NCBI RefSeq assembly: GCF_035989285.1
Contig: NZ_CP108513.1
Coordinates: forward strand, 1,736,001-1,800,000
From: Streptomyces sp. NBC_01235
GTDB taxonomy: Bacteria > Actinomycetota > Actinomycetes > Streptomycetales > Streptomycetaceae
Length of the DNA: 64,000 nt
Direction: 5' to 3'
The notes under the pieces were generated by a model that had not been told where the DNA came from, made no database searches, and saw only the letters and a program-made list of their open reading frames with translations. Of this stretch, positions 1-64,000 are shown one piece after another (within the stretch, counting starts at the first letter, position 1; every line of letters begins with the position of its first letter). The position numbers and the translations under genes were made by a program.

Positions 1-986
1 CCGGCCCCTCGGACGTCCCGAAGGCCCGCCAGGTCTGCGACCCCGAGCAGCCGGTCTCGATCATCTCGCTGGGCCCCGAGCACCACCGATTCAGCTTCAT
101 GCTCGACTCGGAGGACGCCTTCCCCGTCGAGCGGGAGCCCGACCGGGTGTGGGCGCGGGTCGCCGGCCATCTCGACCGCGGGCAGGCCGAGCTCATCCGC
201 GTCGCCACGTACACGTTCCGCTCACTCGTCGCGGAGCGCTGGCGCAGCGGCCGGATCCTGCTCGCCGGGGACGCGGCCCACCAGATGCCGCCGTTCCTGG
301 GGCAGGGCATGTGCTCGGGCATCCGAGACGCGCAGAACTTCGCGTTCAAACTGGACGCGGTGCTGCGGGGCGCCGATGACGCGCTCCTCGACACGTACCA
401 GAGCGAACGCGAGCCGCATGTGCGGGCCATCATCGCCAAGGGCATCGAACTCGGCCGCGTCCAGACGATGCGGGACCCGGAGGCCGCCGCCGAGCGCGAC
501 GCCCGGCTGATCGCGCAACGCGAGGCTGACGGGCGCCCCGAGAAGATGCGCTTCCCGGGCCTCGGCCCGGGCCTGCGTGACGAGTCCCCGCGGGCAGGAC
601 ACCTGATGCCGCACGGCCGGGTGGAGTCGCACGGCACGCAGGGGCTCTTCGACGAGGTCCTCGGCCGCGGCTTCGTCCTCCTCGTCGACGGCCGTACGGG
701 CGCCTCGCTCGCCCCCGCGACCGCGGAGCTCGCCGCCAGGCTCGGCGTGGCCGTCCACCACCTCACCGACCGCCGCCTCACCACGGAGGGGCTCACCGAT
801 GTCGGCGGCGTCTACGGGCGCTGGTTCGACGAGACCGGCAGCGCCGCCGTTCTGTGGCGGCCCGACTTCTACATCCTCGGCACCACGGGAGTCCTCTCGG
901 ACGTCCCGGCACTTCTCACCACACTTGCCACAGCAGTCGAGCCGGTGCAGGCTCCTGCCACAGTCGGAGAAGGGATCCGGCCATGA
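1..986 (+). CDS. FAD-dependent aromatic hydroxylase (MhpA/resorcinol hydroxylase type), C-terminal part
   Basis: The frame enters from the left edge (first full codon at base 3), so only about 327 C-terminal residues are present. GRILLAGDAAHQ followed by PPFLGQG is the second FAD-binding (GD) motif of class A flavoprotein aromatic hydroxylases; the last ~120 residues look like the thioredoxin-like C-terminal domain of the MhpA/phenol hydroxylase group. By family, such enzymes use NAD(P)H and O2 to hydroxylate a phenolic ring in the cytosol. The genes that follow process hydroxyquinol, so a resorcinol-type substrate made into hydroxyquinol is the natural inference, but the sequence alone does not fix it. 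The stop overlaps the next start (ATGA), indicating translational coupling in one operon. Confidence 0.85.
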   Translation, partial: GPSDVPKARQVCDPEQPVSIISLGPEHHRFSFMLDSEDAFPVEREPDRVWARVAGHLDRGQAELIRVATYTFRSLVAERWRSGRILLAGDAAHQMPPFLGQGMCSGIRDAQNFAFKLDAVLRGADDALLDTYQSEREPHVRAIIAKGIELGRVQTMRDPEAAAERDARLIAQREADGRPEKMRFPGLGPGLRDESPRAGHLMPHGRVESHGTQGLFDEVLGRGFVLLVDGRTGASLAPATAELAARLGVAVHHLTDRRLTTEGLTDVGGVYGRWFDETGSAAVLWRPDFYILGTTGVLSDVPALLTTLATAVEPVQAPATVGEGIRP

Positions 987-2311
987 CCACTCAGTCCAGC
1001 CAGTCCAGCAAGTCCGCCCAGTCCACTCGGTCCGCGATACGCCCGCAGGTCCGCGGAATCTCCGCGAGCACGTTCATGCTGCTCGCCGCCTGGGTCGTCG
1101 CGTCCCTCGAGGGCTACGACCTCGCCGTGTACGGAGTCTCCGTCCCCGCGATCCTGGGCGACCCCTCGCTCGGCATCGACAAGGCCGAGGCCGGCACCAT
1201 CGGCTCGCTCGTCGGCATCGGGATGCTGATCGGCGCGGCCCTCGCCGGAGCACTCGTCCACCGCACCGGCCCGCGCCGGCTCCTGCTCACCGGGACCGCC
1301 GTGTTCTCGGTCGGGATGGCGGTCTGCGCTGCTGCGGGCGGCGTCCCGTCCTTCGGCGCCGGACGCCTGGTCGTCGGCCTCGGCCTCGGCGTCGTACTGC
1401 CGACGATCAACGCCTTCGTCGCCGACCTCAGCGAGCCGGGCCGCCGCAGCCGCAACGTCGCCCTGATCATGAGCGGCTACGCGGCCGGTGCCCTGCTCTC
1501 CCCGCTGCTCGGCACCGCCCTGCTGCCCGACGTCTCGTACCGCTGGATGTACGTGATCGGCGTGCTCCCCGTGTTCCTGGCCGTACCGCTCGTGCTGCGG
1601 CTCCCGGAGAGCCCGTTCCACCTCAGCCGTACGGGCCGCACGGCCGAGGCCCGGATGGTGGAGGAGCAGCTCGGCCTCGCTCCGTCGGACGCCTCGCCGG
1701 CCTCGGACCCGGGCCGCTGGCTCGGCCTCGGCTCGCTGCTGACGGGCGGGCTCGCGGTCTCGACGGTGCTCTTCTGGGCCATGTCCTTCTGCGGACTGCT
1801 CCTCGTCTTCGGCATCAGCACCTGGCTGCCCAGCATCATGCAGGCCGCGGGCTTCTCCCTCGGCTCGGCGCTGCTGCAGACGGCGGCGATGTGGCTGGGC
1901 GTCGGCGTCGGCGCCATAGTCGGCGGCCGGGTCGCGGACGCGCTCGGTGCCAAGCGTGTGGTGGTCGTCGCGTTCCTGGTCGGCACGCTGAGCCTGGTCG
2001 CGATGAGCACCCGCCCGCCGACGCCCGTCATGTTCGTGCTCATGTTCGTCAGCGGGTTCGGGTTCATCGGTTCGCAGATCCTCGGCAACGCGTTCATCGT
2101 GACGAGGTATCCGGACGCCGTGCGGGCCAACGGCCTTGCGTGGGCCCTGTCGGTGGGACGTTTCGGCGCGATCGTGGGTCCGTCGCTGGGCGCGTTCGTC
2201 CTCACCTCGGGTGCGGGCGTCGAGTGGGCCTTCTACGCCTTCGCCGTACCGGCGCTCGCCGGGGCGTTCGCGGCGGGCGCGGTGCCCCGGGTGCGAGCGG
2301 TGGCGGCGTGA
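983..2311 (+). CDS. MFS transporter, aromatic acid:H+ symporter (AAHS) type
   Basis: 442-residue protein with about twelve hydrophobic segments. The first membrane segment carries GYDLAVYGVSVPAIL, which matches the D-containing signature of AAHS transporters such as PcaK; a GALVHRTGPRR-like stretch after TM2 matches the MFS loop 2-3 motif. The ATG lies in an ATGA overlap with the hydroxylase, so the longer upstream reading is not needed. The role is probably uptake of the aromatic substrate of this operon across the cytoplasmic membrane. The transporter family is seen in the sequence; the substrate is inferred from the neighbours. Confidence 0.88.
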   Translation: MTTQSSQSSKSAQSTRSAIRPQVRGISASTFMLLAAWVVASLEGYDLAVYGVSVPAILGDPSLGIDKAEAGTIGSLVGIGMLIGAALAGALVHRTGPRRLLLTGTAVFSVGMAVCAAAGGVPSFGAGRLVVGLGLGVVLPTINAFVADLSEPGRRSRNVALIMSGYAAGALLSPLLGTALLPDVSYRWMYVIGVLPVFLAVPLVLRLPESPFHLSRTGRTAEARMVEEQLGLAPSDASPASDPGRWLGLGSLLTGGLAVSTVLFWAMSFCGLLLVFGISTWLPSIMQAAGFSLGSALLQTAAMWLGVGVGAIVGGRVADALGAKRVVVVAFLVGTLSLVAMSTRPPTPVMFVLMFVSGFGFIGSQILGNAFIVTRYPDAVRANGLAWALSVGRFGAIVGPSLGAFVLTSGAGVEWAFYAFAVPALAGAFAAGAVPRVRAVAA

Positions 2312-3405
2312 CGCGGGTCGTCTACGAGTCCTGGGGCCAGAAGGTCGTCTTCGGCTCCGGGACCGCCCGGGAGGACGTGGCGGCCGAGGTCGCCGGGCTG
2401 GGCGCGAGCCGGGTCCTGGTGATCGCGGCCGACGGGGAGCGGTCCCTGGCCGAGGACATCTGCAAGGACGTCCCCGTCGTGGCGGTCTTCGGTTCCGTCC
2501 GTCCGCACGTGCCGGCCGAGGTGGCCGAGGCCGTGCGGGCGGCCGCCCGCGAGCACGACGCCGACCTGCTGCTGAGCGTCGGCGGCGGATCGACGACGGG
2601 CACCGCCAAGGCGGCGGCGCTCACCACCGGGCTGCCGGTCCTCGCCGTCCCCACGACATACGCCGGCTCCGAGGCGACCCCCGTCTGGGGCCTCACCGAG
2701 GACGGCCACAAGCGCACCGGCGTCGACCCGAAGGTGCTCCCCCGGGTCGTCGTCTACGACGCGACGCTGATGCTGTCGCTGCCGACCCGCCTGTCGGTGA
2801 CGTCGGGGCTCAACGCGCTCGCCCACTGCGCCGACGCGTGGTGGGCGCCGCGGCACAACCCGATCAGCTCCGCGCTGGCCGTCGAGGGCGTGCGCTCGCT
2901 GGCGTCCGCACTGCCGCGCATCGTCGCCGACGGCCAGGACGTCGCGGCCCGCCGCGAGATCCTCTTCGGCACGTATCTGGGGGCGGTCGCCTTCGCGGGG
3001 GCCGGTTCCGGACTGCACCACAAGGTGTGCCACGTCCTCGGCGGCGCGTACGACCTCGAACACGCCGCCCTGCACTCGGTGGTCCTGCCGCACGTGGTCG
3101 GCCTCAATCTGCCGGCGGCGCCTGAAGCGGCCCGCAACCTCGGAGCGGCGCTGGACGAACCGACCGACCCCTTCGGGGCGTTGCTCGCTCTCTACGCGAG
3201 GCTCGAACCCCCTTGCTCGCTGCGTGAGTTGGGGCTAGCAGAGGAGCAACTCGACCGGGCCGCGGACCTGGTCATGGCACAGGTGCCGGACTCCAACCCA
3301 CGCCGGGTGACCCGCGACGAGATCCGCGAGCTGCTGGGGCGCGCGTGGCGCGGGGACACTCCGGTGCCGGTCCCCCTTCATACGGAAGAGCCCACCGATG
3401 ACTGA
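2308..3405 (+). CDS. Maleylacetate reductase
   Basis: 365 residues, an iron-type alcohol dehydrogenase family protein. It begins at a GTG whose TGA overlap with the transporter (GTGA) fixes the start. The glycine-rich nucleotide motif GGGSTTGTAKAAAL and the downstream metal region HHKVCHVLGG...HAALHSVVLPHV are those of maleylacetate reductases. The family reduces maleylacetate to 3-oxoadipate with NAD(P)H, the step after ring cleavage of hydroxyquinol. This matches the dioxygenase encoded immediately downstream, whose start overlaps this stop by 8 bases. Confidence 0.92.
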   Translation: MTRVVYESWGQKVVFGSGTAREDVAAEVAGLGASRVLVIAADGERSLAEDICKDVPVVAVFGSVRPHVPAEVAEAVRAAAREHDADLLLSVGGGSTTGTAKAAALTTGLPVLAVPTTYAGSEATPVWGLTEDGHKRTGVDPKVLPRVVVYDATLMLSLPTRLSVTSGLNALAHCADAWWAPRHNPISSALAVEGVRSLASALPRIVADGQDVAARREILFGTYLGAVAFAGAGSGLHHKVCHVLGGAYDLEHAALHSVVLPHVVGLNLPAAPEAARNLGAALDEPTDPFGALLALYARLEPPCSLRELGLAEEQLDRAADLVMAQVPDSNPRRVTRDEIRELLGRAWRGDTPVPVPLHTEEPTDD

Positions 3406-4264
3406 ACAGGAGCTGACCGACAAGGTCGTCGCGAGCTTCGGTGCCGCGAAGGACGAACGGTTCCGCGAGGTCATGCAGGCGCTCGTGCGGCACGCCCACG
3501 CGTTCGTGCGGGAGACCAGGCTCACCGACGACGAGTGGGGCGCCGCGATCGAGTTCCTCACCGCCGCCGGTCACATCACGACCGACACCCGCCAGGAGTT
3601 CGTCCTCCTCTCGGACGTCCTCGGCATCTCCATGCTCACCGTGGCGGTGAGCGAACCGAGCCTCGGCGATCCGGGTCTCGCCGACTCGACGGAGTCCACG
3701 GTCCTCGGCCCGTTCTTCGTCCAGGACGCGCCCGGGATCGAGCTCGGCGGGGACATCGCGGGCGGCGCGAGCGGTGAGCCGTCGTGGGTCAGCGGCCGGG
3801 TCACGGACACCGACGGCAACCCGGTCCCCGGGGCCCGCCTCGAGGTGTGGGAGGCCGACGACGACGGCATGTACGACGTCCAGTACGACGACGGCGAACT
3901 CGCGGGGCGTGCGCACCTGTTCACCGACGCCGAGGGCCGCTACCGGTTCTGGGGGCTCACCCCCACGCCGTACCCGATCCCGGACGACGGCCCCGTCGGC
4001 CGGCTCCTCGACCTCGCCGGCCGCTCTCCGATGCGTGCACCACACCTGCACTTCATGGTGACGGCACCCGGCTTCCGGCGTCTCATCACCCACATCTTCG
4101 TCGCGGGCGACGCCATCCTGGACAGCGACTCCGTCTTCGGTGTGAAGGAGTCACTCGTCCGCCCGTTCCACCGTCACGAGGCCGGAACACCGACGCCGGA
4201 CGGTCGACAGCCGGCGGGCCCGTGGACCTCGACGGCCTTCGACATCGTCCTCAGGAAGGAGTGA
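3398..4264 (+). CDS. Hydroxyquinol 1,2-dioxygenase (intradiol ring-cleavage)
   Basis: 288 residues with the N-terminal helical dimerisation domain (about 1-100) and C-terminal beta-sandwich of intradiol dioxygenases. The four expected Fe(III) ligands are visible: Tyr159 (GMYDVQY), Tyr192 (PTPYPIP), His216 and His218 (PHLHF). Their spacing of 33, 24 and 2 residues matches the hydroxyquinol 1,2-dioxygenase family. The enzyme opens 1,2,4-trihydroxybenzene to maleylacetate, which the upstream reductase consumes. It is the last gene of the tightly overlapping catabolic operon; no obvious regulator remains downstream. Confidence 0.93.
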   Translation: MTEQELTDKVVASFGAAKDERFREVMQALVRHAHAFVRETRLTDDEWGAAIEFLTAAGHITTDTRQEFVLLSDVLGISMLTVAVSEPSLGDPGLADSTESTVLGPFFVQDAPGIELGGDIAGGASGEPSWVSGRVTDTDGNPVPGARLEVWEADDDGMYDVQYDDGELAGRAHLFTDAEGRYRFWGLTPTPYPIPDDGPVGRLLDLAGRSPMRAPHLHFMVTAPGFRRLITHIFVAGDAILDSDSVFGVKESLVRPFHRHEAGTPTPDGRQPAGPWTSTAFDIVLRKE

Positions 4265-4793
4265 GCAGATCCCTCTCGTGTCGATCGGGGCAGGAGGCGG
4301 TCGAAGATCCACTGGATCACTGAGCGCACCGCTCCACCCCTGCCCCTGGGGATCTCGGGAGCGAATCCGCACGACAGCCGGGCGCCGCAGCCGCTGGTGT
4401 GCGGCGTCCCGCCGACCCGCTCACGCCGCGGCCTGCGCCGCAGGCGTTCGGCCGAGCTCCACGGGGACAGGACACCCCATGCGTCGACGGGGTCAGGCGG
4501 CGATGCCGAACAAAAGTCGACTGCTGCGAAGGCGACGGCTTCGTTGAACTCCTGGCGTTGCGTCAAGCAGTGATGAAGTTGGCCAAGCAGCCGTTCGAAC
4601 AGCCACGTCCTCGCGGCGAGAACCTGCGGCTGCGCGTCGGCGAGCTCGGCGAGTTCGGCGACGAATCGGCTTGCCCGGGCAGATCTATTGACTTCCCCTC
4701 GCGTCCGTCACTACCGTCTCGCAGAATTTCGAACGACGTTCGATATTTCGAATAGAGAATATCCCGCATGAGTGCCCAACGGAGGACACCTCT
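4265..4793. other. Gene-poor spacer between the catabolic operon and the glycoside hydrolase
   Basis: No convincing intact gene. On the minus strand around 4500-4690 there is a protein-like stretch (FVAELAELADAQPQV, then TWLFERLLGQLHH) with no in-frame start codon and a stop just upstream. It reads like the internal fragment of a lost gene, but I cannot name a family. The right end carries the palindrome and promoter region of the following gene. Confidence 0.4.
4729..4743. promoter_or_regulatory. Candidate operator palindrome upstream of the glycoside hydrolase
   Basis: TCGAACG-A-CGTTCGA is a perfect inverted repeat with 7-base arms. A related half-site, TTTCGAAT, follows at 4746-4753, so TTTCGAA occurs twice in 25 bases. 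It lies about 50 bases before the start codon, the usual place for a sugar-responsive repressor site. The regulator is not identifiable from this window. Confidence 0.5.
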
Positions 4794-7700
4794 ATGCGCT
4801 ACCGACCCAGACCCGGCACCCGCCTGGTGGCCGCCCTGTGCGGCTCGACGCTGTCCATGGCCCTGTTGACCGGGGGGCCGGGGGCGACCCCCGCCCAGGC
4901 GGCCGACGACCCCAACGCGGTCGCGCTCGACAAGGACGCCATCCTCGCCGCCAACCAGCTCGACGAGCGGCAGTGGTACAAGGACAACATTCCTTTCCTC
5001 GACACCCCCGACAACGACATCGACGATGTCTACTACTACCGGTGGAGCACCTACAAGCGCGCGCTCCGCTACACCGCGCCGGGCACGGGTTACGTGTCGA
5101 CCGAGTACGACGTGCCGATCGGCTATGCCGGGAACCCGTACACCGCGCTCCCGGACGCGGCCGGCTACCACCTGCTGGACGGGCGGTGGCTGCGCAACCG
5201 GGACTACGCCGGTGACTACCTGGACTTCTGGCTGCGCGGGGCGGGCAACTCGGGCGCCCGCAACTTCAGTGAGTGGATCACGAGCGCCGCGTACCAGCGT
5301 TATCTCGTCACCGGGGACGCCGCCCAGATCAAGTCCGCGCTCCCCCACCTCATCGCCCTGTACAAGCGGTGGGACTCCAACCTCGACACCGACGTCACGG
5401 TGAACGGCACGCAGTCCACGAGCGACCTGTACCACCAGACCCCGCTGTCCGACGCCACGGAGTACACCGAGACGTCGATGCACAGCAGCAACTGGTTCAG
5501 CGGCGGCCGCGGTTACCGGCCCACGATCAACGCGTACATGTTCAGCGCCGCCCAGGCGATCAGCAAGATCGCCACGATGAACGGCGACACGGCGACCGCG
5601 AACGAGTACGACGCCAAGGCCGCGCAGCTCAAGACCGCCGTGCAGAACTCGCTGTGGGACCCGCAGCGCAACTTCTTCATGCAGGTCTACAACACGGACA
5701 GCACCAACGGCACCCTGAAGCAGACCAGGACGACCTGGCGGGAGCTGATGGGTTACGCCCCCTGGGCGTTCAACCTGCCCGACGCCCAGTACTCGTCGGC
5801 GTGGAAGTACCTGACGGACTCCAAGCGGTTCAAGGCGCCCTTCGGGCCCACGACACTGGAGCGGGTGCACGACTTCGAGGCGGAGCAGGCCACCCGCAAC
5901 CACGCGAACCTCTTCAGCTCCTCGACCGCCTCCAACGGGCAGTACATCGGCCAGATCGACTTCGACGACAGCTACGTCGACTTCACCGTGGACGCGCCCG
6001 GCGCCGGGACGTATCCCGTGACCGTGTACTACGCCAACGGCACCAGCGGCACGTCGACCCACAAGCTCATCGTGAACGACGACACCGCCAACCCGATCAC
6101 GGTCAGCTACGCCCCCACCGGGGCCTGGCAGAGGTTCTCGGAGTCGCAGGCCGTCACCGTGCAGGTCCCCATGAAGGCCGGCGCCAACACGCTGAAGTTC
6201 GCCAAGGGCACCAGCTACGCCGAACTCGACCGGATCACGGCGAACCCGTACTTCGACTACCAGGCGATCCCCGCCACGCAGCAGCGTGACGACGCCAACT
6301 GCTGCCACTGGAACGGCCCGAGCTGGCCGTACCAGACGAGCCAGGTCCTGACCGGCATGGCGAACCTGCTCCAGGACTACCCGTCGCAGAGCTACGTCAC
6401 CAAGCAGGACTACCAGACGATGCTGGCGCAGTTCGCCGACCTCCAGCACAAGGACGGCAAGCCCTACATCGCCGAAGCCGCCGACGGTGACACCGGCGAG
6501 TGGATCTACGACGGCTTCAACTTCAGCGAGAACTACAACCACTCCAGTTTCAACGACCTGGTGCTCACCGGTCTGCTGGGCATCAAGCCGCAGGCGAACA
6601 ACACGCTGGTGTTGAAGCCGCTGGTCCCGTCCGGCTGGGACTGGTTCGCGGTGGAGTCCCTGCCCTACCACGGGCACACCTACTCGATCCGCTGGGACCG
6701 TGACGGCACGCACTACGGCAAGGGCAGCGGCCTGCAGATCTTCCAGGACGGTCAGCGCATCCAGCAGTCGTCGACGCTCGGGGACACCACGGTGAACGTG
6801 GCCGCCCCCGTCACCCCGGCGCCGGCCACTCGGCTGATGAACGTGGCGGCCAACCCGCTGACCGCCGAGCAGGACTGGCTGGGCCGCACCATCACGCAGC
6901 CCTATCCGAAGGCCTTCGCCTCCTACACCAACACCGTCTCCAACGGCCCGCACTGCCACAGCGGCCAGACCTGCAAGCCCACCACGTTCGACGCCCCGCT
7001 GCGGGCCACCGACGGCTGGATCCGCTACGACAAGATCCCCGACGACCGGTGGACCAACTCCGGCTCGCCGAACGCCACCGACCACCTCGGCGTCGACTTC
7101 GGCGCGCCGCGGAAGATCGACGAGGTGAAGTTCTACACCTACGACGACGGCGCGAACATCCGCGTCCCTGCGAGCTACACCGTCCAGTACCTCAGCAACG
7201 GCTCGTGGGTGAACGTCCCGAACCAGACCAGGAGCCCGGCCACCCCGGCCGCGAACAACGCCAACGAGGTGACCTTCCCGACGATCACGACCTCGCAGTT
7301 CCGGGTCGTCTTCACACCGCAGGCCGGCAAGTTCGTCGGCGTCACCGAGCTGGAGTCCTGGTACCCGGAGACACCGGCCGTGAAGATCATCAACAAGAAC
7401 AGCAACCTGGAGCTCGGCATCTCCGGTTCCTCGATCGCCCCGGGAGGCGCCGCCCAGCAGCAGACGGCCGACACCACGGCCAACCACTGGTGGAAGATCG
7501 TTCCCGCCGAGAACGGCTACTACAAGATCTTCAACACCAACAGCGGCCAGGTGCTCGGCATCAAGGACGCGTCCAAGACGGCCGGCGCCACCGCACTGCA
7601 GTGGGGCGACACGCTCACCGTCGACCACCTCTGGTCGATAGTCGACGCGGGCGGCGGCTACTGCAAGATCATCAACAAGAACAGCGGCATGGCCCTGGGC

Positions 7701-7817
7701 ATCCAGGACATGTCCAACGCATCCGGCGCCCAGGCCCTGCAGTGGGACGACAACGGCACCGCCGACCATCTGTGGCGCATCGTCACGGGCGACGGATCCA
7801 CACCGTTCAACTCCTGA
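4794..7817 (+). CDS. Secreted multidomain glycoside hydrolase (MGH1-like alpha/alpha barrel, CBM, F5/8C, ricin)
   Basis: 1007 residues with a signal peptide ending near ATPAQA. The catalytic part resembles the MGH1-like/GH63-type (alpha/alpha)6 barrel family and is split: about residues 50-345 and 485-660. Between them (about 354-480) sits a CBM6/35-like beta-sandwich starting HDFEAEQATRNHANLF. An F5/8 type C (discoidin) domain covers about 678-858 and a ricin-type lectin domain about 862-1005, with repeated VKIINKNS / CKIINKNS and the W-containing end of each lobe. This layout suits an extracellular enzyme acting on plant polysaccharide side chains, with three carbohydrate-binding modules. 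Substrate is unknown. RBS GGAGGA precedes the ATG, and a very long terminator follows, so it is a single-gene unit. Confidence 0.85.
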   Translation: MRYRPRPGTRLVAALCGSTLSMALLTGGPGATPAQAADDPNAVALDKDAILAANQLDERQWYKDNIPFLDTPDNDIDDVYYYRWSTYKRALRYTAPGTGYVSTEYDVPIGYAGNPYTALPDAAGYHLLDGRWLRNRDYAGDYLDFWLRGAGNSGARNFSEWITSAAYQRYLVTGDAAQIKSALPHLIALYKRWDSNLDTDVTVNGTQSTSDLYHQTPLSDATEYTETSMHSSNWFSGGRGYRPTINAYMFSAAQAISKIATMNGDTATANEYDAKAAQLKTAVQNSLWDPQRNFFMQVYNTDSTNGTLKQTRTTWRELMGYAPWAFNLPDAQYSSAWKYLTDSKRFKAPFGPTTLERVHDFEAEQATRNHANLFSSSTASNGQYIGQIDFDDSYVDFTVDAPGAGTYPVTVYYANGTSGTSTHKLIVNDDTANPITVSYAPTGAWQRFSESQAVTVQVPMKAGANTLKFAKGTSYAELDRITANPYFDYQAIPATQQRDDANCCHWNGPSWPYQTSQVLTGMANLLQDYPSQSYVTKQDYQTMLAQFADLQHKDGKPYIAEAADGDTGEWIYDGFNFSENYNHSSFNDLVLTGLLGIKPQANNTLVLKPLVPSGWDWFAVESLPYHGHTYSIRWDRDGTHYGKGSGLQIFQDGQRIQQSSTLGDTTVNVAAPVTPAPATRLMNVAANPLTAEQDWLGRTITQPYPKAFASYTNTVSNGPHCHSGQTCKPTTFDAPLRATDGWIRYDKIPDDRWTNSGSPNATDHLGVDFGAPRKIDEVKFYTYDDGANIRVPASYTVQYLSNGSWVNVPNQTRSPATPAANNANEVTFPTITTSQFRVVFTPQAGKFVGVTELESWYPETPAVKIINKNSNLELGISGSSIAPGGAAQQQTADTTANHWWKIVPAENGYYKIFNTNSGQVLGIKDASKTAGATALQWGDTLTVDHLWSIVDAGGGYCKIINKNSGMALGIQDMSNASGAQALQWDDNGTADHLWRIVTGDGSTPFNS

Positions 7818-7830
7818 CCGACCGTCCGCC

Positions 7831-7887
7831 GCGCCACGGCCGCCGGCCGGGGTCCGGAACTCCGGATCCCGGCCGGCGCTGTGGCGC
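7831..7887 (+). terminator. Extended rho-independent-type hairpin after the glycoside hydrolase
   Basis: A 17-bp inner stem (7842-7858 with 7861-7877, one G:U position) is continued outward by GCGCCAC / GTGGCGC (7831-7837 with 7881-7887). No T-tract follows, as is common in streptomycete terminators. Confidence 0.8.
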
Positions 7888-8073
7888 CGCGGGGTATACC
7901 CCGCGGTGCCCGCACATTGACTCGTGCGCCACGGGGTACGCCTTCACGGTGTTCGCGACGTCGCCTGGCCTCCTGACGGTGGCGGGCAGTATTACGGTCT
8001 CCGACCTCGAGTTGCGATCGGCAGGGGCGGCTTCCACCGCTGCCGAAGTGTCCAGATCCGGCGCCGCGCCGCG

Positions 8074-8176
8074 AACCTGGTGGCCTTGGACGCCCGCAAG
8101 CAGCCGATGGACACCCTCGCCGACAAACCCGGCCACTGCCTGTGGACCGGCATCGCCGACGACGACCACGCCGACC
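8074..8176 (+). pseudogene. Possible fragment of an amylo-alpha-1,6-glucosidase-like protein
   Basis: The frame reads VALDARKQPMDTLADKPGH followed by CLWTGIADDDHAD. This resembles the conserved ALD-x-KR-x-VD...GHLLWTGI segment of glycogen-debranching/amylo-1,6-glucosidase family proteins. The sequence on either side does not continue the family, so at most a short relic is present. A perfect 16-base direct duplication (8175-8190 and 8191-8206) sits at the point where similarity stops. The rest of 7888-8639 holds nothing I can support. Identification rests on memory of the family motif. Confidence 0.35.
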
Positions 8177-8206
8177 CACCACCGGGTCGGCCCACCACCG
8201 GGTCGG
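8175..8206. repeat. Two perfect tandem copies of a 16-base unit
   Basis: CCCACCACCGGGTCGG occurs twice back to back. It lies in the degenerate spacer, at the end of the glucosidase-like relic. Confidence 0.8.
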
Positions 8207-8639
8207 CCCCTCGGCAACCGCATCACCCACTGGGCACCCTCAACAAGCCGGTGTGCTGCGCCTGGCTCGGTCACCTGCACGGCGATCACGCCCCCGTCAC
8301 CGTCCACGTAGCCTTGCCGATCTACACTCATCCCTGACGTTTTTACTGGTCAGAAGGCGTAGGCAGTGTCGGCCCTCGTTCGCCTTTGTCGGTCTGTTCC
8401 TGTCCTTGCGTCCCGAACGCGTCCCGAATCCGCCGTTGGACAACTACAGTCCGGCCGTGCATGGCGGTCGCCCCAGCTCGGAGAGGGATCTCGAACCCGC
8501 CCGCAGCGGATTCTCATTCCCACGCACGGAGGCTCCGCAGGCTCCACCTCGCCTGAGGAGAGCCTCGGCGTTCTGAGCAGACCATGACGCCCTTCCGAAG
8601 CGTGGTTGACCTTTTGGCAGGCGCACCTCGGTCGGCGGT

Positions 8640-9281
8640 TCAATGGGCGCGCCGCAGCGCGGCCCAGCTGCCCCAGCCGGCATGGGCTTCGACGGCCTGC
8701 CAGCGTCCGGGCAGAGCGGCTGCGACGTCTGCCGCGGGCAGGTGCAGCGGCCCGTCTTCACCGAGCTGGTTGATCCACAGCAGCACACCGTCAGGCGCCA
8801 GGACGCGAGCGATCTCGGCGGGGAACAGGAGCATGTCGATGGCGGCGACGACCGCGATCCGGGCGTCGGCCACCGGCAGGGCGCCGACGTCGGCACGCAC
8901 CCGCAAGGGCGAGCGCCCGGCGGCTTGACGCAACATCTGCTCCGACAGGTCGACGCTGATCACCTGCGGGAAGAGGCTGGCGAGCAGCGGAGTGAACAGG
9001 CCCGTTCCCGAGCCGGCTTCCAGGCAGGGGCCTTGAGGGAACGAGCCGCCGCGGTCCAGTGCGTCGCGCAGGGGATCGTCTCGTCCGGTGGCGCGGGTGG
9101 TGTCCCACTCCGCTGCCAACTGGTCGAACAGGTCGGCGACGAAGTGGGCGGTCTCGGTGTCCCACGGGCGGCGGCCGGCAGCAAGGTCGCGGGCGAAAGC
9201 GCGGAAGACCTCGGCAGTCTCCGTCGGCGGGATCGGTTTGCCGTCTGGGCTGGGCCACTTGCGGGGCAGGATGGCGTTCAC
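8640..9281 (-). CDS. Class I SAM-dependent methyltransferase
   Basis: 213 residues from a GTG start (VNAILPRKWPSPDG). Motif I is LEAGSGTGLFTPLL, followed by the acidic post-I strand VISVDLSEQML and a motif like RADVGALPVAD, as in Rossmann-fold SAM methyltransferases. Much longer readings upstream in the same frame have no protein-like character, so the GTG start is preferred. Substrate cannot be deduced; the family includes small-molecule methylases. It stands at the minus-strand end of the redox gene patch but is not tightly linked to it. Confidence 0.75.
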   Translation of the reverse strand: MNAILPRKWPSPDGKPIPPTETAEVFRAFARDLAAGRRPWDTETAHFVADLFDQLAAEWDTTRATGRDDPLRDALDRGGSFPQGPCLEAGSGTGLFTPLLASLFPQVISVDLSEQMLRQAAGRSPLRVRADVGALPVADARIAVVAAIDMLLFPAEIARVLAPDGVLLWINQLGEDGPLHLPAADVAAALPGRWQAVEAHAGWGSWAALRRAH

Positions 9282-9372
9282 AGCCGTGATTCCAGCAGAA
9301 GGCGGCGCCGAGCGGATCGGCCCTGAGGTCGACGGGCCAGGTCCACCCCTGGGTGGAGGCCGATGGCCCCCT

Positions 9373-9651
9373 TCAGCGGCCTTTCCGGGCCCGGCCACGA
9401 TGGAGGCCGAACCCGCCCACGAGGGCCACCTTGAGGAGGACGACCGCCAGGACGCCGACGGCGGCCCAGCCTGTCCAGTGCCGGTTCGCCAGGAGGGCAC
9501 TTGAGGGCCACCAGCCGTTGCTGCGGTCCACCGGCTCGTCACGGTCACCCTGGCCGGTGTACGACCCGAGCCGGCGGCTTCCTCGAAGTACCACCCGAGC
9601 ACCGGCAGCCCCGCGCACGCGCCCCACCACCACGACGGGCACTCCCCCCAT
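9373..9651 (-). CDS. Putative small membrane protein
   Basis: 92 residues. The C-terminal third has one clear hydrophobic segment (WAAVGVLAVVLLKVALVGG) preceded by a polar stretch with LGSYTGQGDRDEPVDRSNGW. That composition looks protein-like rather than random antisense. No family is recognised. The exact start is uncertain because several GTG codons follow the ATG. It could equally be the tail of a decayed gene. The remainder of the interval 9282-9754 shows nothing else. Confidence 0.35.
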   Translation of the reverse strand: MGGVPVVVVGRVRGAAGARVVLRGSRRLGSYTGQGDRDEPVDRSNGWWPSSALLANRHWTGWAAVGVLAVVLLKVALVGGFGLHRGRARKGR

Positions 9652-9754
9652 GGCCGGCGTCCGGCCGGTTCCTGAGCGAGCCGTCGCTGTCGCCGTGAAG
9701 TACGGGGCGGGCGCGTCCGCGTCGCCGCCCCCCGTCGTTCCACGAGGCCTGAGG

Positions 9755-10123
9755 TCAGTGGTGGTGGCCGTCGTCGGCGTGCCCGGCGTCCTCGGCCTTG
9801 GCTGGGGCTTGTCCGGTGCGCGAGGGCTCGGAAGCCGGTGGCTCGCTGCCCATCTCCTCGCACGAGGGTGCTGCTGTATCGGGCGGATCCCAAGGGGCGC
9901 GCGGCCACCGTGGAGGGCGGGGCCGGCCGGCGAGCAGGGCCAGGATCCGCGCCGCCTGGACGGCGGATACGGCCAGCACCACGGCGCCGGTCAGGACGAG
10001 CAGCCCCGTGCCGGGTCCTGGGGCGGCGCGCAGCCCCTCGTACAGAGCACCCGCCGCGCAGACAGCCGTACTGGAAAGGGCCCAGAACCAGCGTCGCGCG
10101 CGCCGTAGGACAGCCGCGTTCAT
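9755..10123 (-). CDS. Small membrane protein with His-rich tail, coupled to cytochrome b
   Basis: 122 residues: two hydrophobic segments (about 13-32 and 38-65) and a long cytoplasmic- or periplasmic-side tail ending DDGHHH. The ATG overlaps the cytochrome b stop (ATGA), so the two are translationally coupled and probably physically associated. No known family is recognised. The histidine cluster at the very end might bind metal or heme, but that is inference only. Confidence 0.6.
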   Translation of the reverse strand: MNAAVLRRARRWFWALSSTAVCAAGALYEGLRAAPGPGTGLLVLTGAVVLAVSAVQAARILALLAGRPRPPRWPRAPWDPPDTAAPSCEEMGSEPPASEPSRTGQAPAKAEDAGHADDGHHH

Positions 10124-11208
10124 CAGTGGCCCTTCGGATTGGCGATCCAGACCTCGATGGTGATCGCGGCGAGTGCCAGCAGCAGCACGGCGGCCGCGCC
10201 GAGGGCGAGCTTGCGCTCGCGCCACCTGCGTCTCGGGCTGCGGTCCAGGAACGGTACGAGGAAGATCAGTCCGAAGACGCCTGCGATGACCCAGGCGATG
10301 GAGGCGACCCCGAACCATTCCTCCATCGGGAAGAACCACCAGAACATCCACAGCGGGCGAGTGATCTCGATCCCGTCGACCGGTGTCGGCCCGATCACGG
10401 GCGGCACCAGCACCGCGAGCATCGACAGCACCCCGAGCAGGACGAGCCCGAAGGCGGCCACGCGCCTGAGATGGGCGGTGAACGGCTCGGGCGACTCGAC
10501 GGTGGGCACCTGGATCTCGGGATGCGATGAGATCTTGTGCCGCTTGATCAGCAGGGCGTGCCACACGAACAGCAGCAGAATCAGGCCGGGGACGATCACC
10601 ACGTGGGCGTTGAACAGACGCAGCAGGATGGACACCCGGTCGGTCAGCTCGTCGGTGAACCAGATGCCGGCCCCGCCGAGCAGTTCGGCCACGTCCAGGT
10701 TGTGGATCAGGGCCTCGTACCCCTCCTCGTCCCACTTCAGGACCGTGCCGGTGAAGACCGCCAGGAACGTCAGCAGGAACATCGCCGCGCCGACGACCCA
10801 GTTGCCCTCACGAGGCTTCTTGTACGAGGCGTGGAAGAACACGCGCAGCAGGTGGAGCAGCGCCATGACGAACATCGCCTGCGCCGCCCAGAAGTGCAGG
10901 GCGCGGGCGAAGCTGCCCAGCCATACGTCGGTCACCAGGTCACGTACCGACTGGTTCGCGTCCTGTGGGATCGGCGCGTAGAACTGCGTGATGTAGATCC
11001 CGGTGACAAGGAGGATCACGAACGCCACCGCTGTGATGCCGCCCAGACTCCACGCCAGGTTGTTCGCGTGCTCGGGCACCGGATAGGTCAGCGCCTTGAT
11101 CCCCATGCGTTCATCGATCGCGTCGACGGCGCGATGGAACCGCCCGCGATCACTTCCTCCCGCCCCGGCCGGGGGCGCCGGAGTGGGCGAGGTGGAGTCG
11201 GCGGTCAT
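10123..11208 (-). CDS. Cytochrome b (b6-type, b-heme membrane subunit)
   Basis: 361 residues with about eight hydrophobic segments. Helix II and IV analogues carry paired histidines: HFW...LLH (13 residues between) and NAHVV...VWH (14 residues between), the spacing of b-heme ligands in cytochrome b/b6. The segment PLWMFWWFFPMEEW fits the subunit IV-like C-terminal half. The start MTADSTSP is chosen because its ATG overlaps the upstream stop (ATGA). A cytochrome b normally works with a Rieske protein and cytochrome c, and none is encoded here. This may be an alternative quinol:acceptor module with its two small neighbours. Confidence 0.85.
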   Translation of the reverse strand: MTADSTSPTPAPPAGAGGSDRGRFHRAVDAIDERMGIKALTYPVPEHANNLAWSLGGITAVAFVILLVTGIYITQFYAPIPQDANQSVRDLVTDVWLGSFARALHFWAAQAMFVMALLHLLRVFFHASYKKPREGNWVVGAAMFLLTFLAVFTGTVLKWDEEGYEALIHNLDVAELLGGAGIWFTDELTDRVSILLRLFNAHVVIVPGLILLLFVWHALLIKRHKISSHPEIQVPTVESPEPFTAHLRRVAAFGLVLLGVLSMLAVLVPPVIGPTPVDGIEITRPLWMFWWFFPMEEWFGVASIAWVIAGVFGLIFLVPFLDRSPRRRWRERKLALGAAAVLLLALAAITIEVWIANPKGH

Positions 11209-11807
11209 CGTTTCGTGCCCTCTCCGTCTTCTTGCGCGGCGGCGCGGCGCTCGAGTTCCCGGATGCTGTGGCGGGGGCGTAGCCGCACCGACAGCCACAG
11301 CCCGACCACGATGGCGACGAGGGCCAGCGCGAACAGGGCGGCGTCGCCCGAATCGGCGATGCCGCGTGCCGGCCGGAACTCGTCCAGCACCACGCTCGTC
11401 CCGGTCTCGGTACCCGTGACGAGCTTCCCCGCCTCCGGAGCGGACGGCAGCTTGCCGTCCAGCGAACGAAGCAGAAGCCCTCGGGCCTCCTGGAGGGAGG
11501 CCCCTTCGGGACCCGGACGCTCGACGACGGCGCGGGCCTGCTCGACGAGCTTCAGATCGACGCCCTCCTTGTGCGGTGCCATAAGGGCGTCTTCGATGCG
11601 CTCGGCCACCTTCTCCTCACCGGCGTCGTTGGCGATCAGCGCGATGGCCTGCTCGACGAGCACCGCCGACTCGTCGCTCTCCCCCTCATGCGCCTGGGCC
11701 GCACCCGCCAGGAGCAGCAGGGCGAGGGTCGCGACCGGAAGGGTCGCAGGAGTTCGGGCAGCGGCGCGTACCAGCACCCACGGGGTGCCGGGTGGCTCCT
11801 TGCGCAT
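11205..11807 (-). CDS. Membrane-anchored secreted protein, first gene of the cytochrome b trio
   Basis: 200 residues starting MRKEPPG. A signal/anchor segment (TLPVATLALLLLAGAAQA) is followed by a mature start AHEGESDESA, a helical, acidic extracytoplasmic domain, and a C-terminal membrane segment (ALFALALVAIVVGLWLSV) with a basic cytoplasmic tail. No cofactor motif (CxxCH, Rieske box) is present. It overlaps the cytochrome b gene by four bases, so it is probably a structural partner of that cytochrome. The in-frame region upstream of the chosen ATG is less protein-like. Confidence 0.65.
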   Translation of the reverse strand: MRKEPPGTPWVLVRAAARTPATLPVATLALLLLAGAAQAHEGESDESAVLVEQAIALIANDAGEEKVAERIEDALMAPHKEGVDLKLVEQARAVVERPGPEGASLQEARGLLLRSLDGKLPSAPEAGKLVTGTETGTSVVLDEFRPARGIADSGDAALFALALVAIVVGLWLSVRLRPRHSIRELERRAAAQEDGEGTKR

Positions 11808-11950
11808 GGCGATCGCCTTCCACGGCCGGTGAGGACGTTGCGCCGCTTTGACCAGCACGTGCCGAGTATGGGCGGCCCATGAAGGCACTGAGTCGGTGAC
11901 CCGCCGAGGCCGCAGGTTCATTCACTCCCATGGACAGGGGACGTGCGCCG

Positions 11951-12022
11951 CGCCCCCACCTGCGTGCCGGGCGCCTTGTGCACCGGCAGGCTCTCGCCGG
12001 TGACCACCGACTCGTCGACCTC
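11951..12022 (-). pseudogene. Fragment of a heavy-metal P-type ATPase (actuator domain)
   Basis: The minus strand reads EVDESVVTGESLPVHKAPG then TQVGA. This is the TGES-containing actuator motif of P1B-type ATPases (compare [19 protein letters not shown] in the intact CopA of this window). Nothing ATPase-like continues on either side, so it is a ~25-residue relic. It suggests that a second metal ATPase gene once stood here. Confidence 0.65.
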
Positions 12023-12040
12023 CCTCCGCGGGCGGCGTGA

Positions 12041-12712
12041 TCACGATGTGTCCAGGGGTTCGCGCTGAGCTGTGCCGAGGATGTGTGTGGCGGCGGGCGA
12101 GGGCAGTCGGGTGTCGGGGAAGGAAAACCTCTCCACCTCGGTGAGGCGGAACCCGGCTGCGGTGATCGCGGCCCGGGTGTCGCGACCGACGTGGCAGGCG
12201 CCCATCAGCAGGGGCCAGACGGTTGCGTCCAGGGCCCGCTGTACGCGCCGCATCGCGGGCGAGTCGGCGCGTACGTGCTCGAAGAAGCGGAGTTGTCCGC
12301 CCGGCCGCAGCACCCGGTGGAGTTCGGCGAGCGCAGCATGTGGGTCGGCGACCGAGCACAGGGTCAGGCAGGCGACGGCCGCGTCGAACGAGGCGTCCTC
12401 GGCGGGCAGTTGCTCGGCCCGTCCGTCCACCACCTGAACGGGAACGGCAGCGGAGCGGGCGCTCTGGACGGCCAACTCACGTAGGTGGGGCTCGGGTTCC
12501 ACCGCAAGGAGTCGGGTCACTGTGCCCGGGTAATGGGGAAAGTTCAGCCCGTTGCCCGCACCGATCTCGATGACCTGGCCGGACAGGCCCGCCAGCAGGC
12601 GCTTGCGGTGTTCCGTGACGCCCGCCTTCTCCAGAGCCGGACCGGCGACCTTGCTGTAATAGCGCGCGAAGACCGGGCGCGACCGGATGGGTGGCCTCGT
12701 CTGCTGGGGCAT
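12041..12712 (-). CDS. Class I SAM-dependent methyltransferase (UbiE/PmtA-like)
   Basis: 223 residues from an ATG. Motif I VIEIGAGNGLNFPHYP, post-I acidic residue in LLAVEPEPHL, motif II DAAVACLTLCSV and motif III LRPGGQLRFFEHV are all present. The ARYYSKVAGP start and FFEHVRA stretch resemble phospholipid/quinone-type methyltransferases. The enzyme is likely cytosolic or peripheral at the membrane. Neighbouring redox genes would be consistent with a lipid or quinone substrate, but this is not shown. It stands alone, followed on the same strand by the ATPase relic. Confidence 0.82.
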   Translation of the reverse strand: MPQQTRPPIRSRPVFARYYSKVAGPALEKAGVTEHRKRLLAGLSGQVIEIGAGNGLNFPHYPGTVTRLLAVEPEPHLRELAVQSARSAAVPVQVVDGRAEQLPAEDASFDAAVACLTLCSVADPHAALAELHRVLRPGGQLRFFEHVRADSPAMRRVQRALDATVWPLLMGACHVGRDTRAAITAAGFRLTEVERFSFPDTRLPSPAATHILGTAQREPLDTS

Positions 12713-12801
12713 GGATTGTCACCGACTCTTCTCTGCGGGGCTCACGGCGTCATGGGGCATGGCCTGGGCCGGGCTGGGCGCGCGGGCTTGCCGCTTTGGT
12801 G

Positions 12802-13203
12802 TCAGCCAACGGTGAGGGTGCCCTTCATGTTCGGGTGGATGGTGCAGATGTAGGAGTAACCGCCGGGTGCGGACGGTGCGGTGAAGGTGGCCGTTGCGTC
12901 GCCTGCGATGCTTCCGGTGTCGAACGTCTTGTCCCCGGCGGTGACGGTGTGCGCCGCGGAGTCGCGGTTGACGACGGTGATCTTCGTTCCGGGGCGTACG
13001 CGAAGGTTCGCCGGGCTGAAGGCGAAGTTCTCGATCACGATGCGCGCCGCGGCGGGGCCGGCACTGCTTGCGGCGGGCGGGGCACTGGTTTTGGCTGGGC
13101 CGTTGCCGTTGCCGCCATTCGAGCAGCCGGCCAGGGCGAGCAGGGTGCAGGCGCCCGCCAGGGCAGCAGCGGTGCGGCCCCGGTGCAGTGGGGTGAATGT
13201 CAT
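12802..13203 (-). CDS. Cupredoxin-domain lipoprotein
   Basis: 133 residues with a lipobox LAGC (Cys27), a Ser/Ala/Pro linker, and a plastocyanin/azurin-like domain (about 54-133). The type 1 copper ligands are visible: His85 (SAAHTV), Cys120, His123 and Met126 (YICTIHPNM). It should sit on the outer face of the cytoplasmic membrane and carry electrons or buffer copper. The start MTFTPLHRG is chosen because it gives a proper signal peptide; upstream in-frame residues are Arg/Pro-rich. The proximity of CopA and CsoR supports a copper role. Confidence 0.9.
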   Translation of the reverse strand: MTFTPLHRGRTAAALAGACTLLALAGCSNGGNGNGPAKTSAPPAASSAGPAAARIVIENFAFSPANLRVRPGTKITVVNRDSAAHTVTAGDKTFDTGSIAGDATATFTAPSAPGGYSYICTIHPNMKGTLTVG

Positions 13204-13362
13204 GCGGGGGGTGCCTTTCGGGCGGGGACTACGGGGTCGGCGCGGCCACCGACCGGCGGCCGCACTCAGGTTCGCTCTCACTGGCGGTGCTTGGGCGGGT
13301 CGTACCGCCGTCTGCTGCGCCTGCTCACCCACGGGGGTGGGGTCTGCGTCCGGCAGTGGGTG

Positions 13363-13671
13363 TTACCTGGGCGTGGTGGCGGTGCGGCGGAAGAGGACGG
13401 CCGCGGCGACGATGAGCCCGGTCAGCCAGGCGAAAGCGATGAGCGGGGGCCGGTTTCGTCGAAGGTGGGGGTGAGAGCCGCGTCGATCAGGACGCGGGTG
13501 GCGCCGTAACCGGGCAGGGCGTGTGCCCAGCCGGGCGGGGCGGAGCATGGGGCTTTGTTCGATGCCCAGGTCGATGAAGGGCACAAGAAAGGCGATGAGC
13601 ACTCCGCCGACGCGACCGAACAGCGGGCCGAGCAGGACGCCGATGAGGCCATGGACGATGCCTTGCCAGGA
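13363..13671 (-). pseudogene. Frameshifted C-terminal remnant of an ABC-2 type permease
   Basis: Reading the minus strand across frames gives GIVHGLIGVLLGPLFGRVGG, then VLIAFLVPFIDLGIEQSPML, then PPGWAHALPGYGATRVLIDA, then LLIAFAWLTGLIVAAAVLFR and a TAA. This is a coherent permease C-terminus, but the third piece is in a different frame from the other two. There are shifts near 13546 and 13446, and a stop upstream of the first piece. The gene is therefore dead; its N-terminal half is absent. Confidence 0.7.
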
Positions 13672-13736
13672 TCAGCGTCCCGGCCGGCGATGCGATCGCG
13701 GGCGCCATGGCACTCACCCCTTCGGGCCCGGGCCGG

Positions 13737-13976
13737 TCAGGCCCGACCGGGGCCGCTGTGGTGGTCGTGCTTGCGCAGTGGGTCTTCGTCCTGGCCGTCA
13801 CGGTGTTGGCCGTGTCCGCCGCGCATGCCGCGCATCATGAAGAACATCATCAGCGGACAGGCGGCCACGAGGGCGAGCCAGACCAGGCTTTGCAGGGACG
13901 CGCCGACGATCAGGGCGCCGACGACGACGATCGCGGCGGCAAGCGCGTACATGCCGTAGTTCCGCTTGTCGTTCAT
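13737..13976 (-). CDS. Small membrane protein, DUF2933-like
   Basis: 79 residues: MNDKRNYGMYALAAAI start, two hydrophobic segments (about 9-27 and 30-47) and a Met/His/Gly-rich tail (FFMMRGMRGGHG then HRDGQ and KHDHHSG). The layout matches small DUF2933 proteins that often accompany copper-resistance genes. Methionine and histidine clusters suggest metal contact. It sits directly upstream (same strand) of the ABC-2 remnant and downstream of the SHOCT protein. Confidence 0.7.
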   Translation of the reverse strand: MNDKRNYGMYALAAAIVVVGALIVGASLQSLVWLALVAACPLMMFFMMRGMRGGHGQHRDGQDEDPLRKHDHHSGPGRA

Positions 13977-14029
13977 GACGGGCCTCCTTCAGCCGAGGGC
14001 TGTGGGCCGCAACCGGGGCGGCCGGGGTT

Positions 14030-14290
14030 TCAGGTCTTGGTGGGGCCGGCGTGCAGCGTGGTCAGGCGGCGCCGGTATTCCTCCTCGTCGATCTCACCGC
14101 GGGCCAGCCGCTCGCGAAGAATGTCCTCGGGCGTGGGCGCGGCGGGGGTGTGGGTGTGCTCGTGCGGGCTGTTGAGGGCGCGGAAGAGCAGCACTGCGAC
14201 TGTGATGATCAGCGCCCAGAACAGGATCATGCCGGCCGACATCGCGAACCAGCCCCATCCGCTGACGTCGTGGTCGTACCAGAACATCAT
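14030..14290 (-). CDS. SHOCT-domain membrane protein
   Basis: 86 residues: one hydrophobic segment (SAGMILFWALIITVAVLLFR) followed by a short linker and the SHOCT motif PEDILRERLARGEIDEEEYR, which ends most proteins of this kind. The domain is thought to mediate oligomerisation. ATG at 14290 has an AGGTGA six bases upstream; GTG at 14296 is a possible two-codon extension. It is divergent from the CopA gene, sharing the ~200-base promoter region that contains the CsoR-type operator. Confidence 0.8.
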   Translation of the reverse strand: MMFWYDHDVSGWGWFAMSAGMILFWALIITVAVLLFRALNSPHEHTHTPAAPTPEDILRERLARGEIDEEEYRRRLTTLHAGPTKT

Positions 14291-14430
14291 CGCCACTCAC
14301 CTGCTTCGGCTTATCGACGACCGGGGGGCCGGATGGGCTCCCTGGGGACTTCTCGCCTTCACCTACATCGTCCCTCTGCCTGGTGTGGCGGTCTGGGGCT
14401 GGGTGGTCCAGGACAGGTGGGCCGTTCAGC

Positions 14431-14450
14431 CCCTACCCGGCAGGGGTAGC
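14431..14450. promoter_or_regulatory. Candidate CsoR operator
   Basis: CTACCC-GGCAG-GGGTAG (14433-14449) is a G/C-tract inverted repeat of the CsoR type, 44 bases upstream of the CopA start and between the divergent SHOCT and CopA genes. CsoR itself is encoded two cistrons down, giving a plausible copper-induced autoregulatory loop. Confidence 0.6.
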
Positions 14451-14493
14451 CGAGCGCAGGCTGGAGTGACCCACCGAGGGAGGCGAGAAGCCC

Positions 14494-17310
14494 ATGGGTG
14501 CCGTCGATGTCGTTGTGGTCTTGGCCTCGGCCGTACTGGTCGCTGTGCTGGGCTGGTACTTCTTCGGGCCGCGCCGGGCCGGTGCCGCCCGGCTGGAAGG
14601 CGGCGTGCAGCGGGTGGAAGTGACAGTGCGGGGCGGCTACAGCCCCGACGTGATCAAGGTTCGCCAGGGCACGCCGGTGGAGTTGGTCTTCGACCGGCAG
14701 GAGGCGGGCGAGTGCACCTCCCGCGTGGTCTTCCCCGATCTCAGGGTCGGTGCGGGCCTGCCCGCCCACACCCGTACGACTGTGCGACTGAGCCCGGACC
14801 GGCCGGGTTCCTTCGGCTTCTCCTGCGGCATGAACATGATCCACGGCACGCTGCTGGTCGAACCCGCGGAAGGCCCCGCACCACCCGTCCCGGACGGCGC
14901 CGAAGCCAAGGCCGCCACTCCCCCCGCAGCCGCTGCTTCAACCGGCGGGCCTCCGTCAGCGGGTGAGGAACGGACGGCGGCCGAGGCGGAGGCCGCGGAC
15001 GCCGCCGAGCGGCAGGCTGAGATCAAGGACCTCACCCGCAGGGTGCTGACGGGTGCGGTGCTCACCGCCCCGGTGCTGTTCGCCGTGATGGCGCACGAAC
15101 TCTTCGGCGCGGACTGGGTGCCCGGCTGGATGCTGAACCACTGGCTGCAGCTGGCGCTGATCACGCCGGTGATGTTCTACACGGGGTGGCCGATCCATGT
15201 GACGGGCTGGCTGACCCTGCGCCATCGCGCCGCCGACATGAACAGCCTCATCACCCTGGGTACGAGTGCCGCCTACGGCTACAGCCTGCTGGTCACACTT
15301 GCCCCCAGCCTGCTGCCGGAGGACGTACGCGAGGTCTACTTCGAGGCCGTCGGCGTCATCCTGACCCTGATCCTGCTGGGCCGGCTGCTGGAGGCCCGCG
15401 CGAAGGCCGGCACCGGTGAGGCCATCCGCGCCCTGCTGGGCCTGCGGGCCCGCACCGCGCGCGTGGTGCGGGGCGGTGCCGAGACGGAGGTCCCGGTGGA
15501 GGGCGTCGTGGTCGGGGACGAGATCGTCATCCGGCCGGGGGAGAAGATCCCCGTGGACGCCGAGGTGATCGCCGGCTCCTCCGCGGTGGACGAGTCCATG
15601 GTCACGGGCGAGCCGATGCCGGTCGCCAAGCACGCGGGGGACACCGTGATCGGTGCCACCGTCAACGGCACCGGGTCCCTGCGGGTCCGGGCGGCCAGGG
15701 TCGGCGCGGACACGATGCTCGCCCAGATCATCCGCCTGGTGCAGCAGGCCCAGGCGTCCAAGGCCCCCATCCAGCGGCTCGCGGATGCCGTGTCGGCGTA
15801 CTTCGTGCCGGCGGTCATCGCTGTCGCGATCGGCACGTTCGCGGTCTGGTTCACCCTCGGTCCGTCACCGGCGCTGACCCTGGCGCTGGTCTCCGCGGTC
15901 GCGGTCCTGATCATCGCCTGCCCGTGCGCGCTGGGCCTGGCCACTCCGCTGTCGGTGATGCTCGGCACCGGCAAGGGGGCCCAGGCGGGCATCCTGATCC
16001 GCTCCGCCGAAGCCCTCGAGACCGCCCACAAGCTGGAGACCGTGGTCCTGGACAAGACCGGCACAGTCACAGAAGGCAAGCCCGTGCTGACCGACGTCCA
16101 CACCGCCGAAGGAATCAACGAAGTCGAACTGCTGCGCCTGGTCGCCGCGGCCGAGGCCGACAGCGAACACCCCCTCGCCCAGGCCATCACCGCCGGCGTC
16201 CGCGACCGTGGCCTTCACCCGCCTGCGGCGTCCGGCTTCGACTCGGTCACCGGCAAGGGTGTCCAGGCCACCGTGGAGGGCCACGCCGTGCTGGTCGGCA
16301 CGGCTCGGCTCCTCGACGACGTGGGCATCGACACCTCCGCCCTGGCGTCCGTCGCGGCGGGCCTGTCGACGCAAGGCAAGACCCCGGTCCTTGCTGCTGT
16401 CGACGGGCGGCCCGCCGGGGTCCTGGCGGTCGCCGATACCGTCAAGGGCGACTCCGCCGCCGCGATCGGGGCCCTGCAGCGCCTGGGTATCGAGGTGGTC
16501 ATCCTCACCGGTGACAACGCCCGTACCGCTGCCGCGATCGCCGCTCAAGTCGGTGTCACCCGTGTGCTGGCCGAGGTGCTGCCCGAGCACAAGGCCGACG
16601 AGATCCGCCGACTGCAGGGCGAGGGCCGCACCGTCGGCATGGTCGGCGACGGCATCAACGACGCCCCGGCCCTGGCCGCCGCCGATGTCGGCCTCGCGAT
16701 CGGCACCGGCACCGACGTGGCCATCGAAGCCGCCGACATCACCCTCATATCCGGCTCCCTGACCGGTGTCGTCACCGCGATCCGACTGTCGCGGGCCACC
16801 ATGCGCAACATCCGGCAGAACCTGTTCTTCGCTCTCGTCTACAACGCCGTCGGCGTCCCCCTCGCCGCAGGCGCCCTGTACCCGCTGTGGGGCATCCGCC
16901 TCAGCCCGATCATCGCCGCCGCAGCGATGGCGCTCAGCTCCCTGTCGGTCGTCACCAACGCCTCCCGGCTGCGCCGCTGGCACACCCAGCCGCTGCCCGA
17001 AGCCCGCCCCGCCCACGTCCAGCCCCGTGTCGAGTCCGCCGCCGACCGAACCCCGGCGGGCAGCACGGCAACCACGGCGGACCATGGGCACCACCACCCC
17101 GCCGCATCCCAGGAAAACAGCGACAGCATCGTCGCGGACCCGGTGTGCGGCATGCAGGTGGACAAGGCGACCGCCGCCGAGCACCGGCACACCGAGAGGG
17201 GCACCTACCACTTCTGCTCCGCCCACTGCGCCGCCACGTTCGACGCCGCCCCGGACCGCTACACCACCCCCACGACCGACGGTACGCACGAGGGAGGCGA
17301 ACACCGATGA
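14494..17310 (+). CDS. copA: Copper-translocating P1B-type ATPase with cupredoxin N-terminus and YHS C-terminus
   Basis: 938 residues. An N-terminal membrane segment is followed by a cupredoxin-like domain (about 38-125: Glu73/Cys74, Cys111, Met113, Met115 in CGMNM) replacing the usual CxxC metal-binding domain. The ATPase core shows TGEP (actuator), Cys476-Pro-Cys478 ([10 protein letters not shown]) in the ion path, the phosphorylated Asp520 (DKTGTVTEG) and the G718-D-G hinge ([10 protein letters not shown]). A His-rich linker leads to a YHS domain (about 882-925: DPVCGMQV ... CSAHCAATF). By family it exports Cu(I) across the cytoplasmic membrane. RBS GGGAGG precedes the ATG, and the stop overlaps csoR (ATGA). 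Confidence 0.95.
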
Positions 17311-17639
17311 CCACTGCTCCGGCAACCCCGCGCGACGCTCACGGGCAGCACACCCGGGCACCGGGTTGCGCCGGCCACAAGGGCGACCACCTGGCCCGCC
17401 TGAACAAGATCGAAGGCCAGGTACGCGGCATCGCCCGCATGGTCACCGACGACCGCTACTGCGTCGACGTCCTCACTCAGATCAGCGCCGCCACCCGGGC
17501 CCTGCAGGAAGTCGCCCTCAACCTCCTCGACGACCACGTGCGTGGCTGCGTCACCGACGCCGCCCGAACCGACCCCGCGCAAGCTGACGACAAGTTCGCA
17601 GAACTTACCGACACCTTGCGCCGCGCACTGCGTCTGTGA
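17307..17639 (+). CDS. csoR: CsoR-family copper-sensing repressor
   Basis: 110 residues, all-helical DUF156/CsoR fold. The Cu(I) ligands Cys52 (RYCVDVLTQ), His77 and Cys81 (DDHVRGC) are all present, which separates it from the formaldehyde-sensing FrmR branch. ATG overlaps the ATPase stop, so repressor and pump are made together. In the family, Cu(I) binding releases the operator; a matching inverted repeat is present upstream of the ATPase gene. The His-rich N-terminus ([18 protein letters not shown]) is longer than in minimal CsoR proteins. Confidence 0.93.
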
Positions 17640-17711
17640 CCACCGGGGCGGTGGGTCTTTCACTCTCGCCGCCCAGACGCCTCGCTCACCCCTCCCGGGG
17701 ATCCCCTGCCG

Positions 17712-17733
17712 CTGACTTGATGTTTCAAGTCAG
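17712..17733. promoter_or_regulatory. Operator palindrome before the MarR pseudogene
   Basis: CTGACTTGA-TGTT-TCAAGTCAG is a perfect inverted repeat with 9-base arms, ten bases before the (mutated) start position of the MarR gene. The same ACTTGA-N4-TCAA core recurs three times after that gene. Confidence 0.7.
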
Positions 17734-17742
17734 CGTCGGCGC

Positions 17743-18241
17743 ACGAGCGACGAAGAGCCCCGCTGGCTGAACCAGAGGAAGACGAGGCCTGGCTGGTCCT
17801 CGCCCGGATGCTGCTGCGCCTTCCGGCCGCGTTGGACGCACAGCTCCAACGGGATGAAGGGATCACCCATTTCGAGTACCAGGTGCTGGCCGGGCTCTCC
17901 ATGTCGCCGGAGCGCAACCTGCGGATGAGTGAACTGGCCCTGTTCGCGGAGGGGTCGCTCTCCCGCCTGTCCCATGTGGTCAAGCGTCTGGAGCAGCGGG
18001 AGTGGGTCTACCGCGTCCCGGATCCGGCCGACGGGCGTTACACCCGCGCGATCCTCACCGACAAAGGCCTGCAGAAGGTCGTCGAAGCCGCACCCGGTCA
18101 TGTCGCCGAGGTGCGCCGCCCGATCTTCGACCCACTGACAAAGCGCAGCAGAAGCACCTGCGGGACATCGGTCGCCGCATCAACAACACCATCGGTCGCG
18201 GCGCGGGGTGTGCGGCTCGACCGAAGGCCCTCGCGAGATAA
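17743..18241 (+). pseudogene. MarR-family regulator, inactivated
   Basis: The frame at the expected start reads T-SDEEPRWLN, where ACG (17743-17745) stands in place of ATG. One base appears lost near 17773, after which PEEDEAWLVLARMLLRLPA continues. The winged-helix core is intact (MSELALFAEGSLSRLSHVVK, wing PDPADGRYTRAILTDKG). A second shift near 18138 moves the C-terminal dimerisation helix (KAQQKHLRDIGRRINNTIG) into another frame. Three independent defects make sequencing error unlikely. A shorter protein from the ATG at 17808 could be made but would lack the N-terminal dimer helix. Confidence 0.75.
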
Positions 18242-18310
18242 CTTGACGATTCAACTTAAAAGTAGCTTGCTGACTTGAAGTGTCAAGCGTGACGACTTGA
18301 AGCATCAATT
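18241..18310. promoter_or_regulatory. Array of three MarR-type boxes (ACTTGA-N4-TCAA)
   Basis: ACTTGA-CGAT-TCAACT (18241-18256), ACTTGA-AGTG-TCAAGC (18273-18288) and ACTTGA-AGCA-TCAATT (18295-18310). The first two start 32 bases apart and the last two 22 bases apart (two helical turns). All match the palindrome in front of the MarR pseudogene. No gene with an obvious link starts right after them; 18311-18492 holds only a 33-codon open frame from a GTG at 18388 of unknown meaning. Confidence 0.65.
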
Positions 18311-18492
18311 AAATAGCCTTTCTGCGCCGTTGCGCCTTCAAGCCATGGGCGACCTGGCACGTGGGACGATCGGAGCGGAGGTATGCCGTGGACAGGCCCG
18401 GGCGCTCGCTGGACGACGTCACGCTCACCACGTACCGCGCCGGGGACACGACGACTCCGGTCGACGCCCGCGAGCCGGGGCGGGTGTGAGCG

Positions 18493-20010
18493 GTGGCGCG
18501 TGAACTGGTGCTCGGTCTCGACGCGGGACACACGGTGACCAAGGCGGTGCTGTTCGACGCCACGGGGCGGCCGGTGGCGCACGGCAGCGGCACGCTGCCG
18601 CTGACCAGCCCTCACCCCCACTGGGTCGAGCGGGACATGGACGACGTGTGGCGGACGGCGCACCGGGCCATCGCCGCCTGTCTCGCCGAAGCGGGACCGG
18701 ACGCGGGGCGGGACGTCGCCGCGGTGGGGCTGGCCGGGCACGGCGACGGCCTGTACGCCGTCGACGAGCGGGGCCGGCCGGTACGGGCCGCGATCGTGGC
18801 GATGGACACCCGTGCCGAACCGGTGCTGGCGGAGTGGCGAGGCAGTCCGGTCTGGTCCCGGTCCCTGGAGTGGTCGGGCACGGTTCCCTTCTCGGGTTCC
18901 CCGGCCGCCCTGCTGGCCTGGCTCGCCCGCCACGAGCCGGGGGTGCTTCAGCAGGCCCGCTGGCTGTTGTCCTGCAAGGACTGGCTGCGCCTGAGGCTGA
19001 CGGGCGCGGTGGCCACCGATCCCACGGACGCCAGTGCCTCGTTCACCGACATGCGGCGTGGCGGCTACTCGCCGCAACTGCTCGGCCTGTACGGCCTCGG
19101 CGCACTCGCCGACCTGCTGCCGCCCGTCCTGGCCTGCGACGCGGTGAGCGGCACCGTCACCCGCGAGGCCGCCGCGCTCACCGGACTCACCGTGGGCACG
19201 CCCGTGGTCACGGGCGCCCATGACGTCGACGCCGCCGCGCTCGGGGTAGGCGGCACGACGCCGGGCGAACTGTGCCTGATCGCCGGATCGTTCAGCATCA
19301 ACCAGGTGGTCGGCGAGCACCCCGTCGTCGATCCGCGCTGGCAGGTCCGTCACTTCGTCCGCCCGGGGCAGTGGATGACCATGTCCACCTCGCCCGCCTC
19401 GGTGGCGAACCTGGAGTGGTTCCTGCGGGTCACGGGTGCACCGGCCGAGCAGCGGGACGGCGTCCACGAGGCGATCGGCCGTGAGGTCGAGGCCCACCTC
19501 GGCGGCCCGTCGGAGGTGTTGTTCCACCCGTTCGTCTACGGCTCGCCGCACCCGCGTCCCGCGTCCGGGACGTTCCTCGGCCTGCGCGGTTGGCACGACC
19601 GCGGCCACCTGTTGCGCGCCCTGATGGAAGGGGTCGTCCTCAATCACCGCTGGCACGTCGACGCGCTCTGCTCCAGGCTGCCGATCAGCGGGGCGGCGGC
19701 CCGGCTGACCGGCGGTGCCGCGCACAGCGAGGTGTGGAGCCAGATGTTCGCCGACGCCCTGCGGCGGCCGGTCGTGGTGACCGACGTGCGGGAGAGCGCA
19801 GCCCGCGGAGCGGCCCTGCTCGCCGCCACCGCAGTCGGGCTGCTCGACGGCGTGACGGACCCGCGCGCCGAAGCCGCCGTGCTCAGACGTCACGAACCCC
19901 ACGCCGACCGGGTCGTCGTACTCGACGAGGCGTACGAGGTGTACCGGGAGGCGCTGGAGGTTCTCGGACCGGTCTGGGGCCGCCTGGACGCGCCCGGGAC
20001 CGCCGAGTGA
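18493..20010 (+). CDS. FGGY-family carbohydrate kinase
   Basis: 505 residues from a GTG. The actin-like ATPase fold is recognisable: phosphate-1 loop GLDAGHTVTKAVLFD, GLAGHGDGLY, the central GAHDVDAAALGVG with its catalytic-base Asp, and phosphate-2/adenosine region RLTGGAAHSEVWSQMFADAL. Length is typical of xylulo-/ribulo-/erythritol-type kinases. It phosphorylates a keto-sugar or polyol made inside the cell, most likely the product of the two dehydrogenases encoded further along this island. Substrate is not fixed by sequence. It converges with the PfkB kinase gene. Confidence 0.88.
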   Translation: MARELVLGLDAGHTVTKAVLFDATGRPVAHGSGTLPLTSPHPHWVERDMDDVWRTAHRAIAACLAEAGPDAGRDVAAVGLAGHGDGLYAVDERGRPVRAAIVAMDTRAEPVLAEWRGSPVWSRSLEWSGTVPFSGSPAALLAWLARHEPGVLQQARWLLSCKDWLRLRLTGAVATDPTDASASFTDMRRGGYSPQLLGLYGLGALADLLPPVLACDAVSGTVTREAAALTGLTVGTPVVTGAHDVDAAALGVGGTTPGELCLIAGSFSINQVVGEHPVVDPRWQVRHFVRPGQWMTMSTSPASVANLEWFLRVTGAPAEQRDGVHEAIGREVEAHLGGPSEVLFHPFVYGSPHPRPASGTFLGLRGWHDRGHLLRALMEGVVLNHRWHVDALCSRLPISGAAARLTGGAAHSEVWSQMFADALRRPVVVTDVRESAARGAALLAATAVGLLDGVTDPRAEAAVLRRHEPHADRVVVLDEAYEVYREALEVLGPVWGRLDAPGTAE

Positions 20011-20020
20011 GAACGAAGCC

Positions 20021-21007
20021 CTACGTCGGGGACGGCACCCCGTCGCGGCGGTACGGCGGCTGGGCGCCCGCGCGGGTGCAGGTGTCTGCCGCGATCTCCA
20101 CGGCGTACGACAGCAGCCGGGAGAGCTCGCCGGCCTCGAGGCTGTCGACGCCTTCGCGGCTGAGTCGCCCGGTGCGGTGCAGGTGGGCGAGCACCCCGGC
20201 GGTGAAGGCGTCGCCGGCTCCCACCGTGTCGACGACATCGACCGCCGGGGCGGGCACGTGCACGTCGGCGTGGCGGCCGACGGCCCAGGCGCCCTGGGCC
20301 CCGAAGGTGATGAGGACGAGCCCCGCCCCGGACGCCAGCCAGCGGTCCGCCACCGCCTCGTAGGACTCCCCCGGGTGGAGCCAGGCCAGATCCTCGTCGC
20401 TCGCCTTCACCACGTCGGCCAGCGCCACCCACTCGGCGAACCGCCGGATGTAGGCGGCACGGTCGGTGACCAGGCCCGGCCGCACGTTCGGGTCGAGGGA
20501 CACCAGCCGCCGGCCGGCCTCCCGGCGCAGCAGTCCGTCGAGGGTCGAGGCCAGGGGTTCCAGGAGCAGTCCCAGCGAGCCGAGGTGCAGTGCCGTGTCC
20601 GGGGGCAGTGCGCCGCCGTCCGGGAGGGCGGCGAGGTGCTCGGGGCGCAGTCCGCGGTCGGCTGCGTCGCCGGCGTGGAAGGAGTAGGTGGCCGACCCGT
20701 CCTCGCGCAGGTGCACGGCGGCGAGGGTGGTGGGGTCGGACGTGGGCAGCACATGGGTGAGGCGGGTGCCGGATGCCGCGAGGTGCGCGCGCAGCAGATC
20801 GCCGAAGTGGTCGTCGGAGAGGCGGGCGAGCAGCGCCGTGGGGACTCCCAGGCGGCCGAGGCCCACGGCGACGTTGAGGCAGGAGCCGCCCGGGCGCGGC
20901 TGGAGGGCCGCGGCGCCGTCGGCCGTGCGGAGGGGAGTGAGGTCGACCAGCGCGTCTCCGGCGACGACGACGGCGGGCTGCTCTGCGGTTTCCGGTCTGG
21001 CGCTCAT
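20021..21007 (-). CDS. PfkB-family sugar kinase
   Basis: 328 residues. PfkB signature 1 is seen as RPGGSCLNVAVGLGRLG, and signature 2 with the catalytic Asp as DTVGAGDAFTAGVLAHL. This is the ribokinase/fructokinase fold. ATG at 21007 is preferred over upstream in-frame codons, which lie in the divergent promoter region. It is divergent from the binding-protein gene and convergent with the FGGY kinase. A fructokinase-like role would fit mannitol or sorbitol oxidation to fructose by the dehydrogenases downstream; this is inference from context. Confidence 0.88.
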   Translation of the reverse strand: MSARPETAEQPAVVVAGDALVDLTPLRTADGAAALQPRPGGSCLNVAVGLGRLGVPTALLARLSDDHFGDLLRAHLAASGTRLTHVLPTSDPTTLAAVHLREDGSATYSFHAGDAADRGLRPEHLAALPDGGALPPDTALHLGSLGLLLEPLASTLDGLLRREAGRRLVSLDPNVRPGLVTDRAAYIRRFAEWVALADVVKASDEDLAWLHPGESYEAVADRWLASGAGLVLITFGAQGAWAVGRHADVHVPAPAVDVVDTVGAGDAFTAGVLAHLHRTGRLSREGVDSLEAGELSRLLSYAVEIAADTCTRAGAQPPYRRDGVPSPT

Positions 21008-21263
21008 GCGGGTTCCTCGGGGAGGGGCGGCGACACGGCGGGGGGCGGGGCTGTTCGGTGGAGCCCCATCGCCCCCACAAGGACGCCGCAACGTTAAGTC
21101 CTGAGAATTTTTATCGCAAGATGTGTTAACAACGGCGCACTCTCCTGCTAATAATTCCGCCATCGAAACGCGCCCGACTCCCCAGGGACGCATCCACACC
21201 CCTCCTCCCCCCGCCGAACCTCAGTCGAGGTCCCGACGAACCGCACGAGAGGTCCCCCGTCAC

Positions 21264-22616
21264 ATGCGATCGACCAGATACGCCCTCATCGCCGGCGCCG
21301 CCGCCACAGCCCTGCTCGCCACCGCCTGTTCCGGAGCTGGAGCCGGTGGGTCTTCGGGCGGCAGCAAGAGCATCAATGTGCTGATGGTCGGCAACCCGCA
21401 GATGGAGGACATCGCGAAGCTGACCAAGAGCACGTTCACCAAGGACACCGGCATCAAGGTCAACTTCACGGTCCTTCCCGAGAACGAGCTGCGTGACAAG
21501 GTCACCCAGGACATCGCCACCCAGGCCGGCCAGTACGACGTCGCCACCATCGGCGCCTACGAGGTACCGATCTGGACCAAGAACGGCTGGCTGCACGAGC
21601 TGGGCTCCTACGCCGACAAGGACACCGGCTTCGACAAGGCCGACCTGCTCAAGCCGATGGTGCAGTCGCTGTCGGGCTCCGACGGCAAGCTCTACGCCCT
21701 GCCGTTCTACGGCGAGTCCTCGATGCTCATGTACAACAAGGACGTCATGGCGGCGAAGGGCGTCACGGTGCCCGAGCATCCGACCTGGCAGCAGATCGCC
21801 GACATCGCGGCCAGGGTCGACGGCGCCGAGCCCGGTATGAAGGGCATCTGCCTGCGCGGACTGGCCGGCTGGGGTGAGCTGGGGGCGCCGCTGACGAGTG
21901 TGGTCAACACCTTCGGCGGCACCTGGTTCACCAAGGACTGGAAGGCGCAGGTCAACAGCCCTGCGTTCAAGAAGGCCACGAACTTCTACGTGAACCTGGT
22001 CAGGCAGCATGGTGAGGCGGGCGCCCCGCAGGCCGGGTTCACCGAGTGCCTGAACGCGTTGAGCCAGAAGAAGGCCGCGATGTGGTACGACGCGACCAGC
22101 GCGGCCGGGTCGCTGGAGGACCCCGCCTCCAGCAAGATCGCCGGCCATGTCGGCTACGCCTACGCGCCGACCGTACAGACCAAGAGCAGCGGCTGGCTGT
22201 GGGCCTGGGCGTGGGCCATGCCCAAGACCACCAAGAACGCCGACGCGGCCTCGAAGTTCATGCTGTGGGCGTCCAGCAAGAAGTACGAGAACCTGGTCGG
22301 CGCCAAGCTGGGCTGGTCGCGTGTCCCGGCCGGCAAGCGGGCCAGCACCTACGCCATTCCCCAGTACCAGAAGGCCGCCGGATCGTTCGGTGACATCACG
22401 CTGAAGTCCATCGAGCAGGCCGACCCGGCCAACCCCGGCGTCCAGCCGAGGCCGACGGTGGGCATCCAGTACGTGGCGATCCCCGAGTTCCAGGACCTGG
22501 GCACCAAGGTCACCCAGGAGATCTCCGCCGCCATCGCCGGCAAGACATCCGTGGACAAGGCCCTCGACGACGGCCAGAAGCTCGCCGAGGACGTCGCCAA
22601 GAACTACCAGAAGTGA
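21264..22616 (+). CDS. Sugar/polyol ABC transporter substrate-binding lipoprotein (SmoE-like)
   Basis: 450 residues, lipobox TACS after a short signal peptide; family 1 extracellular binding protein. The stretch VTQDIATQAGQYDVATIGAY followed by EVPIWTKNGWL is close to the SmoE/MtlE sorbitol-mannitol binding proteins. ATG follows GAGAGG. The divergent region upstream (21008-21263) includes an AT-rich segment around 21090-21130, likely the shared promoter. First gene of a transporter-dehydrogenase-regulator operon; a hairpin after its stop would favour its higher expression. Confidence 0.9.
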   Translation: MRSTRYALIAGAAATALLATACSGAGAGGSSGGSKSINVLMVGNPQMEDIAKLTKSTFTKDTGIKVNFTVLPENELRDKVTQDIATQAGQYDVATIGAYEVPIWTKNGWLHELGSYADKDTGFDKADLLKPMVQSLSGSDGKLYALPFYGESSMLMYNKDVMAAKGVTVPEHPTWQQIADIAARVDGAEPGMKGICLRGLAGWGELGAPLTSVVNTFGGTWFTKDWKAQVNSPAFKKATNFYVNLVRQHGEAGAPQAGFTECLNALSQKKAAMWYDATSAAGSLEDPASSKIAGHVGYAYAPTVQTKSSGWLWAWAWAMPKTTKNADAASKFMLWASSKKYENLVGAKLGWSRVPAGKRASTYAIPQYQKAAGSFGDITLKSIEQADPANPGVQPRPTVGIQYVAIPEFQDLGTKVTQEISAAIAGKTSVDKALDDGQKLAEDVAKNYQK

Positions 22617-22624
22617 CCTTCACC

Positions 22625-22652
22625 GCCCGGCCGGCCCCGTCGCCGGCCGGGC
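22625..22652 (+). promoter_or_regulatory. Intercistronic hairpin after the binding-protein gene
   Basis: GCCCGGCCGGC and its exact complement (11-base stem, six-base loop) lie just after the stop. Such elements between a binding-protein gene and its permease genes typically act as partial terminators or protect the upstream message. Confidence 0.65.
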
Positions 22653-22696
22653 ACCGCCTCCCCCACCCCGGCCGTCACCGGCAGAGGAAACCCTTC

Positions 22697-23656
22697 ATGA
22701 CCACGCTCACCGCACCACCCAAGACCGCACCACCACCCGCCCGGCCCCGGAAATCCCCGGGCACAGCCAAGTGGAAGCGGCGTATCCCGCTGCTGCCGGC
22801 ACTGATCTTCACCATCGCCGTCACCCAGCTGCCGTTCGTGGCCACCCTCGTCATCTCCACCTTCCAGTGGAACATCCTCAAGCCGGGCGAGAGGCACTTC
22901 GTCGGCCTGGACAACTTCACGTTCGTCTTCACCGACGAACGGCTGCGCACGGCCGTCCTCAACACCATCGTCCTGACCGCGTCGGTGGTGCTCCTCAGCG
23001 TCGTCCTCGGACTGGGTCTGGCGATGCTGCTCGACCGCCGCTTCACCGGCCGCGGCCTGGCCCGCACCCTGCTCATCGCACCGTTCCTGGTCATGCCGGT
23101 CGCGGCCGCACTGCTGTTCAAACACGCCCTCTACAACCCCGACTACGGCCTGCTCAACGGCACCCTGAACACCGTCTACCGGCTGTTCGGCGCGGACAAC
23201 GGCCCCACCGTCGACTGGATCTCCTCCTACCCCATGCCGGCCGTCGTCCTCTCGCTGGTGTGGCAGTGGACGCCGTTCATGATGCTGATCCTCCTGGCCG
23301 GCCTGCAGGCCCAGCCCGGTGACGTCCTGGAAGCGGCCCGCATGGACGGCGCGTCGGCGATGGCGACCTTCCGGCACATCACGCTGCCGCACCTGCGCCA
23401 GTACATCGAACTGGGCGTCCTGCTCGGCACGATCTACATCGTGCAGACCTTCGACGCGGTCTACACCATCACCCAGGGCGGCCCCGGCTCACAGACCACC
23501 AACCTGCCCTACGAGATCTACCTGACCATGTTCCGCAAGTACGAATACGGCCAGGCGGCCGCCGCCGGCGTCGTCGTCGTCCTCGGCGCCATCGTGATCG
23601 CGACCTTCGCACTGCGCACCATCGCATCACTCTTCCGCGAGGAGGCATCCCGATGA
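22697..23656 (+). CDS. Sugar ABC transporter permease 1 (MalF-type)
   Basis: 319 residues starting MTTLTAPPK. Six membrane segments after a basic N-terminus; the ATPase-contact EAA loop reads EAARMDGASAMATFRHITLP. A Gly-rich cytoplasmic/periplasmic turn TQGGPGSQTTNLPY near the C-terminus is typical of MalF-like permeases. It pairs with the next gene, overlapping by ATGA. No nucleotide-binding subunit is encoded nearby; in streptomycetes a shared ATPase such as MsiK serves several sugar permeases. Confidence 0.93.
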   Translation: MTTLTAPPKTAPPPARPRKSPGTAKWKRRIPLLPALIFTIAVTQLPFVATLVISTFQWNILKPGERHFVGLDNFTFVFTDERLRTAVLNTIVLTASVVLLSVVLGLGLAMLLDRRFTGRGLARTLLIAPFLVMPVAAALLFKHALYNPDYGLLNGTLNTVYRLFGADNGPTVDWISSYPMPAVVLSLVWQWTPFMMLILLAGLQAQPGDVLEAARMDGASAMATFRHITLPHLRQYIELGVLLGTIYIVQTFDAVYTITQGGPGSQTTNLPYEIYLTMFRKYEYGQAAAAGVVVVLGAIVIATFALRTIASLFREEASR

Positions 23657-24537
23657 CTCACGCAGCCCTCGCCGCACCCGGCGCCAGGTTCAAGAAGCTC
23701 CTGCACCGAGGCGACGACCACGGCAGTGCACCCAAACTCTCACCGCTGTGGACGTTCACCGCCTGGCTGGCCACGCTGGCGTTCTTCGCACCGGTGGCGT
23801 GGATGGTCCTCACCTCCTTCCACCAGGAAGCCGACGCCGCCACCAACCCGCCCACCCCCTTCGCCCCGCTCACCCTCGACCAGTACAAGCTGCTGTTCAG
23901 CCGCGACATCACCCCCTTCCTCCTCAACTCGGCCATGGCCAGCATCCTTTCCACACTGCTCGTGCTCGCCCTGGCGGTGCCCGCGGCCTACGCGCTGTCC
24001 ATCAAACCGGTCCAGAAGTGGACCGACGTGATGTTCTTCTTCCTGTCCACCAAGTTCCTCCCCGCCATCGCCGCCCTGCTGCCGGTCTACCTGATCGTCA
24101 AGGACGCCGGAATGCTGGACAACGTATGGACACTCGTCATCCTCTACACCGCCATGAACCTCCCGATCGCGGTGTGGATGATGCGCTCCTTCCTCGCCGA
24201 GGTCCCCAAGGAGATCCTCGAGGCCGCCGAAGTCGACGGCGCCGGCCTGCTCACCGTGCTGTGGCGGGTCGTCGCACCCGTCGCCATGCCCGGACTCGCC
24301 GCCACCTCGCTGATCTGCTTCATCTTCAGCTGGAACGAGTTCATGTTCGCCGTCAACCTCACCGCCACCCAGGCATCCACCGCCCCGGTCTTCCTCGTCG
24401 GCTTCATCACCAACGAAGGCCTCTTCCTCGCCCGGCTCTGCGCCGCCGCCACCCTGGTCTCCCTGCCGGTCCTCATCGCCGGCTTCGCCGCCCAGGACAA
24501 ACTCGTCCGCGGCCTCTCCCTGGGAGCCGTGAAGTGA
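23653..24537 (+). CDS. Sugar ABC transporter permease 2 (MalG-type)
   Basis: 294 residues, six membrane segments; EAA loop EAAEVDGAGLLTVLWRVVAP. The sequence FIFSWNEFMFAVNLT is characteristic of MalG-type partners. Its start overlaps the first permease and its stop overlaps the first dehydrogenase (GTGA), so uptake and oxidation are translationally coupled. Confidence 0.93.
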   Translation: MTHAALAAPGARFKKLLHRGDDHGSAPKLSPLWTFTAWLATLAFFAPVAWMVLTSFHQEADAATNPPTPFAPLTLDQYKLLFSRDITPFLLNSAMASILSTLLVLALAVPAAYALSIKPVQKWTDVMFFFLSTKFLPAIAALLPVYLIVKDAGMLDNVWTLVILYTAMNLPIAVWMMRSFLAEVPKEILEAAEVDGAGLLTVLWRVVAPVAMPGLAATSLICFIFSWNEFMFAVNLTATQASTAPVFLVGFITNEGLFLARLCAAATLVSLPVLIAGFAAQDKLVRGLSLGAVK

Positions 24538-25541
24538 AGGCGGCCGTCATCACCCGGCCCGGCAGCGTCGAACTCGCCACTGTCGACGACCCCGTCCCCG
24601 GCGCGCGCGAGGTCGTCGTCGAGGTCGCGGCCTGTGGTCTGTGCGGGACCGATCTGCACATACTCCAGGGCGAGTTCGCACCGAAGCTGCCCATCATCCC
24701 CGGCCACGAGTTCGCCGGAGAGGTCGTGGGCCTCGGCAGCGAGGTCACCGAACTCGCCATCGGCGACCAGGTCGCCGTGGACCCGTCGCTGTACTGCAAC
24801 GAGTGTCACTACTGCCGCACCGGCCGCAACAACCTCTGCGAACGGTGGGGCGCGATCGGGGTCACCCACCCGGGCGGCGCCGCCGAGTTCGTGGCCGCCC
24901 CCGTCGCCAACTGCACGATCCTGCCCGACAGCGTACGCGCCGAGGACGCGGCCCTGATCGAGCCGCTGTCCTGCGCCATCCGCGGCTACGACGTCCTGCG
25001 CAGCCGCCTCGCCTCCCGCGTGCTCGTCTACGGCGCCGGAACCATGGGCCTGATGATGCTCCAGCTCGCCAAGGCCACCGGCGCCGCGAGCGTCGACGTC
25101 GTCGATGTCAACGCCGAACGTCTGTCCACGGCATGGCAGTTGGGCTGCTCCGCCGCTGCCGCGTCCGCCGACGAGCTCGACCGGCCGCGCTACGGCTGGG
25201 ATCTGGTCGTCGACGCGACCGGCAACGCCGCCGCCATCCAGGACGCCCTCGGGCGGGTCGGCAGGGGCGGCACGTACCTGCAGTTCGGGGTCTCCGACTA
25301 CGCGACGACGGCCACCATCTCGCCGTACCGCATCTACAACCAGGAGATCACCATCACCGGCTCCATGGCCGTCCTGCACAGCTTCGAACGCGCGGCGGAC
25401 CTCTTCGCCACCGGTGTCATCGACCCGCGCGTCTTCATCAGCGACCGCCTCCCCCTGGCGGCGTTCCCGGACGCGGTCGCCCGCTTCCAGGCGGGCGTCG
25501 GCCGCAAGATCCAGATCCAGCCCGGCCTCGCCCCCGCGTGA
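24534..25541 (+). CDS. Zinc-dependent alcohol (polyol) dehydrogenase 1
   Basis: 335 residues, medium-chain dehydrogenase. Catalytic zinc ligands are in GLCGTDLH and PGHEFAG, structural-zinc cysteines in YCNECHYCRTGRNNLC, and the nucleotide fold begins VLVYGAGTMGLM. The acidic residue VVDVNAER after the second strand favours NAD+. Closest in pattern to sorbitol/L-iditol/threonine-type dehydrogenases. It should oxidise the imported polyol to a ketose. GTG start in a GTGA overlap with the permease. Confidence 0.9.
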   Translation: MKAAVITRPGSVELATVDDPVPGAREVVVEVAACGLCGTDLHILQGEFAPKLPIIPGHEFAGEVVGLGSEVTELAIGDQVAVDPSLYCNECHYCRTGRNNLCERWGAIGVTHPGGAAEFVAAPVANCTILPDSVRAEDAALIEPLSCAIRGYDVLRSRLASRVLVYGAGTMGLMMLQLAKATGAASVDVVDVNAERLSTAWQLGCSAAAASADELDRPRYGWDLVVDATGNAAAIQDALGRVGRGGTYLQFGVSDYATTATISPYRIYNQEITITGSMAVLHSFERAADLFATGVIDPRVFISDRLPLAAFPDAVARFQAGVGRKIQIQPGLAPA

Positions 25542-25566
25542 ACGCCCGAACCGAACGGACTCCCCC

Positions 25567-26601
25567 ATGGCCCACCAGATCCGCCGCGTCCTCGTCCGCT
25601 CCCTGGACGACATCACCCTCGAACGGGTGCCCGCCCCCGTCCCCGGGGACGACGAACTCCTCATACGCGCCACGGTCGTCGGGGTGTGCGGCTCCGACAC
25701 CCATGCGGCGGCCGGCCACCACCCCTTCATCGACCTTCCCTACCGCCCCGGTCACGAGGCCGTCGGCGTCGTCGTCGCGGCAGGGAAGGGAGCAGAGGAC
25801 TTCACGACCGGCGACCGGGTGATCATCGAGCCCAACCTGTACTGCGGCCGGTGCCCGCAGTGCCGCTCCGGCCGCTACAACATCTGCCAGGAACTGAAGG
25901 TCTTCGGCTGCCAGACGCCCGGCGCCATGACCGACCTGTTCACCATCCCCGCCGACCGCGTCCACCGCGTCCCCGACGGCATGACCGACATCGAGGCCGC
26001 CCTCGTCGAGCCCCTGGCCACCCCGGTGCACGCCGTGGCGAAGGCCGGGGACCTCACCGGCCGCACGGTCGCCGTGCTCGGCGCCGGGCCCATCGGTCTG
26101 CTCGTCCTCGCCGCCGCCCGGCACGCGGGCGCCGCGAAGATCGCCGTCACCGACCTGCTGCCGGGCAAGCGGGATCGCGCCCTGCGCCTCGGAGCCGACT
26201 CGGCCCTGCCCGCCGACGCCGCCGACCTCGCCGACCAGGCCCGGGAGGCGCTCGGCGGACCGGTCGACGTGGTCTTCGACTGCGTCGCGCGCGAACAGTC
26301 CATCGCCCAGGCCACCGACCTGGTCACCAAGGGCGGCACGATCATCGTCGTCGGAGTGGGAGCCGCGGGGACCACCCCCGTCCGCCTCGACCTGGTGCAG
26401 GACCGGGAGATCCGCATCGAGGGCACTCTGATGTACACCGGCGACGACTACCGCACCGCGATGGCGCTGATCGCTTCGGGCGCCGTCGACACCGCCGAGA
26501 TCGTCACCGCCACCTACCCCCTGGAGGACGCCGCCAAGGCTTTCGCCGCATCCGCCGACCCCCAGCACGTCAAGGTGCTGGTCACTGTGGAGGGCCCATA
26601 G
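25567..26601 (+). CDS. Zinc-dependent alcohol (polyol) dehydrogenase 2
   Basis: 344 residues, another medium-chain dehydrogenase, only moderately similar to the preceding one. Catalytic zinc region GVCGSDTHAAAGHHP and PGHEAVG; structural cysteines YCGRCPQCRSGRYNIC; dinucleotide fold VAVLGAGPIGLLVL. Two such enzymes in one operon could oxidise different positions or successive intermediates. It starts 25 bases after the first dehydrogenase and is followed by the DeoR regulator. Confidence 0.9.
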   Translation: MAHQIRRVLVRSLDDITLERVPAPVPGDDELLIRATVVGVCGSDTHAAAGHHPFIDLPYRPGHEAVGVVVAAGKGAEDFTTGDRVIIEPNLYCGRCPQCRSGRYNICQELKVFGCQTPGAMTDLFTIPADRVHRVPDGMTDIEAALVEPLATPVHAVAKAGDLTGRTVAVLGAGPIGLLVLAAARHAGAAKIAVTDLLPGKRDRALRLGADSALPADAADLADQAREALGGPVDVVFDCVAREQSIAQATDLVTKGGTIIVVGVGAAGTTPVRLDLVQDREIRIEGTLMYTGDDYRTAMALIASGAVDTAEIVTATYPLEDAAKAFAASADPQHVKVLVTVEGP

Positions 26602-26684
26602 GCCCCGGAAGCCGGACGGGCCCAGGCCCGCACCGGCCCGTGTGGGAAACTGCGAGACCGGAGCGATCGGGAAGGAGGGGCGCT

Positions 26685-27506
26685 GTGACCGCCCGTACGC
26701 GACTGTCACAGGCCGCCGTCGAGGAGCGGCGTCAGGCCGTGCTGCGGTATGTCGCCGAACACGGCGAGACCCGCATCGACGACCTCGCCCGGCACTTCGA
26801 CGTCAGTCTGATGACGATGCACCGGGACCTGGACGACCTCGCCGGGCGCCATCTGCTGCGCAAGGAGCGCGGGCGGGCCGTCGCCTTCCCCGCCCTCACC
26901 ATGGAGACGGCCACCCGCTTCCGTGAGAACAGCGCCCTCGCGGCCAAGAACGCGCTGTGCGCCGCCGTCGCCGACCGGATCAGGCCGGGCAGTACGGTGC
27001 TCATGGAGGACTCGACCACCCTGTTCCCCCTGGTCCCCACGCTGCTCCGGGTGGACCAGCTCCACGTCGTCACCAACTCCGTCGGCCTCGCACAGCGCCT
27101 CGGGTCCGCGGCCGGCGTGAGCGTCACCCTGCTGGGCGGCCACTACCGCGGTGACTTCAACTCCTGCACCGGCCCCACCGTCACCCGCGCCCTGTCCCGG
27201 ATCCGGGCCGACCTCGCCCTGATGTCGGCCACGGCCGTCCTTGAGGGCCGGCTCTTCCACCCCGTCAACGACTACGTCGAGGTGAAGCTCGCCATGCTCG
27301 GCTCCGCCGAACAGGCGCTGCTCCTGGTGGACCACTCGAAGTTCGGCAAGACCGCCACGTACGCGTACGGCACCGTGGCCGACTACCACACCGTCATCAC
27401 CGACACCGGCACGCCCGACGCGGAACTCGAGGCCATGCGCGACCTCGGAGTCGACGTCGAGACGGTCGAGGTCGAGACGGTCGAACCCGAAGAGCCCTCC
27501 CCATGA
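26685..27506 (+). CDS. DeoR-family transcriptional regulator
   Basis: 273 residues from a GTG with RBS GAAGGAGG. N-terminal winged helix (about 12-65: RRQAVLRYVAEHGETRIDDL, then HFDVSLMTMHRDLDDL) and a C-terminal DeoR sugar-phosphate sensor domain with VLMEDSTT, VVTNS and LGGHYR. Members repress sugar operons and are released by a sugar phosphate, here probably the product of one of the kinases. It is encoded in the operon it most likely controls. Confidence 0.9.
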   Translation: MTARTRLSQAAVEERRQAVLRYVAEHGETRIDDLARHFDVSLMTMHRDLDDLAGRHLLRKERGRAVAFPALTMETATRFRENSALAAKNALCAAVADRIRPGSTVLMEDSTTLFPLVPTLLRVDQLHVVTNSVGLAQRLGSAAGVSVTLLGGHYRGDFNSCTGPTVTRALSRIRADLALMSATAVLEGRLFHPVNDYVEVKLAMLGSAEQALLLVDHSKFGKTATYAYGTVADYHTVITDTGTPDAELEAMRDLGVDVETVEVETVEPEEPSP

Positions 27507-28240
27507 TCCACGCCTTGTTCGAAACACCGAGCGCCTACCGGCCCAGCGACGTCGAGATGGCGGCGCCCGTGCCTCCGGTACAGGCCGTCCTCTTCGACTT
27601 CAGCAACACCCTCTTCCAGATGATCGACCTGGAGACGTGGCTGCGCCGGGTCGGCGCCGCCTCCGGCCGCCTCGCCGTGCTGAACGAGCCCGGCGCGGTG
27701 GCCGGCATCGCCGACCAGCTGCGGACCGCCTTCCGGCTGCCCGCCGTCGTCGCCGTCCAGGAAGGCCGGGACCTCTCTTCCGCACAGCACCGCCGCGCGA
27801 TGTGGGGATGGTGGGAGCGGGTGGACTTCCTGCGCGGCGCGGAGGAGGCGGCCTACCGGGAACTCACCGCCCCGGACGCCTGGATCCCCTACCCCGACAC
27901 CGAACCGGTCCTGCGGGCCCTGCGCGAACGTGGGCTGCTCATCGCCATCGTCAGCGACTTCGCCTGGGACCTGCGCACCCACCTCGCCCACCACCGGCTG
28001 GACGACTTGATCGACACCTGTGTCATCTCCTACGAGCAGGGCCGCGAAAAGCCCGACCCCCACCTGTTCCTCAAAGCCTGCGCCGACCTCGGTGCCGCCC
28101 CCCGCGCCACCCTCATGGTCGGCGACAACCCGGTCCGCGACGGCGGCGCCGCCGCCTGCGGTCTGCGCACCTACATCCTGCCGGCGGAACACCGCACCGG
28201 TGAGCGCGGTCTGGCGGACGTACTGCGACTCGTGCCCTGA
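27503..28240 (+). CDS. HAD-superfamily hydrolase
   Basis: 245 residues, start overlapping the regulator stop. HAD motif I is FDFSNTLF: the nucleophile Asp is present, but the usual second Asp of phosphatases is Ser, as in a common actinobacterial subfamily. Motif II is IVSDF, motif III Lys is in GREKPDPHLF, motif IV is MVGDNPVRD. Helical cap between motifs I and II. It probably acts on a phosphorylated sugar intermediate or a damaged metabolite of this pathway. Followed by a strong hairpin that ends the operon. Confidence 0.85.
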   Translation: MIHALFETPSAYRPSDVEMAAPVPPVQAVLFDFSNTLFQMIDLETWLRRVGAASGRLAVLNEPGAVAGIADQLRTAFRLPAVVAVQEGRDLSSAQHRRAMWGWWERVDFLRGAEEAAYRELTAPDAWIPYPDTEPVLRALRERGLLIAIVSDFAWDLRTHLAHHRLDDLIDTCVISYEQGREKPDPHLFLKACADLGAAPRATLMVGDNPVRDGGAAACGLRTYILPAEHRTGERGLADVLRLVP

Positions 28241-28245
28241 GAGCC

Positions 28246-28268
28246 GTGTCCGCTGTTCCGGCGGACAC
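28246..28268 (+). terminator. Hairpin terminator between convergent operons
   Basis: GTGTCCGC and GCGGACAC form a perfect 8-bp stem with a 7-base loop. It lies between the stop of the HAD gene and the stop of the minus-strand binding-protein gene, so it may serve both. Confidence 0.75.
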
Positions 28269-28287
28269 GCGTGAGCAGGGAATCCGG

Positions 28288-29523
28288 TCAACTCGTCAGT
28301 CTGGCGCAGAGCTTGTCGGAGGGGACGGGGGATTTCCCCAGTTTCCGCTGGACCTGGTCGAGATCGCGGAGGAGATCGGTGGGATCCGCCGTTCCGGCGG
28401 TCGCATAGTCGAGGACGGCCCGATAGTAGGCGGCCGACACGTCGGGGGTCATCGCGTCGGCGGCGCCGAAGCACAGCGTGTAACCGGAGTCCGGCCGGAG
28501 CATGCCGGCTATCCGCTGCTGGACGGCGTCGTCGTAGCGGGTGACCTGGCTGTCGGCGGAGAACGCGGAGCCCTCTCCCTGGTTCACCCAGGACTGCTGG
28601 GCCTCCGTCTCCGCGAGGTAGGCGATGAAGGCTTCGGCGCTCGGATTGTCGTCGGTGAACATGCCGACGAAGTCCGCCGAGACCTCCAGTCGGCGGGTCG
28701 CGGAGGACGTCACGTAGTCGTGGCTCTGCCCCTGCTTGAAACCCATGGCGGACAGCGCGCCGTGCGCGAGGGAGCACGTGCGGGGTTTCGTGGTCATTCC
28801 CGCGGCCGCCTCGCCGAAGTTGCGGACGGCCGCGCCTTTGACGCCGGTCCCCACGAGGTTCCGCCAGGTGGTCCACGCCTCCTTGAGCGGGGGCGAGTTC
28901 CATTCCAGACTGCCCGAGAGCCACTGCCGGTAGGCGTCGCCGTTCCCCTGTGCGAGCAGTATGTCGGCGATCCAGTCGGCGCCCGGCCAGCCGGAGGTGG
29001 GGCCGGACTCCAGCCCCAGGCACCAGGTCCCGGACCTGCGCAGGTCGGCCGCCGACGGCCGGCCGGTCACCGCGGGGTCGAACCAGACGAGGCTCTTGAC
29101 GTCCACTTTGACAGGCACGGCGTAGACCTCGCCCCGCACCTCCGTCAGCCCGCGGAACGGCTGTAGATAGGCGCCCGTGGGGACCCGGAGCGGCTGTAGT
29201 TTCCGGTCCTTGGCCGCTTCCTCGTCCGCGTATCTGTAGATGGCTCCCACGCTCGGCAGCATGGCGAGATCGGGCGGCGCCCCGGCCGCCACCGCGGCGT
29301 CGAGCTGTTGGGTCAGGGCGCGGGTGACCTGCACGTCCACCTGGATGCCGGTGTCGTCCTCGAACGCCTTGACGACCGAGTAGAACGCCTGGAACTCGTT
29401 GCCGGACCAGGGAACCATGATCGTCACCCTGTCGTGTCCCGGCCCGCCGCCGCACCCGGCCGCGGCCAGCACCAGCCCCAGGGCCAGGACGCAGTGCGCG
29501 AGGCGAGCCGTCAGCGTTCTCAT
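28288..29523 (-). CDS. Extracellular solute-binding lipoprotein of the kinase operon (GlnH-like role)
   Basis: 411 residues, lipobox AAAGC after a signal peptide; mature part is a two-lobe family 1 type binding protein (VTIMVPWSGNEFQAFYSVVK, ... DDTGIQVDVQVTRA). The ATG at 29523 has TGAGG at good spacing; ATG at 29535, overlapping the upstream stop, is the alternative. No permease follows; instead it ends an operon with a four-TM protein, a VWA protein and a PknG-like kinase. In mycobacteria and corynebacteria a binding lipoprotein (GlnH) relays ligand to GlnX and PknG, so a sensory rather than transport role is inferred. It belongs to a different binding-protein family from GlnH. Confidence 0.8.
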   Translation of the reverse strand: MRTLTARLAHCVLALGLVLAAAGCGGGPGHDRVTIMVPWSGNEFQAFYSVVKAFEDDTGIQVDVQVTRALTQQLDAAVAAGAPPDLAMLPSVGAIYRYADEEAAKDRKLQPLRVPTGAYLQPFRGLTEVRGEVYAVPVKVDVKSLVWFDPAVTGRPSAADLRRSGTWCLGLESGPTSGWPGADWIADILLAQGNGDAYRQWLSGSLEWNSPPLKEAWTTWRNLVGTGVKGAAVRNFGEAAAGMTTKPRTCSLAHGALSAMGFKQGQSHDYVTSSATRRLEVSADFVGMFTDDNPSAEAFIAYLAETEAQQSWVNQGEGSAFSADSQVTRYDDAVQQRIAGMLRPDSGYTLCFGAADAMTPDVSAAYYRAVLDYATAGTADPTDLLRDLDQVQRKLGKSPVPSDKLCARLTS

Positions 29524-29531
29524 GACCGTCC

Positions 29532-30494
29532 TCATGACCGCGGGAACCTGTACTCGGCGAGGCGGGGACGGTAGCCCAGGTAGGCGAGCACAGCGGCGGC
29601 CGAGAGGAGGCCCAGCGCGAGCGTCGTCGTCAGCCAGTGTCCGACCAGCGGATCCTGGCTCAGGACCTGCGCGTCGTGTCGGCACAGAACGCTGGTGGTG
29701 ATCCCGACCGCCGCGGTGACCACCAGCGCGACCACCAACCGCGGGCCGACATGGCGGCGGAACCGACGTGCCACGACATAGCCGGTCGCGAGGACGCCCA
29801 GGAGCATGACGGCCGTCGGTCCGACGAGCAGGGACCAGACGTAGGCGGGGTTCAGCCAGTGCGACCGACGCTGAGCGTCGAGCGCCTGGCGCTGCATGTC
29901 CTCGAGGTCGGTGAGCGATGCCGTGAGGCCGCCCGTGCCCGGGATGGGGTCGTCCGTGCCGGGTTCCCGCGCGCTCGGGGCGGTCAGCGCCTGACGGGCG
30001 GAGCTCAGTCCCGCCCCGCCGCTGCGCGCGTAGTCGCGCACCGCCGTGTTGGCCAGCTGTACACAGGTGGTCAACTGGCCCTGGAGAAAGGCGAATTGGG
30101 CCTGTCCCCGTTTCCCGGCCGCGTTGCCCTCGGCCGCCGAGGTGACGAGGGTGTTCACGCGCGCGGTGTCGTTGGCGAACTCCGTGCCCGTGCCGATCAG
30201 GGTGACCTGGCCGGTGCCGGCGGCCTTCGCGAGCGCCGCGTCCGCCGCCATGGCCGTCCTGCGTGCCTGGCCGATGTCCTCGATGGCGTCGTCGGTGCGC
30301 CTCGCCGCGGTCAACTGATCGCCTGCCCGCGTCGACACCAGCAGATACAGCAGTGCCGTGGCCAGCACCATGGCGATCACGCCTGCTCTGAGCCACCGCA
30401 GGACCCGCACCGGATGGATCGCGCGGACCCGCGTTCGCCAGCCGGTCACCGTCCCCCGCAGGGACCGCCGGGACTGCGCGGCCGCTGTGCTCAC
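29532..30494 (-). CDS. Four-TM membrane protein with extracytoplasmic domain (GlnX-like topology)
   Basis: 320 residues. TM1 about 38-54, then a helical extracytoplasmic domain of about 160 residues (one Cys, Ala/Thr-rich), then TM2 217-242, TM3 252-271 and TM4 287-306, with short cytoplasmic ends. This matches the GlnX architecture: one TM, large outer domain, three TMs. GTG start overlaps the VWA gene stop (GTGA) and its own stop abuts the lipoprotein gene. It probably transmits the state of the binding protein across the membrane to the kinase. Sequence identity to GlnX could not be checked. Confidence 0.7.
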   Translation of the reverse strand: MSTAAAQSRRSLRGTVTGWRTRVRAIHPVRVLRWLRAGVIAMVLATALLYLLVSTRAGDQLTAARRTDDAIEDIGQARRTAMAADAALAKAAGTGQVTLIGTGTEFANDTARVNTLVTSAAEGNAAGKRGQAQFAFLQGQLTTCVQLANTAVRDYARSGGAGLSSARQALTAPSAREPGTDDPIPGTGGLTASLTDLEDMQRQALDAQRRSHWLNPAYVWSLLVGPTAVMLLGVLATGYVVARRFRRHVGPRLVVALVVTAAVGITTSVLCRHDAQVLSQDPLVGHWLTTTLALGLLSAAAVLAYLGYRPRLAEYRFPRS

Positions 30495-31960
30495 GAGGCG
30501 TCCACCGGAGCACCGTCCGTCGCCGGTTCGTCGAAGCGGTGTCCGCAGTTCTCGCAGAACCTGGCGGAGCGTGCCGATGTCGTCGCGCCGCAGCGCGGGC
30601 AGCCGCGCGTGGACATGCCGTCGGCGGGCGGGAGTTCGACCGGGTCGACCGGTGGGGCAGCGGTCCTGGTCGATTCGAGCCCGAGTCGTTGCACCTCTCC
30701 GCGGGGGGCGTCGCGGCGCACCCGCAGCCTGCCGTCGGTGCCGGTGACCGACACCGAGCGCAGCAGCCGCATGCGCGCGGTGTCCCGGAGCTCCTCGGCG
30801 AGTCCCACCGCGATGCGCAGCTCACGGTCCGCGCGTTCGAAGTCCCGCCTCTGCTGGGCGTCGGCGCACGCCCTCATCGCCATGCCCAGCTCGTGCTCGT
30901 TCTCGACCCGCGTGAGGTCGGCGGACGGCGGGATGCCGAACCCGGGTGTCGCCCGCCGCCGTACGACGATGGCCCGGGGCTCGGAGCACGGCACGCGTGT
31001 TCCGTCGGGCTGTTCCGCGTGCAGTGTGATGCGGGCGGCGCGCAGGTTCTCCTCGACGGTCAGCGTCTCGGGGTCGAAGCGCAGCGACACCTGGTACTGG
31101 CGGGCTTCGGGCGGCCAGGAGCCGAGCGGGACGTGGATCTCGTCGCCATGACTCTGACGGGCCGTCAGTTCCGCCTCCACGGGACGCGTCTGGCGTACGA
31201 AGCCCAGCCGGAACCGTTCGTTGAGGCGCAGGCCCAGGTAGACGCGGGCCACGACGATGCGCTGCGCCTGCCGCATGATCCGGGTGAAGTCCTGCGTGAG
31301 GTCGGACACGGTGACGACGGCCTCGGCGCTGCCGTGCAGTGCCTCCGTGATCCGCAGCAGTTCCGCGTAGTTCCAGTCCTCGCCGAGTCCCCGCGCGTCG
31401 CACACGAACCGGTCGGTGCACTTCTGGAGCACGCCGCCCAGTTGCTCGGGCGTCTCGTGCTCGTCCTTGCCGTCCGTGTAGAGCACGGCGTGGCGCACGG
31501 TGCCGGGGGACGTCACCGACGCGAAGAGCCGGTCGGCGCAGGCCAGCCACTGCCCGATCGCCGTGCCGCCCTCGGCCAGTTGGCCGACGATCCGACTCTT
31601 GGCCTCCTGTCTGGCCGCGGCGTCGACGCGCGCGAGGCCGCCCGTGGTCGGGTAGACCACGTCGGCCTTGTGGTTGCCCGCGACGATCCCCAGGAGCGTC
31701 CCGTCCCGCAGGGTGTCGACGGCCGCGCACATCGCGCGTTTCGCCTCGTCCAGCTTGCCGCGGCCGGCCATGGACAGCGACTTGTCCATGATCAGGATCT
31801 CGGCGGCCCGCGTCCGCGGGACCGCGTCGGCGGCGGAACGCGCCCTGACGGTGACGAGGGCGTCCGCGCGTGTCTCGTCGTAGGCCAGATCGGACGGTGC
31901 GTCCACGTCCACTTCGAAGCTGAGCCCTGTTAATGGCGGACTGTCCCCCACCGGCACCAC
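30491..31960 (-). CDS. VWA-domain protein with C-terminal zinc ribbon
   Basis: 489 residues. The von Willebrand A fold (about 50-225) has a full MIDAS: Asp59-x-Ser61-x-Ser63 (IMDKSLSM), a TAIGQWL-type Thr and YTDGKDEHE. A middle beta-rich domain follows, then a helical segment (about 330-400) and a C-terminal zinc ribbon with CPRCG ... CENCGHRF. No signal peptide, so cytoplasmic. The matching zinc ribbons on this protein and on the kinase suggest that they share partners. GTG start at a weak RBS; an in-frame GTG nine bases downstream is possible. Confidence 0.82.
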   Translation of the reverse strand: MVPVGDSPPLTGLSFEVDVDAPSDLAYDETRADALVTVRARSAADAVPRTRAAEILIMDKSLSMAGRGKLDEAKRAMCAAVDTLRDGTLLGIVAGNHKADVVYPTTGGLARVDAAARQEAKSRIVGQLAEGGTAIGQWLACADRLFASVTSPGTVRHAVLYTDGKDEHETPEQLGGVLQKCTDRFVCDARGLGEDWNYAELLRITEALHGSAEAVVTVSDLTQDFTRIMRQAQRIVVARVYLGLRLNERFRLGFVRQTRPVEAELTARQSHGDEIHVPLGSWPPEARQYQVSLRFDPETLTVEENLRAARITLHAEQPDGTRVPCSEPRAIVVRRRATPGFGIPPSADLTRVENEHELGMAMRACADAQQRRDFERADRELRIAVGLAEELRDTARMRLLRSVSVTGTDGRLRVRRDAPRGEVQRLGLESTRTAAPPVDPVELPPADGMSTRGCPRCGATTSARSARFCENCGHRFDEPATDGAPVDAS

Positions 31961-32014
31961 CTGACTGTGTCCCGCGTGTCGCTGCGCGTCCCCTGTTTGT
32001 CCCTGCGTAGCGGG

Positions 32015-34147
32015 TCAGGAGCTTAGCGTGTCGGGTGTGACTCCGAAACGGGAATGACCGGTTCGGCCGCGGCGGCCACGCCACCTCCACGCCAGCACCG
32101 GGCGCAGCCGGTTCGCCAGGTCCACCAGTGCCACGTACTCGCGCTCGGTGGGAGCGTGCGCGCCGAGCCCGCGGACCGCTTCGGACAGCCTCAGCCGGTC
32201 CTGGGTGCGCTGGAACTCGGCGTACTCGATCTCGGCCCCGAGGCCGGTGGCCGCGGCGTCGTCCGCGTGGAGACCGTCCAGCGCCGCGCGGGCCCGTGCC
32301 AGGTCGCCCTCGGTCGGCGAGGTGACGGCCGGGTGTGCGAGGACCGTGACGAGCAGCCGTACGGCCGCGACGCGCGCCTCGCGTTCGTAGCGGAATTCCT
32401 GGGTCAGGCGCTCGGCGGTGGCCACCGCTTCCGCGCGCCGGTCGGCCAGCAGGTGCACACGGGCCAGTCCGAAGCCCGCCGCGCCGATCGCGGGGGTGGT
32501 GTCGAAGACGGTGCCGTAGTGCGAGCGGGCGGCCTCGCTGTCGCCGCGGAACTCGGCGCACAGGCCGAGCGCGAGCTGTGGGATCAGTTCGCCCGGCAGC
32601 GTTCGTCGTACCTCGGTGAAGTGGCCGACGGCTCTCGGCACGTCCTCACGCGCCAGCGCGATCAGACCGGAGTACCAGGCGTGCAACCAGTGCCAGTCGG
32701 GCAGGCCCGCGCGGGCGAGGGCCTGCCCGGCCAGTGTCACGTCGCCTCGGCGCAGGGCGAGCCTGCTCTCGGCCAGCGCGTTCCCGGCCGAGTCGCCGAC
32801 ACGGGGATCGTCGGGATCGGAGAGGGGCGTGGGGAGCGCCGCCGCCATGTCCGGAGGCCGGGGGCAGGAGAACGGGGCGGGCATGATCAGCAGGGTGTCC
32901 CCGGCCACGCCCGCGCGAACCCAGTGATCGAGCGGCCGCGGCACCCCCAGCCCGCCGTGCAGCGGCTCGGTGATCGAGCCGAACAACGCCGACGGACGGG
33001 CCACCTGCCGACGGGTCGGCGGCGCAGCCACGATCTGCCGGATCACTCCGCTGAGCTGCTCCCCGAACTGACGTGACGAAACGAATCGCCGCTGGGGCAC
33101 GGCGGTGTCCGTGGCGCGGTCCAGCAGCAGCTCGAGCGAGTCGACTCCGGGCGCCGCACGGTCGGTCCGGTGCGAGCGGCACACCTCTCGCAGCGTCTTC
33201 CCGAGTCCGTACAGGTCGAAGCCCGCAGTGGGCTTCAGGTACTCCGGATCGCCCTCCGGGGGCGCGTACGCCTCGGTGTACGCGACGATCGGCCCGGCTT
33301 CCTCCTGGGACCGCACCGCGCCGAAGTCGATGAGGCGGACCCGGTCGAGCGGCCGGGCGGCGCCCGCGGAGCCCTCCTCCCGGAACCGGATGATGTTCAG
33401 GGGCTTGACGTCGCAGTGCAGCAGACCCCTGGCATGCAGGTAGTCGAGCGCCTGGAGGACGCGGACGCCGTGCGCGAGGAGCGTCTCGAGCCGGTCGCCG
33501 TCCCGTGCCGAGAGCGGCACGCCAGGGACGTACTCCAGCACGAGGTGCGGCCCCTCGGGCTCGTAGCCCAGGATGCGGACGATGCTGTCGTGCCGGAGCC
33601 CGACCAGCACGTCCCGCTCGTGCTCGGCCGTCCTGGCCACCGACCTGTTCAGGGCCTTGAGGACCACCTGTGTCTCGAGGTTCCGGTCGTGCGCGAGGTA
33701 CGCCGCTCCGTACGCCCCCGAGCCGAGGACGCGCTCGACGTCGTAGCGCCCGGCGATGGTGAGGCCGTGGGGCTGGGCGAAGTCGAAGCGGGTGCCGCAG
33801 TGGGCGCAGAATCCCGCGATCCGGCCCGGCTCGTCGCCGTGCCCCCGGCCGACCTGTTGCCGGCACACGGGATTCGCGCAGAAGCGGTGCTCCTCGGGGA
33901 CCGGGCCCGCCGTGGGAAGCGGTACGTCCGGGGGTTCGGGAGCATGGTCGGCATCGATCAGGCCGAGGCCGTACCAGGGGTCCGGGCGCACCTGCGCCAC
34001 GCCGACGCTGACCCCCTGCGCCGGACCGGCCGCGCCGGGGTGGGACGCGGCACGCTCCTGCGGCAACGGCTGCCGGTCGCACTCCGGGCAGAAGCCCTGC
34101 TCGTCGATCTCGCCCAGGCCGCAGTCGGGGCGGTTGCACAGGGGCAC
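32015..34147 (-). CDS. pknG: PknG-like serine/threonine protein kinase with zinc ribbons and TPR domain
   Basis: 710 residues. Two N-terminal zinc-binding modules (CNRPDCG ... CPEC at 4-23; CANPVC ... CAHC at 90-117) stand where PknG has its rubredoxin-like domain. Kinase core about 130-380: G-loop LGSGAYGAAY, Lys164, catalytic HCD-VKPLN (Asp246) and metal-binding DFG 274-276. A helical TPR-type C-terminal domain follows (about 440-690). No membrane segment, so cytosolic. PknG in mycobacteria phosphorylates GarA/OdhI to control 2-oxoglutarate flux. No FHA-domain substrate is encoded here. Starts at GTG four bases after the protease gene. Confidence 0.9.
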   Translation of the reverse strand: MPLCNRPDCGLGEIDEQGFCPECDRQPLPQERAASHPGAAGPAQGVSVGVAQVRPDPWYGLGLIDADHAPEPPDVPLPTAGPVPEEHRFCANPVCRQQVGRGHGDEPGRIAGFCAHCGTRFDFAQPHGLTIAGRYDVERVLGSGAYGAAYLAHDRNLETQVVLKALNRSVARTAEHERDVLVGLRHDSIVRILGYEPEGPHLVLEYVPGVPLSARDGDRLETLLAHGVRVLQALDYLHARGLLHCDVKPLNIIRFREEGSAGAARPLDRVRLIDFGAVRSQEEAGPIVAYTEAYAPPEGDPEYLKPTAGFDLYGLGKTLREVCRSHRTDRAAPGVDSLELLLDRATDTAVPQRRFVSSRQFGEQLSGVIRQIVAAPPTRRQVARPSALFGSITEPLHGGLGVPRPLDHWVRAGVAGDTLLIMPAPFSCPRPPDMAAALPTPLSDPDDPRVGDSAGNALAESRLALRRGDVTLAGQALARAGLPDWHWLHAWYSGLIALAREDVPRAVGHFTEVRRTLPGELIPQLALGLCAEFRGDSEAARSHYGTVFDTTPAIGAAGFGLARVHLLADRRAEAVATAERLTQEFRYEREARVAAVRLLVTVLAHPAVTSPTEGDLARARAALDGLHADDAAATGLGAEIEYAEFQRTQDRLRLSEAVRGLGAHAPTEREYVALVDLANRLRPVLAWRWRGRRGRTGHSRFGVTPDTLSS

Positions 34148-34151
34148 GGCG

Positions 34152-35852
34152 TCACCCTTCGTCTATCCGGCGGTTGACCTCGTCGGTGTAGCGCCTGACC
34201 AGCGTGCGGGCGGCCGCGAGGTCAATCGGTACGGTCTGCAGCGCACGGGCGGCGGGAGCGTGCAGCTCGGCGAGCCGCCGGTCCTCGTCACCGAAGAAGC
34301 GCGCGGCGCGCACGCGGTGCAGTTCCAGGCTCGTACTGAGGTCCTCGTGGCTCTGGACCAGCCGCCGCAGGGCGCGGTCGAACCCGGCGACCTCGGCGCG
34401 GGCCTCCAGGGCGCGGTCGTGGACCGCGGCGAGTTCGGGGTTCGGCTCGGTGGTGCGGGCGACGGCCAGCCGGACCCGCAGGCGGGGCGCGGCGCTGTGC
34501 GGCAGCCGTGGCGTGGCGAAGAACTTCTCTCCCCACCGCGTCCGCAGCCGGGCCGCCGCCTCCTCCTCGGCGGCGAGCTGCCCGACGACCGTCTGGACCT
34601 GCGCCGAGGTCACCCTCCTGAAGGCCGACCCGACGATCGGTGCGGGGTCGAGGGACACGTCATGGGCGAGATCGGCGGGCGGCCGGTCCTCGAAGCCCAG
34701 GACGAGGCGCAGGCCGCGCGAGCGGGCCCGGACGGCCAACGGCCCCAGCAGGTCCCGTACGAGTGCGGCGGGGTCGGCGGCCCGGTCGACGCGACCCACC
34801 ACCAGACAGGCGGGCGGTCTGCGGCGCACCAGCTGACGCACCGCCTCGCGGTCGTTCTCCGCACGGAGCCCGAACCGGCCCAACAGATAGCCGCGCACCT
34901 CGGCGACGGACTTGCCGCAGGCGTCGTAGGCCGCGTCGATGGAGCCCAGCCCGAGGACCGTGTCGCCCGGCGCCCCGGTCAGCTCGGCGTCGGAGACGGC
35001 GGCCCGGGCGGCCGGATCGGCCGTGCGCACCAGACGCACCAGCCACGAGGAACCCGCCCCGACCGAGGCGTCCGTGCCGACGACGACGGTGCCCGACCAG
35101 CCGCCGTCGAGCAGCCGGGTGAGTTCCTGGGTCAGGGCGAGCCGCAGCGGGTCGCCCAGCACGTCCTGGGGCAACTCGCCTCCGGACGGACCCAGTTCGT
35201 CGGCGCGGTGCCCGCCGGTGAACTCCCTGATGCTCGGCAGGTGGGTCAGCAGTGTCTCGGTCGGCAGCATCCAGGCCGCCCTGGCGTCGCCGTCGGCGTA
35301 GTCGGCCACCACGATGCCGATGACCCTCCCTTCGAACTCGCCGTCCAGTGCCACCACCCCGGCGCCCGAATAGCCCGGCTGGATCCATGGATCGCCGGTG
35401 CGTATCTGCCTCAGCAGCACCCGTTCGCTCTGCCGCCAGCCGGAACCCGCCAGCTCCGCGTCCGTCCCGATGCCGTACGGCTCGGCCTGCGGGAAGCCGT
35501 ACACCCGCACCCTGCCGCCGGAGATGGGCACCTTCCACAGGGTGGTCCTGGTTCCGCAGTCGACCGGCTCCTCGAGTGCGAGCAGCGCCACATCACCTCG
35601 CCGTGTGCCGTGCTCGTGCACCCACGATCCCGGGACCACCCGCGCGGCGCGCGTCCACTCCGGACCGCACGCCACGCTCCTGATCCGCACCCGGGCCGCG
35701 GTACCCTCCGGCTGCGCTCCGGCGTACCGGACGACGTGCGCGCAGGTCAGCACGTGTCTGTCGTCGAGCAGCACCCCGGCACCGCAGGGAGTTCCGCCCT
35801 CGTCGTCCACCCTCACCCGCCAGGGGTTCTCGCTGTGGTGATGCAGCGCCAT
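34152..35852 (-). CDS. Trypsin-like serine protease heading the kinase operon
   Basis: 566 residues from the ATG of MALHHHSENP. Chymotrypsin-fold domain (about 1-210) with the triad His39 (LTCAHVV), Asp87 (RRGDVALL) and Ser162 (GYSGAG). No signal peptide is visible, so it should act in the cytoplasm. The middle part (about 240-410) resembles an NTPase-like or effector-associated region but lacks a Walker A motif. The C-terminal ~130 residues are helical (RALEARAEVAGFDRALRRLV). An in-frame ATG ten codons upstream is an alternative start; TACTGT just before the chosen ATG would allow a leaderless message. Confidence 0.8.
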   Translation of the reverse strand: MALHHHSENPWRVRVDDEGGTPCGAGVLLDDRHVLTCAHVVRYAGAQPEGTAARVRIRSVACGPEWTRAARVVPGSWVHEHGTRRGDVALLALEEPVDCGTRTTLWKVPISGGRVRVYGFPQAEPYGIGTDAELAGSGWRQSERVLLRQIRTGDPWIQPGYSGAGVVALDGEFEGRVIGIVVADYADGDARAAWMLPTETLLTHLPSIREFTGGHRADELGPSGGELPQDVLGDPLRLALTQELTRLLDGGWSGTVVVGTDASVGAGSSWLVRLVRTADPAARAAVSDAELTGAPGDTVLGLGSIDAAYDACGKSVAEVRGYLLGRFGLRAENDREAVRQLVRRRPPACLVVGRVDRAADPAALVRDLLGPLAVRARSRGLRLVLGFEDRPPADLAHDVSLDPAPIVGSAFRRVTSAQVQTVVGQLAAEEEAAARLRTRWGEKFFATPRLPHSAAPRLRVRLAVARTTEPNPELAAVHDRALEARAEVAGFDRALRRLVQSHEDLSTSLELHRVRAARFFGDEDRRLAELHAPAARALQTVPIDLAAARTLVRRYTDEVNRRIDEG

Positions 35853-36357
35853 CTCTCCACAGTATGGCAACTCCCGCCCCATGCGCCCGAGTTGTCGCCG
35901 ACTGCCGCCTCCGGCATGGCCGTGCCGCGATCCGGACTCCGGCGTCGGGCCTGCCGGTCAGGCGCCGAGATGGGCACCGGCTCCAGGAGGTCGACGATGA
36001 CGAAGTCCGCGAAGCGCGGGACGGCGAAGTCGGCGAGCTCCAGGTCCTGCGTGTCCGCCCGATCCGCACGGCGCCACCGGCCTCGCGTCCGCCCGCGGAT
36101 CAGGTCGTGGAGGCGGCGCCCGGTACACCGGTCTCCGGCGTTGTCGTGGCCGGCCGACTCCCCGCGCTCGGCCACGTTCGGCCACCTTGCGGCCGCACGC
36201 TCCCCCGCTCTCGGCTTCGCCCGCCCGCCCGCCCGCCCGCACGACGGGGCGCCGCTGGCTGTCCGACCCGACCCGCCGGACGGGCCCTCGCGCCGAAGGC
36301 CGTTCGGCTTCCGCACACGGCGGGTGGGAGCATGGAAGGGCTGGAGGAGGATCTGCG
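35853..36357. other. Spacer with minus-strand relic of a SpoIIE-type sensor phosphatase
   Basis: No intact gene. At about 35960-36060 the minus strand reads LELADFAVPRFADFVIVDLL then EPVP, very close to the GAF-linker motif of streptomycete SpoIIE phosphatases (the intact neighbour has ELAEIAVPQLADVVAVDVLD). Stops and low-complexity sequence surround it. The rest is a GC-rich stretch with a CCCGCC-type run near 36225-36240 and a GGAGGAGG ribosome site for the next gene. Confidence 0.55.
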
Positions 36358-38424
36358 ATGACAGCCGAACCCGTCCGGTCCGACGGCGGCGCGTACCGTT
36401 CCGAGGCGCCCCCGCCCACCGGCCTGCTGGACGTGCTGAGCGTGTCCGCGATGGTCCTCGACGCCGACGGGCGCATCGTGTTCTGGACCCCGCAGGCGGA
36501 GGAGCTCTTCGGATACACCGCCGAGGAGGCCCTCGGCAAGTACGCGGCGCGGCTGTTCATCCACTCCGAACACCTCAAGGCCGTGGTGCGACTGTTCACG
36601 GAGGTGCTGGAGACCGGCCGGAGCTGGGCGGGCGCCTTCCCCATCCGGCACAAGGACGGCAGCAGCCGTCTGATGGAGTTCCGCAACATGCGACTCCAGG
36701 ACGACAGCGGGGACGTCTACGCCCTGGGCATCGCCGCCGACCACACCCTGCTCCAGCGCGTCGAGACCGATCTGGCCCTGTGCGACCGGCTGATCACCCA
36801 GTCCCCGATCGGTCTGGCCGTTCTGGACCCCGACCTGCGCTACCTCCTGGTCAACCCGGCGCTGGAACGCATCGACGGCATCCCCGCCGAGGACCACGTC
36901 GGCCGGCGCCTCAGGGAGACCCTGCCCCTGCCCGACGTCGACACCATCGAGTCCCTGTTGCGTCAGGTGCTCACCACCGGCACTCCACTGCTGGACCAGT
37001 ACCACGTGGGCCGGCCGCCCACCGACCCCGACCACGAGCACGCCTGGTCCCTGTCCTTCTACCGGCTGGAGGACCCCGGCGGGCGGGTCCTGGGCGCGGC
37101 CGCCTCGGTCGTCGACGTCACCGAACGCCACCGCGCGGCCGCGGAGGCCGACCGGGCCCGGCGCCGCCTCGCCCTCATCGCCGACGCCTCCGTGCGCGTC
37201 GGCACCACACTGGAGGTGGAGGTGACCGCCCGTGAGCTGGCCGAGATCGCCGTCCCCCAGCTCGCCGACGTGGTCGCCGTGGACGTCCTCGACGCGGCCC
37301 TGGCCTGCCGCCGCTCGCGGCGGCCGGACGACGGCCCCGAGCTGTTCCGCGCCCTCGCGCTCAAGGCGGCCCACCCCACCGTGGCGCTGCGCGCCGCCGA
37401 CCCTCCCGGTGGCCTGACGGCCTACGACGGCGACCGTCTGGTCACCCTGTGTGTGCACACCGGCCGGCCGGTGCTGGTGCGCCACGTCGGCGAGCACGAC
37501 ATCCCCCGCATCGCCCGGGACGCGGAGGCCGGCTCGCTGCTGGCCCGGGCCGGCGTCCACTCGTATCTCGCCGTGCCGTTGATCGCCCACGGCGAGGTCC
37601 TCGGCGCCCTCGACCTCAAGCGCACCCGCAACCCGCTGCCGTTCGACGAGGACGACGTCGTCCTCGCCGCCGAGCTGGCCGGCCGTGCGGCCGTGGCCAT
37701 CGACAACGCCCGTTGGTTCCAGAGCGTGCGCAACACCGCCCTCACCCTCCAGCGCAGTCTGCTGCCCGACCACGCGCCCCATCACACCGGCCTGGACCTC
37801 GCCTCCCGCTACCAGCCCGCGCAGGCCACCAGCGAGGTCGGCGGCGACTGGTACGACGTCATCCCGCTGACCGACGACAAGACGGCACTGGTCGTCGGAG
37901 ACGTCATGGGCAACGGCATCGACGCCGCCGCCACCATGGGCCGGCTGCGCACCGCCACCTGCGCCTACGCGGACCTGGACCTCGACCCCGGGGCCGTGCT
38001 CCAGCACCTGGACAAGATCACCTGCGATCTGGAGCACTACATCGTCACCTGCCTGTACGCCGTGTACGACCCCCGGACCAGACAGTGCCGCATGGCCAAC
38101 GCTGGACACATGCCGCCCGCGCTGGCCGGCCCGGGCCATGCCCCCCGGCTTCTCGAACTGCCCTCGGGCGCCCCCCTCGGCGTCGGCGGCGTCCCCTTCG
38201 AGACCACGACGACCGACCTCGTCCCCCGCGACCTGCTGGTCCTCTACACGGACGGCCTCGTCGAGACCCGGCACCACTCCATCGACGACCGCCTGGACGT
38301 CCTCCTCAACTTCCTCGACGAACCCGAACGGCCCCTTGAGGAGATCTGCGACCTCCTGCTGTACGGCCTGCGCCACCCCGACGACCACGACGACGTCGCC
38401 CTGCTCGTCGCCCGGGCCCTGTAG
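36358..38424 (+). CDS. SpoIIE-family protein phosphatase with PAS and GAF sensor domains
   Basis: 688 residues. PAS 1 about 25-130 (VFWTPQAEELFGYTAEEALG), PAS 2 about 140-255 (ITQSPIGLAVLDPDLRYLL), GAF about 275-455, and a PPM/SpoIIE phosphatase about 465-685 with GGDWYDV, VVGDVMGNGIDAA, NAGHMPP and the terminal DDVALLVARA. The metal-binding aspartates are present. There is no C-terminal HATPase domain, unlike many relatives. Such proteins dephosphorylate anti-anti-sigma factors and so switch on stress or development sigma factors. No partner genes adjoin; RBS GGAGGAGG is strong. Confidence 0.93.
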   Translation: MTAEPVRSDGGAYRSEAPPPTGLLDVLSVSAMVLDADGRIVFWTPQAEELFGYTAEEALGKYAARLFIHSEHLKAVVRLFTEVLETGRSWAGAFPIRHKDGSSRLMEFRNMRLQDDSGDVYALGIAADHTLLQRVETDLALCDRLITQSPIGLAVLDPDLRYLLVNPALERIDGIPAEDHVGRRLRETLPLPDVDTIESLLRQVLTTGTPLLDQYHVGRPPTDPDHEHAWSLSFYRLEDPGGRVLGAAASVVDVTERHRAAAEADRARRRLALIADASVRVGTTLEVEVTARELAEIAVPQLADVVAVDVLDAALACRRSRRPDDGPELFRALALKAAHPTVALRAADPPGGLTAYDGDRLVTLCVHTGRPVLVRHVGEHDIPRIARDAEAGSLLARAGVHSYLAVPLIAHGEVLGALDLKRTRNPLPFDEDDVVLAAELAGRAAVAIDNARWFQSVRNTALTLQRSLLPDHAPHHTGLDLASRYQPAQATSEVGGDWYDVIPLTDDKTALVVGDVMGNGIDAAATMGRLRTATCAYADLDLDPGAVLQHLDKITCDLEHYIVTCLYAVYDPRTRQCRMANAGHMPPALAGPGHAPRLLELPSGAPLGVGGVPFETTTTDLVPRDLLVLYTDGLVETRHHSIDDRLDVLLNFLDEPERPLEEICDLLLYGLRHPDDHDDVALLVARAL

Positions 38425-38561
38425 GCGGACGTCCTCACCCCTGGCGGGTGACCCTCGTACGTCCGAGGTTCACGGGGCAGCGGTGGGGACATTTGTTGCT
38501 CCCAGGCCAACAGCTCCACGGGCACACGAGGACCGGGGGATCCTGATGCACGCGTCGGTAT

Positions 38562-38603
38562 GAGAAGGACTCGCGGTCGTACGAGAAGGCTTCGCGGTCG
38601 TCC
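38562..38603. repeat. 21-base direct duplication at the head of the serine hydrolase gene
   Basis: GAGAAGGACTCGCGGTCGTAC is followed directly by GAGAAGGCTTCGCGGTCGTCC (18 of 21 identical). It encodes the Arg-rich n-region of a signal peptide from the ATG at 38560, but in a different frame from the hydrophobic core that follows. Confidence 0.75.
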
Positions 38604-38704
38604 TGAGGTGGTGTCTCCTGGCGGCGGTCCTGCTCGGCGCCTCCGCGACTCCGGCTCGCGCGTCCGGGCCGCCACCGGCCGCGCCCGGGGGCGCACCGGC
38701 CGCG

Positions 38705-39340
38705 GTGAGGGAGGTGGAGGTGCCGCCCGGGGTGAGCGCGGGGGTCGCGGTCTTCGACCGGCGGACCGGAGCCTTCACCGAACAGCTCAACCCGCGGACG
38801 CGGTTCCGGTCCGCGTCGGTCGTCAAACTGCTCATCGCTGTCGACCACGCGTGGAACCGGGGCCCCGACTACGGCCTGCCCGCGGACGACCGTGCCCGGT
38901 TCGACACGATGCTGCGGTCCAGCGACGACGCGAGTGCCTCGTACTACTGGTCGCAGAACGGCGGCAGCGCGATCGTCGACCGGATGGTCGCCCGTCTCGG
39001 CCTCGCCGACACGGCGGGGCCGCCGGCGGGCTACCCGGGGTTCTGGGGCTACACGGCGCTGTCGGCGGCCGACACCGTACGGGTCTACCGCTACGTCCTG
39101 GACAGCGCCCCCGAGCCGCTCCGCACGCTCGTCATGGGCGAGCTGCGGCAGTCCACTCGGTGCGGCACGGACGGATTCGACCAGCGCTTCGGCATCCCAG
39201 CCTCGTTCGAGCGGCCGTGGGCGGTGAAGCAGGGCTGGTCGGGCTTCGGCGACTTTGGCACCTGCTCCGAGACGGACGCCGTGACCGAGGCGGTCACCCC
39301 GGTCACCTTCAACCAGGTCGGTTCGCCTCCCTCCCTGTGA
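38705..39340 (+). CDS. Secreted beta-lactamase-like serine hydrolase, start disturbed
   Basis: 211 residues from a GTG. The penicillin-binding fold motifs are visible: Ser38-x-x-Lys41 (SASVVK), SDDAS in the SxN position, and VKQGWSG in the KTG position. Directly upstream in the same frame lies a perfect signal-peptide core (LRWCLLAAVLLGASATPARA), but it has no start codon before a stop at 38561-38563. The likely original ATG (38560) and its Arg-rich n-region are one frame away. Either an indel has broken the export signal, or translation starts at a non-standard codon. The 3' end overlaps the convergent TetR gene by 32 bases. Confidence 0.65.
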   Translation: MREVEVPPGVSAGVAVFDRRTGAFTEQLNPRTRFRSASVVKLLIAVDHAWNRGPDYGLPADDRARFDTMLRSSDDASASYYWSQNGGSAIVDRMVARLGLADTAGPPAGYPGFWGYTALSAADTVRVYRYVLDSAPEPLRTLVMGELRQSTRCGTDGFDQRFGIPASFERPWAVKQGWSGFGDFGTCSETDAVTEAVTPVTFNQVGSPPSL

Positions 39341-39935
39341 CGTCGGCCGTGACCAGGCCGGCGATGTGCGCGGTGACCGTGTCGAGGATGTCGGTCCAGG
39401 CGGCCGCGTCGCCGAGCACGAGGTAGTTGAGGGTCAGACCGTCGGTCATGGCGGCCAGGTAGCGGGCCAGTACGGGGACGGGGACGCCGAGCCGGAGGTC
39501 CATGCTGCGGCACAGTTCCTCGATGAGTTCGGCGTACGCCTCCTCGTACGACTCGTACTGGCGGCGCGCCAGATGCTCGAACCCGGGCTGGCGCAGGGCG
39601 TACTGGGTGAGTTCGTAGGTCAGCATGTGTTCGTCGGGGTGGGCCCGGACATGGTCCCAGTACGCCTGGAAGCCCGCCCCGACCGTTTCCTCCAGGGTGC
39701 TCCTGGGCCGGATCGCCTCCTTCACGACACTCACCGAGTGGCCGGTGAGTGTCGTGATGACGGACTCGACGAGGGCCTGCTTGGACTCGAAGCAGTAGTG
39801 GAAGACGCTCAGGGACACACCGGCCTCGGCGGCGATGGACCGGGTGGTCGTCTTCGGGACGCCGTCCCGGGCCATCGCTCTGATCGCCGCTTCCGTCAAC
39901 TGCCGGCGCCGCTGCGCCGACGGCATGCGTGCCAT
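39309..39935 (-). CDS. TetR-family transcriptional regulator
   Basis: 208 residues. Helix-turn-helix about 10-55 (LTEAAIRAMARDGVPKTTTR, IAAEAGVSLSVFHYCFESK) followed by a helical ligand domain of TetR_C type (QAYWDHVRAHPDEHMLTYEL). It is on the same strand as, and just downstream of, the dipeptidase-like gene. Target and ligand are unknown. ATG at 39935 is used; ATG at 39926 would shorten it by three residues. Confidence 0.88.
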   Translation of the reverse strand: MARMPSAQRRRQLTEAAIRAMARDGVPKTTTRSIAAEAGVSLSVFHYCFESKQALVESVITTLTGHSVSVVKEAIRPRSTLEETVGAGFQAYWDHVRAHPDEHMLTYELTQYALRQPGFEHLARRQYESYEEAYAELIEELCRSMDLRLGVPVPVLARYLAAMTDGLTLNYLVLGDAAAWTDILDTVTAHIAGLVTADVTGREANRPG

Positions 39936-39962
39936 CCGTGTCCCCCGTGCCTCGTGTGCCGG

Positions 39963-42017
39963 CTAGGCGCTGTGAACGCCCACTTCGTACAGCGAGTATC
40001 CCCAGTCGGTGCCCCGGTCCAGGCCGTGGACCCGGACGTAGCGGGCCGGGGTGCCGGTGAACACGGCCGTGTCCAGGCCGCCGTCACCCGAGGTGGTGGA
40101 CCAGGCGGTCTGCCAGCTCGTACCGTCCGTGGAGAGTTCGACGCGGTACGACTTCCCGTAGGCACGCTCCCAGTCGAGGGTGACGCGGGAGACCAGGTTG
40201 GTGGAGCCCAGGTCGACCTGCCACCACTGGTCGTCGCTCCAGTCGCTCGCCCAGCGGGTGTCGTCGTCGCCGTCCACGGCCCGGCCGGGCTGGTAGCTGG
40301 TGAACGGGTTGGACTCGGAGGAACTGGCCGTGGCCGTCCGCCCCTTGGCCAGATCGACCGAGGCCTGGTGCTGCTCGGTCGTGCCCCAGGTGTCGAGGTA
40401 GGACTCGGCGCCCCGGAAGAGGTCGTTCACCACGTCCTGGCCGCCGACGAGCCGGATGTCCTCGATCCAGTCGGGGATCAGGCCGACGTTGGCGCCTCCG
40501 TCGGTGTTGAAGTCGAAGGTGCGCGAGCCGACGGTCTGCTTGTCGATGACGGAACCGCCGTCGACGCTCTTGAAGGGGTACGTCACCTTGTTGGCGGCGT
40601 CGGCTCCGCGCGGGGCGGGGTGGTCGCCGATGCCGTTGAAGTCGGTGCCGAACCCGTAGCCGACGTCGTACTTGCCGCGCAGGGCGTCCGTGCGCTTCGC
40701 CTCGGCGGCGAACGCCTCCGAGCCGTGCATGTACTGGGCGACGAAACCGCCGAGCGAGTAGACCCGCTCGGTCCAGTTGAGGTCCATCCAGCTGTGCGAG
40801 GAGAGCACGCCCGGGTAGGACGCGGCCTCGAAGATGTCGAGCGCCTGGCCGGTGGCCTTGACGCTCATGTGGTCGATCTCCAGCATCATCTTGCGTTTCA
40901 TCATGCCGCGCACCGCGTACTCACCGAGCGCGGTGAGCCCGCGGGTGTTGCACTGCGCGTCGGCGTCGTACGAGGGGACCTCCGTGCCCGCCGGCAGGTC
41001 CGACTCCGCCTTGGAGGCGGCGGTGCCGATGGGGTTGTCGTGCTGCGGACCGGTGCACTTCTCCGTCTGCCAGAAGGTGCCGGTCGACAGGAACTGCCCG
41101 ACGTTGATGGCCGTTCCGAGGCCGCCCTCGTCGAAGCGGACGCCGCACAGCGCGTTGTCGAACTTGTGGCACAGGAACATGCTGCGCACGCCCAGCGCGT
41201 ACAGCTCGTCGAGTCCCTTGTCGATGTCGGACTTGCCGCACTGCGCGATGTCCAGGATCTGCTTGCAGCCGAACGGCTCGGAGGTCTCGACGCCGAGGAC
41301 GACCGCGAGCTTGCCCTGCTTGATGACCTCACGGGCCTGTGCGCTGTCGAGGACGATCCGGAACCAGCCCTTGCCGGTGCCGCCGTACATCTTGTCGATG
41401 TAGGCCTGGAGGTCGTACGTCAGCTTCGCCTGGAGGCGGATCGACGTCATCTCGTCACAACTGCGGTCCTTGAACGGGTAGATCGAGCAGATCATGCCGT
41501 TGGTGACGAGGTCGTTGACGAGCACCCGCTGCCCGCCCCGCCAGGCCCGCTCCACCCACGCGTAGTAGTTGGCCTGGTGGGTCATCGAGTCGTAGGCCGG
41601 CCAGTCCTTGAAGGTCGGCCAGCCGATCGGGTCGTGCTTCCCGTCGCCGCCGTGGGTGATGTAGTCGAAGAGGGCGAGCGTGCCGTCGGGGTAGTGCTCG
41701 GGACAGTCCTTGAGCGCGTCGGCTACGCCGGCCTCGGAGAACACCTTGCCGCAGATCAGCCGCCCGCCGAAGGCCTCGTTGGAGAACAGGTGGTTGTGCG
41801 CGTCGACGAACCCGCGCACCTCCCCGGCGGAGTCGGTGCCGGTGAACGGCTCGCCCGTGACGTCGATCTGCGAGTCGGGGGCCGGCCTGGCCGTCGGTGT
41901 CCACCACTGCGCACCGGCCGCCGAACTCGGCGTGGGGCCGAGGATCGTGGCGAGCACGAGCAGGAGCAGCGAGACGACGGTGAGGTCTCGGCGTCTGCGG
42001 TACGGGCGTCCGGTCAT
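39963..42017 (-). CDS. Secreted membrane-dipeptidase-like amidohydrolase with F5/8C domain
   Basis: 684 residues from the ATG of MTGRPYRRRR, with a twin-Arg-rich n-region and signal core VVSLLLLVLATILG. The catalytic part (about 65-545) has the metal-binding HxH (His74, His76 in VDAHNHLFSN) and later LEIDHMS, SSHSWM and GTDFNG, as in the amidohydrolase/renal dipeptidase barrel. A C-terminal discoidin-type domain (about 555-684: WWQVDLGS, YVRVHGLDRG) should bind carbohydrate or the cell surface. Unusually cysteine-rich for a secreted streptomycete enzyme, suggesting disulfides. Substrate unknown. Confidence 0.8.
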   Translation of the reverse strand: MTGRPYRRRRDLTVVSLLLLVLATILGPTPSSAAGAQWWTPTARPAPDSQIDVTGEPFTGTDSAGEVRGFVDAHNHLFSNEAFGGRLICGKVFSEAGVADALKDCPEHYPDGTLALFDYITHGGDGKHDPIGWPTFKDWPAYDSMTHQANYYAWVERAWRGGQRVLVNDLVTNGMICSIYPFKDRSCDEMTSIRLQAKLTYDLQAYIDKMYGGTGKGWFRIVLDSAQAREVIKQGKLAVVLGVETSEPFGCKQILDIAQCGKSDIDKGLDELYALGVRSMFLCHKFDNALCGVRFDEGGLGTAINVGQFLSTGTFWQTEKCTGPQHDNPIGTAASKAESDLPAGTEVPSYDADAQCNTRGLTALGEYAVRGMMKRKMMLEIDHMSVKATGQALDIFEAASYPGVLSSHSWMDLNWTERVYSLGGFVAQYMHGSEAFAAEAKRTDALRGKYDVGYGFGTDFNGIGDHPAPRGADAANKVTYPFKSVDGGSVIDKQTVGSRTFDFNTDGGANVGLIPDWIEDIRLVGGQDVVNDLFRGAESYLDTWGTTEQHQASVDLAKGRTATASSSESNPFTSYQPGRAVDGDDDTRWASDWSDDQWWQVDLGSTNLVSRVTLDWERAYGKSYRVELSTDGTSWQTAWSTTSGDGGLDTAVFTGTPARYVRVHGLDRGTDWGYSLYEVGVHSA

Positions 42018-42302
42018 GGTCACAGCCCACGTCCCTCGGTCGGCGGGAAGGCGCGGTCGACGAGGGCGCTTTGACTGCCCGTGGGATTGTCATGACCGAC
42101 GCAAGATGGTGGGACGAGGATCGCGACAGACTCCGTTCCGAGTCAATAGTCCGGGACGCTTGACCTGATAAGCACGGGCGCCCGGCGTAAACCACCCGAG
42201 CCCGTCTGCCGGTTGCACGCTGACAGTCGATGCGCCTACACGTTCAGGTGAGGATCCGTCGGAGCGGCCCGCGACCCCCGATCCGGCCCGTATCCAGAGC
42301 AC

Positions 42303-44339
42303 ATGGACACTTCGCGTGCATCTGTAACCCCCGCGTCCGCAGACCCCGCTCCCGCAGACCCCGCATCCCCCGCCCCCGGCCCGCTCTCCCGTCGGCGGTT
42401 CGCCGCGGCCACGGCCACGACCGCCGCCGCGCTCACGGTCGCCGCCCCGGCCACGGCCCTCCCCCAACGGCCCACGCGCCCGCCCAAGTCGACCTCCGAC
42501 TGGGCGACCTGCCTGGCTGTCGCACGTGCGCTGCTGGTGGTCGACGAGGACGATCGGCCGCTCGTGCCGGGATACCAGAAGGTCCTCGCCGGCGGCCTGC
42601 CACGGGCGAAGACGAAGACCGCGAAGAAGGTGCTGGTGGTCGGCGCCGGGCCCGCCGGACTGGTGGCCGCCTGGCTGCTGAAGCGGGCCGGGCACCACGT
42701 CACCCTCGTGGAGGCCAACGGCAACCGGGTCGGCGGCCGCATCAAGACCTTCCGCACCGGCGGGCACGAGCACGCGGCGCAGGCGTTCGCCGACGCGCGC
42801 CAGTACGCGGAGGCCGGCGCCATGCGGATCCCCGGCAGCCACCCGCTGGTGATGGGCCTCATCGACCGACTCGGCGTCAAGCGCCGCCGGTTCCACCTCG
42901 TGGACGTCGACGCCCAGGGCAAGCCCGTCAACAACGCCTGGCTGCACGTCAACGGCGTCCGGGTGCGCCGCTCCGAGTACGCGAGGTCGCCGCGCAAGGT
43001 CAACCGGTCCTTCGGCGTGCCCCGTAAGTACTGGGACACCCCGTCCGGGACCATCCTGCGCGAGGCCCTGGATCCCGTACGCAACGAGTTCAGCACCCTC
43101 GGCTCCGACGGCAAGCGGGTCGACAAGCCGCTGCCGGAGCGGGTGCGGGGGTGGGCGCGGGTGGTGCAGCGGTTCGGGGACTGGTCGATGTACCGGTTCC
43201 TGACGGAGGAGGCGGGCCTCGACGAGCGGACCATCGACCTGGTCGGCACGCTGGAGAACCTCACCTCCCGGCTGCCGTTGTCGTTCATCCACAGCTTCAT
43301 CAGCGCATCGCTGATCAGCCCGGACACCGAGTTCTGGGAGCTGGTCGGCGGTACGGCCACACTCCCGGACGCGCTGCTGAAGGAGGTCGCCGACGTGCTG
43401 CGGCTCGACCGGCGCGCGACGCACATCGAGTACTGGGCGCCGGACCGGCATGGCAACGACAACACCTCCCACGTCCGTGCCGACGGACCGCACGTGTGGA
43501 TCGACACCGTCTCCGAGGGGCGCGGCGGCACGGTGGTGCGCGAGGAGTTCACCGCCGACCTCGCGATCGTCACGGTGCCGTTCTCGGGACTGCGGCAGGT
43601 GCAGGTCAGCCCGTTGATGTCGTACAAGAAGCGGCGCGCCGTCGCGGAGCTGCACTACGACAGCGCGACCAAGGTGCTGCTGGAGTTCTCCCGGCGGTGG
43701 TGGGAGTTCACCGAGGCGGACTGGAAGCGTGAACTGAACGCCGTACGGCCCGGGTTGTACGAGGACTACCGGTCGGGGAAGGCGCCGGCCGACGGGAGCC
43801 TGCTGGGCGTGCACCCGTCGGTGCCGTCCGGTCACATCACGCCCGGGCAGCGCGTGCACTACGCGGCCAACCGGTGGGCCACCCGTGACCAGCCGGAGGC
43901 TGCGCACATCGTCGGCGGGGGCTCGGTCTCCGACAACTCCAACCGGTTCATGATCAACCCGTCCCATCCGGTCGACGGCAGCGAGGGCGGTGTCGTCCTC
44001 GCCTCCTACAGCTGGGCCGACGACGCCTCCCGCTGGGACTCCCTGGACGACGACGCGCGCTACCCGCACGCCCTGCGCGGACTCCAGCAGGTCTACGGCC
44101 AGCGCGTCGAGGTGTTCTACACGGGTGCGGGCCGCACCCAGAGCTGGCTGCGCGATCCCTACGCCTACGGGGAGGCGTCCGTCCTGCTCCCCGGCCAGCA
44201 CACGGAGCTGTTGACCGCCATCCGCACTGCCGAGGGCCCGCTGCACTTCGCGGGCGACCACACCTCGGTCAAGCCGTCGTGGATCGAGGGCGCGCTGGAG
44301 TCGGGGGTGCGGGCCGCGCTGGAGGCGCACCTGGCCTGA
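42303..44339 (+). CDS. Tat-exported flavin L-amino-acid oxidase (L-glutamate oxidase-like)
   Basis: 678 residues. Tat signal [19 protein letters not shown] Rossmann motif from Gly114 ([15 protein letters not shown] ... [11 protein letters not shown]). AGAMRIP places Arg175 where L-glutamate oxidase has the carboxylate-binding Arg. [18 protein letters not shown] and [17 protein letters not shown] are nearly identical to my memory of the Streptomyces L-glutamate oxidase. By family it deaminates an L-amino acid to the 2-oxo acid with release of NH3 and H2O2. The enzyme may be proteolytically processed as in its relative. A small hairpin (GAACCC/GGGTTC) follows the stop. Confidence 0.88.
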
Positions 44340-44370
44340 GGAACCCGGAGGGTTCTGGGAACACGAAGAT

Positions 44371-44386
44371 TTTGAACGCGTTCAAA
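44371..44386. promoter_or_regulatory. Perfect 16-base palindrome before the truncated epimerase
   Basis: TTTGAACGCGTTCAAA, a TetR-type operator by appearance, lies about 43 bases before the ATG of the epimerase remnant. Confidence 0.6.
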
Positions 44387-45200
44387 TCAGGAGTGGGGTC
44401 CCCTTCGGACACGGAGGGGGCCTTACTGATGAAGATCGCGCTGCCCGGCGGGACCGGGCAAGTGGGGACCGTCCTGCGTCGCGCGCGGGCTCCAGTTCGG
44501 CGGCTCGGAGGAAGTCGGCGACCTTGCCCGGCATGTCGAGGGCGACCGCCGGTTCCGGGGCCGGGGCGCCCGGATCGACGGCCGTGTACTCGGGCAGGAG
44601 GTCCGCGACGGCGGTACGGATGGCGCCGCGGCTGACGTCATGGCCGCGGGCGCGGGCGGCGACGGAGCGGCCTTCCAGGTACGCGGTGCGCACGCCGTCG
44701 GCGTTCGTGGCCGGGACGGCGGGGCGGCGTCCGCCCTTGTTGCCCTTCACCTCGGCGGCCCGCAGCCCGTCGTAGGCCAGTTCGCGCCGGAGGTCGCGCT
44801 GGAGTTCGCCGGCGGCGGCGAGGGTCTGCACCATGAATTTCACGGTGGACAGCAGCTCGCCGGTATGCGGATGACGGGCGGTGAGGTCCATCGCGGAGAA
44901 CGCGCCATCGTGGATGCGCAGGGCGAGGCGGTCGCGGTGCAGGACGTCGAGCACGTCGAGGATGTGCCCGGTGCCGCGCACCAGGCGGAACATCTCGGAG
45001 ATGTGCACAGCGTCGCCCGGCCGCGCGTACGCGAGCAGCTCGCCGGACTTCGGCCGCTCCAGCGGGTGAAGGCGGCTGGAGGTCCCGGCCTGCTCCTCGA
45101 AGACAACCGGGGCCTCGATCCCGGCCTCGTCCAGCACCAGGTTCTGGCGGTCGGTCGACTGCTGGTCGGTCGACACCCGCTTGTACACCAGGTTGGCCAT
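44382..45200 (-). CDS. Serine recombinase (resolvase/invertase), C-terminus replaced
   Basis: 272 residues. N-terminal resolvase catalytic domain (about 1-140): VYKRVSTDQQSTDRQNLVLD with the nucleophile Ser in RVSTDQQ, and the family Arg residues in SEMFRLVRG. A helix-turn-helix-like segment follows (GRSVAARARGHDVSRGAIRT). The family-like C-terminus runs to about ELEPARDAG. The last ~30 residues (from SPLARSRRAA) are translated from the antisense of the epimerase stub, so the protein is truncated and fused to random sequence. It may still be catalytically competent. It most likely belonged to a Tn3-type or plasmid resolution system. Confidence 0.75.
   Translation of the reverse strand: MANLVYKRVSTDQQSTDRQNLVLDEAGIEAPVVFEEQAGTSSRLHPLERPKSGELLAYARPGDAVHISEMFRLVRGTGHILDVLDVLHRDRLALRIHDGAFSAMDLTARHPHTGELLSTVKFMVQTLAAAGELQRDLRRELAYDGLRAAEVKGNKGGRRPAVPATNADGVRTAYLEGRSVAARARGHDVSRGAIRTAVADLLPEYTAVDPGAPAPEPAVALDMPGKVADFLRAAELEPARDAGRSPLARSRRAARSSSVRPPPCPKGTPLLI
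44429..44488 (+). pseudogene. N-terminal stub of an NAD-dependent epimerase/dehydratase
   Basis: From the ATG the frame reads MKIALPGGTGQVGTVLRRA, the beta-alpha-beta NAD-binding start of the TIGR01777-type epimerase family. The similarity then ends abruptly at the point where the minus-strand recombinase gene enters. Promoter palindrome and start are intact; the remainder of the gene is gone. Confidence 0.7.
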
Positions 45201-45915
45201 GCCGCTCCCCGTTGTGGTGGTCGCATTCGCCCCTAGCTGTCAGCAAACCCTGTCATCAGCCGTCATCGGATCCGATTGGATCGGCGCCGCCGGGCCCCGG
45301 AAAGCCCGGGTTCATTGGACGCCCGCCGCGCCTGTCGTCATTCGTTCCTTTGACGACATCAAAGACGCGGCGGCCGAAGATCGGCGGATCCAGGTTGGGC
45401 GGGTCCGACTCGGATGGTCCGGGCACGGACGGGCCTGCCGCCGGGCGTCGCGGCGGCGAACGGGGTGAGAGTTCACCGATCCGTTCTCTGGGTCGGCCGC
45501 GACCGACGGCGGCGTGGTGCTGCGGTCCTGAGATGGGGCCGTCGGCACGGTTCGGGCAGTGGTGGACCGGTCGAGGGCTTGACCCATTCCGTGCTCGTCT
45601 CTTCGGTCGGGTCGCCAGACGAAGCGAGAAGATGCTCCCTGGCAGTGAGCTCGATGGCGCCGGTCGCCTCGCCGGATCTTCCCCCTTTTCCCGAGCACGG
45701 CAAAACATCGCCGGCATCCAAGGGCGGGCTCGCCCATAAGGCAGGCGGGCATCGGGAGCGCAATTAGCGATATACGGAACAGCGGAATGCGTGATACGCC
45801 ATACGGTCAGCCGTCATGGATTCATTCGCAGGGCCATAGCTTCACCAAGTAAGTCAAGACTTATCTTTAGGGAACTTTGACCGTATGGTGTGGCTCGAAT
45901 CGAAGGAGCCCCCTG
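45201..45915. other. Spacer between recombinase and helD
   Basis: No supported gene. It contains the perfect palindrome ATCGGATCCGAT (45265-45276) upstream of the recombinase start, a candidate recombinase or regulator site. The AT-richer final 200 bases (45750-45915) probably hold the helD promoter. I looked for a rifamycin-associated element of the type known before helR genes and did not find one. Confidence 0.5.
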
Positions 45916-47997
45916 TTGTCGAAAATGAATGATCCCGCTGTGCGTGCGGTTGAATCGGAGCGGGATTATGTGTCCTCCTTGTACGAGTTGCTCACCGAGC
46001 GGCTTTCCGAGGCGCGAGTACACCGAGCGAGTGTGCTGAAGGCCCCGGCGGAAAGCGCCGGTGAGGCATACGAGAGAGAAATCGCCGCCGAGCGTCTGGC
46101 CAAGGAAATCGGCCGGCTGGAGGGCGCCGAAAAGGGGCTGGCCTTCGGGCGCATCGACTGGACGGATGGCACGGTCCTGCGCATCGGGCGGATCGGACTG
46201 CATACGGAGGAGGACGACCTGCCTCTGCTCGTGGACTGGCGTGCGAACGCGGCGCGGCCCTTCTACGAGGCGACACCGGTCCACCCGATGGACCTGCGGC
46301 GGCGCCGGCACCTGCGCCTCGATGAGCGCACGGTCATCTCGGTGAGCGACGAACTGCTGGACGGGACCGCCCCGACCGACGAGGACGTCGTGGGGGACGG
46401 CCCGTTGACCGAGGCTCTGTCGGCACGGCGCACGGGCAGGATGCACGCGGCCGTCGCGACGCTGCAGGCCGAGCAGGACGAGATCGTCCGCTCCGCCCAC
46501 CGCGGGGTGACCGTGGTGCAGGGCGGGCCCGGCACCGGCAAGACGGTGGTCGCCCTGCACCGGGCGGCCTATGTCCTGTACGCGTTCCCGCGCGCCGCGG
46601 AGGAGGGTGTCCTGGTGGTGGGCCCGAACGCCCGGTTCCTCGACTACATCTCCCAGGTCCTTCCCTCGCTCGGAGAGAACGACGTCGTTCTGGCGACCTG
46701 CCGGGAACTGGCCGGAGTGTCCACGGACACGGTGGACCCGTTCGATACGGCGCGTCTCAAGGGCAGCTCCGACCTCGCCGACGCCTTGGCCGGCCTGCTG
46801 CGCGTCCACCAAGCCCCCGCCGGTGACTTCACCGTGCGGGTCGGACAGGAACTGGTTCACCTGTCCGGCGAGGAAGTCGCCACGGCACGCGACGCCGCCG
46901 TGGCAGCCGCACCGGGGCACAACCCCGCGCGAAAGGTGTTCAGGGAGCTCTTGGTCGACGCCGTCACCGACGCGATGCAACGAGACATGGGCGACCTCCT
47001 GGAGCAGATCGACGCCGATGCCGAAAGGATGACGGGCATCAACCTCGACCGGTTCACGGGAGTCGCCCAGCGCCGTGCCGAAGGTGCGGCCGACTCGGGT
47101 CCGGTCCACGAGCTGGACCTGGACGCCATCCGAGCCGATCTCCTCGACGACGCCGGCGTCGACCGAGCGGTCGACGTGTTGTGGCCGCGGCTGGTACCCG
47201 GTGACCTCGTGAAGGCGCTCCTGACGAACGCCGGCGCTCTCGCCGAGCGCCTGCCCCGCCTGACCGCGCAGGAGCGGTCCCTTCTGCTGCGCGGTCCGGA
47301 CGACCCGTGGACCGATGCCGATGTGCCGTTGCTGGACGAGGCGGCGAGCCTGGTCGACGGCCCTCCCGAGCGGACGTACGGGCACGTCGTCGTCGACGAG
47401 GCGCAGGAACTGACCGCCATGCAGTGGCGGATGATCGTCCGCCGCTGCCCGGCAAGGGCGATGACGCTGGTGGGTGACTTCGCCCAGGCAGGCCCGGTCG
47501 CGACAGCACGCGACTGGAAGGAAGCACTGAGCCCCCACGTCGGACCGCGTTTCAAACTGCACAACCTGACCGTCAGCTACCGCACCACGCAGGAGATCCT
47601 GGAGAGCGTCCGGGACCTGCTCACGCGGATCGCTCCGGACCAGAAGCCCACACGGTCACTGCGAAGCGGTGAGAGCCCTCGCACCGTGACCACACCTCCG
47701 GACGGGTTGGTCACCGCCGTCGTTCAGGAACTCCGCGCCCAGAGCACCGCGCACCCGGGCGAGCTTCTGGGAGTGATCTGCGCGGACACCAAGGTGAGCG
47801 AGCTGACGGCCCAGGGCATCGCTCACCACGCACGCATCGTGCCGGCGTCCGAAGCGCGCGGCCTGGAATTCGACGGGGTCGTCGTCATGAACCCCGAGGA
47901 AATCGTCACGGCCCGCCGCGGTGGGGAAAGGGACTTGTACGTAGCCCTGACCCGGGCCACCAAGCGCCTGTGCACAATCACCGTCCAGCCCGCCTGA
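45916..47997 (+). CDS. helD: HelD-type RNA polymerase-associated helicase (UvrD/Rep superfamily)
   Basis: 693 residues from TTG (MSKMNDPAVRAVESERDYVS), chosen because GAAGGAG lies seven bases upstream. N-terminal coiled-coil arm (about 5-75), Walker A 203-210 (GGPGTGKTVVALH), long insertion (about 290-430), and DEAQ 494-497 with further UvrD motifs (VGDFAQAG, SYRTTQEI, SEARGLEFDGVVVM, YVALTRAT). The domain order is that of HelD, which removes stalled RNA polymerase from DNA; some actinobacterial HelD proteins (HelR) displace rifampicin. Its codon pattern is ordinary, but its flanks are transposition remnants. Followed by a terminator hairpin. Confidence 0.9.
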   Translation: MSKMNDPAVRAVESERDYVSSLYELLTERLSEARVHRASVLKAPAESAGEAYEREIAAERLAKEIGRLEGAEKGLAFGRIDWTDGTVLRIGRIGLHTEEDDLPLLVDWRANAARPFYEATPVHPMDLRRRRHLRLDERTVISVSDELLDGTAPTDEDVVGDGPLTEALSARRTGRMHAAVATLQAEQDEIVRSAHRGVTVVQGGPGTGKTVVALHRAAYVLYAFPRAAEEGVLVVGPNARFLDYISQVLPSLGENDVVLATCRELAGVSTDTVDPFDTARLKGSSDLADALAGLLRVHQAPAGDFTVRVGQELVHLSGEEVATARDAAVAAAPGHNPARKVFRELLVDAVTDAMQRDMGDLLEQIDADAERMTGINLDRFTGVAQRRAEGAADSGPVHELDLDAIRADLLDDAGVDRAVDVLWPRLVPGDLVKALLTNAGALAERLPRLTAQERSLLLRGPDDPWTDADVPLLDEAASLVDGPPERTYGHVVVDEAQELTAMQWRMIVRRCPARAMTLVGDFAQAGPVATARDWKEALSPHVGPRFKLHNLTVSYRTTQEILESVRDLLTRIAPDQKPTRSLRSGESPRTVTTPPDGLVTAVVQELRAQSTAHPGELLGVICADTKVSELTAQGIAHHARIVPASEARGLEFDGVVVMNPEEIVTARRGGERDLYVALTRATKRLCTITVQPA

Positions 47998-48004
47998 CGA
48001 CTCG

Positions 48005-48029
48005 GCGCCCGCGTCGTCGCCGCGGGCGC
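48005..48029 (+). terminator. Hairpin after helD
   Basis: GCGCCCGCG and CGCGGGCGC pair perfectly (9 bp, 7-base loop) eight bases after the helicase stop. Confidence 0.7.
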
Positions 48030-48104
48030 ACCCGGCGCGGTACGGACACCGGCCCGCGCGCACGGGGCTGCTCGCCGCCTCACCGCTCGTGGCCGCACCC
48101 GGCA

Positions 48105-48357
48105 TCACACGGCCTGGTCCAAGCCGACGACGTTCAGATCCCCTTCGCGCAGCAGGGTGAAGTCGACGTCGAGCTTCGGGTCGTACGCGTCGGGTTCGAT
48201 GCCGAGTTCGTGCGTGCTGTACTCGCCGAACCGTTTGATGTGCTCGGTCAGGCACGGCGAGATATGGGCCAGGCCCTCAGGTCGATCTCCCATCCCTCTT
48301 CCAGGAGCCGGCGGACGATCTCGGAGATGTCCAGGGCATTGTGGAAGATCACCGCCC
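48105..48357 (-). pseudogene. Tn3-family transposase, C-terminal remnant
   Basis: The minus strand reads AVIFHNALDISEIVRRLLEE then GWEIDL in one frame and, after a one-base shift near 48280, HISPCLTEHIKRFGEYSTHE then LGIEPDAYDPKLDVDF. This is the conserved C-terminal end of Tn3-family TnpA. The start, catalytic core and right-hand inverted repeat are absent. It lies just beyond the helD terminator. Confidence 0.8.
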
Positions 48358-48428
48358 CTTCTTCCCTGGGGCCGCGCGGACGCGCACAGGGGAGACACGT
48401 CCGCGCGGCTGTCCTCGGGGACCGGGCG

Positions 48429-49148
48429 TCAGCTCGTCGCGCGCACCGCGTCGCGGATCAGGTCCGCGACCTCCTGCGGCCGGGACACGGCGACGGCGTG
48501 CGAGGCGCCTTCGAGCTCGACGATCGTCGCCCCGGCCCGCTTGGCGCCGAAGCGCTCGACCTCGGGGTTGATCGCCTCGTCCGCGCCGGCGATCAGCGCC
48601 CAGGACGGCTTGGTCTTCCAGGCCGCCGCGGCGGCGGTCTCCTCGAACGCGGCGGCGGCCAGCGGGCGTTGCGCCGCGGCGAGGATCTTGGTGACGTCGG
48701 CGGGCACGTCGGCGGCGAACACCGACGGGAAGGCGTCCTCGGCGATGGTGACCTCGACGGCCGGGTCGCCGCCGGGCACCGGGTACGTCCACTCCTTGAG
48801 GTTGCTCACCAGCGGCGAGAGCGGGAAGCGGCCCTGCAGCTCGCCGAGGCTCTCACCCTCCTCCAGGGCGTAGGCGGCGACGTAGACGAGGCCGACGACG
48901 TTCTCCGTGGTACCGGCGACGGTGATGAGGGCGCCGCCGTAGGAGTGGCCGACCAGGATCACCGGGCCGTCGATCTGGGCGGCGACCGAGGCGACGTACG
49001 CGGCGTCGGAGGCGAGGCCGCGCAGCGGGTTCGGCGGGGCGACCACGGGGATGCCATGGCCCTGGAGCTCGGCGATGACGCCGGACCAGCTGGCCGCGTC
49101 GGCGAACGCGCCGTGGATGAGGACGACGGTGGGCGTGGTGGTGGTCAT
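48429..49148 (-). CDS. Alpha/beta hydrolase (esterase-like)
   Basis: 239 residues. Oxyanion region VVLIHGAFADAASW, nucleophile elbow GHSYGG (Ser in VGHSYGGAL), and a C-terminal catalytic His in EGASHAVAVS. The compact fold without a lid is typical of the plant-esterase-like/salicylate esterase branch common in actinobacteria. Substrate unknown. Downstream of, and on the same strand as, a larger HSL-type hydrolase, 21 bases apart, so probably co-transcribed. Confidence 0.88.
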   Translation of the reverse strand: MTTTTPTVVLIHGAFADAASWSGVIAELQGHGIPVVAPPNPLRGLASDAAYVASVAAQIDGPVILVGHSYGGALITVAGTTENVVGLVYVAAYALEEGESLGELQGRFPLSPLVSNLKEWTYPVPGGDPAVEVTIAEDAFPSVFAADVPADVTKILAAAQRPLAAAAFEETAAAAAWKTKPSWALIAGADEAINPEVERFGAKRAGATIVELEGASHAVAVSRPQEVADLIRDAVRATS

Positions 49149-49169
49149 GGCTGTGCTCTCTCCTGAAGG

Positions 49170-50138
49170 TCAGATGTGCAGGGCGTCGCGCAGGGTGCCG
49201 ACGGCCAGGGTGATGGCGGCTTCGGCGGCGTACGTCGAGCGCAGGGCGTTGAGCATCACGAAGTCGTGGATGATGCCCTGGAACCGCACGGCGGTGACGG
49301 GGACGCCGGCCGCGCGCAGCTTGTTGGCGTAGGCCTCGCCCTCGTCGCGCAGGACGTCGGCCTCGCCCGTGATCACCAGCGCCGGCGGCAGACCGGTCAG
49401 CTGCTCGGTGGTGGCGCGCAGCGGGGACGCGGTGATCTGGGCGCGTTCGCCCTCGTCGGTCGTGTACTGGTCCCAGAACCACTGCATGCCGTCACGGCGC
49501 AGGAAGTAGCCGGTGGCGAACTGGTGGTAGGAACCGGTGTCGAAACTGGCGTCGGTGACCGGGTAGAACAGCACCTGCTGCACCAGCGGCACCCCACCGC
49601 GCTCCTTGGCCATCAGCGTCAGCGCGGCGGCCATGTTCCCGCCGACCGAGTCACCGGCGACGGCGATACGCGTGGCGTCCAGCCCCTTGGAGGCGCCCTC
49701 CTCGACGATCCACCGGGCGACGGCGAAGTTCTGCTCGATGGCGACCGGGTAACGGACCTCGGGCGAGAGGTCGTACTCGGGGAAGACCACCGCGGCCCCG
49801 GCGCCGACGGCGAGCTCGCGCACCAGACGGTCATGGGTGTGCGCGTTGCCGAACACCCAGCCCGCGCCATGGATGTACAGGACCACCGGCAGGGCACCCT
49901 CCGCGCCGGCCGGCCTGACGATCCGGGCCCGGACACTCCCCGTGGGGCCACCGGTCACGGTGACCCACTCCTCGTCGACCGCGGGCTTGTCGATCTCACC
50001 CGACTGCACCTCGTCGACCGCCTTGCGCCCCTCCGCCGGAGGCAGGTCGAAGAGGAACGGCGGGTTCGCCGTCGCCTCTACGAAGGACTGGGCAGCGGGC
50101 TCAAGGACCGGCGTGACCGGCTCGACGACGTCGGACAT
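49170..50138 (-). CDS. HSL-family alpha/beta hydrolase (esterase/lipase)
   Basis: 322 residues. Oxyanion-hole motif HGAG (YIHGAGWVFG), nucleophile GDSVGG (usually GDSAGG), acid Asp in TGEADVLRDEG, and His in FQGIIHDF: the hormone-sensitive-lipase group IV arrangement. Cytosolic, acting on short-chain esters. It is divergent from the next hydrolase over a 199-base region with four regularly spaced CTAG words, which is probably the shared control region. Confidence 0.9.
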   Translation of the reverse strand: MSDVVEPVTPVLEPAAQSFVEATANPPFLFDLPPAEGRKAVDEVQSGEIDKPAVDEEWVTVTGGPTGSVRARIVRPAGAEGALPVVLYIHGAGWVFGNAHTHDRLVRELAVGAGAAVVFPEYDLSPEVRYPVAIEQNFAVARWIVEEGASKGLDATRIAVAGDSVGGNMAAALTLMAKERGGVPLVQQVLFYPVTDASFDTGSYHQFATGYFLRRDGMQWFWDQYTTDEGERAQITASPLRATTEQLTGLPPALVITGEADVLRDEGEAYANKLRAAGVPVTAVRFQGIIHDFVMLNALRSTYAAEAAITLAVGTLRDALHI

Positions 50139-50251
50139 GGCAGCTCCTGCTGTGATCGATGAACGCTTTCCTGCCCGTCACGGTAGATCCGGGCGGGCGC
50201 CGGGATTTGCCCACGCGTGCACCACCCCTGCTCCGACAGCGCACGCACACC

Positions 50252-50285
50252 CTAGATGCACTAGCATCAAACCTAGAGCCCCTAG
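50252..50285. promoter_or_regulatory. CTAG-repeat operator region between divergent hydrolases
   Basis: CTAG starts at 50252, 50261, 50273 and 50282 (spacings 9, 12, 9), with the inverted repeat GATGC-ACTA-GCATC at 50255-50268. CTAG is normally scarce in such DNA, so four copies in 34 bases are striking. Likely a repressor site serving both divergent genes; the repressor is not encoded adjacent. Confidence 0.55.
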
Positions 50286-50337
50286 GAAGCTGGGGGTCTC
50301 GACGAAGGCCCGACACCGCACCCCACAGGAGCAGGCG

Positions 50338-51186
50338 ATGTACGCACCCCGGACCGGCACGCTGAAAGTGCCCGGCGCCACCCTTCACTACGAAACGCGC
50401 GGCAGCGGCCCGGTCCTGCTGCTCATCCCCGGCGGCGCCGGGGACGCGGGGCTGTACGCGGGCATGGCACCGGAGTTGGCCGCCCGGTACACGGTGGTCT
50501 CGTACGACCCGCGCGGCCTGTCCCGCAGCCCGCTCGACGGCCCTGCCGACGCCCCGCGCGCCGACGAAGAGGTACGGGTGTGGAGCGACGACGCCCGCCG
50601 GCTGCTCGATCTGCTCGCCCCTGACGACGAGGCGGCCGTCCTTGGTTGCAGTTCCGGTGCCGTCGTCGCGGTCGATCTCCTGGCCCGGCACCCGGGACGG
50701 CTGCGCCGGGTGGTCGCGCACGAACCGCCGTTGCTGGAACTCCTGGCTGATCCCGCCCCGCATCGTGCGCTGTTCGCGCAGGTGCGCGAGACCCTCCGCA
50801 CGGAAGGAGCCGGCGCCGCCATGGCCCGGATGGGCGAGGGGCTGGCGGACGGAGCGGTACGGCAGGCGCCCGCCCAGCCGACGGAACTGCCGCCCGGCAT
50901 CCAGGAGATGGCCGTCCGGATGCACGCCAACCTCCCCGTCTTCCTGGGACACGTTCTCGTCCCGTTCTCCTCGACCCGCCCCGACCTCGCCGCGCTCCGG
51001 CCCGTGGCCCACAAACTGGTGCCTGCTGCCGGGCGCGACTCCCGCCGCCAACTCCCGCTGTACGGACCGGCCGCACGCCTCGCGGAACTCCTCGGGTCCC
51101 CACTCGTCGAGTTCCCCGGCGGCCACCTGGGAGCCGTCGAGTCCCCGAAGGAGTTCACCGACCGTCTGCTGACGGTCCTGGAGTGA
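50338..51186 (+). CDS. Alpha/beta hydrolase
   Basis: 282 residues. GSGPVLLLIPGGAGDAG forms the oxyanion region, YDPRGLSRS the conserved turn, GCSSGAVVAV the nucleophile elbow (Ser in CSSGA) and FPGGHLGAVE the catalytic His. RBS CAGGAG before the ATG. Typical cytosolic hydrolase of unknown substrate. Divergent from the HSL-type esterase. Confidence 0.88.
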   Translation: MYAPRTGTLKVPGATLHYETRGSGPVLLLIPGGAGDAGLYAGMAPELAARYTVVSYDPRGLSRSPLDGPADAPRADEEVRVWSDDARRLLDLLAPDDEAAVLGCSSGAVVAVDLLARHPGRLRRVVAHEPPLLELLADPAPHRALFAQVRETLRTEGAGAAMARMGEGLADGAVRQAPAQPTELPPGIQEMAVRMHANLPVFLGHVLVPFSSTRPDLAALRPVAHKLVPAAGRDSRRQLPLYGPAARLAELLGSPLVEFPGGHLGAVESPKEFTDRLLTVLE

Positions 51187-51202
51187 ACGGCGCCAGGGTC
51201 CG

Positions 51203-51484
51203 TCAGCGGTAGTGGTCGGCGACCGCGGCGAACGCCTCTTTGGGCTCCCAGGGCAGGTCGGGATACGAGGCGCCCAGGCCGCCGTCGAGGACCTTGACGA
51301 TGCCGTAGCTGGCCAGGTCCAGGTCCTCACGAGGGTCGCCGTCGGGGCGGTGGACGTGGTCGTAGAGCGCGAAGGTGAACACGAAGGCGCTGTCGACACC
51401 CCCGGCCTCGAAGGCCTCCAGCAGCTCGCGCACATACGCGGCCTGGCCGGCTTCGTCGCGGACGTAGTCGCCCTTCAGCCGCAC
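51203..51484 (-). pseudogene. C-terminal fragment of a protein resembling those annotated as abortive-infection proteins
   Basis: The frame LKGDYVRDEAGQAAYVREL ... GVDSAFVFTFALYDHVHR ... LPWEPKEAFAAVADHYR ends in a normal stop. It looks like the C-terminal ~90 residues of a family that, from memory, is often annotated in actinobacteria as an abortive infection or glycosidase-like protein. Upstream of KGDYV the sequence loses all protein character, so the N-terminal part is missing. Functional assignment of the family is unsure. Confidence 0.5.
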
Positions 51485-51497
51485 GGGGCCGGTCCTG

Positions 51498-51563
51498 TCT
51501 CGTCGAGATCGTCGACGAGGTCTACCTGCCCCTGATCCGCCGCCGCGCCCCGAACTCCGCCTG
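51498..51563 (+). pseudogene. Short C-terminal relic on the plus strand
   Basis: The frame reads CLVEIVDEVYLPLIRRRAPN then SA-stop. It is protein-like, GC3-biased and ends naturally, but only 21 codons survive before the junction with the minus-strand fragment. Family not recognised; possibly the tail of a regulator. Confidence 0.3.
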
Positions 51564-51657
51564 ACCGCCGGAATACCGACCCGCCGGAACGCCGGTGGCC
51601 CCGCCCCCTGAAGCAAGGGCGGGGCCACTGGTCATCCGTGCGGCGTGTTCCGCCGGC

Positions 51658-54021
51658 TCAGCCGGCCGACGTCCTGCGCCTGCGGAGCCACCACACGAGG
51701 GCTCCGCCGACCGCGGCCAGGCCCGCCGCCAGCGCGGCGATCAGTCCGACGGGAACGGTGGAGCCGGTGTCGGCGAGGTTGCCGTCCGGGGTGTGGGCCG
51801 GCGGAGTGGGCTTGCCGTGGTCGCCGCCGCCCGGGGTGGACGGGGCCGGTGCCGGGGTCGTCGAGCCGCCGCCCGGCTTCGACGGTGTCGGCTTCGGGGA
51901 CGGGGCCGGGCCGTCGCCCCCGCCGCCCGTGTCGTCGGTTCCGCCCACGCCCGCGCCGAGGTAGGTGGTGTCGGTGTCCCGGTAGGACGTGTCGTCGGCC
52001 TTCATCGACGTCTTGGTGGTCTGGTCGAGGGTCGGGTTCTGCAGCATGAACTCGGTGCGGGAGATGTTCCGCTTCGGGGACTTCGAGAAGTCGACCCCAC
52101 CGACGATGTAGATCTGGACCGTGCCGTTGGCCGGGATCTCGTACTGGAACTCACCCTCGGTGTAGATCTTCCGGTACTTCTTGAAGAGTTCGTTCTTGTC
52201 CCAGTTCTGGTGCGGGGCGCGCAGCGGCCACTGCTTCACGTCGTCACTGTCGATGATCTTCCGGAAGTCGGTCGCCTTCGCCGCGTCCTGCCGGCGGATC
52301 CACTCCGCGGCGACCCGTGAGGTGTAGACCCGGCGCAGATCGGCGTACTGGGGCGCGGTGTTGATGGTCTTCTCGACCGCGGGGACGATCATGCTGTCGA
52401 TGACCGTCTGGGCCGCCTTGGTCTGGGCCGCGTCGGGGGTGCAGATCGGCTCACCCGGACCGGGTGTGACGGTGGTCTGCGCGGTCGATTTCAGGGCCAG
52501 CGGGGCGTCCAGGATGTAGATGCCGCCGTCCTGTTCGCGGACCTTGGCGGGCTTGGGCTCGATCCAGTTGCGCAGGCCCGGCATGCACGGGTAGCCGTTC
52601 TCCTTCGGCAGGGCCGCCCAGTACCGCTTGCCGAGGTCGGCCTTGGGGTCCATGGCCTTGTAGAAGTCGTGCTTCATCTGGAGGTCGGCCTCCAGCAGGA
52701 CCCGCCCGGCGTCGGTGGAGGCGAACGTGTTGTCCATGATGCGGTCGGGCTCGTCCGGGTTGAGGTTCACCCAGAACTTGTCCGGTGTGAGCGCGAGCCA
52801 GGTGAAGAAACTGTCGGAGGCCAGGTTCATGGTGGCCTCGCCGCCATAACCCGGATCGGTGTCCGGGTCGGGCACGTAGTCGGCCTTCATCGAGTAGGTC
52901 ATGCCCTTGCCCTTGACGGGCGCGCCGACGTACCGGAGTTCGAGGGTGGAGAAGTCGATGCCGCCCGGGCCGCCGCGCGGGAGGGTGCCGCGGGTGTCGA
53001 TCTTCCGCGCGGCGCCCTGCTGACGGCGGGCGTCCTCGGGGGTGGGAGCGGAGTCACGGATGCGGTCGTTGGCCGGGCCGCGGGTCCCCTGGTTCGGGTC
53101 CGGGCTGAACCAGGTGTCGTAGCGGCTGTAGCCCCGGATCGGCTTGGTCTGGGGGATGCCGTTGTACTGGCGCTCGAAGATCCGCACCTGGTTCGGCTTG
53201 CCGCGCTCCCGCGACAGCTCGTCGTTGAACTCACGCAGTTTGTCGAGGGTGTTCTTCGGAACCTTCTTCCCGCCGACCAGGCGGAAGGTGTGGTCCTTGG
53301 TCTCCGGCTGCCGGGCGATGATCCTGTCGGCGGCGAGCTGGTCGGCCCGGTGCGTGCCGTTCGACTTGAACTCGTTGAACTCCTTGAGCCGTTGGTTGTA
53401 CGCGTCGTACTTCCGCGTGGCCAGCAGCTTGCCGTTGGAGTCGCGAACCTCGACCTTGACCTCGCACAGCCAGTCCGGGCCGACCAGGTTGAAGTCCTTG
53501 ACCACCCGCTGTTCGAAAGCGCTGCCCTTGTGGTTGTTGATCTCGTTGCGGATGTAGATCTTGTCGAACCAGTTGTTGAACTCGGCGACCGGACGCCCGG
53601 TGGACAGGAAGCGGGCGTAGATCTCCATGGCCTTGTCGGCGGGCTTGCCCGAGGCCGCGGCCTGCTTCTTCCACTGCTCGACCGTCTGGGACTGCGCCTG
53701 CTGCGCCTCGGCCCTGGTGGGCGGCTTCAGTCCGTCGAACGCCTTGCCCGGCAAAGGGAAGTTGTAGTTCTTCGGGTTTCCCGCCCACTGCTGGTAGGGG
53801 TCCGCCCCGGCGGGGAAGCCGGAGTTGGACGGCGTGCTGGGGTACTGCTTCTTCAGCCATTTGTCGTCGCAGCGCTGGCCCTTGATCGTGGTCGCGGCCT
53901 GTGCGCTGTCGATGCCGAGACCGGGCAGGCCGGTCAGGGTCAACGCGCCGGCCAGACCGAGCGCGGCCGTGAAACGGCCGACCAGGCGCCATCTGCGGGA
54001 TGGTCGTATGAGCGTGCTCAA
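51658..54021 (-). CDS. Secreted LAxTG-anchored surface protein with possible PD-(D/E)XK nuclease core
   Basis: 787 residues from TTG (MSTLIRPSRRWRLVGRF), RBS GAGG. Signal peptide to about 42 (DSAQA). C-terminus has a Pro/Gly/Ser-rich wall-spanning linker (about 680-750) and a sorting signal LADTG, a hydrophobic segment and RRRR: the class E sortase pattern. Residues about 150-250 contain KYDAY (Asp206), EFK (Glu217, Lys219) and QLAADR (Gln228, Asp232), the D...ExK...QxxxD layout of restriction-endonuclease-fold toxin domains. The region 300-660 is unlike anything I recognise. A wall-attached nuclease or nuclease-fold protein is inferred; only the export and anchoring are clear. Confidence 0.75.
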   Translation of the reverse strand: MSTLIRPSRRWRLVGRFTAALGLAGALTLTGLPGLGIDSAQAATTIKGQRCDDKWLKKQYPSTPSNSGFPAGADPYQQWAGNPKNYNFPLPGKAFDGLKPPTRAEAQQAQSQTVEQWKKQAAASGKPADKAMEIYARFLSTGRPVAEFNNWFDKIYIRNEINNHKGSAFEQRVVKDFNLVGPDWLCEVKVEVRDSNGKLLATRKYDAYNQRLKEFNEFKSNGTHRADQLAADRIIARQPETKDHTFRLVGGKKVPKNTLDKLREFNDELSRERGKPNQVRIFERQYNGIPQTKPIRGYSRYDTWFSPDPNQGTRGPANDRIRDSAPTPEDARRQQGAARKIDTRGTLPRGGPGGIDFSTLELRYVGAPVKGKGMTYSMKADYVPDPDTDPGYGGEATMNLASDSFFTWLALTPDKFWVNLNPDEPDRIMDNTFASTDAGRVLLEADLQMKHDFYKAMDPKADLGKRYWAALPKENGYPCMPGLRNWIEPKPAKVREQDGGIYILDAPLALKSTAQTTVTPGPGEPICTPDAAQTKAAQTVIDSMIVPAVEKTINTAPQYADLRRVYTSRVAAEWIRRQDAAKATDFRKIIDSDDVKQWPLRAPHQNWDKNELFKKYRKIYTEGEFQYEIPANGTVQIYIVGGVDFSKSPKRNISRTEFMLQNPTLDQTTKTSMKADDTSYRDTDTTYLGAGVGGTDDTGGGGDGPAPSPKPTPSKPGGGSTTPAPAPSTPGGGDHGKPTPPAHTPDGNLADTGSTVPVGLIAALAAGLAAVGGALVWWLRRRRTSAG

Positions 54022-54222
54022 GACGGTGTTCCTCTTCCCTCACCGGTGGGGGCATGGAGGGGTTCGGGTGCGACGGGTGAGGCCCCCGTGACGTCCGTCG
54101 CGCGCACACCATAGACCCGTTCGCGGGCGAAACGCACAGCAGATCGACAGGTTTGACAGAACAACTCGCTGACGTCCACAGGGAGTTCACCAGCGCGCCG
54201 CCCCGGTCCCTACAGTGACCCC

Positions 54223-55254
54223 ATGACCCGAACCGACCACGGCGACGAGGCGGCCGAGCAGCAGCTCAGCCTGTGGATCGCCGAGATCCCGGAAGCGCTC
54301 AGGGAGTTGCGCGCCGAAGTGCTCGACGAGGGCTTCCCGTTCGACTTCGGCCCCGGCTCGCTGGCCGCGCTGGAAGCGCACCTGCTCGCCGAGTACCGGT
54401 CGGCCCGCGAGAGGGTGGCCCTGGACTTCCGGCCGACCCGGTGCGCGACGGTCTACCTCGGTGAGGTCCTCCTGGGCATCGGCGGCGGCCGATGGGGCTG
54501 GGACCCGCGCAAGGCCCCCGGCTCCTCGACAGGCCGGCCCGTCGTCCACCCCGATCCCGCGCTCGGCCTCGACCCCGTCGACCTGCTCGCGCTCGTGGCA
54601 CGGGCGATCCGCGTGCGCACCGTGGACGTCTTCACCGCGGAGGCGGCCGGACTCCGGGAGGCCGTCACCGTCCGGCGGGAGCGGGAACCGGGCTGGGCGC
54701 CGGTCGTCGTCCCCCATCCCGAACAGGCCGTACGCCGGACGGGCGCGAACCACCCGGAACTCGTGCGGTGGCTCGACCGGCGTGTCGCGGAGTTCGCCGC
54801 CTGGGCGGACGAGGTGGACCTGGCGGACGAGACGGGGGCGGCGGGGGCGGCCGAGGGCCGGGAACAGCGGTGGGACTTCTCCCCCGGCTCCCTCGACCGG
54901 CTCGAAGCGGTCCTGCGCGACAGGTTCGCCGACAGCGGCGCGCTCCTCGCGGCGAAGAGCGACCCGTTCGTGCAGGGCGTCGTCTGGTACCTCGGCGAGG
55001 TCGTCCGCCGCGCCAGGGAAGGCGTGGTGTGGCAGTACCAGCCCCGCACCCGCTTCGACGAGCCTCTCGAGGCGGCCATGTTCCACGCCGGGGACGAGAT
55101 CCACCTCGACACACCGAGGGTGGCGCAGCCCGGCCTGCGCGACGGCGGGTCGGCGTACCCGATGGCGACAATGAACGTCCTCTTCTGGGAGACGGACGAA
55201 GTCGACAACCCCATCCAGCCCCGCCTGGCCGACATCCTCGACGACTTCGCGTGA
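54223..55254 (+). CDS. Hypothetical protein with two repeated domains
   Basis: 343 residues, no signal peptide or membrane segment. An internal repeat is visible: FDFGPGSLAALEAHLLAEY ... ATVYLGEVLLGIGGGRWGW in the first half and WDFSPGSLDRLEAVLRDRF ... GVVWYLGEVVRRAREGVVW in the second. Each repeat pairs an F-x-PGSL-x-x-LE helix with a YLGE strand/helix, like small immunity-protein or DUF folds. No function can be assigned. It is divergent from the surface protein, with about 200 bases between the starts. Confidence 0.8.
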   Translation: MTRTDHGDEAAEQQLSLWIAEIPEALRELRAEVLDEGFPFDFGPGSLAALEAHLLAEYRSARERVALDFRPTRCATVYLGEVLLGIGGGRWGWDPRKAPGSSTGRPVVHPDPALGLDPVDLLALVARAIRVRTVDVFTAEAAGLREAVTVRREREPGWAPVVVPHPEQAVRRTGANHPELVRWLDRRVAEFAAWADEVDLADETGAAGAAEGREQRWDFSPGSLDRLEAVLRDRFADSGALLAAKSDPFVQGVVWYLGEVVRRAREGVVWQYQPRTRFDEPLEAAMFHAGDEIHLDTPRVAQPGLRDGGSAYPMATMNVLFWETDEVDNPIQPRLADILDDFA

Positions 55255-55271
55255 CCCACGCCCTCGAACAC

Positions 55272-55313
55272 GCTGTCGGGGTCCGGGACGGCTTCGCCCC
55301 GGACCCCGACAGC
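55272..55313. terminator. Strong bidirectional terminator
   Basis: GCTGTCGGGGTCCGGG and its exact complement form a perfect 16-bp stem with a ten-base loop. It lies between two convergent genes and can end both. Confidence 0.85.
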
Positions 55314-55330
55314 CGCGGGATGACCGCCCG

Positions 55331-55624
55331 TCAGCAGGTGCGGCCGGCGTAGTGGGCGCCCTGGATCTTGGCGGCGGAGCCCAGCCAGGTCGTGCCCGGC
55401 CCGACGCACCGCTCGTAGTCGGGCGCCAGGGCTACCTCGACCTTGATGACCACGTGTGAGCCGTCGGACGTGCAGTGGTTGTAGAACGCGTCGGAACCGG
55501 TCTCGTAGAAACCACAGGGGTTCGCGGCCGCAGGGCCCGCGGTTGCGGCGGTCACCGCCCCCAGAGAGGTGAGCACGAGAGCGACGGAACCGAGGGTGCT
55601 GAGCACCGTACGACGAACACGCAC
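55331..55624 (-). CDS. Small secreted cysteine-containing protein (DUF6355-like)
   Basis: 97 residues from GTG. Signal peptide ending near AGPAAA, mature ~62 residues with four cysteines (NPCGFYETG, NHCTSDG, ERCVGPG, GRTC at the end), so probably two disulfides. Small secreted streptomycete family of unknown role. Monocistronic, followed by the perfect hairpin. Confidence 0.8.
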   Translation of the reverse strand: MRVRRTVLSTLGSVALVLTSLGAVTAATAGPAAANPCGFYETGSDAFYNHCTSDGSHVVIKVEVALAPDYERCVGPGTTWLGSAAKIQGAHYAGRTC

Positions 55625-55996
55625 AGCAGAACTCCTAGCCGAAATATGGGGGATCAGGACGGATCAGAACCGATCGGAAGGGATTCAGGACCGGAAATGC
55701 CCAGGTCCGCCGATTCGGCCGGATGCCTGCATCAGGATCGTGGCGTTCCCCTCGAAGTTGACCGCATGCCACGCCCTTTCACCCCGCGAATCGTTTCACC
55801 TCTACGCCGTTGGAGTGGTTCTTCCAGGAAGAGCGAATCGGCGGCGGAGATCTCGGGGAAGGCGGGCGGCCCGTTCACCCGGCTGAGCGCCCCGAGTGGT
55901 GGCGGAGGGTCGACTGCCTGACGGTTGATCACGTCAGGCCGGGTCAGGTCAGCTGACGAGGTGTCGGCTGCCCGGTCATGACGGAAGGACCATCAG
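55625..55996. other. Intergenic region between two secreted-protein genes
   Basis: No gene or clear RNA is seen. It carries the promoters of the divergent neighbours. GTTGACC near 55757-55763 is a possible -35 element for the plus-strand gene. Several GATC/GATCGG words cluster at 55650-55690 without forming a clean palindrome. Confidence 0.5.
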
Positions 55997-56533
55997 ATGC
56001 GTTCTGCTCGCATGATCCTGGCCACCGCGGCGGCCACGGCCGCCCTCGCCATCGGCGCCCCCGGCGTCCACGCCGCCGACGGGGACTGGGACCACGACTC
56101 CTCCTCCTACAGCAAGGAGGAGGACTCCTCCTCGCACGGCAAGGAACAGGGCAAGGAGCACGGCAAGGAGCACGGCAAGGAAGAGGGCCACGACTCGCCG
56201 CACGGCGGCATGCACACCGGTGGCGGCGCGCTGGCCATGCTGAACGACAACAGCGACCACGGTGCGGCCGCGAAGGACCCGAAGTACGACCCGGAGACCT
56301 ACAAGGACAAGGACACCGACAAGGACGAGCACGGCAAGGGCTCCTGGGGCGGAGACCAGGAGGAGTCGGGTGGCTGGAGCAAGGAGCACGACAAGCCCAG
56401 CGGCGGCATGCACACCGGTGGCGGCGCCCTCGCCACGCCCTCGGTGACCGCGGCCGGACTCGGCGTCCTCGCCGTCGCCGGCACCGGCCTCTACGCCCTG
56501 CGCCGCAGGAAGACGGTGGGGGGTGTGGCGTGA
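55997..56533 (+). CDS. Secreted Lys/Glu/His-rich protein with C-terminal membrane anchor
   Basis: 178 residues; signal peptide ends near VHAA. The mature part is extremely polar (SYSKEEDSSSHGKEQ, KEHGKEHGKEEGHD) and has two exact GGMHTGGGALA repeats (about 69-79 and 136-146). The second leads into a hydrophobic segment (VTAAGLGVLAVAGTGLYAL) and RRRK, so it is membrane-anchored or processed. No LAxTG box is visible. His/Lys/Glu richness suggests metal or polymer contact. RBS GGAAGGA. Function unknown. Confidence 0.8.
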   Translation: MRSARMILATAAATAALAIGAPGVHAADGDWDHDSSSYSKEEDSSSHGKEQGKEHGKEHGKEEGHDSPHGGMHTGGGALAMLNDNSDHGAAAKDPKYDPETYKDKDTDKDEHGKGSWGGDQEESGGWSKEHDKPSGGMHTGGGALATPSVTAAGLGVLAVAGTGLYALRRRKTVGGVA

Positions 56534-56690
56534 CCCATGCCTGACGCGATAGCAGCCGCGGCCGCCGCCCCTGCCCCCGGTGGCGGCCCGGCCGGCTTCC
56601 CACCCCCGCCGCCCCTGTCGGCCTCCCCCTCTTCGCCCGTACACTGACAAATCGTAGATGTGCGGGCGCAGTTGACCGGGGGGAGCCGCC

Positions 56691-58277
56691 ATGTCGGGGG
56701 ACCAGTACGGCAGATACGACAACACGGGCAGTTACGACAACAGTTTCCATGTCCCGCCCATGCCCTCGGCCCCGCCGCCGGCCCCGGCGGACGGAGTGCG
56801 GGCCGTCGCGGTGGCCGTGCTCAACCTCGGCGGCCTGGGCCTGGGGTACGCGCTGGTGCGCCGCTGGGCCCTCATGTCGCTGTGCTGGGTCGCCACCGCC
56901 GTCCTGCTGTTCGTGGCGCTGCCGGCCGACCCGGACGGCGTCCCGGTCTTCGCTCTCGTCCTGTACGTCGCATTCCTCGCCGCGGTGGCGGCACACGGTG
57001 CGCGCGTGGGCCTGCGCACCCCACTGGCCGGGCTCCGGCAGGCCCCGCTCGCGCTCGGGCTCGGACTGCTCCTGCTCGTCGCGCCGGCCGGGGGTGTGGT
57101 GCTGTACGACGACGCCAGGGACGAGGCGACGCAGCAGATGCTCCTCGACCGGCTCGACAAGGCCGACCGGCTGGTACAGGCCGCCGGTGAGAAGCCCTTC
57201 ACCACCGCCCAGGCCGACTACCGCAAGGCGCTGAAGGTCTACGCGGACCTGAGAGCCGACCATCCCGGTTCCCGGGCGGCCGAGCGGGTGCCCGCGCGGA
57301 TGAAGACCTTCTACACGACGGTCGGCGCCATCTACACGCAGGGCAACTACTGCCAGGCGATAGAGCCGCTCACCTATCTGCGCACGGTCCCCAAGAGCCT
57401 GCCCGGGACGGACCTCGGAGAACTGAAGTCCTGGCCCGACGACCGCCTGGCCACCTCCCTGTACGAGTGCGCGTCGACGGCGCTCACGGCCGGTGAGGCC
57501 ACCTGGGCCGCGCAGTTCGGGGAACTGCTGACCACCTTCCCCGAGTCGGAACAGGCCGCGAAGGCCGAACCGGCCGTGGCCGCCGCCGTCGTCCGGACGG
57601 AGAAGGACCTGCGCGGGGCCGAACCCTGCTCCGCGGTCGAGCGGCTGCGCACGCTCGGCTCCCAGATCGTCGCCGTGCCGTCGGAGCGGGCGGAGGTCGG
57701 CACCGCTCTCGACAAGGACGCCGGCCGCGCCAACGCCAGCGCCGACATGGGCACCTACACCTGCGGCGTGGACCAGTACCGGGACGGCGACTTCGACTCG
57801 GCGCAGACGACCATGACCGAGTGGGCCTCCGACCACAAGACCGCCAAGAACGCGGCCCTGGCGAAGAAGATCGCGATAGCGGCGGAGATCGCCCAGACGG
57901 TGCCGGCCGCCGGCAAGAGCCTGCCGACGACCCGTAAGGGCGGCAGCATCTCGGTCACGGTGCAGAACGACAGCCCCGACGAGATCACCGTCCTCTACAC
58001 CGGGCCGGTCACCGGCAGCTTCACCCTCAAGGGGTGCAGCAGCTGCAAGGCGTACTCCATGATCAGCACCATCACCCCGGGTTTCGAGCCCTGCAGCGAC
58101 AGCGGCAAGAACTATCCGGAGCGCACCATCAGCCTGCCGGTCGGCACCACCTACTTCCTTCACAAGCCGATGAACGACAGCCTCGCCTCGCCCGCTTCGG
58201 ACACCGCCAAGATCGAATCGGGCTACATCTACACGGAGTGCGCCTACACGACACAGAGCCTGGGGACGACTTCCTGA
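56691..58277 (+). CDS. Membrane protein with N-terminal TM cluster and TPR-like extracytoplasmic domain
   Basis: 528 residues. A short polar N-terminus (DQYGRYDNTGSYDN) precedes about four TM segments (37-135). A helical, TPR-like domain follows (about 140-420, with YRKALKVYADLRADHPGSRA and GNYCQAIEPLTYL). The C-terminal ~110-residue beta-rich domain has paired cysteines (GCSSCKAYS, FEPCSDSGKN). The helical repeats are Cys-bearing, as expected outside the membrane. The family is common in streptomycetes; function is not known to me. Confidence 0.78.
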   Translation: MSGDQYGRYDNTGSYDNSFHVPPMPSAPPPAPADGVRAVAVAVLNLGGLGLGYALVRRWALMSLCWVATAVLLFVALPADPDGVPVFALVLYVAFLAAVAAHGARVGLRTPLAGLRQAPLALGLGLLLLVAPAGGVVLYDDARDEATQQMLLDRLDKADRLVQAAGEKPFTTAQADYRKALKVYADLRADHPGSRAAERVPARMKTFYTTVGAIYTQGNYCQAIEPLTYLRTVPKSLPGTDLGELKSWPDDRLATSLYECASTALTAGEATWAAQFGELLTTFPESEQAAKAEPAVAAAVVRTEKDLRGAEPCSAVERLRTLGSQIVAVPSERAEVGTALDKDAGRANASADMGTYTCGVDQYRDGDFDSAQTTMTEWASDHKTAKNAALAKKIAIAAEIAQTVPAAGKSLPTTRKGGSISVTVQNDSPDEITVLYTGPVTGSFTLKGCSSCKAYSMISTITPGFEPCSDSGKNYPERTISLPVGTTYFLHKPMNDSLASPASDTAKIESGYIYTECAYTTQSLGTTS

Positions 58278-58422
58278 ACAGGGTGTGAAAGTCGGGGGAA
58301 TTCCGGCCGCTGAATATCCGTCAAACCCTGAATTTGTCATCTGTGGGCCGCATGTGACGGGTGATATGGTGCGCCGGAATTCTCTTGTGCAGGGCCCCCA
58401 CACGAAAGCCTTGAGACAATCC

Positions 58423-59796
58423 ATGAACGACATAACGGCGGAATCTCCCGCGAACTCTTTTGTCCCGGGCGGCCGCCGTCGGCACCGCAAGGCCAAGCAG
58501 AGCGGTACCGGTGTCCGGCGGGCGATCGTGCTCGCGCTGGCCGTACCCGTCACGTCCGCCGCTCTGGCCGGCCCCTCGGCGTTCGCCGCCGAGAAGGGCA
58601 TCGGCGCGACGGCCAAGGACACCGCACCGGGCCAGGACCTCGACGCGGACGACCAGCAGATGGTCACGAATCTGGACACCCGGGTGCTCGACCGGCGCCT
58701 GGGTGCCGACGTCAGCGGTGTGGTCCTCGACGCCGAGTCGGACAACACGCTGTGGGACCACAACGGGGCGACGGCGCTGATGCCGGCGTCCAACGTCAAG
58801 CTCGCCACGTCGACCGCGGCCCTCACGGTGCTCGGCCCCGACCACCGGTTCACCACGAAGGTCGTCTATGGCAGCGGCACCCTCACCCTCGTCGGGGGCG
58901 GTGACCGTACGTTGACCACCGCCGACCTCGCCGAGCTGGCGAACACCGCGGTCGCGGGGCTCAAGGCCGCGGGCCTGACGTCGGTGAAGGTCGCCGTGGA
59001 CGACAGCCTCTTCCCCGAACCGACCCTGGCCAACGGCTGGAACACCGGCTACTACCCCGACTCGGTCGCCCCGGTGCGGGCGCTGGTCGTCGACGGGCAC
59101 GGTGTGCAGGACACGTCCCTCGACGCCGGGCAGGTCTTCGCCCAGCAGCTCACCACGGCCGGCGTCACGGTCGACGGCACCGTCACCCGCGCCGCGGCGA
59201 ACAAGAGCGACGTGCCGGTCGCCCGGCACATGTCGGCGCCGCTGTCGGACATCGTCCACACGATGCTCAAGACCAGCGACAACAACATCGCCGAGACCCT
59301 GCTGCGGATGACCGCCCTCGGCGCGGGCCGCCCGGCCACCTTCGAGGACGGCACGGAGGTCGTGCGGCAGGTGCTGAGCCTGCGGTACGGGGTGTCGCTC
59401 GACCACTTCGAGATGCACGACGGCAGCGGCCTGTCGCGGGCCGACCGCATCCCGGCCGCCACCCTCGCGGAGATCCTCGAACTGCTGACGGAACCCCGCT
59501 ACGCCCACACCCTCGGCTCGGTCCTCGACGGCCTGCCCGTCTCCGGTGAGGCCGGCGGCACCCTCGGCCCGGAGTGGGGCCGCTTCGACGACGTGAACTC
59601 CACGTGCGCGGTCGGCAAGGTGCACGCGAAGACCGGCACCCTCACCGGCGCCATCGCCCTGAGCGGCCTGACGCAGGGCAAGGACGGCAAGTGGAAGGTC
59701 TTCTCCTTCGTCGAGAACGGCTCCACGGCCAACCCGAACGACATCAAGGACGCCATGGACGGCCTCGCCGCGACCGTCAACGGCTGCTGGGCGTAG
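58423..59796 (+). CDS. dacB: D-alanyl-D-alanine carboxypeptidase/endopeptidase (PBP4, S13 family)
   Basis: 457 residues from MNDITAESPAN. Long n-region and signal segment to about 56 (SAFAA). Penicillin-binding motifs are intact: Ser123-x-x-Lys126 (ASNVKLA), Ser285-Asp-Asn287 (SDNN) and Lys403-Thr-Gly (KTGTLTG). The sequence between SxxK and SxN contains the large insert typical of S13 peptidases. It trims peptidoglycan stem peptides or cross-links outside the cell. In-frame upstream starts at 58366 and 58285 exist but add residues unlike a signal peptide. Confidence 0.92.
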   Translation: MNDITAESPANSFVPGGRRRHRKAKQSGTGVRRAIVLALAVPVTSAALAGPSAFAAEKGIGATAKDTAPGQDLDADDQQMVTNLDTRVLDRRLGADVSGVVLDAESDNTLWDHNGATALMPASNVKLATSTAALTVLGPDHRFTTKVVYGSGTLTLVGGGDRTLTTADLAELANTAVAGLKAAGLTSVKVAVDDSLFPEPTLANGWNTGYYPDSVAPVRALVVDGHGVQDTSLDAGQVFAQQLTTAGVTVDGTVTRAAANKSDVPVARHMSAPLSDIVHTMLKTSDNNIAETLLRMTALGAGRPATFEDGTEVVRQVLSLRYGVSLDHFEMHDGSGLSRADRIPAATLAEILELLTEPRYAHTLGSVLDGLPVSGEAGGTLGPEWGRFDDVNSTCAVGKVHAKTGTLTGAIALSGLTQGKDGKWKVFSFVENGSTANPNDIKDAMDGLAATVNGCWA

Positions 59797-59800
59797 CGAG

Positions 59801-59828
59801 AGGGCCGGCTCCAACAGGCGCCGACCCT
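59801..59828 (+). terminator. Hairpin after dacB
   Basis: AGGGCCGGC pairs with GCCGACCCT (nine bases, one mismatch) and is followed by TT, four bases after the stop. Confidence 0.6.
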
Positions 59829-59853
59829 TTCCTGATGTGATCCATACCACAAT

Positions 59854-59869
59854 GAAACGGTGCCGTTTC
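59854..59869. promoter_or_regulatory. LacI/TetR-type operator 1 before the response regulator
   Basis: GAAACGG-TG-CCGTTTC, perfect arms of seven. Its centre is about 50 bases from that of a second palindrome, about five helical turns, allowing cooperative binding or looping. Confidence 0.65.
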
Positions 59870-59902
59870 GATGGCCTCCGAAGGCTACTCTGGCCAGCAA
59901 GT

Positions 59903-59921
59903 GAACGAAACCGTTTCGTTC
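59903..59921. promoter_or_regulatory. LacI/TetR-type operator 2 before the response regulator
   Basis: GAACGAAAC-C-GTTTCGTTC is a perfect 19-base palindrome 40 bases before the start codon. The core GAAACcGTTTC resembles sugar-responsive LacI sites. A broken LacI gene lies just beyond the response regulator. Confidence 0.7.
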
Positions 59922-59961
59922 ATAAGAGGCGTTCGCCCCCACCGCATGGAGAACGACAGCC

Positions 59962-60660
59962 ATGGCCTCCGTACTCATCGTGAACGACCAGTCCCTCCAA
60001 CGCCTCGGCCTGCGCATGCTGCTGGCCGCCGAGCCCGACCTGACCGTCGTGGGCGACACGGCGAGCGGCGCCGAAGCGGTCCGTATGAGCGTCGAGCTCC
60101 GACCTGACATCGTCCTGATGGGCGGCCACCGTCCCGAGTCCGACGACATCGAGACCATCCGCCGCATCGCACGCCCCTCGCACCTCACGCCGGTCCGCGG
60201 CCCCGCGGAGCCGGGTGGGCATCAGCCGCGGGTGCTGGTCCTGACCTCCACCCACGAGGAGGCGTATGCCTACGCCGCGCTGCGCGCGGGCGCCGGCGGA
60301 TTCCTCCTCGAGGACGCCACCTCCGACGAACTGACCGCTGCGATACGCGTCGTGGCCGCCGGCGACGCCGTCATCACCCCCGAACTGACCCGCGCCCTCA
60401 TCGACACCGTCCGCCAGGAGCGCGCGCCGCGGCCCCGCGAACGGGCGATCGGGCTCGACACCTTCACCGAGCGCGAACACGATGTCCTCGTCGCCGTCGC
60501 CTCCGGCTGGTCCAACGCGGAGATCGGCGCACGGCTGTCCATCGCCCCGACCACCGTCAAGTCGCACGTCAGCCACATCCTCGCCAAGATCGGCGCCCAC
60601 GCCCGCGTCCAGGCAGTCGCCTTCGCATACGAGTACGGCCTGGTGCACCCGGCGGCCTGA
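59962..60660 (+). CDS. Atypical LuxR-type response regulator lacking the phospho-acceptor
   Basis: 232 residues: receiver-like domain (about 1-125) and LuxR/NarL helix-turn-helix (about 165-228: FTEREHDVLVAVASGWSNAE, APTTVKSHVSHILAKIGAHA). The acidic pocket reads VND (Asn8-Asp9) rather than DD. The phosphorylated Asp is Gly54 (IVLMGGHRP instead of LMDVRMP), and the invariant Lys after beta-5 is Glu117 (GFLLED). Phosphorylation is therefore not possible in the usual way. An insert (about 71-89) lengthens the alpha3-beta4 loop. No histidine kinase adjoins. It probably works constitutively, by ligand, or by expression control through the two palindromes upstream. Confidence 0.9.
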   Translation: MASVLIVNDQSLQRLGLRMLLAAEPDLTVVGDTASGAEAVRMSVELRPDIVLMGGHRPESDDIETIRRIARPSHLTPVRGPAEPGGHQPRVLVLTSTHEEAYAYAALRAGAGGFLLEDATSDELTAAIRVVAAGDAVITPELTRALIDTVRQERAPRPRERAIGLDTFTEREHDVLVAVASGWSNAEIGARLSIAPTTVKSHVSHILAKIGAHARVQAVAFAYEYGLVHPAA

Positions 60661-60700
60661 CCCGCCGACAGCCTGAGCCGACGCCCGGGCAGGCCGTCCG

Positions 60701-61143
60701 TCAGGTCCGCTCGGCCGTGGTGCCGCGGAGGACCAGGCGGGGGGGTGAGGACGACCTCTCGGGGTTCGGTGCGGCCCTGGTCCACGCGTTCCACCGCGGC
60801 GGTCACCGCGTAGCGGGCCTGTTCGCGGGCGCCCTGGCTGACGGTCGTCGGGTTGAAGCAGCTCGGCCGGGAAGTCGTGTCGTCGTCGTGGCCGGCCACG
60901 GGGAACTGTCCCGGGACGGCGACGCCCGCGCGGGCCAGGCGGCGAGGACACCGATCGCGGACTGGTCGTCGAAGGAGACGACGGCCGCGGGCAGGTCGCC
61001 GCCGTCGAGCATCTGGTGCGCCCGTTCGCCGGCCGCCTCGGTGTGCTCACGTGCAGCACCCGGATGTGGGCGTCGAGGCCGCGGCGGCGCATCGCCGTGC
61101 GGTGCTCTGCCCGGGCGCCGGCATCCGCGGTGCGCTCGACACG
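60701..61143 (-). pseudogene. LacI-family regulator, C-terminal half, multiply frameshifted
   Basis: Pieces on the minus strand in successive frames: VERTADAGARAEHRTAMRRR; LDGGDLPAAVVSFDDQSAIG; VSQGAREQARYAVTAAVERV then DQGRTEPREVVLTPP; and, after a shift in a C8 run, RLVLRGTTAERT-stop. Order and content match the effector domain of LacI regulators. At least three shifts are needed, and the DNA-binding half is missing. It faces a broken sugar-isomerase gene. Confidence 0.75.
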
Positions 61144-61414
61144 TCGTTCACCCGTGTCCCCGCCGACGCGGACGGCAAGGCGCCCACCGGCTACGGCTTC
61201 TGGTGCAACGCGTGGCCGGAGAACCCGGCGTGGAAGTTCGTCGCCGTCGGCCTCGGCAACGACGTGCCGTTCTGGACGGAGTTCCTGCGCGCCCTCGCCG
61301 AGATCGACCCGGACATGGCCGTGCACGTCGAGCACCGAGGACGCCGCCTACTCCCGGACCGAAGGACTCTCCCTGGCGGCCAGGGGCCCGCACAACGCCG
61401 CGTCCGCGATCTGA
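61144..61414 (+). pseudogene. Sugar phosphate isomerase/epimerase (TIM barrel), C-terminal remnant with frameshift
   Basis: The frame reads WPENPAWKFVAVGLGNDVPF then WTEFLRALAEIDPDMAVHVE H. One extra C near 61339 shifts EDAAYSRTEGLSLAARGPHN to another frame, which ends in TGA. This is the end of an AP-endonuclease-2-type sugar isomerase. The N-terminal part is absent at the junction with the divergent LacI relic. The pair was probably a regulator with its sugar-catabolic target. Confidence 0.7.
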
Positions 61415-61444
61415 CCCCGTACCCCGTACCCCGTACCCCGTACC
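61414..61444. repeat. Heptamer tandem repeat ACCCCGT x4
   Basis: Four consecutive ACCCCGT units plus a partial fifth, directly after the stop of the isomerase relic; a further CCCCGTACCC follows at 61452-61461. Confidence 0.85.
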
Positions 61445-61502
61445 CACGTGGCCCCGTACCCGCTCGCCGGGTAGGGGGCGACGTCGTGCGGCGAGCAGTC
61501 GT

Positions 61503-62480
61503 CTAGTCGCGGGCGCGCTGGTGGACGCGGGCCAGGAGCAGGTTGGGGTCCTGCCGGGTGAAGTACGCGGCGCTGGGGACGTAGACGGTCCGGCCGCGGA
61601 CGGCCACGGAGGTGGGGTTGGACAGCCCGTCCTCGCGGGTGAGGACCACCCGGTGGGTGCCGTCCCGGCGGATCAGGGCGACCTCGCTGCCGCCGATCAG
61701 GGCGGCGAGAGCCGTGTCGCGGTGCCGCTCGACGAACCCGAAGTCGTCGATCGCGGCGAGGCCCCTCGCCCGGGTCTCGATCGCCCCGGCGGAGCCGTTC
61801 CGGCACACGGGGATGCGCAGCAGCGTCCCGGCGTTGGAGTTGGACACCCACACGGCGTCGCGGTGGAACCGGAGGCCGTTGGCTCCGACGCGGGCCGCGG
61901 GCGGCGCGTTGCGCGGCTCGAGCTCGGCTCCCATGGCCCACGCCGTGGGTTGGCCGCCCGAGCGCGGGACGCGCCAGACGATGCCCAGCACCGAGTCCGC
62001 GGCGTAGAGCACGCCCCGGCGCTCGTCGAGGGCGAGGCCGTTGGGGAAGCCGTTCGGCGGCAGCTGCGCGATCTGCCGGGGTGCGCTGCCGGGGGCGATG
62101 CGCCAGATGCCGGTCGCACTGGTGCCGGTGGCGTAGTTGACGTAGAGGGTGCCGTCCTCCGCACGGGCGATGCCGAGGACGACGGCCGCGCCGGTGACGG
62201 GGGTTCTCGGGTTCGCCACGGCGGGCAGGGTCGCGATGATCCTTGTCCGCCCGTTCCGGGTGACGTTGGCGACCTGCCGGGCGCTCGCGAACGTCAGGTC
62301 GGCGGAACCGTCGGGTTCGAGCGCGATGTTCTCGGGTGTCTGGCCCTGGGCGAGGTCGAAGTGGGCGACGACGCGCGGGTCGGAGACGGTCGGCTCGCCG
62401 CCCGCGGCGGGAGCCGAGGCGAGCAGGCCGAGGGCGAGAGCGGCGGCGGTGACGCCCGCCAGGCGTGGGAGTCGGGGCAT
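61503..62480 (-). CDS. Secreted SMP-30/NHL-type beta-propeller protein
   Basis: 325 residues from the ATG of MPRLPRLAG. Signal peptide to about ASAPAAG. Repeated blades such as PENIALEPDGSADLTFASAR, GIARAEDGTLYVNYATG, NGFPNGLALDERRGVLYAAD and GLSNPTSVAVRGRTVYV fit a six-bladed gluconolactonase/SMP-30-like propeller. Metal-ligand positions are not certain. Possibly a lactonase or a binding protein outside the cell. Monocistronic; upstream in-frame residues are not signal-like. Confidence 0.8.
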   Translation of the reverse strand: MPRLPRLAGVTAAALALGLLASAPAAGGEPTVSDPRVVAHFDLAQGQTPENIALEPDGSADLTFASARQVANVTRNGRTRIIATLPAVANPRTPVTGAAVVLGIARAEDGTLYVNYATGTSATGIWRIAPGSAPRQIAQLPPNGFPNGLALDERRGVLYAADSVLGIVWRVPRSGGQPTAWAMGAELEPRNAPPAARVGANGLRFHRDAVWVSNSNAGTLLRIPVCRNGSAGAIETRARGLAAIDDFGFVERHRDTALAALIGGSEVALIRRDGTHRVVLTREDGLSNPTSVAVRGRTVYVPSAAYFTRQDPNLLLARVHQRARD

Positions 62481-62693
62481 GGACCTCTGGACCTCTCCGT
62501 GAGGGGAGCGGGGAAGCGCCGCCGTGCGGCGGCCAGACGACCATGACCGTGCCCCGGCGGTGGCCGCCGCCGTCGCGGCCGGGAGATCGCCCACGTGGCC
62601 CAGGGCATGGACCCGCCTGCCGCTCACGCGGGTGACACGGCGTGCAGCAGACTGTGCCGTGCAGACGGACACTCACCCAGAAGGAAGCACAGC

Positions 62694-62984
62694 GTGATCA
62701 TCTTCGGCACCAAGGGATACCTCTACCAACTGGCGATACTGACGCTGCTGTGCGGCCGCTGCGGAAACCCCGCCGCGCACACGCTCAGGAAGCGGGTCAC
62801 CAAGTTCACACTGTTCTTCGTGCCGCTGTTCCCGATCTCGACGAAGTACGCGACGCAGTGCACGTTCTGCGGCGCCGAACAGAAGGTGACGAAGGAACAG
62901 GCGGACCAGCTGCTCGCGCAGGGCGCGGGCGGCGTCGGCGGCCAGCCGTACGGGCAGCCTCAGCAGCAGCCGCACCAGTACTGA
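62694..62984 (+). CDS. Zinc-ribbon protein (zinc_ribbon_15 type)
   Basis: 96 residues from GTG with AAGGAAG upstream. Two Cys pairs, CGRC and CTFC, flank a hydrophobic stretch (KFTLFFVPLFPISTKY), the arrangement of this short zinc-ribbon family. The C-terminus is a Gln/Pro/Gly-rich tail (QPYGQPQQQPHQY). Function unknown. Convergent with the sugar-binding protein gene, 22 bases apart. Confidence 0.85.
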   Translation: MIIFGTKGYLYQLAILTLLCGRCGNPAAHTLRKRVTKFTLFFVPLFPISTKYATQCTFCGAEQKVTKEQADQLLAQGAGGVGGQPYGQPQQQPHQY

Positions 62985-63006
62985 CGGTTCCCGCCGTTGC
63001 CACGGC

Positions 63007-64000
63007 TCACCGGGTGAGTCCGGCCCTGTCGCAGGCGGCCCGGAGTTCACGGGTGCAGATCTGGCCGACGGTGTACACACCGTCGGCGACGAGGGTCGGG
63101 CCGATGTCGTGGGCCGTGACCCCGGTCGGGGTGAGCAGGACGGACGGGATGTTCTCGGTGGTGGGGCTGTCGGTGGTCGTCGTGGCGGTGTCGCGGGCAT
63201 CCTCGCCGCGTCCGACGGCGACGGCCATGGCGGCGACGGCGGCGGCCTCCTTCTCGAACGGCTTGTACACCGTCATGTACTGCTCGCCCTTGACGATGCG
63301 CCGCACGGCGTCGAGGTCGGCGTCCTGACCGGTGACGGGCGGGAACTTCTCGACGCCGGCGCTCTTGAGGGCGGCGACGACGCCCGCGGCGATCGAGTCG
63401 TTGGCCGCGAGGACGCCGTCGATCCGGTCCGGGCCGAGGGCCGCGATGGCGGCGGACATGTTGGCGTGGGCGTTCTGTGTGCTCCAGTCCTGGGTGTCGT
63501 AGGACCGGCCGATCCTCACCTTGCCGGCGAGGACGGACAGCGCGCCCTTGCGGTACCAGGCCGCGTTGGGGCTGGTCGGGTCGCCGTTCACCATGACGAT
63601 GTTCGCGCGCCGGGGGCCCTCCCCCATGGCCTTCAGGAGTGCCTCGCCCTGGAGCCGGCCGACCTTGCGGCCGTCGAAACTGACGTAGCCGGCGATCGGG
63701 CCTTCGGCGAGGCGGTCGTAGGCGAGCACCGGGACACCCGCCCGGCGGGCCTCCTGGATCGAGGAGCGCAGCGCCCGGGTGTCGGCGGCGTCCAGGATGA
63801 GGACCTTGGCCCCCTTGGTGACCATGGAGACCAGCTGCCCGCGCTGCCGGGTCACGTCGTTCTCGGCGTTGGCGTACTCCAGCGTGCAGGTGGGGCACAG
63901 CTTCTTCACCTGAGCCTCGATCAGCGGTCGGTCGGAGTGTTCCCAGCGGGGGACGGCGCGGCTCGGCAGCAGCAGGCCGACGGTGAAGCCCTCACCGGCC
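63007..64000 (-). CDS. Sugar ABC transporter substrate-binding protein (XylF-like), N-terminus outside window
   Basis: 331 residues are present; the frame runs off the right edge before the signal peptide. It is a periplasmic-binding-protein-like I fold: VGLLLPSRAVPRWEHSDRPL, GQLVSMVTKGAKVLILDAAD, IAGYVSFDGRKVGRLQGEAL, GVLAANDSIAAGVV and VTGQDADLDAVRRIVKGEQY. These match the xylose/ribose-type (XylF, ChvE) group. It should bind a pentose or related sugar at the cell surface. Partner permease and ATPase genes would lie downstream on the minus strand, but the next gene there is the unrelated convergent zinc-ribbon gene, so they must be upstream or elsewhere. Confidence 0.9.
   Translation of the reverse strand, partial: AGEGFTVGLLLPSRAVPRWEHSDRPLIEAQVKKLCPTCTLEYANAENDVTRQRGQLVSMVTKGAKVLILDAADTRALRSSIQEARRAGVPVLAYDRLAEGPIAGYVSFDGRKVGRLQGEALLKAMGEGPRRANIVMVNGDPTSPNAAWYRKGALSVLAGKVRIGRSYDTQDWSTQNAHANMSAAIAALGPDRIDGVLAANDSIAAGVVAALKSAGVEKFPPVTGQDADLDAVRRIVKGEQYMTVYKPFEKEAAAVAAMAVAVGRGEDARDTATTTTDSPTTENIPSVLLTPTGVTAHDIGPTLVADGVYTVGQICTRELRAACDRAGLTR

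Follow-up and report, generated by a model that had tools for sequence, protein, structure and literature searches.

The operon trp-kin-vwa-tm-lip of Streptomyces sp. NBC_01235, which runs from 35852 to 28288 on the minus strand of the window (the whole 64,000-nucleotide stretch of DNA analysed; Table 1), may encode a ligand-gated, paralogous and rewired PknG relay that controls a VWA-associated protease, a reading to which we assign a probability of about 0.45. The coordinates and spacing that the sequence-only reading had proposed for the five genes were borne out: kin starts 4 bases after the trp stop, 54 bases separate kin from vwa, and the pairs vwa/tm and tm/lip share 4 bases each. The interpretation given in that reading was upheld in part.

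Table 1. Features of the operon in window coordinates, with the basis of each assignment.
Feature	Coordinates	Strand	Description
trp	34152..35852	-	566-aa protein; trypsin-like, middle alpha/beta and helical C-terminal parts
trp tail, residues 502-563	34164..34349	-	hhalign to the end of the core helical protein; HMM search checked against reversed and shuffled decoys
kin	32015..34147	-	710-aa PknG-type kinase; Pfam, Mtb PknG 2pzi, invariant catalytic residues
vwa	30491..31960	-	489-aa VWA protein; MIDAS motif DxSxS, CxxC..CxxC stretch at the C-terminus; Pfam, homology to core VWA
tm	29532..30494	-	320-aa protein, probably a reduced GlnX relative; TM1, a single outer four-helix bundle, then TM2-TM4 and the C-terminal tail RLAEYR
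lip	28288..29535	-	415-aa lipoprotein of the SBP_bac_1 solute-binding family; Pfam, PDB profile search

Sixty-four named loci were fetched around the kinase, of which 35 (L012-L046) are close relatives and form the basis of our counts; the other 29 (L047-L075) hold remote kinases and were excluded from the conservation counts. Using tblastn, we found all five genes, with order and strand retained, in 31 of the 35 relatives, an arrangement that is far above chance and that upholds the proposed co-conservation of the five genes. The four exceptions comprise two loci at contig ends (L025 and L034), one without trp and vwa (L030) and one without trp (L045); among the 31, the trp/kin region of L046 is broken. 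A divergent version of the operon (type II) with identical gene order occurs in four further Streptomyces genomes. A Trypco1 gene lies after lip in 27 of the 31 relatives by tblastn; none is present in the window, and none was detected in type II loci. Clustering of flanking ORFs alone recovered Trypco1 in 16 loci and the next cluster in at most 6, and a larger conserved neighbourhood was accordingly rejected.

Judged by its sequence, Kin is a PknG-type kinase, as had been proposed, with PknG_rubred, Pkinase and PknG_TPR domains that all exceed their Pfam cut-offs (PF16919, 47.9 bits against 28.5; PF00069, 77.2 against 31.7; PF16918, 99 against 27) and an extra N-terminal cysteine motif. It matches Mycobacterium tuberculosis PknG (2pzi) across residues 60-684 with an E-value of 8.5e-51, and residues K164, E177, H244/D246, K248, N251 and D274-F275-G276 are invariant in 17 aligned sequences. 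The same genome carries the core Streptomyces PknG locus (L006:5758-16915), and both Kin and Vwa are homologous to the kinase and VWA protein of this GlnX-GlnH-PknG-VWA locus. In a midpoint-rooted kinase tree, from which II_L144, II_L147 and core_L091 were dropped for a missing motif, the window-type kinase stands apart from a group formed by core PknG and one Corynebacterium PknG; with long branches meeting and only a midpoint to place the root, the branching order among type I, type II and core is uncertain.

Vwa matches VWA_3 (E 2.8e-10), its C-terminal zinc-ribbon-like stretch has a Pfam match below cut-off, and its MIDAS motif reads DKSLS. Across the relatives, motif counts cover extracted proteins only (the vwa product of L038 and the kin product of L041, for example, are not among them): DxSxS is present in 30 of the 31 extracted VWA proteins in addition to the window, the exact GGTAIG.W motif is absent from five of these 30 (L018, L023, L039, L041 and L042), and the zinc-type motif is absent from L037 and L040. 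The VWA gene had been put forward as a novelty beside PknG, a claim that fell because the core PknG locus already has one: the two proteins are 34% identical across 442 columns (E 1e-56), and 38 of 41 Streptomyces genomes have the core-locus VWA, which rules out an operon-specific innovation. The core protein ends in a VWA_3_C domain (PF18571), to which Vwa of the window shows no Pfam match at E≤1.

The core locus also resembles the operon in having GlnX and a binding lipoprotein, and a helical protein takes the place of trp just upstream of pknG; this helical protein occurs in 40 of 41 Streptomyces genomes, in contrast to 12 of 150 for the window-type kinase. It differs further in having PP2C and FHA genes, a full-length GlnX (516 bits to NF058618), a binding protein of the SBP_bac_3 family and no protease. 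The trypsin-like protease is the new element, as the sequence-only reading had proposed. Its trypsin-like domain (residues ~11-210), recognised by Pfam, has an intact H39/D87/S162 triad and is followed by an alpha/beta domain (~235-400) and a helical C-terminal part (~416-565). For the middle domain, strand order and a glycine loop hint at a P-loop-like fold that lacks the Walker lysine. As a recognisable ATPase it was rejected: four of five fragments matched no Pfam family even at E≤10, and the fifth matched Poly_export at E 0.027.

Trypco1, the tail of the protease and the core locus had all escaped the sequence-only reading. On profile comparison, this tail and the last part of the helical protein encoded immediately before core pknG are probably homologous (hhalign probability 87.6, E 3.5e-6, 62 columns). 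Direct BLAST between the two gave only E 0.004 and the helical-protein HMM only E 0.036 with the window protein; the 24 best matches of this HMM are nonetheless all trp proteins, eight of them at E≤1e-3, as against E 0.056 for the best non-trp match, a flanking ORF, and E 0.27 for the best reversed or shuffled decoy.

We conclude that Tm is probably related to GlnX but reduced, its outer part being a single helical bundle. Hydropathy gives four TM peaks (31-49, 217-242, 248-267 and 287-307), which are helices also in the structural model (pLDDT 82.1), and a single outer four-helix bundle lies between TM1 and TM2. The GlnX topology proposed earlier was therefore half right, since the four TMs and the large domain after TM1 are present, but the large outer domains number two in true GlnX (PMC9769921) and one in Tm, where TM3 and TM4 are spaced by ~20 residues compared to ~158 in core GlnX. 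Profile tests against GlnX were mixed overall. No Pfam family scored above cut-off, and the match to NF058618 (25.9 bits, E 5.1e-6) lies below the curated cut-off of 250 bits, as does that of the best relative (L045, 62.1 bits); eight of 25 family members match this profile at E≤0.01, with a best E-value of 5.3e-17. The hhalign probability against GlnX was 32, direct BLAST to core GlnX was not significant, and Foldseek returned no match at E≤0.001 and no GlnX structure among the matches listed. With the curated cut-off missed and the second outer domain absent, Tm was rejected as a true GlnX and retained as a probable relative. The C-terminal tail R[LIV].EY[RQ] is present in 33 of 34 Tm proteins and in none of 331 flanking ORFs, and EYR terminates all 13 aligned GlnX proteins. 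The RxxEYR tail as a GlnX feature was noted in the present analysis and is not taken from the literature.

The proposal that the binding protein belongs to a different family also held: Lip matches SBP_bac_1 (E 3.9e-10), whereas core GlnH is an SBP_bac_3 protein, and at E≤1 Pfam returned only SBP_bac_1, SBP_bac_8 and SBP_bac_11 for Lip, with no SBP_bac_3. A profile search of the PDB gave AcbH as its best match (E 1.2e-12). Compared to the GlnH-GlnX-PknG-GarA/OdhI relay of Mycobacterium and Corynebacterium, as far as the available parts of the publications describe it (PMC6069109, PMC9769921), the operon shares a kinase with rubredoxin-like and TPR domains, a four-TM probable GlnX relative with a matching C-tail and an outer binding lipoprotein, all in one operon; it differs in binding-protein family, in having one outer bundle instead of two, in gene order and in the added trypsin and VWA genes.

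On the preferred reading, an extracellular solute, probably a carbohydrate, would be bound by Lip, and the loaded lipoprotein would dock on the single four-helix bundle of Tm, much as the sugar-binding protein of the XylFII-LytS xylose pair docks on an outer four-helix bundle; that pair has served as an analogy for GlnH-GlnX (PMC9769921), and LytSN was at the top of the VIA list for Tm. The cytoplasmic parts of Tm, including the RLxEYR tail, may then act on the TPR domain of Kin, following the published GlnX/PknG model, in which both assumed interactions are described as undemonstrated (PMC9769921, in part). Kin would in turn control an output module consisting of a cytoplasmic trypsin-type protease scaffolded by VWA, joined by Trypco1 in most relatives; we infer this module from the operon structure, from an origin in common with the core locus and from co-loss, both protease-less loci (L030 and L045) also being without an intact VWA and without Trypco1. 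For a chaperone-like output, which had been suggested as well, we found no support. More tentatively, and with some doubt, the operon could be a solute-gated proteolytic switch, in which a GlnX/PknG relay was joined in evolution to a conflict-system trypsin-Trypco1 module and an outside molecule, through the lipoprotein and one-bundle GlnX, causes the PknG kinase either to release or to block an intracellular protease held by VWA.

The retention of kin, tm and lip in both protease-less loci speaks for a rather doubtful alternative, a second metabolic PknG that would respond to a carbon source rather than to aspartate/glutamate and would phosphorylate GarA/OdhI, tuning 2-oxoglutarate dehydrogenase, with protease and VWA merely assembling or maturing the relay. 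The PknG architecture is complete, including the TPR domain, the genome has a GarA/OdhI relative (E 3.8e-55; 188.1 bits, where the cut-off is 200), and core GlnX/PknG acts on GarA/OdhI in other genera, according to the available parts of PMC6069109, PMC9769921 and PMC8546545. However, 31 of the 33 loci uncut by contig ends carry both the protease and the VWA gene (one, L046, broken), and the patchy distribution, with no close kinase in 138 of 150 Streptomyces genomes, would be odd for central metabolism. It is very improbable that the protease is a maturation factor of the operon, one that might trim the N-terminus of the kinase or the VWA protein, with VWA and Trypco1 as its chaperones. In favour of this, trp lies directly upstream of kin, its tail resembles the protein adjoining core pknG, and L030 has lost trp, the kinase N-terminal cysteine motif and vwa together, but this co-loss is confined to one genome, and the L045 kinase keeps its N-terminus without trp.

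The same patchiness would suit a conflict or programmed-death system, an unlikely explanation in which an envelope event or invader-derived molecule is sensed outside and the kinase sets free a trypsin effector, paired with Trypco1, to damage proteins of the same cell. Trypco1, which adjoins lip in most relatives, owes its definition to its place beside trypsin peptidases in the conflict systems of multicellular prokaryotes (PMC7159879, in part), and its absence from the window and from detection in type II argues the other way. PADLOC matched Kin to many defence kinases (best PD-T4-6, E 3.7e-24), but within the kinase domain only, and the protease to RT-Protease_XI (E 2.2e-4) and Avs1b (E 0.0026), both weak. 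Like the trypsin-Trypco1 modules of vWA-MoxR (VMAP) systems, as described in that source, the operon has an N-terminal trypsin in a larger protein and a vWA protein; unlike them, it has an apparently active PknG kinase and a membrane/binding-protein arm. Membership of these ternary systems was rejected, with no MoxR or VMAP domain in the five proteins at E≤1 (Pfam); the five matched no STAND-type family either, and a scan of nine flanking proteins gave no MoxR.

PknG appears in the available publications as a regulator of glutamate metabolism, its communication with GlnX being unproven (PMC9769921). The core Streptomyces PknG locus, with its helical protein, PP2C, VWA and FHA genes, exceeds the three-gene operon of published descriptions, as far as these were available. 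The operon family provides natural variants of the relay, with one outer bundle, another class of binding protein and the same C-tail, which point to the minimal signalling part and make the RLxEYR tail and the TPR domain a candidate contact. In these operons a sensing kinase adjoins a pair of protease and partner that is known in other settings from predicted conflict systems, which suggests a possible outside trigger for those systems.

The window corresponds to positions 1736001-1800000 of the only contig (C1) of this 11.09-Mb genome, G000. The operon comprises five minus-strand genes with the positions, strand and spacing described in the sequence-only reading: 4 bases lie between the protease and kinase genes and 54 bases between the kinase and VWA genes, while 4-base overlaps join the VWA gene to the four-TM gene and the latter to the lipoprotein gene. 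The closest named relatives of the kinase, among the best 120 of 207 protein matches, come from Streptomyces.

Operon genes, neighbouring genes and the core PknG locus of the same genome (window coordinates unless prefixed)
Feature	Position	Strand	Content
trp, trypsin-domain protein	35852-34152	-	Pfam: trypsin
kin, PknG-type kinase	34147-32015	-	Pfam: PknG_rubred, Pkinase, PknG_TPR
vwa, VWA protein	31960-30491	-	Pfam: VWA
tm, four-TM GlnX-like protein	30494-29532	-	Pfam: none above cut-off
lip, lipoprotein	29535-28288	-	Pfam: SBP_bac_1
Genes converging on the operon	23653-28240	+	ABC permease, two zinc alcohol dehydrogenases, DeoR regulator, HAD hydrolase
Gene divergent from the operon	36187-38421	+	PAS-GAF-SpoIIE phosphatase
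Core locus	L006:5758-16915 (G000:C1 about 4195757-4206914)		GlnX, GlnH (SBP_bac_3), 453-aa helical protein, PknG, PP2C with zinc ribbon, VWA, FHA

Scanning named genomes with a kinase alignment yielded 64 loci, from which 35 close relatives (L012-L046) were kept and 29 remote kinases left out. The expected co-occurrence of the five genes in other genomes was borne out by this neighbourhood survey, with all five in identical order and strand in 31 of the 35 loci, a count that includes L046 despite its broken trp/kin region. The exceptions are two contig ends (L025, L034), L030, which lacks trp and vwa, and L045, which lacks trp. At E<=1e-60 the window-type kinase was found in 12 of 150 Streptomyces genomes, and in a phylum-wide sample in 4 of 296 genomes, all four Streptomyces; beyond the genus, relatives occur in, among others, Actinacidiphila and one MAG each from Nocardiopsis and from a bog. 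A metagenomic protein of 1146 aa, P0109, fuses a PknG-type kinase to a VWA protein, and a rubredoxin domain is not among its listed domains.

The genome encodes a second PknG within a seven-gene core locus. By sequence, the window kinase and VWA protein are clear relatives of the core ones (34% identity for VWA), and the four-TM protein is probably related to core GlnX. Of 41 Streptomyces genomes, 40 have the helical protein and 38 the core VWA; listings compared by eye place the two on one contig, less than 6 kb apart, in 34 of these 38 genomes, and on different contigs in 4. A VWA protein beside PknG is therefore the genus norm, and not the new addition it had been taken for. The lipoprotein, as proposed, belongs to a family separate from that of GlnH (SBP_bac_1 versus SBP_bac_3).

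The core VWA search also matched five genomes outside the 12 kinase-search positives. Four of these, all Streptomyces (L143-L146), carry a divergent cassette in the order trp-kin-vwa-tm-lip, about 30-37% identical in the four parts detected by blast; in the place of tm lies an ORF that shows three to five hydrophobic peaks and ends in a [DE]YR tail. The partial stretch from the fifth genome (L147) contains kin, vwa and lip as well as the tm ORF. A cassette or part of one thus occurs in 9 of 41 Streptomyces genomes, five with this second type and four with the window type.

Like the core helical protein, which has no Pfam match above cut-off, the protease is encoded directly upstream of its own pknG, and the C-terminal ends of the two align (hhalign probability 87.6, E 3.5e-6). 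As a control, the helical-protein HMM was searched against a set of 501 proteins from the operons and their flanks, to which the reversed and shuffled versions had been added; the top 24 were all trp proteins, 8 of them with E<=1e-3, with the best other protein at E 0.056 and the best decoy at E 0.27. The protease has a trypsin/HtrA fold, in which H39, D87 and S162 are invariant in 19/19 window-type proteins and have counterparts in 4/4 of the second type. By eye, no signal peptide is apparent at its N-terminus, and the protein would be cytoplasmic. No Pfam family was assigned to the middle domain; its strand and helix order, together with a glycine-rich loop free of lysine in 19/19, suggests a dead P-loop domain.

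A profile of the lipoprotein built from 20 relatives was searched against the PDB. Among the best 60 of 387 matches the top one was AcbH (E 1.2e-12), a galactose binder, followed at lower ranks by chitin-oligosaccharide-, glucose-, xylo-oligosaccharide- and maltose-binding proteins. Going solely by family, the ligand is predicted to be a carbohydrate. No binding-protein-dependent permease was recognised by eye among the flank clusters found in at least four loci.

Directly after lip, 27 of the 31 loci having both trp and lip encode a sixth protein of ~100 aa, assigned to Trypco1 (PF19493); all 5 of the 5 tested score 72.6-82.2 bits, well over the cut-off of 24.6. Read by position, a close form adjoins the operon in 7 of the 12 kinase-bearing genomes. 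Trypco1 was not found in L012, L014, L027 or L037, in the window, beside the operon of its near relatives G023, G398 and G413, or in loci of the second cassette type. In the window, the HAD hydrolase gene ends ~48 bases from the lip stop, at the Trypco1 position of most relatives. Elsewhere the genome has five Trypco1 family matches (L128 and four other places), and that in L128 adjoins a frame whose trypsin domain is 30% identical to trp.

Two uncut loci lack the protease. L030 (9866-14519, S. lincolnensis L4) is decayed, with the trp start codons fused to the kinase frame and those of vwa to the tm frame, as judged by eye; it retains kin, tm and lip. In L045, the gene before the kinase is aroA, and the VWA protein lacks its MIDAS half, making it the one exception to DxSxS conservation among 31 extracted VWA proteins. 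Neither locus has a detectable Trypco1 gene. In the midpoint-rooted kinase tree L045 clusters with the window type (100/99), whose remaining members form one group (96/97). The joint absence or damage in these two loci (n=2) suggests that protease, VWA protein and Trypco1 belong together as a single output module, with kin, tm and lip as the chassis that carries it.

No description of the five-gene operon was found in titles and abstract starts of the open-licence literature, and it may be in print elsewhere. The main alternative to our preferred reading is that the operon encodes a further PknG with a metabolic role, directed at GarA, a relative of which is present in the genome; we consider this somewhat unlikely. 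Trypco1 owes its name to its position next to trypsin domains in conflict systems (PMC7159879; also PMC10907252), and PknG is not mentioned in PMC7159879. A conflict-system output, the second alternative, which would overlap with the protease arm of the relay that we prefer, appears improbable. Our preferred reading, to which we give a probability of about 0.45, is a relay from an outside ligand to an intracellular protease, in which the signal would pass from the lipoprotein to the four-TM protein, then to the kinase, and from the kinase to the protease and VWA protein.
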